Part shown: one piece after another, positions 1 through 28,011 of the stretch
Layout: each line of letters begins with the position of its first letter
Position numbering within the stretch: the first letter of the stretch is position 1
IMG/VR virus record: IMGVR_UViG_3300031857_001067
Span: 1 to 28,011 of that record
Source: a virus
Length of the DNA stretch: 28,011 bases
Reading direction: 5' to 3' (one strand)
The notes under the pieces: model-generated
Database searches by the model: none
Seen by the model: the letters and a program-made list of their open reading frames with translations, nothing else
What the model was told of the DNA's origin: nothing
Program-made: the position numbers and the translations under genes

Positions 1-157
1 GAATATCGGGCCAATCTTCCCGATCCCAAATCATGCTTAGCCTGCGATTAGCAAAATCGCGAATGGCTGCAAAAGACTTGTCATTTAGCGTGTTTCTATC
101 AAGGCCAATAAGCTGGCATGACTCTGCTAGAACTGCGCTAAATGGAACTGTCTTCAT
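1..157 (-). CDS. Partial conserved phage protein, probably tail/neck related
   Basis: The 5' part of a gene that runs off the left edge, with 52 residues visible. It begins MKTVPFSAVLAESC and includes the stretches IGLDRN and REDWPDI. The ATG at 157 overlaps the TGA of the upstream gene in an ATGA junction, the coupling used throughout this phage. I do not recognise a named domain. It lies downstream of the capsid gene and tRNAs, where podoviruses and siphoviruses usually place head-completion or tail genes, so a virion role is an inference from position only. It is too short at this edge to exclude other roles. Confidence 0.6.
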   Translation of the reverse strand, partial: MKTVPFSAVLAESCQLIGLDRNTLNDKSFAAIRDFANRRLSMIWDREDWPDI

Positions 158-477
158 TTGCTAGGTGGCACCCAACCAACGTGAATCTCTTTTGTGCCGC
201 CACTATTCACCCTGCACTCTGGATTGTCACGCAGAAACTCGTCCATGAATGCCTTGTCGCTCCAGCATCCATATCCAAGCTTTTGGCCCCAAAAGTGGTA
301 AGCCGTTGCCGGTATCGTTGCAATCTTTTGACCAAGTCCTTCTACAGACTTATGTCTTTCAGCATTGAATCGAGCATTGGATTGAGCGGCAGCCTTAGCT
401 TCAACTTGATTGCGTAACCAGCCGCGGCGCAATTCTGTCTCAAGTTCTCCAACGAGGTTTTCTGGAATGCTGATCAT
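154..477 (-). CDS. Hypothetical phage protein, 107 aa
   Basis: An unrecognised soluble protein. The N-terminal half is charged and Ala/Arg-rich and probably helical. The C-terminal half carries aromatic and glycine residues (HFWGQKLGYGCWSD) and ends in HVGWVPPSK. There is no signal peptide or membrane segment. The ATG at 477 overlaps the TGA of the 78-aa gene upstream, and its own TGA overlaps the next ATG at 157, so it sits in the middle of a translationally coupled run. Position after the capsid gene suggests a minor virion or assembly role, which is inference. Confidence 0.6.
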   Translation of the reverse strand: MISIPENLVGELETELRRGWLRNQVEAKAAAQSNARFNAERHKSVEGLGQKIATIPATAYHFWGQKLGYGCWSDKAFMDEFLRDNPECRVNSGGTKEIHVGWVPPSK

Positions 478-710
478 ACGCGAGCAATAAAAGTAGTTCC
501 GGGTTCGGGAATGCGGGGCAGTCGGCCCTGGGCGTCATAAATGCCACTGTAGGGGCTGATCTTGTCTGACGGCATCGCTGACCCATCTGTGCCCTCAGGC
601 CCGCTGCTGGCAGGCTTTCTGTTCGCTAGGGCCACCAAGTTTGCCGGCGCCTGCACGCCAATGTATCGTTGAATCAGTTCTGGTATTACCGGAATCGGAA
701 GTACAGTCAT
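474..710 (-). CDS. Hypothetical small protein, 78 aa
   Basis: I start this gene at the ATG at 710 (MTVLPIPVIPELIQRYIGV). The longer reading frame would begin inside the tRNA-Tyr gene, which is implausible. The protein is rich in Pro, Gly and Ser in its second half, looks partly disordered and matches no family I know. It is the first gene after the tRNA pair, and its TGA overlaps the ATG of the 107-aa gene (ATGA), so the two are probably translated together. The tRNA 3' end lies only a few bases upstream, so its mRNA may be released by tRNA processing. Confidence 0.55.
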   Translation of the reverse strand: MTVLPIPVIPELIQRYIGVQAPANLVALANRKPASSGPEGTDGSAMPSDKISPYSGIYDAQGRLPRIPEPGTTFIARV

Positions 711-715
711 AAAAG

Positions 716-800
716 TGGTGGGTGGTAGTGGACTCGAACCAATGATGCCCGAAGGCGGGAGATTTACAGTCTCCTGCAATAGCCGCTATGCGAACCACCC
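716..800 (-). tRNA. tRNA-Tyr (anticodon GTA)
   Basis: The reverse strand gives a 7-bp acceptor stem GGGTGGT/ACCACCC, a D-arm, an anticodon stem GGAGA/TCTCC with loop CTGTAAA (anticodon GTA), a long variable arm typical of bacterial tRNA-Tyr, a T-loop TTCGAGT and an encoded 3' CCA at 716-718 after discriminator A. The T-stem has one T-C mismatch. It lies close behind tRNA-Met on the same strand, so the two are probably processed from one transcript, possibly the late transcript that carries the capsid gene. Confidence 0.92.
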
Positions 801-808
801 AATGAAAT

Positions 809-883
809 TGGTTGCAAGGGCAGGAATCGAACCTGCGGCCTCCAGCTTATGAGACTGGCGAGCTGCCACTGCTCTACCTCGCT
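809..883 (-). tRNA. tRNA-Met, elongator-like (anticodon CAT)
   Basis: The reverse strand shows a D-arm around TAGAGCAG, an anticodon stem CCAGT/GCTGG with loop CTCATAA (anticodon CAT), a T-arm GCAGG-TTCGATT-CCTGC and an encoded CCA at 809-811. The acceptor stem AGCGAGG/CCTTGCA has an A-A mismatch at the first pair. The anticodon stem lacks the three G-C pairs of an initiator tRNA and the loop matches elongator tRNA-Met. An Ile-accepting CAU tRNA (lysidine type) cannot be excluded by eye. Confidence 0.88.
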
Positions 884-888
884 TTTGA

Positions 889-912
889 AAAACGTGCCGG
901 TACTCTCCCGGC
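889..912 (-). terminator. Terminator-like hairpin, module B
   Basis: On the minus strand, stem GCCGG/CCGGC with loop GAGAGTA is followed by ACGTTTTT. This fits a short intrinsic terminator just before the tRNA pair. The same hairpin belongs to the three-copy motif described in the findings, so partial termination or RNA processing is equally possible. The tRNA genes downstream would need read-through or their own promoter. Confidence 0.5.
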
Positions 913-1050
913 TGTCACACCACTGCGGCGACTGAGTAACCCAGTCCGTGCGCGGCGGCATGCAGCCACCGGCAGGTGTCGCTTCTTTATTTGTGCCCAA
1001 GGTTCGCAGCCTGTCTTCAGACAAGACTGCTACAGGCCCTTCGCTTGCAC

Positions 1051-1089
1051 AAAAGTGTCTCCGTCTCTCCGGAGTGTCGCACCACTTTT
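1051..1089 (-). terminator. Terminator-like hairpin after capsid gene, module A
   Basis: On the minus strand an outer 7-bp stem AAAAGTG/CACTTTT encloses an inner stem CTCCG/CGGAG with loop GAGAGA, ending in CTTTTG. It lies about 45 bases after the capsid stop codon, a natural place to stop or protect the highly expressed capsid message. The T-run is short and part of it is used in the outer stem. Confidence 0.45.
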
Positions 1090-1132
1090 GGCCCCGATAA
1101 GGTCGAAGCCACGCAGGTGTCGCGGAAGTCAA

Positions 1133-2215
1133 CTAAGCGGCGTTGTAGTTGAACTTGCCAAGGCCCAGCGGGTTGCCCACAACCAGACCAGCGACAGCTT
1201 CAACCAAGCGGCCGGGACCACCACCATTGTCGGTGAGCGGAGTGACCTGAGCGACATTACCGCCATAGCGGATTTCGATCAAGTTCATATCCAGCACCAA
1301 GCCACGGAACGGAGTGGGCGTGTAGGACGTGCCAGACACGGTTCCGATGAACGTGGTGGGGTGGAGGCGGACCGTTCCGAAGTCACCTTGGAACACATCC
1401 AGACTCTGGATGTAGGTGTCTGCGGCAGCGTCACGCTGGAATGTCTGAACCTTGGTGGCGCCAGCTGCCAGAGGAGCGGCCTGAGTGCCAGCCACAGTCG
1501 TCAGGGAAGTGGTCCCCAACAGGCCGGTGAAGGCGCGCTTCAGATCCGTCCCAACGATGCAATCAAACGAGGTGTAGTGGCCGGTCTGGTCGAAGATCGA
1601 CTTGAGCAAGCCCTGCACAACGGCGTCCGTCAACGAGGTTCCAAGAGCGGATCCAGTTCCGATGATCGAGGTAGAAGGCGTCTGGAAGATCGAGGGAATG
1701 CCTCCTGGAGTCGGAGTTCCAGCCCCGCCGGTAGCGATCCATGTCTGGGCGCCGGCCGTGCGGTACGGAGTTGTCTGATTCCCGCTATCTGCCTGGGCCA
1801 CCTGATCAGACACCATGGTCACTTCCATGTCGCGCTTGATCCCAGTGATGGCCTTGGCCACGTTGTCTGCCAGCTCGTCACGCACACCAGCAACATCAGC
1901 GATGTCCTGAGTGAGCTTGGACACGCGGACTGCGCGGCGGAAGATCTGGGCGTAGTTGGCCAGCTCAGCACGGTAGTTGACAACGTAGTTATCAACGCCA
2001 GTGGAGAGGTTCACGTCAACGCCGTCAGGAGTGCCGCCAACCTGAGGAGCCGGAAGGCTGTCAGACTGCCATCGGAAGTACATGTTGCCAGGCTTGGAGC
2101 CTTTCTTGGCCATGGACGTAAACGGCGTGTCCTTGGCGTCAACCAAGGCAATCATGTCCATGAGATCTTCGCGCTTGCCGCGACCGGAGAGATTGGGTTC
2201 GAGTAGAGTTGCCAT
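1133..2215 (-). CDS. Major capsid protein, SU10-like family
   Basis: A 360-residue protein beginning MATLLEPNLSGRGKREDL. It matches in length and sequence style the major head protein family of SU10-like podoviruses (DUF5309/SU10 major head protein, HK97-type fold), including an N-terminal stretch ending DTPFTSMAKKG, the segment VNYRAELANYAQIFRR, and a C-terminal half rich in Gly, Thr and Ala. It would form the icosahedral shell. It follows the scaffold-like gene directly, as usual for head genes. The 32-base gap upstream contains a run of eight T on the coding strand and no clear Shine-Dalgarno site. The stop is TAG, followed by the structured RNA region. Family assignment is from memory of the family. 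Confidence 0.85.
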   Translation of the reverse strand: MATLLEPNLSGRGKREDLMDMIALVDAKDTPFTSMAKKGSKPGNMYFRWQSDSLPAPQVGGTPDGVDVNLSTGVDNYVVNYRAELANYAQIFRRAVRVSKLTQDIADVAGVRDELADNVAKAITGIKRDMEVTMVSDQVAQADSGNQTTPYRTAGAQTWIATGGAGTPTPGGIPSIFQTPSTSIIGTGSALGTSLTDAVVQGLLKSIFDQTGHYTSFDCIVGTDLKRAFTGLLGTTSLTTVAGTQAAPLAAGATKVQTFQRDAAADTYIQSLDVFQGDFGTVRLHPTTFIGTVSGTSYTPTPFRGLVLDMNLIEIRYGGNVAQVTPLTDNGGGPGRLVEAVAGLVVGNPLGLGKFNYNAA

Positions 2216-2247
2216 ATCAAAAAAAATACTGCGGTTGTTGTTGGGGG

Positions 2248-3207
2248 CTAAACAAAGCCCATGTTTTTTACCAAATCGCTTAGTCCGTCACGATCTCCTC
2301 CGCTTCTGGCAAATTGCTGTTTTGCCTTCTGGGTGGACTGCTGATGTGAACTGGTTGGTGGAGCCTGTCTGACTCCCGGTTGGGGAGGAGCCTTTTTGAT
2401 AGGCGCCTGCGTTGTCTTTTTGGATTTCAGATCCGTGTAGGCCTTCAGTCCCAAAACAACAATGCCGGCAACATGCTTGAAGTCAGCTCTGCGCTTTTTA
2501 AGCTCTGGAAATTCACGCAAAATCTGCTGTGCGGCCTGATACTCTTCAGTTTCTGGTTTTCCCCACCAAGGAAAATCCTGAACAATTCCATAATCTAATT
2601 GAGCCTGTTTTTGCAGGTAATTAAATCTGGCAGGAAGTTCAATTTCCTTGATCCTGAGTGCCCTCATTTTGATGTCAAGAATGTCTTCATCAGACAGATC
2701 AACGCCATTGAGCGTTGCCCCGTTCCGATTCTGCTCGCACCAAAGAATGGCATTCACGGCCCTGCTGTACTCTTCGTTCACCTGCTCAAGGCTACTCAAA
2801 GATTCAACTTCTCCAGAAACCTCTGGTTCGGACTGAGGGGTAGCCTGCCTTGCGGAGGCCAGCTCTCTTTCCATTTCAGCCAAACGCTGTCTTTGCGCTT
2901 CTAACTCAGCTTGAGCGGCCTTCTTTGCAGCAACCAACTTGTTGATGCGCTTCTGGACACCCCTGCTTAAATTGCTTTCATCACCATCGTGACCTTCAGG
3001 TTCATCAATGCCGCTTTCGTCTGTCTCAGACAAATCAGCATCTGTAACCTGCTCCTGTGAGGCCGGAGCGTCCCCTTGCTCGTCAAGGAAGTTGGATTTC
3101 AAGAGAGCACTTAGATCCCTCTCATCCAAAAGACCGAGCTTATCAACAACGGGAGATTCTGCTGCCTCCTGATTCCCGGCATCAGGCTGTACTTCGCTTT
3201 CATTCAT
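2248..3207 (-). CDS. Probable capsid scaffolding protein
   Basis: A 319-residue acidic protein. The first ~95 residues are rich in Asp, Glu, Ser and Gln, followed by a basic helical segment (RGVQKRINKLVAAKKAAQ) and a long coiled coil around residues 85-120. The C-terminal tail is Gln/Pro/Lys-rich and ends SDLVKNMGFV. This composition, and the position directly upstream of the capsid gene and downstream of the portal, is typical of phage scaffolding proteins, which guide procapsid assembly and are then lost. No protease is visible in the window. The start ATG at 3207 lies about 19 bases after AAAGGAA, and a small hairpin (TCCAG/CTGGA) lies further upstream. The stop codon is inside a GGGCT/AGCCC hairpin. 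Confidence 0.7.
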   Translation of the reverse strand: MNESEVQPDAGNQEAAESPVVDKLGLLDERDLSALLKSNFLDEQGDAPASQEQVTDADLSETDESGIDEPEGHDGDESNLSRGVQKRINKLVAAKKAAQAELEAQRQRLAEMERELASARQATPQSEPEVSGEVESLSSLEQVNEEYSRAVNAILWCEQNRNGATLNGVDLSDEDILDIKMRALRIKEIELPARFNYLQKQAQLDYGIVQDFPWWGKPETEEYQAAQQILREFPELKKRRADFKHVAGIVVLGLKAYTDLKSKKTTQAPIKKAPPQPGVRQAPPTSSHQQSTQKAKQQFARSGGDRDGLSDLVKNMGFV

Positions 3208-3270
3208 GCGGTTAAGGTCGCAAGTTCCTTTAATTACAATCCAGTAACGCTGGAAGGCCCGTTGATGGCG

Positions 3271-3522
3271 TTATGCCAAATCTTTCTCTTCAGTCAAGCC
3301 ATTAAGTTTTAATGCTTCATTTCTTAATGTTAAAAGTGTTGAATAAACCAAGTTCACTCCATCGGCTTGGCCGCAAGCGTGGATACGATCTTCGCCTTTT
3401 ACGTTATTGCTAACAGCATTAAGCCAAAGGCTTTCCTGCATCTGCTGGATCGTTTCAATTACTTGATCCCAAACGTGGTTTTTGCCACCCCAACCGAATG
3501 CAAGTCGTTCTTTTTCGGTCAT
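3271..3522 (-). CDS. Hypothetical head-cluster protein, 83 aa
   Basis: A small soluble protein beginning MTEKERLAFGWGGKN, with two predicted helices, one with WDQVIETIQQMQESLW. Its ATG overlaps the portal TGA by four bases, so translation is coupled to the portal. Genes of this size between portal and scaffold are common in podoviruses and may encode minor head or assembly proteins, but I recognise no family. Confidence that it is a real gene is high because of the overlap, composition and lack of any competing frame. Confidence 0.65.
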   Translation of the reverse strand: MTEKERLAFGWGGKNHVWDQVIETIQQMQESLWLNAVSNNVKGEDRIHACGQADGVNLVYSTLLTLRNEALKLNGLTEEKDLA

Positions 3523-5627
3523 TGTTGTTGAATGGGTGATACTCCAATCCTTCCAATCTGAGCGTTCTGTTTCTGCATCACGCTCATTTTAAGGTTCTTG
3601 ATGTAGTTCTGGAACAGCTGCTGAAAGTTCTCATCAGACTGCAATGCGGCCTGAGCCTTTGGATTGCTCTGAATGACCTGCTGCGAGTATTGCAGCTTGG
3701 CCTGAGCGGTCGGATCGTTTTCCTGATACGATGCCTCGTTGCCCAAGAGCATCATAGCAATGTCTGTCTGAACGTCTTTGAACAGCTTCTGAGAGGCCTG
3801 CTGCTCTGTCATAATCAGTTCGGCAGACATCTCCGGAGCAATGGCCTGAATCATCATCTCTGTGAGCCGATTGGAGTTTAAGACGCCGCCAGAGTCCATC
3901 TGCTTGATGCTCTTCAAATACTCAATCTTCTGAGTGATGTATTCCTTGTCTAAATTCATCACATCAAACCTGATGTTGAAGTCGAACTCGTTGTGGATCT
4001 CAGACAAGTTCTGCGGCAACTGGCCTCCGGTGATGCGCTGGATTTCTCCTGGAGCCATGTACTGGCAGCAAAGGGCAAACATCTGTCGGAAGACAGATCT
4101 CCACGACAGCAGCCATGTGTTCACCAGTGCCTGCTGAAGCATCTGGGTTACCTGTGGGGCGACAAACTGATTGGTGGTCCCAAAGTAGGCCGCGTGTTGC
4201 TGTTCCACCCTTTTGATGAGGTCGAACGCCAGATTGGGCGGCCGCGCCGGCGGATCCATGAACGTGTAGTCGTTGGCGTTGGTAACCGGAAGTTGCACGC
4301 CCGGACCCACCTTGTTCATGGCGCCAATGCGCTTCACCACGCGGATTGGAGGAAGCGTTGAAAACGCGGTGCTGTCCCGAATCGAGTCATGCTGAGCCTT
4401 GATTTCGTCCTGATCCGTGCTGGAAAGCTCCGGGATGCCTCGAGTGTCTGTGATTGCCCGGCGAATCTGCTCTCGGCGGAACTCTACGAAAGGATATTCG
4501 CCATGGGCGTAGTCCAAACGCTCATGGATGGCCCAAGAGTCCCCGTCAGACTGCCGATTCGAGGCCGCTTGGGGACAGATAACGGTGTAGAAGATGGCTG
4601 GGGCGTCCCCATCAAGACTCTTGGTGTAGCAGTACACCACTTCCACCATATTCATGTAGTTCACCCCGTTGTAGACCATCATGGTGGTGGTCGGAAGCAG
4701 GTTGATGTTGTAGTAGGAGCTGGATTTACCCAGCTGCTGCAAGGCCCGCTCCACCCAGTCCGGATTCCAGCCCTCAGTCGTGATTTTTTCACGCAATTCC
4801 ACCTCAGACATCCATGTCCGGCGGAAAATCACGCGGGAACGCTGCAAATCTGCGGTTTCAGGAGGGAAGATGATCTCGTCCCAAGGCTTCAGTGCGACAA
4901 TTTCAGGCAGGTTCTTGCTGACGTACTCCTCGTCTCTGGTTGTCTGACCTTTCTCAGCCAGCTCGCGGATCATGCGCTTGGCATCGGAGTTCTTCAGATC
5001 CGGCATGACGGCCTGAAAAATCCCAATGGCCTCCTCGGACTGATCCATGATCATCTGCGGCAGGGCTGCCAGTGTCTCACTACCAGATTGCTCAGCCATC
5101 TGGAGGATCTCCTGCATGTACACAGGTTGCTTCCGGACGCTGATGTTCTGCTGCCAGCCCACAAAGAAGGCACTCCATCCGTATTGAAGGGCGTACTGGG
5201 CGCCAAGTGTGGCCTCCTTGTACAGCTGTTGAGGCATCTTGCAGTCCCGGATCCAGCGCAGAAGTGTGGTGGCAACCTGAGACTGCTCAACGTGCGTCAT
5301 GTTCACGCCATCGGCCCGAATCTCAGCCTTCTGGAAAGCCGAAACCAGCAGGGAAGTCAGTTCGTTACAGGTAGCGTCAATCAGACGGGCACGAACATCA
5401 GAGGCCCCCTCAAATGGCCAAGCAGGATCTCCTTCCGAACGGTTTTCAGAGTGCTTCTTGCCATCATCTGTCTGACCGGGCCACCGACAAAACCGAATGT
5501 TGTCAAACTTGGTAACAAGATTTCCCTGAGATGAGTTGATCATCGAGCGGTTGTATTCGCTCAAAAGCTCGCCAACATGCGGCTCCTTGGAGGCAATGGC
5601 CAAAACATCAGTGTTGTAATCGAGCAT
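3519..5627 (-). CDS. Portal protein
   Basis: A 702-residue protein lying 21 bases downstream of the terminase gene and upstream of scaffold and capsid, the standard place for the portal. Portals form the dodecameric DNA channel at one capsid vertex. The sequence is mixed alpha/beta with a long, Gln-rich helical C-terminus (final ~100 residues, ending SPIQQQ), as in large podovirus portals. N-terminal features include the segment GDPAWPFEGASDVRARL, a pattern shared by P22-type and related portals in my recollection. The length fits podoviral portals (about 600-750 aa). The start ATG at 5627 has AAGGAT upstream. The stop overlaps the start of the 83-aa gene. Confidence 0.8.
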   Translation of the reverse strand: MLDYNTDVLAIASKEPHVGELLSEYNRSMINSSQGNLVTKFDNIRFCRWPGQTDDGKKHSENRSEGDPAWPFEGASDVRARLIDATCNELTSLLVSAFQKAEIRADGVNMTHVEQSQVATTLLRWIRDCKMPQQLYKEATLGAQYALQYGWSAFFVGWQQNISVRKQPVYMQEILQMAEQSGSETLAALPQMIMDQSEEAIGIFQAVMPDLKNSDAKRMIRELAEKGQTTRDEEYVSKNLPEIVALKPWDEIIFPPETADLQRSRVIFRRTWMSEVELREKITTEGWNPDWVERALQQLGKSSSYYNINLLPTTTMMVYNGVNYMNMVEVVYCYTKSLDGDAPAIFYTVICPQAASNRQSDGDSWAIHERLDYAHGEYPFVEFRREQIRRAITDTRGIPELSSTDQDEIKAQHDSIRDSTAFSTLPPIRVVKRIGAMNKVGPGVQLPVTNANDYTFMDPPARPPNLAFDLIKRVEQQHAAYFGTTNQFVAPQVTQMLQQALVNTWLLSWRSVFRQMFALCCQYMAPGEIQRITGGQLPQNLSEIHNEFDFNIRFDVMNLDKEYITQKIEYLKSIKQMDSGGVLNSNRLTEMMIQAIAPEMSAELIMTEQQASQKLFKDVQTDIAMMLLGNEASYQENDPTAQAKLQYSQQVIQSNPKAQAALQSDENFQQLFQNYIKNLKMSVMQKQNAQIGRIGVSPIQQQ

Positions 5628-5648
5628 AATGTATGGAAATCCTTGGCA

Positions 5649-7397
5649 TCAATAGCTGCCACATTTTGATAGTTTGTCCCATTGTTTTTTCCATATGGGA
5701 TTACTGGTGTGCATTGGGTGCATCGCTACAAGGTAACCCAAGGCATCAATAGGATCTTTCGATGCACCTTTCTGGCCATCTTGTCCAGTCCATTCACGCA
5801 GGGACCAAATCAAGTTTTGGCAACTTTCATGCACCATTAAGCGTGGATGATTTATTTTAACGTCCAATGGCATCTCTCTGTCAAAGCACAGCAGGTCGTT
5901 GATGATCATCACACGCTCTTCAACAGGGACGCCAGCGGCCGGGATGAAATACAGAGGGTTGTCTGCATCATGAAGCATATCCAGCAGGGTTATGCCTCCT
6001 TCCTTGCTGATCGTCTCTGTACCGGCAGACCTTGGGTCGATGTAGCGTTCGGCGATGTCTTCCGATTTGTCTTTGTCTGTCTCCAAGGACCAGATCAGGT
6101 TTGTGTACTCGTTGATGCCTCTGCCAGCTCCGGACCTCTGTGCCGGACCGGGTTTACCGTCCGCCTTCTCAGAGGGCAATGCCCACTCTCCGTATGAAGG
6201 ATCAGGCCACTCCCGGTAAATCCAGACAGTCTCGTACTCATCTACTCTGGCCCAGAGCATGAACCAGTTACGGGCGCCGGCCGGATCCGCAACCATGTAG
6301 TTTGTGCCAGACGGACAGAGTTCCGTAACAGGCTGCGAAAAAATGTTTTGCTCCCCAAACATCGGGAACTGAGATCCGGCTGTCTGATCCGCCCAACCAT
6401 AGGCCCGGATCTTGATGTCATGCGAGCTGCGTCCCTTGAGCGTCTGTTTCATGCGCTCCCAGTTGTTGTATGGGTTCAGTTTCGAGTGAAACCAGATGCA
6501 GCCGTGCTTTCCGTAGACACCCTCTGCCATGTAGGGCATGTGCCCCTTGGGGACAGCCAAGACATTGTTCTCCGGCAGCAATTCGGACTCCTTCCACTGT
6601 GTGATCTTGGCCGTGGTGATGAACTCTTTGACGACTTGCGTGTAGCCAAGGATCGGAGTGAAGGTGACGATCAGCTTCCCGTTCCGGGTGACCAGACGAT
6701 AGCGGAGTGTCTCGAGCCAGTCCTGCGGCACCAACTCATCGCACCAGACAACATCGACTTCACCACCTTCCACCACCTTGATGTCCTGTGCGTAGTTCAG
6801 GAACCAGATCTGATTCTTCATGTACACGGCCGTGTTGTCTGAAAAGCCATTCTTCTGAGTCCATGCCACCTGAATCTGTGCGCTGCGCTTGGCCTCCTTC
6901 AGCTCCCTTGGGAGATACTTGTGAAAGACATTCTGCTGCATCGAAACGCTCGTCATGTGCGTGGTGTGCAGGCACCAGATGTTCAGCCCACGTTTTGCGG
7001 ATCGCTCCTTCAACCAAGCCGGCATCGTTCCGGCCAGATCCATTCCCACAAAAGCCTGGGCCACCCTCTTCGCTGCGTACTCTGTCTTTCCTGCACGATT
7101 TCCTCCCAAAATAAGGATCTCATTTTTGGTATCAAGAATGCTGTCAGCATCCGGCCAGGCCATCAACTCGTTCCCGTAGCGGTAAGGATCTTCCTGTTCT
7201 GCCCGGATCCGCTGCTCCCTTGCCAAGAACATCCGCATGACCTCCTGTGGCCCCACATTTTCAATCATGCGCACCCTCTGTTCCTCGTTTGGACAGGGGA
7301 TGATCGGATGCTCCGCCATAGGAAACCTAAGCAGCTTTTCCACAAGCTTTTCCCTCTGACTCGGAGACAGGTGATTTTCTTCTGTTGGCGTTGACAT
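5649..7397 (-). CDS. terL: Terminase large subunit
   Basis: The packaging motor ATPase/nuclease, 582 residues from the ATG at 7397. A TTG at 7433 could add 12 residues but has no better ribosome site. The ATPase domain has Walker A GGNRAGKT (about residues 98-105) and Walker B VDVVWCDE (about 215-222). The C-terminal RNase-H-type nuclease shows acidic residues in MVADPAGARN, YIDPRSAG and KDPIDALGYL. It translocates DNA into the procapsid through the portal encoded next to it and cuts concatemers. No small terminase gene is adjacent; the HTH protein at 13249-13803 is one candidate. The 5' region is highly structured and carries a short upstream ORF. Confidence 0.93.
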   Translation of the reverse strand: MSTPTEENHLSPSQREKLVEKLLRFPMAEHPIIPCPNEEQRVRMIENVGPQEVMRMFLAREQRIRAEQEDPYRYGNELMAWPDADSILDTKNEILILGGNRAGKTEYAAKRVAQAFVGMDLAGTMPAWLKERSAKRGLNIWCLHTTHMTSVSMQQNVFHKYLPRELKEAKRSAQIQVAWTQKNGFSDNTAVYMKNQIWFLNYAQDIKVVEGGEVDVVWCDELVPQDWLETLRYRLVTRNGKLIVTFTPILGYTQVVKEFITTAKITQWKESELLPENNVLAVPKGHMPYMAEGVYGKHGCIWFHSKLNPYNNWERMKQTLKGRSSHDIKIRAYGWADQTAGSQFPMFGEQNIFSQPVTELCPSGTNYMVADPAGARNWFMLWARVDEYETVWIYREWPDPSYGEWALPSEKADGKPGPAQRSGAGRGINEYTNLIWSLETDKDKSEDIAERYIDPRSAGTETISKEGGITLLDMLHDADNPLYFIPAAGVPVEERVMIINDLLCFDREMPLDVKINHPRLMVHESCQNLIWSLREWTGQDGQKGASKDPIDALGYLVAMHPMHTSNPIWKKQWDKLSKCGSY

Positions 7398-7448
7398 TTT
7401 TTGAGATTCTGAGATGTTTCCTGTGCAGGCCAATAACCTGCCGCGTAC

Positions 7449-7490
7449 CTACTGGCCAACCTGAAAGATTGGAGCCACTAGCGAATACAT
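7449..7490 (-). CDS. Possible 13-aa leader peptide before terminase
   Basis: A short frame MYSLVAPIFQVGQ* starting at the ATG at 7490, about 50 bases before the terminase ATG. Upstream, GGAGGT sits in the loop of a 6-bp hairpin CCGGGT/ACCCGG, 12 bases from this ATG. It may be a leader peptide that controls terminase translation, or the GGAGGT may be coincidental. No homology support is possible at this length. Confidence 0.3.
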   Translation of the reverse strand: MYSLVAPIFQVGQ

Positions 7491-7499
7491 GGTTCCGGG

Positions 7500-7715
7500 T
7501 GTACCTCCTGACCCGGATTAAAAATCACAGGCCTCGCGCCTCTGAGTACTACACAGTCGCCCGCGATAGAGGCAATGCTAGGCTGATCGGGTAGCCATGG
7601 GCTGAGACTGTGAACGCGATGCGATAGGGCGACTTTTATACGGAAGTCTCTGTGCTTGCTTGAGTACTCCCCCAATTCTAGGCGGCCAACGCTCAGTCTT
7701 GGGGGTACTCTGCTC
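7500..7715 (-). ncRNA. Structured terminase 5' untranslated region
   Basis: The gap between the 151-aa gene and terminase has no convincing protein gene but several strong stems on the minus strand. GAGTACCCCCAA pairs with TTGGGGG-AG-TACTC (7662-7710, a two-base bulge). AGTCGCCC/GGGCGACT closes an 80-base loop (7555-7634). AGGC/GCCT around GCGAG is followed by GTGATTTTT (terminator-like, near 7520-7545). CCGGGT/ACCCGG has GGAGGT in its loop. The series could be an attenuator, a processing signal or a packaging-site RNA. An 81-aa frame crosses it, but its composition looks accidental. Confidence 0.45.
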
Positions 7716-7744
7716 AGCTCCAAAGCTCCTATTGCCGGAAGTGG

Positions 7745-8200
7745 TTAAGCCACAGAAGCTGCTGTGGCTATCATGCCGGCTTTCCCAAGAACGATAGTAC
7801 CATCTGATACCAGAATCAGCTGGCCAGTCTTCAGGCCATTACCCTTCAGCCCGCAGAAAACTCGGCCGCAAACGTCCGTATCCACAAATCTTGGGTTTGG
7901 ATACTTGCGAGTAATCTTCGCAACCATTGGTGTGCTGGCGCACTCTGGCGCCTTCACCGGGACCACTGTCTGGCTCCCTGTCTCAGGCTGCACCTCCTCA
8001 GGCTGCTGCTTGTGCTCCACCAAGCTCGGATCCACTACATCCGCAACCTCACCCAGAAATCCCTTCCGGAAGACAACCTTGAAGCCAAAGCGATTCCTCC
8101 TGCGCACGAAATCGGTACCTTCTTTGTACCTTTCCAATGCATAATTTGCTCCATCTCTTTCTTTCACCCATTTCTCGCTAATTGTAAATACGTCTCCCAT
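7745..8200 (-). CDS. Hypothetical protein, 151 aa, first gene of the leftward head block
   Basis: An unrecognised protein with a basic N-terminal ~50 residues (MGDVFTISEKWVKERDG, then a run of Arg/Lys), a Pro/Glu/Gln-rich linker (about 65-80) and a beta-rich C-terminal domain with RVFCGLKGNGLKTGQLILVS. It is the promoter-proximal gene of the block that includes terminase, portal and capsid. A DNA-binding or packaging accessory role is possible but unsupported. The start ATG at 8200 lacks a clear Shine-Dalgarno site. The TAA stop is inside a small GTGG/CCAC hairpin. Confidence 0.6.
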   Translation of the reverse strand: MGDVFTISEKWVKERDGANYALERYKEGTDFVRRRNRFGFKVVFRKGFLGEVADVVDPSLVEHKQQPEEVQPETGSQTVVPVKAPECASTPMVAKITRKYPNPRFVDTDVCGRVFCGLKGNGLKTGQLILVSDGTIVLGKAGMIATAASVA

Positions 8201-8475
8201 ATGTGTTCAAAAACCTTACACATTCCTACGGACACCACAACAACAGAAAATGGCGCCCAAAATTCACAAGAATCTTGGCACATTTAGCTGCAAACTAATC
8301 CGCGCTTCCGAAACGGGGCAAGCTCACAACCTGTTGTGGGGCAAAAGCCCGCGCCACTTTTCCATACTGCCAAGGCACTGTAGCCAAAGGGGCGCCTTGT
8401 GGCATTAAAAAATTTTCAGGTGGGGGGATGCCTAGGCCTAGAACTTCCCCCCGGACGCTTGGCCGCCCCCACCCC
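8201..8475. promoter_or_regulatory. Divergent control region with inverted repeats
   Basis: Leftward and rightward genes diverge here, so promoters for both are expected, though I see no strong -35/-10 pair. It contains the short-loop inverted repeat CACAAC-ct-GTTGTG (8325-8338), an imperfect hairpin near 8374-8403, an AT-rich run TTAAAAAATTTT (8405-8416) and the large palindrome listed separately. Dense inverted repeats plus an AT tract in a divergent gap fit an operator region or replication origin. Neither is proven. Confidence 0.4.
8422..8452. repeat. Palindrome: G6 - CTAGGCCTAG - C6
   Basis: A perfect 10-bp palindrome CTAGGCCTAG (8432-8441) is flanked by GGGGGG (8422-8427) and CCCCCC (8447-8452), separated by 4 and 5 bases. 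The G-run can alternatively pair with CCCCCACC at 8466-8473. The arrangement could be a protein-binding site, a cruciform or a hairpin at the border of the CCGG-rich island. Confidence 0.6.
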
Positions 8476-9070
8476 TACTATTCCGATCGGTTTAGTCAGG
8501 ATTGCCCTTTCTACAGAGTAAAAGCGGCCAAAAAGACAAGCCGGAGACAACCGGAACGGCCTTTTCCGGCCTATGGAGCCTTTGGCCGGCCTTCGGAGCC
8601 GGGGAAGGGAAGCCGGCCGCTTGTCTGACAAGCCGGAGACAAGCCGGGAAGGAGCGGAGCCGGAGCGGGGAAGGCCGGGAGGAGCGGTCATTGCACAAAG
8701 CCGGGAGCCGATCGGGGAAACGGATTCCCCAGAACCTAGCCTTTGCCTTGAACCCCGAAGCTTGTCTCCGGGAGCCAAAGACAACCGGGGAGCCGGGGAG
8801 CCGGGGAGCCTATTCCCGGCCGTTGTCTTTTCCTTCCCGGCCGTTGTCCCGGCCTTGCCATGCTCCCGGCCTTTGCTGGCCTTCCGGGAGCCTCCGGGAG
8901 CCGGCTTCGAAGCGGCCGGCGCCGGGAGCCTTCCCGGTTGTCTGAAAAGAAGTGAAGAAAAGAGACAACAAAGGCTTGTGTCTTTTGCTTGTGTCTTTTA
9001 CTTTGGGTTCTCGGTCGTCTTTCACAACGGAAGCCGGCCGGCCTTAAACTAAACAAAGAAAGATAGTTAT
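8476..9070. repeat. Non-coding CCGG/GGCC-rich word-repeat region
   Basis: About 600 bases without a credible gene, built from recurring words: AAGCCGG, CCGGGAGCC, GGCCTTT, GACAA and TTGTCT. Lines I counted hold 3-6 CCGG per 60 bases. Examples are three tandem GGAGCCGG-like units near 8785-8810 and two copies of CCCGGCCGTTGTC near 8815-8850, which are inverted relative to GACAACCGGG just before. Several frames are open here only because the words lack stop codons. It leads into the rightward ATPase gene, whose ATG is preceded by an A-rich leader. Confidence 0.6.
8975..8999 (+). repeat. Tandem 12-bp direct repeat
   Basis: CTTGTGTCTTTT occurs twice (8975-8986 and 8988-8999), about 70 bases before the ATPase start. 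It may be a regulator-binding site for the rightward promoter. No function can be read from sequence alone. Confidence 0.5.
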
Positions 9071-10216
9071 ATGTACAACCGAAACGAAACCCTCTCCGGC
9101 GCCGAAGCACGTTCTTTTCTCCGGAACTGGCTCCGGGAAGCCGGCGTAGCGTCAAAGCTTGCCGATTCCCTGACTATGGCGGAGTTAAATGAAGCTTGGA
9201 CGGATGAAAGCAACACGGCCTTGTTGGCTTTGGTTAATCGGCCGGAGCCGAAGCCGGCGCCGGTTGTCTCTTCCCTTTCGGCCGGGAACGAAACGGCGGC
9301 CGCTTTGATGATGCAAGCGCTCGCAATGGTTCAACCGAAGGCGCCGGCCTTGGACGAAGCCCGGATCCTTGAGCTAATCCGGGAGCATGCTCCGAAGCCG
9401 GAACCTTCCGTGGTGCATTACAGCTTCACAACGGCCGCCGGGACGGTAACAACGGAACGCCGGGAACATAGCTACTTTCCTTTGATTGTGGCCGCCCTTT
9501 CAACCCGGACTCACCTTTGGCTTGTCGGTCCGGCCGGCGGGGGAAAGACAAGCCTAGTCGGAGCGGCCGCCGGGGTTCTGGGGTTGGAACACCGGGCTTT
9601 GTCGGTTTGCGCGCAAACTACCAAAACCGACCTTTTGGGCTTTATTGATGCCACCGGGGTTTACCGGGGAACGGCCTTCCGGGAGGCCTTTGAAAAGGGG
9701 TTTGTCTTTTGCTTAGATGAAGCCGACGGCGGAAACCCCAACGTGTTGGCCGTGCTCAATTCCGCTTTAGCCAACGGGGAAATGACCTTCCCGGACGCTA
9801 CGGTGAAGCGGGGAGAAGGGTTTGTTTGTGTTGCTTGTGCAAACACGTTTGGAAACGGCGCCACCGGCGGTTACGTTGGCCGGAATCAAATTGACGCGGC
9901 CACCTTGGACCGTTTCTTTTTCTTGAACCTTCCCTTGGACCAAGGCCTCGAGGCCTCTCTCGTTGGCGTCTCCGGGGTTGAATCCCCGGCCTTTGATATG
10001 GCCGCCGGTGGAACAACAACGGCCGCCGGTTGGCTTTGGTTTGTGCAGAAAGCCCGGGAAGGGGCGGAGAAGCACGGTGTTAAGGTTGTTATTTCCCCGC
10101 GTGCTACTATCGGAGGGGCAAAGCTTGCGGCCGCCGGGGTTGGCCTTGAATGGCTCAAGAAAGGCTTTCTCTTTAAGGCCTTGGATTCCCTCTCCGCTGA
10201 AAAGCTTCTCTCCTAA
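9071..10216 (+). CDS. AAA+ ATPase, MoxR/CobS-like (AAA_5)
   Basis: A 381-residue protein with an N-terminal helical region (1-55), a Pro/Ala linker and an AAA_5 domain. It has Walker A GPAGGGKTS (153-161), Walker B VFCLDEAD (212-219), a sensor-1-like ACANTFG (255-261) and a likely arginine finger in ATLDRFFF (R281). Such ATPases (CobS, MoxR, GvpN, CbbQ relatives) remodel or insert cofactors into partner proteins, and CobS-like members are common in phages with unknown targets. The next gene, 9 bases downstream and probably co-transcribed, is the likely partner. Codon choice is dominated by CCGG/GGCC-forming codons unlike the rest of the phage, a sign of separate origin. No Shine-Dalgarno site is seen. 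Confidence 0.85.
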   Translation: MYNRNETLSGAEARSFLRNWLREAGVASKLADSLTMAELNEAWTDESNTALLALVNRPEPKPAPVVSSLSAGNETAAALMMQALAMVQPKAPALDEARILELIREHAPKPEPSVVHYSFTTAAGTVTTERREHSYFPLIVAALSTRTHLWLVGPAGGGKTSLVGAAAGVLGLEHRALSVCAQTTKTDLLGFIDATGVYRGTAFREAFEKGFVFCLDEADGGNPNVLAVLNSALANGEMTFPDATVKRGEGFVCVACANTFGNGATGGYVGRNQIDAATLDRFFFLNLPLDQGLEASLVGVSGVESPAFDMAAGGTTTAAGWLWFVQKAREGAEKHGVKVVISPRATIGGAKLAAAGVGLEWLKKGFLFKALDSLSAEKLLS

Positions 10217-10225
10217 TTCCCGGCC

Positions 10226-11059
10226 ATGGCAAAGACACTCAAACCAAAAACGCTCCGGCTTCAATTCCGGAACATCCAAGAAACGCTAGACTATATGGCC
10301 AAGTCTCCGGGAGGCTCTTCCGAAAAGGAAAGGTCGGCGGATTCAACCTTTACCCGGCTTCCGAACTGGCCGGCTTGTGAAAGAGCCATTCAGTTCGGTT
10401 GGCCGGAAGGCTTAAAGGCCGTCTCCGGCCTTGTAGAAAGCCTTTCCGCCTTTGTTGGCTCCGGAATGTTAAAAGAGACGTTCCGGCCGGCCGTCTCCGG
10501 CCTCTTCTTTGACGTTGGCCTTGTTCTCTCCGGTGAACCGGAAGCTTGGCTGGAAACAACGGAAACGGAGGAAGAGACGAAGGGAAGCAAGGTTGTCACC
10601 TTAGCCTTAAATTGTACGGTTTCGGGATGCGTTCCGGCCGCCACAATCGAAGCCCGGGGAGCGGCCATGCTAGCCTTGGCCGTCTTGCTTGAGCGCTCCG
10701 GGAGAAGCGTCCGGGTTGTAGTGGGAGACGCAACAACTCGAGACGGGAGTTATTTGTACGCAGAGACGGTAGTTAAAGAGGCCGGGGAGCCTTTCGACTT
10801 GGACAAGCTGGCCTTTTGGCTTGTTTGTCCGGACGTGCTCCGGAGGTGCTTTTTCCGGATTTGTGAAGCTTCCCCGCTCCGGGAGCACGTCGACGCAAGA
10901 ATGGGTGGGGGCTACGGATGCCCGGTTGAAAGCTGGACTCCAGAGGGGGATATAACTCTGAAGGGGATCCTTTCCGAAACCGCTTGGACGCCGGAGGCCT
11001 CCCGGCGCTGGATTGTGGAACAACTCAAAGCCCAGGGGGTTCAATTCTCCGAAGCCTAG
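10226..11059 (+). CDS. DUF7192-like partner of the CobS-type ATPase
   Basis: A 277-residue protein beginning MAKTLKPKTLRLQF. It resembles, from memory, the DUF7192 family often found beside CobS-like ATPases in phages. Visible family-like patterns are RAIQFGWPEGLKAV near residues 50-65, CTVSGCVPAATIEARGAAML in the middle, and AGEPFDLDKLAFWL with a following PDVLRR segment. There is no enzyme motif I can name. The pairing with the upstream ATPase suggests it is the remodelled substrate or adaptor. It shares the same extreme CCGG/GGCC word usage. Function is unknown, and the family assignment should be treated as likely rather than certain. Confidence 0.7.
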   Translation: MAKTLKPKTLRLQFRNIQETLDYMAKSPGGSSEKERSADSTFTRLPNWPACERAIQFGWPEGLKAVSGLVESLSAFVGSGMLKETFRPAVSGLFFDVGLVLSGEPEAWLETTETEEETKGSKVVTLALNCTVSGCVPAATIEARGAAMLALAVLLERSGRSVRVVVGDATTRDGSYLYAETVVKEAGEPFDLDKLAFWLVCPDVLRRCFFRICEASPLREHVDARMGGGYGCPVESWTPEGDITLKGILSETAWTPEASRRWIVEQLKAQGVQFSEA

Positions 11060-11161
11060 GAGCCAAGGGAAAACCCGGGGAGCCTTTGCAAAGGGGCTTC
11101 CCGGCCTTCCCTTGGCACAAAGCCGGGAGAACCAAACCAAACCCAAACAAACCCAAACCCT

Positions 11162-11332
11162 ATGCAAACCCGCCTTGCCCTTTTCGGGGCTTCCCTTGCC
11201 CTTTTCACCTTTGACGCTTTGGCCTTGGCAAAGGCCGCCGGAACTCCGGAAGCCGGCCTTTGGGGCGGCCTTGCCTTGGCTTCGGCCGGCTTGGCCTTTG
11301 CCCTTGCAAGGCCTTTGTTTCCGAAGGCTTAA
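11162..11332 (+). CDS. Small two-segment membrane protein, 56 aa
   Basis: A short frame starting MQTRLALFGASLALFTFDAL and ending RPLFPKA, with two hydrophobic Ala/Leu-rich stretches separated by AKAAGTPEAG, consistent with two membrane helices or a signal sequence plus a helix. It lies 100 bases after the DUF7192-like gene in the same CCGG-rich island and strand. A CAAACC-rich leader precedes the ATG. The surrounding word bias makes accidental open frames common here, so coding is uncertain. The hydrophobic pattern, correct length and proper stop favour a real gene. A holin-like role is possible but unsupported. Confidence 0.45.
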   Translation: MQTRLALFGASLALFTFDALALAKAAGTPEAGLWGGLALASAGLAFALARPLFPKA

Positions 11333-11599
11333 GCCTTCCCGGTGGCCTTCCCGGCTCCGGCCTTGGCTCCGGGAGGCCTTCCGGCCTTCCCTTAGTTGTA
11401 AGGCCTTCGGGTTGAACGGTCCAATTTTTCCAAGTTGTAAAGCCAACAAGGCCAACGCTTTGACGTTTTGACCCTGCCTGTAAAGAAACTATCTCAAGAA
11501 AACTTCACCTTTTTCCTTGCAAGGAAGCACGCAAGTCTGTACCAAGAAATCAGCACCGAGAAAATTTTCGATGCCAAAAATCCAAACCAAAAATCCAAA
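11333..11599. other. Gap: end of CCGG-rich island and leader of next gene
   Basis: Up to about 11460 the sequence is the same GGCC/CCGG-word DNA as before. It then switches abruptly to ordinary composition. TTGACG and TTGACC occur at 11460 and 11469 and could serve as -35 elements, but good -10 boxes are not evident. A TTG-initiated extension of the next gene through this stretch is possible, but I prefer the ATG at 11600. No other gene seen. Confidence 0.35.
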
Positions 11600-11962
11600 A
11601 TGAAAATCGAAAACCGCAACACAATCTTCGCCCAAATGCCCGAGCCGGAAAACTTTGAGGAAGCCTCAATCGCCATCCTTTTGGCCGTTGGCATGAAAGC
11701 TTTCAGTCCCGGCAAACTTGTCTGCACTTCGCTCGCCATGGAAACTTTCACCCGTGGCTTTTTCTCAAAATGCCTTTGCCGGCACATTGTCGGGGATTGG
11801 GGCGATTTGGACGCTGAAGACACTCAGACAAACGATGAAGCTTTGGACGGTGGCGGCCGGCTTCTCTCGAGCTACACGCACCCCGTTTCGAAGGAACGCC
11901 TCTGGATCATTACCGAACATGACCGGAGCGCCACAACCGTAATGCTCCCCATGGAATACTAG
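11600..11962 (+). CDS. Conserved mobile-element ('plasmid-related') protein, 120 aa
   Basis: From the ATG at 11600 the protein is 120 residues. It shows a pattern I know from small proteins on plasmids and phages: a cysteine and RH pair followed by GDWGDLDAED, then RLLSSY, then LWIITEHDRSATTVMLPMEY at the C-terminus. These proteins are often near restriction, methylation or antirestriction genes, but no function is established to my knowledge. Codon use is much less CCGG-biased than the genes to its left, so it marks the right border of the island. An A-rich leader precedes the start and there is no clear Shine-Dalgarno site. An upstream TTG start at 11468 is less likely. Confidence 0.7.
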   Translation: MKIENRNTIFAQMPEPENFEEASIAILLAVGMKAFSPGKLVCTSLAMETFTRGFFSKCLCRHIVGDWGDLDAEDTQTNDEALDGGGRLLSSYTHPVSKERLWIITEHDRSATTVMLPMEY

Positions 11963-12053
11963 CGGGAAGGCTGCCGCTTGCCGGTCGCTTTGAGGGCGGC
12001 CGGCATCGGGCAGCAATCACGCTGCAACCAAAAAAAATCGAAAGCAAAAAGTT

Positions 12054-12338
12054 ATGTCTGAAACCTACACCAAAAACAAACTCCGCGCTCTTGTCGATCG
12101 CCTCAACGAACTCACGGGCAGCCCTTCCCATCCCTACGCGGCGCCGAACGGCCAAGGCACTCACGTTCCGCAGGTCGGAAACTGGCACGTTTCCCAACAG
12201 TACGGTGGCTACTGTGTCGCCCGCATCGTCACCGAATCCGGTGGCTGCTCTCACCCGATTTGGGAGGGACACGTTCCGGCACGGTTGGCCTGTCTTCAGA
12301 CAATCGCTTTTCTGAAGGGTTTGGAGTTCAGCAAATAA
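12054..12338 (+). CDS. Conserved small phage protein, 94 aa
   Basis: A protein beginning MSETYTKNKLRALVDRLNEL. The pattern VGNWHVSQQYGGYCV followed by a Gly/Ser-rich turn, GHVPARL and a C-terminal helix resembles small uncharacterised phage and plasmid proteins with a YGG core. It is probably a compact alpha/beta protein and has no catalytic motif I can name. It lies between two other small rightward genes with short gaps, so they form one operon. An A-rich leader precedes the ATG. Confidence 0.65.
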   Translation: MSETYTKNKLRALVDRLNELTGSPSHPYAAPNGQGTHVPQVGNWHVSQQYGGYCVARIVTESGGCSHPIWEGHVPARLACLQTIAFLKGLEFSK

Positions 12339-12350
12339 CCTCCAAAAATT

Positions 12351-12608
12351 ATGACCTACAAAATTGAAAACAAAAAAGACAACTACTGGGAAGCCGGTTT
12401 CACGGACGATTGTCCGCTGGTTCTCGAGAAGGTCGGAGACGAGTTTGTCTTTTCGATCTCAACGGCCAATTCATGCAACTGGGAATGGTCGCAGAAGCTG
12501 GCCACAAAAACCAGTGACGAAACTTGGGAGCAATTCTTCTCGAGCTTTTCAGACACTGGTTGGGAATATATCCCGTTGATGCGCGAGCTTGCCGAGCTGG
12601 CAAACTAG
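12351..12608 (+). CDS. Hypothetical acidic protein, 85 aa
   Basis: A small acidic protein beginning MTYKIENKKDNYWEAGF, rich in Trp, Glu and Asp. The start is 12 bases after the preceding stop. Its size and acidity are in the range of phage inhibitors of host nucleases or DNA mimics, but that is only a general resemblance and no family is recognised. It is the last rightward gene before the bidirectional terminator. Confidence 0.6.
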   Translation: MTYKIENKKDNYWEAGFTDDCPLVLEKVGDEFVFSISTANSCNWEWSQKLATKTSDETWEQFFSSFSDTGWEYIPLMRELAELAN

Positions 12609-12631
12609 GCGAGGTTTCGTTTAAGGGAAAA

Positions 12632-12664
12632 GCCCGCTCCTGTTTCGGTCAGGGGCGGGCCTTT
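12632..12664. terminator. Bidirectional intrinsic terminator
   Basis: Stem GCCCGC-t-CCTG / CAGG-g-GCGGGC with a TTTCGGT loop, followed by CTTTCATT on the plus strand and TTTTCCC on the minus strand. It lies between converging genes (rightward ending 12608, leftward ending 12675), so it serves both operons. Confidence 0.85.
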
Positions 12665-12674
12665 CATTGTGCGG

Positions 12675-12914
12675 TCAGAGTCGGATCCCTCCAACGGTAG
12701 CGCAATGGAAATCGAAGGCGCGGATGATGTCTTGTCTGATTTCGTCCGGACACCCTATCAGACGGACTTCCCGCCAATCTTGAGAGGGAAGCTTTTCCCC
12801 TACATGGGTGGTCAGCTTTTGGTTGTTCGGAAGCATTCCCATTCGATGCACTACGCAAGCCCCGTCAAAAGACACCTGCGCAACGTAGTCGGCATGTTCG
12901 TAAATCACCTTCAT
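12675..12914 (-). CDS. Hypothetical protein, 79 aa
   Basis: A small soluble protein starting MKVIYEHADYVAQVSFDG, with a likely beta-sheet N-terminus and a helical C-terminus (DEIRQDIIRAFDFH). Its ATG overlaps the TGA of the winged-helix-like gene upstream (ATGA). It is the last gene of the long leftward replication operon, ending just before the bidirectional terminator. No family recognised. Confidence 0.6.
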   Translation of the reverse strand: MKVIYEHADYVAQVSFDGACVVHRMGMLPNNQKLTTHVGEKLPSQDWREVRLIGCPDEIRQDIIRAFDFHCATVGGIRL

Positions 12915-13252
12915 AGGGCAACCATGACTCGCTGACCTCTCCCGGACCTGCCTGGGCGCCGCTCGCCCGTGTCTGAGACAAAGCCCTTCCGGATCAAGGC
13001 GGAGAACCTTGCGGTGATTGAAGAGTACGGGAAGCTCGGGAACATTTCCAAAATGTCGTCCGCGATGGCGCCTTGTCTCCCAAAATTTTCGATCGCAGAA
13101 AACACCATTGATTCAAGGGACGTGGTGTCCACGGACTCGGTTGCCGCCTTGCTTGTGTCTGGACCGTCACTGCGCGACAGCTTGTGCGCGGGGGTTCCAA
13201 AATTTTTCGGATGTTCAAAATCCCATTCAAATTGTTCTGCCTTATGTTTCAT
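12911..13252 (-). CDS. Winged-helix-like DNA-binding protein, 113 aa
   Basis: The segment SDGPDTSKAATESVDTTSLE, followed by a helical region with GAIADDILEMFP, SSITARFSALIRKGFV and a basic wing-like end (RRPGRSGRGQRVMV), matches a small family of phage proteins I know with a winged helix-turn-helix fold. It is probably a DNA-binding regulator or replication accessory. Start and stop are both ATGA overlaps with neighbours. No metal or catalytic residues are seen. Confidence 0.7.
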   Translation of the reverse strand: MKHKAEQFEWDFEHPKNFGTPAHKLSRSDGPDTSKAATESVDTTSLESMVFSAIENFGRQGAIADDILEMFPSFPYSSITARFSALIRKGFVSDTGERRPGRSGRGQRVMVAL

Positions 13253-13803
13253 ATTTCGATTGTTTTTTGTTTGTCTGTCATTGCTGACAAAAATTGGGAC
13301 TGCAAATCGCTGGCATGAATGTGGAGGTTCATCGTGTTGTTGACCTCCGGTGTCTTTTCCTTGTCCATGGCCAGCAGGATTTCCATCGACTTAGCCAAGG
13401 CCAGCGTGGCGTCCCTTGCCTCCATCTCCGGAAGCAGCTCGGAGATCCGGTCCACACTGTGCTCGGCCGCGTGTTGAAGCTTCTGTCTGATGTTCACCTT
13501 GAACATGGCATTCGCGAACTGAGTGTCTGTATCCAGCGCACGCAACTTCACGTCTCCGACAACTGTTTTTGACAGCTTCAGCTTCTCCGCAATGGCAACT
13601 ATCGTCATCCCGGACGTGTACATCTCCAGGATCTGTTTCCGTGTCTCCTCAGACACGCTGGCCCAGTTCCCCTTGCCGTTAATTTTTTCGATGCCCGTGA
13701 CTCCAATCACATGGTCTTCGATGCGGACGCCGGAAAGGCCGGCCAGTTGTCTGGCGCGGCTTTCAGCGGATTTGTAGACTCTCTTCTTGGCTGGTTTCTT
13801 CAT
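13249..13803 (-). CDS. Helix-turn-helix protein, candidate small terminase
   Basis: From the ATG at 13803, which overlaps the upstream TGA, the protein is 184 aa; a GTG at 13830 is less likely. A basic N-terminus (MKKPAKKRVYKSAESRAR) precedes a helix-turn-helix around residues 50-90 (EETRKQILEMYTSGMT, then IAEKLKLSKTVV). A helical region follows with DATLALAKSMEILLAM and an Asn/His-rich end. This layout of N-terminal HTH with a helical oligomerisation part is seen in small terminase subunits, and none is present beside terL. A transcription regulator is the alternative. It lies in the replication operon, far from the large subunit, which weakens the terminase reading. Confidence 0.55.
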   Translation of the reverse strand: MKKPAKKRVYKSAESRARQLAGLSGVRIEDHVIGVTGIEKINGKGNWASVSEETRKQILEMYTSGMTIVAIAEKLKLSKTVVGDVKLRALDTDTQFANAMFKVNIRQKLQHAAEHSVDRISELLPEMEARDATLALAKSMEILLAMDKEKTPEVNNTMNLHIHASDLQSQFLSAMTDKQKTIEI

Positions 13804-14261
13804 AGGAACAGAGCTTTGAAGCGCTGCCACAGGCTTGGCTTTGGATTTGGCATCACAATACCGAAAGTGGGGCCAAAAACATAGCCGCTACCGGCGCCTC
13901 CTCCGGGTGCAGACACCTTCTTTTTGCGCCTCCGTGGCTTGTACGGCCGGCTGGCAACCGGGTTCTCTGCCAGTATCCTTTCCACATCAGCGAGGTTGTA
14001 AAGCTTACGGCGCCCCACTCTGCGGCCGGTGATCTCGCCCCTCATCTCCCTGTAGCGCAGTGTCTGCACGTGACATTCAAGAACCGCGCACGCTTCCCGT
14101 CTGGTTATCCAGAATTCTCTTTTCTCGCTGGCGGGCTTTCCAGTCTTTGACTCGTTGGAGCTGAGCGGCCCTTTGCTCTGGACTTTGTTTTGCTCTCCAC
14201 TCCCGTGAGCGCTGGCATGCTTGAGCGTTATAAGTTTTTCGGTAGTTGCGGTTCCATTCAT
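13800..14261 (-). CDS. MerR-type helix-turn-helix protein
   Basis: From the ATG at 14261, preceded by AAAGGAACG, the protein is 153 residues. After a Ser/Lys-rich N-terminal ~48 residues comes a MerR/excisionase-type HTH (residues 49-100: REFWITRREACAVLECHV, RVGRRKLYNLADVERIL). A basic Arg/Lys patch and a Gly/Pro-rich C-terminus follow. It probably binds DNA as a regulator. The N-terminal part overlaps the 3' end of the 167-aa gene in another frame for 185 bases. The disordered N-terminus may be a by-product of that overlap, with the HTH starting almost where the other frame ends. Confidence 0.65.
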   Translation of the reverse strand: MNGTATTEKLITLKHASAHGSGEQNKVQSKGPLSSNESKTGKPASEKREFWITRREACAVLECHVQTLRYREMRGEITGRRVGRRKLYNLADVERILAENPVASRPYKPRRRKKKVSAPGGGAGSGYVFGPTFGIVMPNPKPSLWQRFKALFL

Positions 14262-14580
14262 TTTTTCGTTCCTTTCTTTCTTGTTCACTGAGTGTTGGCT
14301 TGCGCCCCGGCTTTTTTCGATCCCGTGGCACAGTGATTGGTCGGACTTTTGGTGTTGGTTCTTTAGGAGCTTTTGGTTCCTCGCTCTGTTTCTGCTCGAG
14401 CTTTGCTTTGGTGGCAATGAACTTGCTTCTGAAAGACATCGAGAGGCCTCGTCTTTTTTCCCAGTCCTTCAGGGCCTGCATCATGGAACCCAGCTTGTTG
14501 TCCATGTTGGGCATGTAGACAGTGCCGTTGGCTGGCAAAATGTCCTGCATCCCCAAAGTTTTTTGTGCAGCAAATCTCAT
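14077..14580 (-). CDS. Basic hypothetical protein, 167 aa
   Basis: The N-terminal ~50 residues are ordinary (MRFAAQKTLGMQDILPANG). The rest is very rich in Arg, Lys, Gln and Glu with segments such as RKKPGRKPTLSEQERKERK, suggesting long charged helices that may bind DNA or RNA. The ATG overlaps the TGA/start junction with the small gene upstream. Its last 185 bases overlap the MerR-type gene in a +1-related frame. It could be a true overlapping gene, or the two could be one frameshifted protein. No family recognised. Confidence 0.5.
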   Translation of the reverse strand: MRFAAQKTLGMQDILPANGTVYMPNMDNKLGSMMQALKDWEKRRGLSMSFRSKFIATKAKLEQKQSEEPKAPKEPTPKVRPITVPRDRKKPGRKPTLSEQERKERKNEWNRNYRKTYNAQACQRSREWRAKQSPEQRAAQLQRVKDWKARQREKRILDNQTGSVRGS

Positions 14581-14765
14581 TTTAGAGCCTCCCGTGCCTC
14601 TTCTCTTATTTTGTACGTTGACCAGTGGTCAAAGTTGACAATTCGTTCCAACGCAAGTTGCAGCATCTCAGCACGTTTTTCGGCTTCTTTTAACTCTTCT
14701 CTGAGCGCCTTGATAATCGAGTCAGCTAGTTCTGGATCTCGCATGTATTTATCTCTCCAAGTCAT
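14577..14765 (-). CDS. Small coiled-coil protein, 62 aa
   Basis: A small protein beginning MTWRDKYMRDPELADSII with a charged coiled-coil helix through most of its length (LREELKEAEKRAEMLQLALE). It is joined to both neighbours by four-base start/stop overlaps. Function is unknown, and oligomerisation or an adaptor role is an inference from the helix. Real coding is supported by the two ATGA junctions. Confidence 0.55.
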   Translation of the reverse strand: MTWRDKYMRDPELADSIIKALREELKEAEKRAEMLQLALERIVNFDHWSTYKIREEAREALK

Positions 14766-15007
14766 TCCGCGCCCCCTTTCTGTCTGTCTTCCAGCTGTTT
14801 TAGACAGGTCTTGGCTACCTCGTAGTTGAACTCGGATCCCTGCGGGGCCTCGAGTAGTTCGAGCAGCATCTTGGAAACCTTGATAGCCATTTCACGCTCG
14901 GCCAGCAAGCGATCCCGGATGAACAGAAGCTGGCTGTAGTCCTGTCTGATCCGAGCAAGCTGGTTTTCCAGCTCCGGCATCATCACTTCGCATGAAAGGC
15001 AGTTCAT
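14762..15007 (-). CDS. Small coiled-coil protein with CxxC, 81 aa
   Basis: I place the start at the ATG at 15007 (MNCLSCEVMMPELENQLARI), which overlaps the upstream TGA; the longer frame from 15043 would overlap more. A CxxC pair near the N-terminus is followed by a helix with a hydrophobic heptad-like pattern (DRLLAEREMAIKVSKMLLEL). With only two cysteines it could bind metal as a dimer. No named family. It is part of the coupled run of small genes after the helicase C-half. Confidence 0.5.
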   Translation of the reverse strand: MNCLSCEVMMPELENQLARIRQDYSQLLFIRDRLLAEREMAIKVSKMLLELLEAPQGSEFNYEVAKTCLKQLEDRQKGGAE

Positions 15008-15219
15008 TCGGCGTCCCTTTCTTCGTTCAGACAGTTTTCGCACAGACAGGAGGGGTCTATTGCTTCGATGGTCACAACGAACTTCATCCCCTCAAATGGA
15101 CCGTTGTCCACCTGCATCTGGAATTGAGCGCATCTGAGTTCGTAATTGGCCATGATCTCGCAAAGTGTCTTTGCTGCCTTCGTGGCCCTTGCTTCGTCTT
15201 TTTTGTTGGGTGTGTTCAT
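15004..15219 (-). CDS. Small cysteine-containing protein, 71 aa
   Basis: From the ATG at 15219, which overlaps the helicase C-half TGA, the protein is 71 residues (MNTPNKKDEARATKAAKTL). The C-terminus carries CLCENCLNE, a possible metal site, and the middle has the beta-like stretch GMKFVVTIEAID. Translation is coupled to the helicase half upstream and the CxxC protein downstream. Function unknown. Confidence 0.5.
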   Translation of the reverse strand: MNTPNKKDEARATKAAKTLCEIMANYELRCAQFQMQVDNGPFEGMKFVVTIEAIDPSCLCENCLNEERDAE

Positions 15220-15806
15220 TGAGGTAAAAAGCTGGCCGTGCGGCCGTTGAATCTGAGTGTTGTCTGAACGCCACAAGGGCCGTTCCGCTGGTAGGGGATG
15301 GAGATTGTCCGAAGTTCGGATCCCTCCTCCTCATCCAGCTTGATGGCCATGATACAGGTGGCGTCCTGTTGGATGGCGCGGCTTTCGCGGGCCTTCCCCT
15401 GCTCGTTGAGTTGGGTAATTGAAATCACCAGACAACCCAACTCCAGCCCCAGCAAACGCAAGGAACGGGACACCTCGGCAACCTCACGCTCACGGGTGCC
15501 CTCGCGCCCCAAATCGCAGCGGACCAGTTGGATGTAGTCAACCATGAGCACCTTCAGGCCGGTTGGACTTTTGGCCATGGCTCGAGCGGTGGCCGCAATG
15601 CTCGCAATGTCGTACAGGTCATCCCGGACAACAATGTTCGAGTTGTGAATCTTGGTGACAGCCCGGTGGACACCCTCGATGTCTCCCTGTGTCTTCACGC
15701 CCTCGGCCAAGGCCCGGAGACTCACGTTACCAAGCCGGGCAACAAGCCGGTCGATGATCTGGCTGGCCGGCATCTCCAGCGAAATGATTAGGATTCCTGT
15801 TCCCAT
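15216..15806 (-). CDS. Replicative helicase DnaB, C-terminal half (split)
   Basis: This 196-residue protein begins MGTGILIISLEMPASQIIDR and is the part of a DnaB-family RecA domain that normally follows the Walker A helix. It has the SLEMPA glutamate motif (about residues 9-14), Walker B VLMVDYIQLV (86-95), the ITQLN sensor motif (130-134) and the arginine-finger region PYQRNGPCG (171-179). It lacks Walker A, which is on the separate gene at 17924-18580. I prefer the ATG at 15806 (GGAG eight bases upstream) to the GTG at 15815. It overlaps the 106-aa gene upstream by 19 bases. It must act with the N-half to form an ATPase, or be a remnant. Confidence 0.88.
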   Translation of the reverse strand: MGTGILIISLEMPASQIIDRLVARLGNVSLRALAEGVKTQGDIEGVHRAVTKIHNSNIVVRDDLYDIASIAATARAMAKSPTGLKVLMVDYIQLVRCDLGREGTREREVAEVSRSLRLLGLELGCLVISITQLNEQGKARESRAIQQDATCIMAIKLDEEEGSELRTISIPYQRNGPCGVQTTLRFNGRTASFLPQ

Positions 15807-16108
15807 GTCTCGCACTCCATTTCAATTTCCTCGGCAATCTGAATGACACCCACACGCTTCTCCAAGCGGAAGTTTTTAAGTGGGCCATTGCAGCTCTTCG
15901 CGTTCTCCACGTTGTGAAGGAAGTAGTTCTCCGCAGCGGGTTGGTTGTCTCCGAACTCGCTCATCACCGTCCAAGCGAAGCCATTGCTTCCAAGGACAAC
16001 CCAGTTCAGTTTGCGCACCCAATTCTTGCGATACCAATTCTCGACAAACTCGAGCTTGTCATAGAGGTATCTGATTTGTTTTTGGTCGGGGGTTTCGTAT
16101 GCCGGCAT
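15788..16108 (-). CDS. Hypothetical protein, 106 aa
   Basis: Start placed at the ATG at 16108 (MPAYETPDQKQIRYLYDKLE). The protein has many aromatic residues (ENWYRKNWVRKLNWVVLG) and a C-terminal acidic part ending ETWEQES. It overlaps the gene upstream by 50 bases even with this start, and the helicase C-half downstream by 19. No family recognised. It lies between the two halves of the split helicase, so it could be part of an insertion, but it shows no endonuclease motif. Confidence 0.55.
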   Translation of the reverse strand: MPAYETPDQKQIRYLYDKLEFVENWYRKNWVRKLNWVVLGSNGFAWTVMSEFGDNQPAAENYFLHNVENAKSCNGPLKNFRLEKRVGVIQIAEEIEMECETWEQES

Positions 16109-16343
16109 TTTTTCGTATTTCTTTTGAATTGTGGGACTTATGTCCGTCAAACCGCGTGACGACAAGGTCCACTGTTATCTGGTCGGTCGATTGGTTCGCA
16201 GGCTTTAGCGATTCTTTTTCGATCACCTCAAAACAGGTGTCTTTGTCGCCAACAAACAGCACCTCCTGGACAATTTTTGGCCGTGGGAGGTGCCGAATGT
16301 GGTCAGCGACAGTTGTGCGCCGGATGGCTACGAACTTTGCCAT
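16059..16343 (-). CDS. Hypothetical protein, 94 aa
   Basis: From the ATG at 16343 (MAKFVAIRRTTVADHIRHLP) the protein is beta-strand rich with VQEVLFVGDKDTCFEVIEK, TVDLVVTRF and a basic tail. The ATG lies inside the stop region of the exonuclease gene (overlap 16 bases), suggesting coupling. Its last 50 bases overlap the next gene. No family identified. It is one of five genes between the helicase halves. Confidence 0.5.
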   Translation of the reverse strand: MAKFVAIRRTTVADHIRHLPRPKIVQEVLFVGDKDTCFEVIEKESLKPANQSTDQITVDLVVTRFDGHKSHNSKEIRKNAGIRNPRPKTNQIPL

Positions 16344-17101
16344 TGTCTGAGTCCAAGAATCCGGTGCTTCAGCGGGCCGGGCCAGAAATCCTTTTTCTCG
16401 CACTCAGCGAAATGGTCGATGTGGTCTTCGATTTTTTCCTGAGCTGCTTCCATGGCGTCTGAGCCTAGTAAGACAAACTGTGCGAAGTGTGGCTGCTCGG
16501 TGTCTGTCACCAAAAACCAGAAATCCACATCCACGCCCCAGATCTGCTTCAGCCCATAGGCGTACCACGCAGCCTGAACATCGTATCCGAAGCTCCAAAA
16601 TTTTCGGTCGAACGAGTAGAAGTCCGAAGTTGTCTTCAGGTCCACGATGACGGGCTTTTCGTTGATTGTCCCGATGATGTCTGGACGCCCCTTGCATTGA
16701 ACGCCGCTGCGTTCCCAGAACATCGAGGCCTCAACGTGGTCGATCCTGACGTCCTGCAAAAGCACCTTCGCAGAAGTGTAGGCGCCAGTGATCCGGCCGT
16801 ACTCCTCATTGGTCACGATCTCCTTGCCGATGTTGTTCTCACAAAACAAGGCCCACTCCTCCTTGCCGGCTTTGGTTCGCTTGTCCACGTCCGGGCCAAC
16901 TGCAAAATCAACTCTGTCCTCTAGCACCCAGCTGTGGATCAGCGTTCCCAGCACAGCTTCCCTGCTTGGCTTCCATGGCTGCTTCTTGCGGAACTGGTAC
17001 TCCGCCGGCGACTTCATAAAGTTGTCGAACTCATGCTTAGATAGGCCGTGCGCCAAACGGTAAACGTCCATCGGTATTCCTTCGCGTAGGTCTGTTCTCA
17101 T
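16328..17101 (-). CDS. PD-(D/E)XK exonuclease, RecE/DUF3799-like
   Basis: A 257-residue nuclease with PD-(D/E)XK motifs: LGTLIHSW (H56), KGRPDII (D141), VDLKT (D154, K156) and QAAWYAYGL (Q176). This order is typical of the DUF3799/RecE-type and Cas4-like exonucleases that phages use in recombination. It would resect double-strand ends in concert with an ssDNA-binding or annealing protein; the OB-fold protein upstream is a candidate partner. Its ATG overlaps the TGA of the dNMP kinase. A second ATG at codon 11 (MDVYRLAHG) has AAGGA at good spacing and may be the true start, giving 247 residues. Confidence 0.85.
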   Translation of the reverse strand: MRTDLREGIPMDVYRLAHGLSKHEFDNFMKSPAEYQFRKKQPWKPSREAVLGTLIHSWVLEDRVDFAVGPDVDKRTKAGKEEWALFCENNIGKEIVTNEEYGRITGAYTSAKVLLQDVRIDHVEASMFWERSGVQCKGRPDIIGTINEKPVIVDLKTTSDFYSFDRKFWSFGYDVQAAWYAYGLKQIWGVDVDFWFLVTDTEQPHFAQFVLLGSDAMEAAQEKIEDHIDHFAECEKKDFWPGPLKHRILGLRQWQSS

Positions 17102-17592
17102 AGGTTGGTAAGCTGTGCTATTTTTTGGTGTAGGTCTTCAATGCTGCCATCGTTGACTACTTCGTAGTCGGCAGCAATCTCGCTTTGGTTTAGCTCTGAT
17201 TCGTGTTCGCCCGCAACTTGTCCGGGCCTGACAATCCTGACAACGATGCCTCCTTTGTGTCTGACAAAGTTCGCTTCGTTTTGGAAACGAACATCAGTGA
17301 AGACAACAGGCGGCCCATTTGGTGCAATTTTCCAAGCAACGTGCTGAATCCAGATGCCCGGAAAGTAGCGCCTACCGGCCATGCCCAGCTCTTGCAGGAG
17401 CCTTCTGCCAGCTTCGTCCTTTTCTCCGTTCCAGCCAAACTCGAAAGCCAGATCCTTCAGCTCGTCAGCAAAAGCCATGCGGCAGTAGCCCAGCTTGATA
17501 AGCGCTTTGGCTGCCGTGTCCTTTCCGGAGCCAGCCAGGCCAATCAGTCCGATGTGTTTCACGTTGTCTGATTTAAGTCCGATGGCTTTCAT
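17098..17592 (-). CDS. Deoxynucleoside monophosphate kinase
   Basis: A 164-residue P-loop kinase with Walker A GLAGSGKDT (about residues 18-26). The following segment (FADELKDLAFEFG, then GRRLLQELG and PPVVFTDVRFQNEA) matches phage dNMP kinases of the T4 gene 1 type, which turn dNMPs from degraded host DNA into dNDPs. A fragment such as VVRIVRPGQ follows, as in the family. It is coupled by ATGA overlaps to the genes on both sides. It lies between the two halves of the split DnaB, within an otherwise intact nucleotide/recombination block. Confidence 0.85.
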   Translation of the reverse strand: MKAIGLKSDNVKHIGLIGLAGSGKDTAAKALIKLGYCRMAFADELKDLAFEFGWNGEKDEAGRRLLQELGMAGRRYFPGIWIQHVAWKIAPNGPPVVFTDVRFQNEANFVRHKGGIVVRIVRPGQVAGEHESELNQSEIAADYEVVNDGSIEDLHQKIAQLTNL

Positions 17593-17927
17593 TCCGTAGC
17601 GGTAGGAGTTTCAGGATTTACCTCAAGGCCAAGGCAGCCCAGCACCATGCCGGATTTGTCTCTGACCAGTTTTGCGGGACTCAGCAGATCCCGGCGCAAC
17701 GGGAATGCCTGCCGAACTAGTGCCGGCACGATGAACATGGTTCCGGGTTCTTTGGGCGGGACGCCGGTGACGCCGTTGATGAATGTTTCGAGGATCGGGA
17801 TTCCTTCAATCTGGGCTGTTTGGACTGTCTGAGCATTCAGACGGGCCACATTGCCGGACGGAGCGATTGGCTCCATGCCTCCAACTTTGATGGCATACGG
17901 GGTGAGGTTTACAAAGGTGATTTTCAT
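17589..17927 (-). CDS. Conserved phage protein of unknown function, 112 aa
   Basis: The protein starts MKITFVNLTPYAIKVGG. It has IAPSGNVARLN in the first third, a GIPILETFINGV segment, and GTMFIVPALVRQAF with RRDLLSPAKLVRDKSG before a GCLGLEVN end. This pattern is a widespread small phage protein (NLTP...PSG.AR...RRDL..P) without a known role, in my recollection. The ATG overlaps the TGA that ends the DnaB N-half, so it is the first gene of the block that separates the helicase halves. Confidence 0.75.
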   Translation of the reverse strand: MKITFVNLTPYAIKVGGMEPIAPSGNVARLNAQTVQTAQIEGIPILETFINGVTGVPPKEPGTMFIVPALVRQAFPLRRDLLSPAKLVRDKSGMVLGCLGLEVNPETPTATE

Positions 17928-18580
17928 TCGGAGATAAGATTTGCTATGATGTTTAGTGCCAGCATTGTTTTTCCACTTTTCGTTTCTCCGCCGATGACAA
18001 GGAAATCGCCAAGGCGGATTGGGGTCAGGTTATCAATTTTGTCGTAACCTGTCTTGATTCTTTGCGTGGCATCGTCACCAGTCTGATAACGATCCATCGC
18101 ATCGAGCAGGAGCTTCTTGGTGTCCGCAACCTGCGGGGGCATCAGCTCTGTCTGGATGCCGTCCACCTTCATGGCAACCTCGTTGACCAACTCTGGGGTC
18201 TGGATGTCGGCCGCAGCAATCTTCACCAAGGCCTGCTGCATTACCATCAGCAATGCCCTGCGCTTCGCCGCGTTCTTCACCAGCTCGAGCAACTCCGGCA
18301 GACAGCCCTCAAGCGGCATGAGCGTGTACATCTCTGTGAGCTGGTAAAACTGGATCTCTGGAAGACGCTCGCGCAATTTCTCGTACAACACCCGAACGTC
18401 ACAGCTGGCGTTCCGGGATGTCTGATCCAGAATTGTCTCAACGATAGCTCGGCTCGTTGGGTCCAGGATGTCAGCGGTGCTGAACTTCTGCTCCGTGATT
18501 TTGTTGAGCAGCGTGGTCGGATGATTGAGCGCAATGGAGGCAATCCCACGCTCACTCTCGGTGGCTTTTGGGATTTCCAT
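17924..18580 (-). CDS. Replicative helicase DnaB, N-terminal half (split)
   Basis: This 218-residue protein has the DnaB N-terminal domain (about residues 1-100, beginning MEIPKATESERGIASIAL), the linker helix and the start of the RecA domain. It ends right after Walker A GGETKSGKT (197-205) and its helix, at ...LNIIANLISE. Stop TGA overlaps the ATG of the next gene (ATGA). A normal DnaB would continue directly with a strand like ILIISLEMPA, which is exactly where the gene at 15216-15806 begins. The start is ATG 18580, which overlaps the stop of the loader-like gene by one base (TAATG). It would act as the hexameric fork helicase only together with the C-half. Confidence 0.88.
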   Translation of the reverse strand: MEIPKATESERGIASIALNHPTTLLNKITEQKFSTADILDPTSRAIVETILDQTSRNASCDVRVLYEKLRERLPEIQFYQLTEMYTLMPLEGCLPELLELVKNAAKRRALLMVMQQALVKIAAADIQTPELVNEVAMKVDGIQTELMPPQVADTKKLLLDAMDRYQTGDDATQRIKTGYDKIDNLTPIRLGDFLVIGGETKSGKTMLALNIIANLISE

Positions 18581-19314
18581 TACCAACCCACCTCCGATTT
18601 TGCTGCGGCCAGCAAGCTGCCGGGTTCCTGTCTTTTGGGAGGCGCCACAACGGCTTTGTGTTGCAGGAAGGCCAGCGTTTCAGCGGCACGGTTCATCCAG
18701 CTGTTGATGTAGCTCTTCATGCCGCGCATCGACTTGGCCTTGTGTGGGTGGGCCTCAAGCCATAGCTTGGCCTTGATCAGCTCTCGGCGCAAAAACGGGT
18801 CGTCATGCACCTTCAGGAGGTCGTGAACAAATGACGGCTCGAGCCTGTAGGCGCCCTGCTTAGTTCGGAACTCGATTTCGCAAAGGTCGCGAGAATCCTC
18901 CAAGGCGTTCAACTCGGCTTCGCGCTCGAGTTCGGCAAGCTCTGGGTCTGGTTTCTCTTTCCTCTTCCCCTCCTTCTCCCCTTCTTCCCCCTTGCATCCC
19001 CCTTCTTCCCCTCCTACCTCCCCTTCTTCTATCTCTTCCGCATGTTTCGAGCGGACAATTTCTTTGCCATCGAGCATGTCCTGCACCGATGCGTAACGCT
19101 TTTTGCCCGGCAGCAAGTCGCCATGCAAAATCTCGTAATCATTCGGCCAATTGTCCCCCTCATCAGCGGCCGGAATGGCGGGTTCTGATGCCACTTGTGG
19201 TGCGACAGGGGTCACCGGAGCGGAAGGCATAGAAACAGCCACAGAATCGCCCATCGGAATACTGACCTCGGTGACGGTTCCGGAGACGTGCGTGATCTTG
19301 ATGGTGATGTTCAC
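18580..19314 (-). CDS. Helicase-loader / replication-initiator-like protein
   Basis: A 244-residue protein with a GTG start preceded by AAGGAGGTGA, a strong ribosome site that decides the start; GTGA overlaps the upstream stop. The N-terminal third is Pro/Ala-rich. The middle is Glu/Gly/Lys-rich low complexity, encoded by a 42-base pyrimidine tract. The C-terminal ~70 residues carry LRRELIKAKLWLEAHPHKAK, RGMKSYINSWMNR and a tail ending in Trp. That pattern is common at the C-terminus of phage replication proteins that load DnaB. Position directly before the DnaB N-half supports this. Function is inferred from motif style and context. Confidence 0.6.
   Translation of the reverse strand: MNITIKITHVSGTVTEVSIPMGDSVAVSMPSAPVTPVAPQVASEPAIPAADEGDNWPNDYEILHGDLLPGKKRYASVQDMLDGKEIVRSKHAEEIEEGEVGGEEGGCKGEEGEKEGKRKEKPDPELAELEREAELNALEDSRDLCEIEFRTKQGAYRLEPSFVHDLLKVHDDPFLRRELIKAKLWLEAHPHKAKSMRGMKSYINSWMNRAAETLAFLQHKAVVAPPKRQEPGSLLAAAKSEVGW
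18952..18993 (+). repeat. 42-base uninterrupted pyrimidine tract
   Basis: On the plus strand every base from 18952 to 18993 is C or T, and after GCA the pyrimidine-rich run continues with few breaks to about 19039. It encodes the Glu/Lys/Gly stretch of the loader-like protein. Such tracts can form triplex DNA. Confidence 0.9.
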
Positions 19315-19760
19315 TTGGTCACCTCCTTTGCTGCCGCAATGAGTGCGTCTGCCCCATCAAGTGCGTACTTGATCCAAGTGCCCTTGACCTCCGTCACATA
19401 TACCGTGTCTGAAAACCTGCCGGCAACGAGCATGGCAGCGATCTCAAGGCGGGAAGGTTCTGGTCGAACAAGTGCAACAGCAGCCGTAAGATTTGTGATA
19501 GCAGCTTTTTGAAGATCTTCAATGTGACGCTCTTTGGTTAAAAGCTCTGCCTTTAACTCAAAAACCTCCTTGGCTGCGACACCAAGCCTCTCTCGGTAAT
19601 CGTCCCGCTGGATTGCGAGCACCCCGTAGTCGTGCGGCGTGCGTTCGGAGATGGCCTGAGCCAGCTCTGTCTTCAGACACTTCACCTCAGTGCGGGCTTC
19701 GTCTCGCTCTTTTATTAAGCGACTAATTGCTTCTTGTACTGACCAGTTATCTTCTTTCAT
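19311..19760 (-). CDS. Coiled-coil protein, 149 aa
   Basis: A protein starting MKEDNWSVQEAISRLIKERD with a long charged coiled coil (about residues 10-90, e.g. DEARTEVKCLKTELAQAI and ELKAELLTKERHIEDLQKAA) and a compact C-terminal segment (GTWIKYALDGADALIAAAKE). No catalytic motif. It follows a structured leader that contains the third copy of the GAGAGA hairpin. A C/A-rich segment (CAAACCAAACAC) precedes the ATG instead of a Shine-Dalgarno site. It precedes the helicase-loader-like gene, overlapping by four bases. Confidence 0.6.
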   Translation of the reverse strand: MKEDNWSVQEAISRLIKERDEARTEVKCLKTELAQAISERTPHDYGVLAIQRDDYRERLGVAAKEVFELKAELLTKERHIEDLQKAAITNLTAAVALVRPEPSRLEIAAMLVAGRFSDTVYVTEVKGTWIKYALDGADALIAAAKEVTK

Positions 19761-19811
19761 GTGTTTGGTTTGTTGGTTTGGTCTGCGTGTTGGACAGATG
19801 CGCAGCCCCTG

Positions 19812-19836
19812 GTCAGTCTCTCCTGACTGTCACGCC
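19812..19836 (-). ncRNA. GAGAGA-loop hairpin, third copy
   Basis: On the minus strand GGGCGTGACA is followed by the stem GTCAG/CTGAC with loop GAGAGA, in the 116-base leader before the coiled-coil gene. The flank and loop match the two copies near 889-912 and 1051-1089 while the stem bases differ and remain paired. Here no T-run follows, so it is not a terminator. Neighbouring hairpins ATCTGG/CCAGAT (after the resolvase stop) and CTGCG/CGCAG lie in the same leader. Confidence 0.55.
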
Positions 19837-19875
19837 CATTGACACTTGGCGGCGTTCCCGATCTGGCGTCCCAGA

Positions 19876-20217
19876 TTACTTTGGCAGCCTCTTCAAGCCA
19901 TCCATGCCGTCACGCAGCAGCCTGAAAAACAGCTCTGTGCTGATCGTCACGCGCCACGGCTTTCTGTCTTTCTTGTGAGCGACAACCCAGTCCTTCAGCT
20001 GGCCGGCATCTCTGCTGGCCTGGTCGATGGCACTCTCGAGGTTCAGGGACTGCACACATTTCACCTCAAAGTGAAGTGCAGCCAGTTCCTCGCAGATGAC
20101 GTCTGGGCTGTCTGCGCCCCCGGCGAACTGCTGGCCACGCCGGGCAGTGAAGCCCTCCTCACGAAGGACATCACGCCACTGGCGTTCACCGCGTGCTCCT
20201 TTTTGGCGACTGTTCAT
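19876..20217 (-). CDS. Holliday junction resolvase-like nuclease (Hjc/PD-(D/E)XK)
   Basis: A 113-residue protein with the Hjc-type order KGARGERQWRDVLRE (catalytic Glu region), FAGGADSPDVIC (Asp), and LHFEVKCVQSLN (ExK). A final basic/hydrophobic segment (VVAHKKDRKPWRVTI) follows. Such small nucleases cut four-way junctions before packaging or recombination. The ATG overlaps the TGA of the 20-aa membrane peptide. It is next to the ssDNA-binding-like gene, consistent with recombination-linked replication. Confidence 0.8.
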   Translation of the reverse strand: MNSRQKGARGERQWRDVLREEGFTARRGQQFAGGADSPDVICEELAALHFEVKCVQSLNLESAIDQASRDAGQLKDWVVAHKKDRKPWRVTISTELFFRLLRDGMDGLKRLPK

Positions 20218-20276
20218 TTCAGAAGCAGGTGCATCAAAAGCAGAAAGACAACAACGGCAAGGATCCCTTCTACCAT
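20214..20276 (-). CDS. 20-aa hydrophobic membrane peptide
   Basis: A tiny frame reading MVEGILAVVVFLLLMHLLLK. Its ATG overlaps the last codons of the OB-fold gene (GGATGGTAG), and its TGA overlaps the ATG of the resolvase gene (ATGA), so it exactly fills the gap between two real genes in the way this phage joins its genes. It is almost entirely a single membrane helix with a basic end. It could be a true small membrane protein or merely a coupling frame that brings ribosomes to the resolvase start. Confidence 0.5.
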   Translation of the reverse strand: MVEGILAVVVFLLLMHLLLK

Positions 20277-21010
20277 CCCGTCTCAGCCTCGAACTCGTTC
20301 AGAACTTTCTTGGCCGTGGAAAGGCCGGGAATCTCATCGTGAGGCTCGAGTGCTTCAGGTTGTGCCGGTGCGGCGGGAGCTGCCGTCTGGCCAATCGGTG
20401 TCTTCAGGTGCTGGTGTAGGCCAGCCCGGTCTGCGCTGATGAACAGGCTGCTGACCAGTGCCTGAAAGTGCTCCGGCGCCAGAGTTCCGAAAGACTGCTC
20501 GATCTTGATCTGAGCGGATTTTGCAGCTGCGTAACAGTGCATGTACAGGCGCCCCCGGCGGATCACTTCTTCCTCAACGGAGATGCCGGCAGATGCCGGA
20601 CTCTGCGCTGGTCGGGGAGCTGCTGCTCGAGGAATCGCCGGCACGTTGGCGGCGTAGGCCTGCACAGCTCCCTGCGTGTCGTCAATGATGGCGGCCTTGT
20701 CCGTCACCTTGAGTTCGTTGGTGTCTGAATGCTTCGAGTACTGGACGTTGATGCCTTGCAAGCCTTTGGTGGTGGCTTGGGATTTGATGGTGATCGTCTG
20801 ACCAACCAACGGTTGCATGTCGTCTGGTCCCCAGAAAGAGGCCCGAACTTCACCTGTGACGTCCTTCAGGATGCAGGCCTGCACCCTCCATGGACCATAC
20901 TTCCCTTCGCCCACTTTGGGAGCGAACGCTGCCTTGACTTGGACCCTCATTTCTCCGATGACGCTGCCATCTGCGAGGTTTCCAATGTCTTGAATCTGAG
21001 CTACTTTCAT
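20270..21010 (-). CDS. OB-fold single-stranded DNA-binding-like protein
   Basis: A 246-residue protein. The first ~115 residues form an OB-fold-like beta domain (MKVAQIQDIGNLADGSVIGE, GPWRVQACILKDVTGEVRAS, GQTITIKSQATTKGLQGINV). An Ala/Pro linker, a helical segment (EEEVIRRGRLYMHCYAAAKS) and another Ala/Pro linker follow. It ends in an acidic tail with a terminal aromatic residue (LNEFEAETGW), like the protein-recruiting tip of bacterial SSB. It probably coats ssDNA during phage replication and recombination. It is first in the leftward replication operon, behind a promoter-like -10 and a long 5' hairpin. Confidence 0.7.
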   Translation of the reverse strand: MKVAQIQDIGNLADGSVIGEMRVQVKAAFAPKVGEGKYGPWRVQACILKDVTGEVRASFWGPDDMQPLVGQTITIKSQATTKGLQGINVQYSKHSDTNELKVTDKAAIIDDTQGAVQAYAANVPAIPRAAAPRPAQSPASAGISVEEEVIRRGRLYMHCYAAAKSAQIKIEQSFGTLAPEHFQALVSSLFISADRAGLHQHLKTPIGQTAAPAAPAQPEALEPHDEIPGLSTAKKVLNEFEAETGW

Positions 21011-21033
21011 GTGTTTGTTTTTCTTAGCGAAGA

Positions 21034-21081
21034 GCGGACTGGGCAGACAGCTTCAGTGCTGCCTGCAATCACCAAGTCCGC
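21034..21081 (-). promoter_or_regulatory. Long hairpin in the leader of the OB-fold gene
   Basis: On the minus strand GCGGACT/AGTCCGC (7 bp) encloses CAGGCAGC/GCTGTCTG (8 bp, one G-T) with loop ACTGAA. It lies between a -10-like element and the start codon, at the 5' end of the predicted message. It is not followed by a T-run, so translation control or mRNA protection is more likely than termination. Confidence 0.6.
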
Positions 21082-21086
21082 CCCTC

Positions 21087-21092
21087 ATTGTA
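21087..21092 (-). promoter_or_regulatory. Candidate -10 box for the replication operon
   Basis: TACAAT on the minus strand (one mismatch to TATAAT). Seven bases further on, the leader would begin with the 5' hairpin. A good -35 at 17 bases is not visible; TTACTG lies 19 bases upstream. Confidence 0.35.
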
Positions 21093-21119
21093 ACACATCG
21101 GCACGCTGCCGCAGTAACT

Positions 21120-21272
21120 TTACTTCTTTTTTGAGGAAGATGCTTTTCGGGCAGCTTCCTTCTGTGTCCGGTAGGCGATTGCCACAGCCTGGTCGCGGGG
21201 CTTGCCGTGCTTGATCTCGGTGCGGATGTTTTGGACGAACGCTTTTTCGGATGCGGATTGTTTCAGTGGCAT
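21120..21272 (-). CDS. Small basic conserved phage protein, 50 aa
   Basis: From the ATG at 21272 (MPLKQSASEKAFVQNIRTEI) the protein ends in a run of Ser/Lys. The core KHGKPRDQAVAIAYRTQKEA is a pattern I know from many small phage proteins of unknown function. The ATG is one base after the stop of the 1146-aa protein, so the two are coupled. A longer frame upstream would overlap that large gene and is unlikely. Confidence 0.7.
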   Translation of the reverse strand: MPLKQSASEKAFVQNIRTEIKHGKPRDQAVAIAYRTQKEAARKASSSKKK

Positions 21273-21273
21273 A

Positions 21274-24200
21274 CTATTTTCTTGGTTTGAGTGGCGGGAG
21301 TTTCTTGAGGTCTTCCATGACGGCCTTGTCTTTGGCTGCCTGAAGCGTGTCTGAAATTCCAATCTGCCGGCTCTTGGCATCGTAGGTTCTGAACTTCCCG
21401 TTCACTGCTTGAATGGAGTACCCGGTCACCTTGTCTCTCAGGAACTTTCCTTCTCCCAGTGTCTCCTCCTTGGTGTTCAAGACGCTGAATGGCAGCTGTG
21501 GAACCTCCTTGTAAAGCTGGTCTTTGGAAACAAAGTAGTTCTTCAAAACGGCATTGATGCGCGGCATGTTCTCTGGCCGCAGCGGCAACAGTGCCTCAAT
21601 GGCCAGATTGGGATCCAGCGTGGCATCCACCTGAAACCGCTCCACCATTTGCTCGAGTCCTCGGTTGTAAACGCCGCTGAACATGTCTCCCAGCCAAGTC
21701 AGCTTGTTGAATGCTGAGCTACGAGGCATCAGGCCCTTTCCGACTTTGGAAATGAGTCCAAGCAGGTTGTCTTGAACCTGACCCTCCATGGCCTTTTGCA
21801 GGCCAGCCAAATCCATCGTTGGCGAAGATCCGGGAGTAAGCTGTTGTGTCCTGCTCCAAATCTCCATCTGCTCGCGGGCCATGTCCAAGGCTCGAAGCTC
21901 CACTGAGTCCGGGCCATATGCGACCTCAATAACTGCCCTCATTGGAGAGGATGTCTTCATGAAGTCATCGAGCTTTGCCAACGACAAAGCAAGCTCACCC
22001 CTGCCAAGTGGCCTGTCTGGCTGATTGTCTGCGGACAATGGGCGTCCATTCTTCTCAACAGCTTCTCCAATGAAATCCCTCAGGGCATTTCTGAGTCCCT
22101 GAACGGCCTCTCCAGATGGATCCTGATCGGCCATTTGCACAGCTTGACGCATGGCCCCAACGGGATCTCTCGAGTTTAGGGTTTCCCTGATTGCTACCTG
22201 CGGATCCGCTCCGACAAAGTTGGAGAAGGCGTTGCTGGCAATCTGCCTTCTCATGTCTGTCTGTCTGTCTCTGGCAATAGCCATGACGGCATCGCGCTGC
22301 TCTCTTGCAGCTGTGCGAACAGCCGGATCGACATGGCTTGGATTTACGTTTGGAACTGCCTGCGCTGCCCTCATTGCTGTCTGAGCACCCGCAACCTGAA
22401 CCTCCGCATTTCGGATGTCCCGGATATGGTTTTCGAGAGTGGCTCGAGCTTCTGGAAAAGAGTTTAATGCTTCAACTTGCTCAGGCCTGTTGAGCCAAGA
22501 TGACATGCTTTCTGATGTCTTCCCGCCCTTCAGGGCCAGCCTGTGGACAAACCAGTCGGTAACGGCAGCAATGCCCTCCGGGCGTTCCTTGATGGCAGCT
22601 CGCAGTTGCTGGGCAGCACTCAAATCTTGAGTGCCGGATTTCCCTTTGAAGATTTTATCGAGCGTTTCTGAAGTAGGAATGGCATTACGGGAATCGACCA
22701 CTTTTCCAATCTGGCCATCTCCATAAACCCTCATGGCCTCTTTCCAAGCCTTGTTGGCTTCCTGAAGCTCTGGCCAGACATTTCCAGCAGCATCCAGATC
22801 TTTTTGCATCCCCTCGCGGATCTTCATCAAGACACGAACCGTGTTGTCTTGATTTTTTTCAGCCGCTTCGCTGATTGCCTGATTTACATTTCTGTAGTCC
22901 GTGATCAACTCGGTAATCGGACGCTCATGCCGTCTTCTTCCTGTTGCGCTGATTGACGGCTTCCTGAGTTTTAGGAGCCTTGAAACAATCGCCGGGGCAA
23001 TGGCCTTGTCTTTCCTGCCGCTTTCACCGAAGCCTTGGCTGCCTTGGCTCCACCTTAGTGCTTGGTAGGTGTTGTCAAAAGTTGTCCTTGCCGGAGATGC
23101 TTTTGGTGTTTCGTAAAGCTGTGAAGCAGCCTTGATAGCAACATCACCTTCGCTGACCAAGATGTCGCGGACAGCCTTGGCCGCTGGCTCCCGGATTCCG
23201 GCACGCAACTTTATGTCTGCAACAGCAGCTTCAAGGTTCCGTATGGTAAGGGCCTCTGTTGTTTCAGCATTCAGGATGCCCTGTTCGCGGGCAGCGTGAG
23301 CAGCCGCAGACTGCCGCATGGCCGTATCCAAAACGTCCGTGTACTGTGTCTGTCCCGCTTCAGACAAAGCGCGATGCAGTTCATCTGCTTCTGCCAAAAG
23401 CCTGTTTTGCCACTCCTCAGCATAGGCCCGCGTTCTTTCAGCCGGGGCGCCTTCTGGGGCAAGCTCGTCTGCCAAATTCATGGCAATAGCTCTTTCGTTG
23501 GCGGCCATGCGCTCAGAGATCCTCGAGTCAGCAGTTGCCCCTAAAACACGCTGCATTCTTGCAAGCATTCCGCCAACAAGTTCTCCGCTCATCAAACGAA
23601 CCCCGTTTTGATTTACACTACCAGCCTCTTGCAGCCTGAAAATTGCGTCAGTTCGAGCGTTTTCTGAGACATTCCGTTGAAACAATTTGTTCCGAATTTC
23701 CAGTGCCTGCTGTGTGGTAGAAGCAAGCCGGTCATGCAGAAGTTTTCCAAGGCTGTTGCCCTGCATGGCGCCACCCTGAAAGATGCCCTGAACCACACGC
23801 TCGAGATCTACGGCCTTGTTGGTAAGAGCATCTATCGCGGCAGGAATGGCGCCCCCAATGGCTCCACCAAGAAGCATCTTTTTCGCCGCAGCCACATCAA
23901 CCTTGGCCAGTGCGCTGCCGGCAAAATCGAGCACCTGCTTGGGCATCTCGAGCTTGGCCAGCTTGGACAGTGCGTTGTTTGGCCCAATGAAAGTGGGTGT
24001 CTCCGTGGCAAGGCTCGGGACAATCTCACCAGCCAGCCGTGCCCGGCGGGTGCTGTCTTTTGCCTCATCAAACATCCGCTGGGAAACCTCTCTGGAGCTT
24101 GATGGAGCCAAAAACTCTTGAGCGGCCGCCCCGGCAGTTCCGCCAGCCATACTGCTTGCGATAACACCGGCAACCCCAACCGGGCCGGCGGCCGCCATTG

Positions 24201-24714
24201 GAGATGCGATTGCGCCAGCGGTTATACCACCAGCGGTTGATCCGATAGCGCTGACAGCCCCACGGCCGGCTGCCCCAAGCATGGACGGATTCATCTCAGC
24301 CTTGTACTGGTCCCAGTGGGACTTGAAGGCTCCAAACTTGGGGTCCGCGTCAAATGTTGGCGCGAGCAGCTGGTTCTGAACGGCAGCGTCAAACACCTGC
24401 CTGGGTGTCTCGACCGGAAATTCCTCCTTCCCAGTGCTGTACCTCAAGGAGCGTGCGTTGACTGCGCCGGCAGCCAATAGCATGAAGTCTCTGGCAAACT
24501 CGGGCGTGATCTTGCCATCAAGCGTGTTCCATGTCTCCTCGCGTTCGGTCGGGGAAATCCGGGGATCAGACAGATCTGCTTTTTGAATGCCGCCACCCTC
24601 GATTGGGAACGCCAGCTCACCGGGCACCTGCTCGAAAGAGGTTGGCGCCAGTAGGATGTCGTACTCGGATCCTGTCTGAGGTTCTTGAAGGAGGATGTCG
24701 TATTCGCTTGGCAT
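21274..24714 (-). CDS. Large internal virion / DNA-ejection protein, 1146 aa
   Basis: The largest gene in the window. The N-terminus has two copies of SEYDILL (residues 3-9 and 16-22). A Gly/Ala-rich hydrophobic region spans about residues 146-198 (e.g. MAAAGPVGVAGVIASSMAGG), and the rest is long, mainly helical and Gln/Ala/Arg-rich. This layout, and the position after smaller virion genes, fits large internal proteins that podoviruses eject into the host envelope. The hydrophobic region could insert in a membrane. I see no lysozyme or protease motif, though one could be missed. It is followed at one base by a small basic gene. Confidence 0.7.
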   Translation of the reverse strand: MPSEYDILLQEPQTGSEYDILLAPTSFEQVPGELAFPIEGGGIQKADLSDPRISPTEREETWNTLDGKITPEFARDFMLLAAGAVNARSLRYSTGKEEFPVETPRQVFDAAVQNQLLAPTFDADPKFGAFKSHWDQYKAEMNPSMLGAAGRGAVSAIGSTAGGITAGAIASPMAAAGPVGVAGVIASSMAGGTAGAAAQEFLAPSSSREVSQRMFDEAKDSTRRARLAGEIVPSLATETPTFIGPNNALSKLAKLEMPKQVLDFAGSALAKVDVAAAKKMLLGGAIGGAIPAAIDALTNKAVDLERVVQGIFQGGAMQGNSLGKLLHDRLASTTQQALEIRNKLFQRNVSENARTDAIFRLQEAGSVNQNGVRLMSGELVGGMLARMQRVLGATADSRISERMAANERAIAMNLADELAPEGAPAERTRAYAEEWQNRLLAEADELHRALSEAGQTQYTDVLDTAMRQSAAAHAAREQGILNAETTEALTIRNLEAAVADIKLRAGIREPAAKAVRDILVSEGDVAIKAASQLYETPKASPARTTFDNTYQALRWSQGSQGFGESGRKDKAIAPAIVSRLLKLRKPSISATGRRRHERPITELITDYRNVNQAISEAAEKNQDNTVRVLMKIREGMQKDLDAAGNVWPELQEANKAWKEAMRVYGDGQIGKVVDSRNAIPTSETLDKIFKGKSGTQDLSAAQQLRAAIKERPEGIAAVTDWFVHRLALKGGKTSESMSSWLNRPEQVEALNSFPEARATLENHIRDIRNAEVQVAGAQTAMRAAQAVPNVNPSHVDPAVRTAAREQRDAVMAIARDRQTDMRRQIASNAFSNFVGADPQVAIRETLNSRDPVGAMRQAVQMADQDPSGEAVQGLRNALRDFIGEAVEKNGRPLSADNQPDRPLGRGELALSLAKLDDFMKTSSPMRAVIEVAYGPDSVELRALDMAREQMEIWSRTQQLTPGSSPTMDLAGLQKAMEGQVQDNLLGLISKVGKGLMPRSSAFNKLTWLGDMFSGVYNRGLEQMVERFQVDATLDPNLAIEALLPLRPENMPRINAVLKNYFVSKDQLYKEVPQLPFSVLNTKEETLGEGKFLRDKVTGYSIQAVNGKFRTYDAKSRQIGISDTLQAAKDKAVMEDLKKLPPLKPRK

Positions 24715-24715
24715 A

Positions 24716-25819
24716 TTACTGTCCTAAAATTTTGCGAGCAGCAGCTTTGTGGTCCTCACTTGCATTTGGATCGCTGAGCGCTTTTCTTGCAACTTCCATT
24801 CTTGGGTCATTTCCCGGCGCACGATATGTCCCGGAAGTTGTCTGAATTTGAGTCGGCCCAGAGTATTGGCCTCCAGACATTTGCACTCCGCCAGCAGCCG
24901 ACATGGCCGCTTCTTTGGCCAATCTTTTGTCCCGTTCGTTGACCGATTCTAGCTCCTGCACGCCAAGACGCTTGATGTGGTACGGACTGGTGCGCTCTTT
25001 TAGAAGCCTCACATTTTCGTTGTGTCCTTTTGCGGAAACATCCTGCATCGACCGGGCAACATCCATCATGCCTCGGGCATCGCCAACGAACATATTAGAA
25101 AGCCCATTGGCCAGGCTGGAAATGGTGTCTGCCTTGTTTCTGGGATCAGACATGAACTTTGTGATGATGTTCGTAGCCTCAAGCATCGACTTTCCGCTGA
25201 TCTGGTTTTGAAGCTGGATTGGAATCAGCTGATTGTAACGCAGCACAGCTTCAGACAAACCAACGGCGTCCGAACCCCACAGGGAGTTCAGCTCTTTCAT
25301 TAAGCTGGTTCTGCCGTATTGGTTGGCTGCCTCTTCGCCCTTGTTTTCCAAAATGTACTGCATTTCATCAATGCTTTTTCCAAGACGAAATGCGCTTTCA
25401 AACTTTGGCTTGGTGCTATGGGCTGTTTGCTCGGCCTGCTTGAACAAATCGGTGTCGATAAAATCTTTTGGATCACCGTACATGTCCTTGATCCTCTGTC
25501 GCTCGAACTCAGCGTTTTTGGCATTGGGATCAATGGCCTTCAGTTCAGCATCACGCTCGAGCCTTCTTGTGAAGGCTTGAATGTCGTGCATGATAGCAGG
25601 AGCTTTTCTGTCTTGTTCTGGAATGGAGTTTACGAACTCCTGAATCTGGGTCAGGCCTTCTGTCCGATACTTTTCAGCCTCTTTTAGTCGCCGGGCTTCA
25701 GCCTCTTGGGCCTGCCGCATCTGGCCCTGTCTGATTCCCATTATTGCCTGAATGGTGGGGTCATTCAGGTACCTTTGCACATCGGCCTCGGCCGGATCTT
25801 GAGTGTTACCGGCCATCAT
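24716..25819 (-). CDS. Virion-associated helical protein, 367 aa
   Basis: I start at the ATG at 25819, five bases after GGAGGAGG, the best Shine-Dalgarno site among the virion genes; a GTG six bases upstream is less likely. The protein is helix-rich and charged, with heptad-like stretches (RQGQMRQAQEAEARRLKEAE) and a Gly/Gln-rich segment near the C-terminus (GGVQMSGGQYSGPTQIQTT). It overlaps the preceding gene by 14 bases and ends one base before the 1146-aa gene. It is probably a minor or internal virion protein; no named family. Confidence 0.65.
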   Translation of the reverse strand: MMAGNTQDPAEADVQRYLNDPTIQAIMGIRQGQMRQAQEAEARRLKEAEKYRTEGLTQIQEFVNSIPEQDRKAPAIMHDIQAFTRRLERDAELKAIDPNAKNAEFERQRIKDMYGDPKDFIDTDLFKQAEQTAHSTKPKFESAFRLGKSIDEMQYILENKGEEAANQYGRTSLMKELNSLWGSDAVGLSEAVLRYNQLIPIQLQNQISGKSMLEATNIITKFMSDPRNKADTISSLANGLSNMFVGDARGMMDVARSMQDVSAKGHNENVRLLKERTSPYHIKRLGVQELESVNERDKRLAKEAAMSAAGGVQMSGGQYSGPTQIQTTSGTYRAPGNDPRMEVARKALSDPNASEDHKAAARKILGQ

Positions 25820-26450
25820 AAACACCTCCTCCGATGTTCATTTTTCTTTTCTGGGTAAAATCAGGAGTGGTTGAGCGAGCAGCTCCACCGGGTCCGTAAA
25901 TCATGGGACCACCAGACACAGCATCAGACACAGCCTTGAAGCGCTGCAAATCCTGGTCCGCCTTGAGCCGATCTTCTTGCAGCTTTTGGTTGGCCTCAAG
26001 CTGACTCTTCTGAAGCGCAGCAGCAGCATCCTGTGACTGCTTGGCAAGATTTTCCTGAATGCTTCCGGACGCATTCAGCTTGTCCATGGCCTGCTTCTGA
26101 GTAACGGCGCCTCCGATGTACTCAAAGGCACGCTTGTACATGGCGTTCTTTTCGGCGTAGGGCATGTCTGAGTTGGCTGTATCATCAAACATGGTCTTCA
26201 TTTCTGGAGTCATGTACTTTGTGAGTGTGCCAAGCACCTTTTCATCAGCAGCGGTGTCTGCCTTCAGCTTTTTGTAATCAGCATATGCGCTGGCTGCTGA
26301 CGTAATGCCCTTGGCAATGCCTTGGCCCATCTGCTCATAGCCACCTTGAATTGTTTTGGCAATGTTGGCTCCAGTTTCAAGAATGCCCTGACCCATTTGG
26401 GCCATTGCTCTTGGCGCTTCACCCTGATACGGATTGATTGGTCTTGCCAT
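25806..26450 (-). CDS. Virion-associated helical protein, 214 aa
   Basis: The protein begins MARPINPYQGEAPRAMAQMG and continues with Gly/Ala/Gln-rich helices (GQGILETGANIAKTIQGGYE), a middle region with acidic and methionine residues, a Gln/Ala coiled segment and a Gly-rich end. Composition is like that of small internal or ejection proteins next to larger ones. AGGAAATC lies upstream of the ATG. Its start overlaps the 3' end of the cysteine-cluster gene by 32 bases. Function inferred only from neighbours. Confidence 0.6.
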   Translation of the reverse strand: MARPINPYQGEAPRAMAQMGQGILETGANIAKTIQGGYEQMGQGIAKGITSAASAYADYKKLKADTAADEKVLGTLTKYMTPEMKTMFDDTANSDMPYAEKNAMYKRAFEYIGGAVTQKQAMDKLNASGSIQENLAKQSQDAAAALQKSQLEANQKLQEDRLKADQDLQRFKAVSDAVSGGPMIYGPGGAARSTTPDFTQKRKMNIGGGVYDGR

Positions 26451-26766
26451 AAAATGATTTCCTAGCTTCTAAGCACAGAGGGCTTCCAGCCTTAAACTGC
26501 CGGCAGGCCTGTGGGCGGTTTTCGTAAATTGTACAGGAAACAGATTCTCCGACAACTCCAGACAAAGCAGCACACCTGTTGTTGCATGTCTTGAGAAGCG
26601 GGTAATCATCTCGAATCAACTCTGGTGGTATTCCGGCTGCATCAGCCCTGTCCCGGCGAAGCACCGGCCAGCTCCACTTGTGGCTGCAACACGCCCCGCA
26701 GGTTTTGCAGTCCAGATCGGATGTTGCAGTACTCTGCGACTGGCTGCTCATGGAGTGCGTGCTCAT
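26419..26766 (-). CDS. YkgJ-family cysteine-cluster protein
   Basis: A 115-residue protein with CKTCGACC (Cys 20, 23, 26, 27), then Cys 61 and 65, CTIYENRPQACRQF (Cys 78, 88) and Cys 98. This is the pattern of the YkgJ/CxxCxxCC family (PF03692), thought to bind zinc or an iron-sulfur cluster, with no proven function in phages. The first ~15 residues are Ser/Gln-rich and may be a by-product of overlap. It overlaps the PP-loop gene upstream by 125 bases and the virion gene downstream by 32, which is unusually compact. It may act with the PP-loop protein. Confidence 0.8.
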   Translation of the reverse strand: MSTHSMSSQSQSTATSDLDCKTCGACCSHKWSWPVLRRDRADAAGIPPELIRDDYPLLKTCNNRCAALSGVVGESVSCTIYENRPQACRQFKAGSPLCLEARKSFYGKTNQSVSG

Positions 26767-27481
26767 GCAGGTTCTCTACTTGGATGCCGTGCTTAGGGCA
26801 ATCAACAAACTTGCCAAGCCGATTGTCCACGCAGTTAAAGCAGGCATGAACGTAGTCAGAGTTCATGTGCTTGCTCGGCTTACTGACCACATTCTCATCG
26901 TATCTATTTCGGTCAAACAGTACGTTGTTGTAAATGATGTAGTTAGCCACATGAAGATCCGTCCATTCACGCAACGGAAACCACATCTCCGTACTTGGCC
27001 CTAGCATCTTCTTGTGGATCTCAAGAGGAATCTGACCCGTCAAAGGGTCTTCATCACTACTTTTGTGTCCACACAGCAACACATCAAAATCAGACACAAC
27101 GTGCGCCTTTGGGCGGTTTAGCCATTCCTTTCCGCACACCCAAGGCTTACCTGGCTCCATCGGTTCTGTGCCTCGCATTACCCTGATGTCCCCATCTCCA
27201 ATGGAGTACTTTTCACAAACATCTATGCGCCCATTCCCGTGGGTTATAGAAATAGATGCTGGCACCCAGTCATGCACGGTCATCCGGTAGGTTTCTTGTG
27301 CTACATGGTGAAAGGCGTATTTCTGTGGCAAAAACGGCAACTTGAAGTGAATCACCTCAATGTCTGGCCGAATCTTTCTTGTGAGATCCAGCAACACAGT
27401 GCTGTCTTTTCCGCCGCTCCAAAGAACAGCAGGTCGTTTTGCATGCCTGAGTGCGAGTAGTATAGTTTGTTCAGCAGTCAT
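26642..27481 (-). CDS. PP-loop ATPase, PAPS-reductase-like
   Basis: A 279-residue protein with the ATP-pyrophosphatase motif LWSGGKDSTVLL (SGGKDS at about 22-27). A PAPS-reductase/adenylyl-transfer core follows, with FPLREWTDLHVANYI and cysteines in HACFNCVDNRLGKFVDC. Members include PAPS reductase, DndC-type DNA sulfur modification proteins and phage homologues of unknown substrate. No other dnd or cysteine-pathway gene is in the window, so the substrate is open. The ATG shares one base with the stop of the partial virion gene (TAATG). The C-terminal ~40 residues overlap the cysteine-cluster gene and have low complexity. It sits among virion genes as a likely moron. Confidence 0.8.
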   Translation of the reverse strand: MTAEQTILLALRHAKRPAVLWSGGKDSTVLLDLTRKIRPDIEVIHFKLPFLPQKYAFHHVAQETYRMTVHDWVPASISITHGNGRIDVCEKYSIGDGDIRVMRGTEPMEPGKPWVCGKEWLNRPKAHVVSDFDVLLCGHKSSDEDPLTGQIPLEIHKKMLGPSTEMWFPLREWTDLHVANYIIYNNVLFDRNRYDENVVSKPSKHMNSDYVHACFNCVDNRLGKFVDCPKHGIQVENLHEHALHEQPVAEYCNIRSGLQNLRGVLQPQVELAGASPGQG

Positions 27482-28011
27482 TAGAGAATCAATGCGCCTC
27501 CAACCATGCCGCCTGCGCCAAGCAGCCCGCCGCCAATCGAGCCAAACATGCTGCTCTTGCCAGCAGACTCGGCAGCATTAGCCTGAGCCTGTGCTCCTGC
27601 AAGGTTCATCTGTGAGTTATAAGCCCCATAGATACTCCCCATGCCAGTCTGTGATTCTGGGTTAAAGTACTGAGGGCCAGCGGCCTGACCCATGTTCGCT
27701 CCCATCTGCTGGGCAAAATTGCTTTGCCCCTGCAAGATTGGCTGCTTGTAAAACGCCTGTAGCACGGGAGCCTGCGCCTGCTGAAGCTGTCCAAGTGCGC
27801 CTGCGCCAAGCTGAGCCTGGCCGGCTTGAATAGCAGTGCCAGCTTGAAGGCGTTGTTGCTCAGCCTGATTGCGGGCAAGTGCCTGATTGAATGCTTGCTG
27901 TTGTGTGGCGGCACCAAGTTCTTCGCGGCCCATTGCCTGCCCGAATGCTTGAGCTTGTACCCCCTGAAGGTAGCCTTCTTGATTTGCCAGCTGTTCGTAG
28001 CCTGCTCCCTA
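27481..28011 (-). CDS. Q/A-rich virion protein, probably 5'-partial
   Basis: The visible frame from the ATG at 27933 gives 150 residues. In-frame codons continue upstream with the same Gln/Ala/Gly style (GYEQLANQEGYLQGVQ) until a TAG occupying the last three bases of the window. No ATG, GTG or TTG lies between, so either the gene starts at 27933 or the coding context continues beyond the edge. Repeated Gln/Ala/Leu helical motifs and a C-terminal Gly-rich hydrophobic stretch (GGGLLGAGGMVGGALIL) suggest an internal or ejection protein that contacts membrane. It ends one base into the PP-loop ATG. Confidence 0.6.

Follow-up and report, generated by a model that had tools for sequence, protein, structure and literature searches.

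The phage DNA analysed here, a window of 28,011 nt (IMG/VR record IMGVR_UViG_3300031857_001067), encodes a DnaB-type (superfamily 4) replicative helicase as two halves on separate genes, and the two chains probably co-fold non-covalently into one DnaB protomer, a reading to which we assign a probability of about 0.8 and whose assembly step is deduced from sequence. At bacterial replication forks DnaB serves as the ring-shaped motor, with an ATPase core generally regarded as indivisible. Judging by our searches, a two-gene DnaB with the cut inside the ATPase motor would be a new arrangement.

Two genes for one DnaB

The N-half (218 aa) is encoded at 17924..18580 on the minus strand and comprises the N-domain, the linker, RecA strand β1, Walker A (GGETKSGKT, 17966-17992, minus strand) and the next helix, after which it stops; its translation (18580..17924) terminates with GGETKSGKTMLALNIIANLISE and the stop codon. 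The C-half (196 aa; 15216..15806, minus strand) runs from RecA β2 and holds all later motor motifs. Its translation (15806..15216) begins MGTGILIISLEMPA and includes, all on the minus strand, SLEM with the catalytic Glu (15771-15782), Walker B VDYIQL (15525-15542), ITQLN (15405-15419), and the arginine-finger motif QRNGPCG (15270-15290). The cut site is the loop joining the P-loop helix to the following strand. The C-half could also start at an in-frame GTG at 15815; relatives use the ATG.

The C-half matches Pfam DnaB_C over profile positions 50-253 of 255 (E 3.5e-31), and the N-half aligns to positions 2-44 of the same profile but scores 19.2 bits, short of the curated threshold of 27. Against the Pfam DnaB N-domain model, the N-half again falls short, with E 0.0039 and 17.6 bits (cut-off 23). 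The PHROG family of DnaB-like helicases, phrog_19, is shared out between the halves, with positions 185-377 falling to the N-half (E 3.9e-18) and 381-575 to the C-half (E 3e-34). Likewise, the N-half family profile covers residues 11-228 of G. stearothermophilus DnaB (2r6a) and the C-half family profile residues 233-437. The two halves together are thus a whole DnaB span with nothing lost or duplicated, as the earlier note had held, and their joint size, put there at about 415 residues, is 218 + 196 = 414 aa. Both half genes are real, and both lie on the minus strand, which that note had left unstated.

In domain order, Walker A, catalytic Glu, Walker B, and arginine-finger motif, the split protein resembles bacterial DnaB, P1 Ban, phrog_19, and the helicase of phage C75C1, with which it is collinear over the full length. 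However, each of those DnaBs is a single chain (P1 Ban according to its annotation; C75C1 with 441 aa), whereas here the motor is divided, with its P-loop on one ORF and its remainder on another, as seen in the window and across 64 distinct pairs of halves, the two genes being 1.3-3.8 kb apart. A further difference is that the KQR of those DnaBs reads (Y/F/I/W)QR in the split family.

Conservation of the cut among related phages

The same split point, sought in related phages, recurs in 64 distinct N/C pairs, in which the gap ranges from 1,323 to 3,785 nt and the gap genes differ. These pairs comprise 61 that remained after incomplete halves were excluded and identical pairs collapsed, together with loci L117, L130, and L147. 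The first two scans yielded 115 loci (loci from one contig may repeat among them), of which 99 had both halves, 5 the C-half only, and 11 the N-half only. By inspection, the half in single-half loci lies less than 2.3 kb from the locus end, under the largest gap seen.

The position of the cut is nearly invariant. The C-half start sits 8 residues before SLEM (9 in one) in 52/52 distinct sequences, and the N-half ends 11-16 residues past KSGKT in 66 of 71 distinct sequences and 23-37 residues past it in the other 5. The RecA motor motifs are present throughout: Walker A is complete (GG..KSGKT) in 71/71 distinct N-halves, and SLEM, Walker B, ITQLN, and QRNGPCG each occur in 52/52 distinct C-halves. 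The finger Lys of KQR is replaced by Y, F, I, or W, and KQRNG is retained in none of the 52 C-halves; with this Lys lost, the motor departs from that of a standard DnaB. Median dN/dS, drawn from those of 2,016 pairs with dS of 0.1-1.5, is 0.054 for the N-half (642 pairs) and 0.041 for the C-half (636 pairs); with their motifs complete, the halves are not degenerate.

Split genes often point to a sequencing or assembly artefact or to a decaying pseudogene. Because the cut is conserved across pairs, the split is neither chance nor a misjoin: the recurrence of one cut in 64 distinct pairs whose gap lengths and genes differ, the strong purifying selection, and the fact that both halves are open make an artefact or pseudogene extremely unlikely, and the misjoin that the earlier note had named as a way out can be dismissed.

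Split-DnaB phages are known from environmental DNA. The genome collection contained a single C-half only, on a 13-kb contig of a Pedosphaera bin, which is too little to name a host.

Genes between and beside the halves

As first described, five ORFs separate the halves, joined via ATGA or longer overlaps; in other phages, relatives of four of them occupy the same position. All lie on the minus strand. The first, at 17589..17927, encodes a small conserved protein of 112 aa with no assigned PHROG function, shares an ATGA overlap with the N-half stop, and has a relative in the gap of 46/64 pairs. It is followed by a deoxynucleoside monophosphate kinase (17098..17592; Pfam DNMK, phrog_139), found in the gap of 27/64 pairs, and by a PD-(D/E)XK exonuclease of exonuclease VIII-like type (16328..17101; phrog_412), which separates the halves in all 64 pairs. 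A small protein of 114 aa (16059..16403) has a relative in the gap of 55/64 pairs, and a 125-aa ORF (15788..16165), which overlaps the C-half start, has none among the other 63 pairs. Directly upstream of the N-half, a 244-aa protein is encoded at 18580..19314 on the minus strand; ORFs with a similar start occupy this place in the three relatives examined, and from its position the protein is a candidate initiator or loader. A Shine-Dalgarno sequence of -4 kcal/mol or better precedes the N-half start in 41/64 pairs and the C-half start in 30/64, the latter compared with 31% of random sites, i.e., without clear enrichment.

The pieces might be joined before they function, by RNA trans-splicing through a split intron or by a split intein, to give one DnaB chain. 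The reading frames of the halves would indeed join exactly, and fractured genes with split inteins are reportedly known in phage-like DNA, including the T4-type gp41 helicase (Dassa et al., in 2009, are said to have described them). In such fractured genes, helicase pieces are also separated by other genes, but those pieces bear intein halves. Here, no intein halves were found, nor is there room for them, because 66 of the 71 N-halves stop so early and the C-halves start at β2. Furthermore, no Rfam intron family reached the gathering score in the window and six loci, where two tRNAs were the sole hits. Conservation also breaks off at the C-half gene: within one subgroup, 326/595 pairs are less than 40% identical (ungapped) in the DNA upstream of it, compared with a median identity of 89% over its first 135 nt, and across phages different genes (methylase, Mom, or small proteins) adjoin it. 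Joining before function is therefore very improbable.

The lack of an intein or homing endonuclease motif, noted from the window, holds for the family in that neither intein halves nor a conserved homing endonuclease was found. HNH_3 was matched in one of the 50 gap ORFs scanned with Pfam (of 51 listed; one near-copy was omitted), namely in L055, beside a methylase, and an origin of the split through a homing endonuclease is unsupported.

Linked ancestry of the halves

The N-half and the C-half share a linked ancestry, closer than that with the intervening exonuclease. In trees built on 34 pairs, from which near-identical ones had been removed, the N and C trees gave a patristic Spearman correlation of 0.70 and zero conflicting supported splits, the C tree having only 10 supported splits. 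Against the exonuclease tree, the N and C trees gave 0.44 and 0.44, with conflicts numbering 3 and 4, and 1 and 1, respectively; in the bootstrap, the interval of the difference extends to -0.04 (971 and 977 of 1000).

Intact DnaB genes and uncut relatives

A complete DnaB elsewhere in the genome, which the earlier note had named as another way out, was not found. All 23 relatives of 37-44 kb have exactly two DnaB_C matches (E <= 0.01), one to the N part and one to the C part, and none carries an intact DnaB. The same holds for 42 records of at least 10 kb selected by portal (42 of 80 portal loci lay within such records): 17 have both halves, 2 have a C-half cut at the contig end, and 23 have neither; among those larger than 30 kb, both halves are present in 13/13. 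Searches for the exonuclease and the N-half in the 11 largest matchless records and the 2 whose C-half is cut gave 0/13, against matches to both in 6/6 positive controls; these 13 look like fragments that stop short of the split region.

No other helicase or DNA polymerase family was detected by Pfam in 52 selected proteins, ORFs of two relatives; a weak AAA_30 match falls in a MoxR-like AAA_5 protein. In the PHROG check of the relatives' proteins, 25 of 53 families were among the matches listed. With no phage DNA polymerase family found among these 52 proteins, the host replisome is probably used, and it might be imagined that phage halves join host DnaB subunits in mixed rings that capture the host fork. 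However, the highest identity of the C-half to any DnaB is 35% among GenBank phages (P1 Ban) and 38% among plasmids, and we regard mixed rings as highly unlikely. The N-half had no GenBank phage match at 1e-5.

The search for fused versions had a divided outcome: an uncut gene exists in the related C75C1 group, and the motif scan revealed no close uncut relative. C75C1 is the nearest GenBank phage by portal (28%, the sole match) and terminase (30%); its helicase is a single ORF of 441 aa, and its group has one uncut gene of 443-452 aa in 8 of the 9 records with a match. The scan of viral contigs covered SLEMPA(S/N)QI at a single fixed distance from GKT, as distinct from other letters or spacings, and of the C-half relatives, 80 of 180 were among the matches listed for this question. 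The three stretches that the scan gave were rejected: a DnaB-like ORF that stops after 302 codons, and a DnaB and a longer protein sharing 27-28% and 25-29% identity, respectively, with the C-half. The intact C75C1 gene lies downstream of its exonuclease, as does the C-half in the window. The split might have arisen by duplication and reciprocal loss, which remains a guess because the C75C1 exonuclease and annotated initiator have no BLASTP similarity to their counterparts in the window.

Predicted structure and assembly

The single-chain prediction of the N-half has pLDDT of 77-93 in blocks 1-140 and is DnaB-like, matching the DnaB N-domain of 8a3v_B with Z 16.4 and rmsd 2.0 over 148 residues; the N-terminal collar domain is thus recognised by predicted structure, its Pfam match lying below the curated cut-off. 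The RecA piece of the N-half (151-218) alone has pLDDT of 43-60. The C-half finds its best match in DnaB motors (Z 11.5, 6kza_B), with pLDDT below 50 past the fourth strand. The alignments were shallow (26 and 23 rows), which may by itself explain why the RecA pieces score poorly when folded alone.

That the N-domain folds best on its own, that the host carries its own DnaB, and that the Lys of KQR is gone would also suit halves that are no helicase at all, the N-half then acting on host primase or DnaB as, for example, a decoy or an adaptor and the C-half serving as a DNA-binding or regulatory piece. Yet a decoy need not retain the P-loop that every N-half has kept, and the partner motifs are likewise retained in every C-half; together with the low dN/dS of the C-half and its co-ancestry with the N-half, this renders such roles unlikely.

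Co-folding of the two chains into one protomer, the preferred reading, can be outlined as follows. In the RecA fold, the P-loop strand lies within the sheet, flanked by strands that are all in the C-half. The N-half would supply the collar domain, linker, first RecA strand, P-loop, and helix, and the C-half the later strands, catalytic Glu, Walker B, ITQLN, and arginine finger. Because the P-loop strand sits between C-half strands, the strand and helix of the N-half would insert into the C-half to form the protomer with no splicing, and ATP bound across both chains would lock it. Six N/C pairs would then make a ring of twelve chains. The assembly in trans of a bipartite DnaB, as originally proposed, is supported by the conservation of cut, motifs, and selection; physical assembly, ring formation, and helicase activity are predictions from sequence.

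The split might even be a device in which the collar forms first and the C-halves then complete the motors around DNA, allowing loader-free loading that the second half could switch on. No known helicase loader was recognised, and most small neighbouring genes are function-unassigned; we offer this idea tentatively and consider it rather doubtful.

Comparison with other divided enzymes

According to a review of split phage enzymes that are active without splicing, Aeh1 NrdA has full function, 43A and 43B purify together and show activity, and T4 topoisomerase is consistent with unspliced two-part function. The present case is similar in that one coding region has become two polypeptides and in that two ORFs correspond to one intact relative with no splice element. 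However, in those enzymes a homing endonuclease or untranslated insert lies between the halves, whereas here whole replication genes intervene; moreover, a diverse clade shares the split as a fixed trait, and the cut runs through the ATPase core of a ring-forming helicase. In some defence systems, according to the relevant passage of PMC12458937, YprA-like helicases are spread over several genes; they resemble the present case in that a helicase is divided over separate genes of one operon; they belong to another helicase family with a defence role, and that passage is silent on cut position. Among other candidates, PMC4824171 describes a plasmid in which the insertion of a gene cluster interrupts a helicase gene, the "split DnaB" of PMC7765530 is a DnaB mini-intein tool, and the DnaB passages of PMC8125051 are unrelated to a split helicase. 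The literature searched yielded no precedent for a DnaB divided between Walker A and Walker B.

Implications

For annotation pipelines, these findings mean that short DnaB-like ORFs can be halves rather than fragments. A naturally evolved split ATPase is also usable for engineering switchable helicases. The split-DnaB clade provides a natural test of how two chains can fold into a RecA motor, how twelve can make up a six-membered ring, and whether splitting might substitute for a helicase loader.

Two DnaB-half genes and the position of the cut

Both DnaB-half genes claimed in the earlier note are real, judging by their translations and by matches to Pfam DnaB_C and PHROG phrog_19. The N-half, i.e., the DnaB N-domain, linker, and Walker A with its helix, is encoded on the minus strand at 18580..17924 (218 aa, ending in GGETKSGKTMLALNIIANLISE), and the C-half, which comprises the rest of the RecA motor, lies on the minus strand at 15806..15216 (196 aa, starting with MGTGILIISLEMPA). 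The N-half spans positions 2-44 of DnaB_C (below the cut-off) and 185-377 of phrog_19; the C-half spans 50-253 and 381-575, respectively. When compared with intact DnaB, as had been proposed, the N-half family profile falls on residues 11-228 of G. stearothermophilus DnaB (PDB) and the C-half family profile on residues 233-437. In an alignment by eye, the uncut helicase of the GenBank phage C75C1 (ALNIVLRSAVQ-DGKP-IGIFSFEM) matches the two ends (ALNIIANLISE plus MGTG-ILIISLEM) with equal lengths, which puts the initial Met of the C-half into the loop that follows the P-loop helix and precedes the next strand.

The same cut recurs among relatives. Scans of IMG/VR gave 35 loci with a C-half, and 80 of 98 loci with an N-half were taken; both halves were present in 99 of 115 loci, and in the remaining loci a single half lay near the locus edge. 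After collapsing, 64 distinct pairs were left for study, all with the same split point and with the N-half upstream of the C-half on the same strand, 1,323-3,785 nt apart (64/64). Of 71 distinct N-halves, 66 end 11-16 residues past KSGKT and the other five 23-37 residues past it; overlong N-halves (L025, L029, L130, and L147 among them) carry polar tails exactly at the cut. The C-half starts 8 residues ahead of SLEM in 51 of 52 distinct sequences and 9 residues ahead in one. A C-half profile scan of IMG/VR, from which the best 80 of 180 relatives were taken, revealed an identical cut in new both-half loci among the matches listed, down to 72% C-half identity.

Selection, motifs, and predicted structures

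Both halves are under strong selection: among pairs with dS 0.1-1.5, the median pairwise dN/dS is 0.054 for the N-half (642 pairs, highest value 0.47) and 0.041 for the C-half (636 pairs, highest value 0.21). Walker A is complete in 71/71 N-halves, and SLEM, (V/I)DY(I/L)QL, ITQLN, and QRNGPCG are found in 52/52 C-halves. The Lys of the DnaB KQR motif is taken as a second finger. Unlike in standard DnaB, this Lys is replaced by Y, F, I, or W in 52/52 C-halves, and KQRNG occurs in none (0/52); the arginine-finger motif thus reads (Y/F/I/W)QRNGPCG in all 52 (window 15270-15293). By sequence, the residue regarded as the second finger is lost in the C-halves studied.

Each half's family was modelled as a lone chain with AlphaFold2. 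Residues 1-140 of the N-half model are confident (blocks 77-93), and the model resembles DnaB N-domains (Z 16.4; rmsd 2.0 over 148 residues for 8a3v_B); block means are 43-60 in its RecA piece (residues 151-218). The C-half model has a mean pLDDT of 68, being confident over residues 1-90 and below 50 at 96-101, 132-152, and 171-179; its best structural match is E. coli DnaB (6kza_B), at Z 11.5 with 151 residues superposed at an rmsd of 3.3. Weak RecA regions would be expected if the P-loop strand were supplied by the partner chain, and shallow alignments could also produce them.

Search for another DnaB and for uncut relatives

The earlier note raised the possibility of a complete DnaB elsewhere in the genome. 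Each of 23 relatives of 37-44 kb, picked via the halves themselves, contains exactly two DnaB_C matches at E <= 0.01, one being the N piece and the other the C piece. To escape half-based selection, 42 records of at least 10 kb were sampled by portal protein: 17 carry both halves, two only the end of the C-half at a contig edge, and 23 neither, and an intact DnaB gene was found in none of the 42. Both halves are present in all 13 records above 30 kb, 11 of which are shared with the 23-relative set. Of the 25 records without both halves, 13 were searched for the exonuclease VIII-like PD-(D/E)XK gene together with the N-half; these were absent (controls 6/6 positive), and the 13 records behave as expected for fragments. 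Pfam detected no other helicase and no DNA polymerase family among 52 selected proteins of two near-complete relatives; a weak AAA_30 match falls within a MoxR-like AAA_5 protein. PHROG agrees across the 25 families listed out of 53.

Uncut versions do exist in a related group. C75C1 is the only GenBank phage matching the window's portal (28%; terminase 30%), and its DnaB is a single gene of 441 aa. In the C75C1 portal group of IMG/VR, DnaB_C matched in 9 of 18 records: in eight, one ORF of 443-452 aa covers the profile, and in the ninth the match is weak and lies within an ORF of 619 aa; no DnaB_C match was found in the other nine records (13-22 kb).

Shared ancestry of the halves

Trees of the N-half, C-half, and exonuclease were compared over 34 non-redundant pairs. 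If neighbourhood alone linked the halves, each should share at least as much ancestry with the exonuclease between them. The patristic Spearman correlation is 0.70 for N-C and 0.44 for both N-exonuclease and C-exonuclease. Resampling the loci in 1000 bootstraps put N-C ahead 971 and 977 times, with a 95% interval of -0.04 to 0.43 (zero just inside) for its difference to the better rival correlation. Supported splits number 17 for the N-half and 10 for the C-half, with no N-C conflicts; conflicting supported splits in either direction are 3 and 4 for N-exonuclease and 1 and 1 for C-exonuclease. This tree agreement is good but not conclusive evidence that the halves are functionally coupled.

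Translation and the genes between the halves

An intron or intein is very unlikely: Rfam detected no intron in seven sources, and there is no space for intein halves at the ends of the two chains. The earlier note saw no intein. In one subgroup of 35, the DNA immediately upstream of the C-half is dissimilar in 326/595 pairs (ungapped comparison), and C-half starts have a median identity of 89%. Shine-Dalgarno strength ahead of the C-half start is near background (30/64 vs 31%), so translation of the C-half may rely on coupling to the preceding gene.

Among the 64 pairs, the gap holds the exonuclease in 64, small-protein families 1 and 2 in 55 and 46, dNMP kinase in 27, and cytosine methylase in 13. 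Mom (L104), ThyX-like (L117), HNH near methylase (L055), and others are sporadic, and one gap contains a Tad2-like anti-Thoeris ORF. Accessory genes accumulate in the gap of these and other loci, and the gap thus turns over while the halves stay. The G011 record (L013, L265) has both its ends within the exonuclease gene that separates the halves, as expected of a genome of about 39.9 kb that is circular or permuted. L117 is a 13.5-kb split-DnaB contig inside a Pedosphaera genome bin, possibly a host hint or a mis-binned phage.

Elsewhere in the window, a MoxR-like AAA_5 ATPase gene followed by a DUF7192 protein gene (9071-11059, plus strand) lies on the opposite strand to the rest; the pair recurs in the relative G002 (L119:1839-3848), and PADLOC gave no match for the window pair. 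tRNA-Tyr (gta) and tRNA-Met (cat) genes (716-883, minus strand) adjoin a capsid-like protein gene (1133-2215). A PAPS-reductase domain protein is encoded at 26642-27481 (minus strand); in G002, a small protein near its counterpart is of the CxxCxxCC zinc/iron-chelating type. In the relative G009 (L120:15959-18081), adjacent TfuA-like and YcaO genes, opposite in strand to their neighbours and beside a cytosine methylase, make up by sequence a thioamidation-type pair within a phage genome, for which PADLOC gave no match.

Mechanism and place among known systems

Most likely, the N-half and C-half chains would co-fold into one protomer, and six protomers would form a ring. The two chains would then share the catalytic site, one supplying the P-loop and its partner the catalytic Glu and Walker B, and the arginine finger would be contributed by the neighbour's C-half. 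That the conserved gene pair yields a working ring is our inference. In T4-type phages, the genes for topoisomerase, NrdA, and DNA polymerase are reported to be split and their products to cooperate (PMC2988022, a review), and YprA-like helicases are reported to be divided into several genes (PMC12458937, preprint). No description of a split DnaB was found in titles, abstract starts, or passages of the open-licence papers listed. Split enzymes are thus a known kind, within which the DnaB cut sits at an unusual place.
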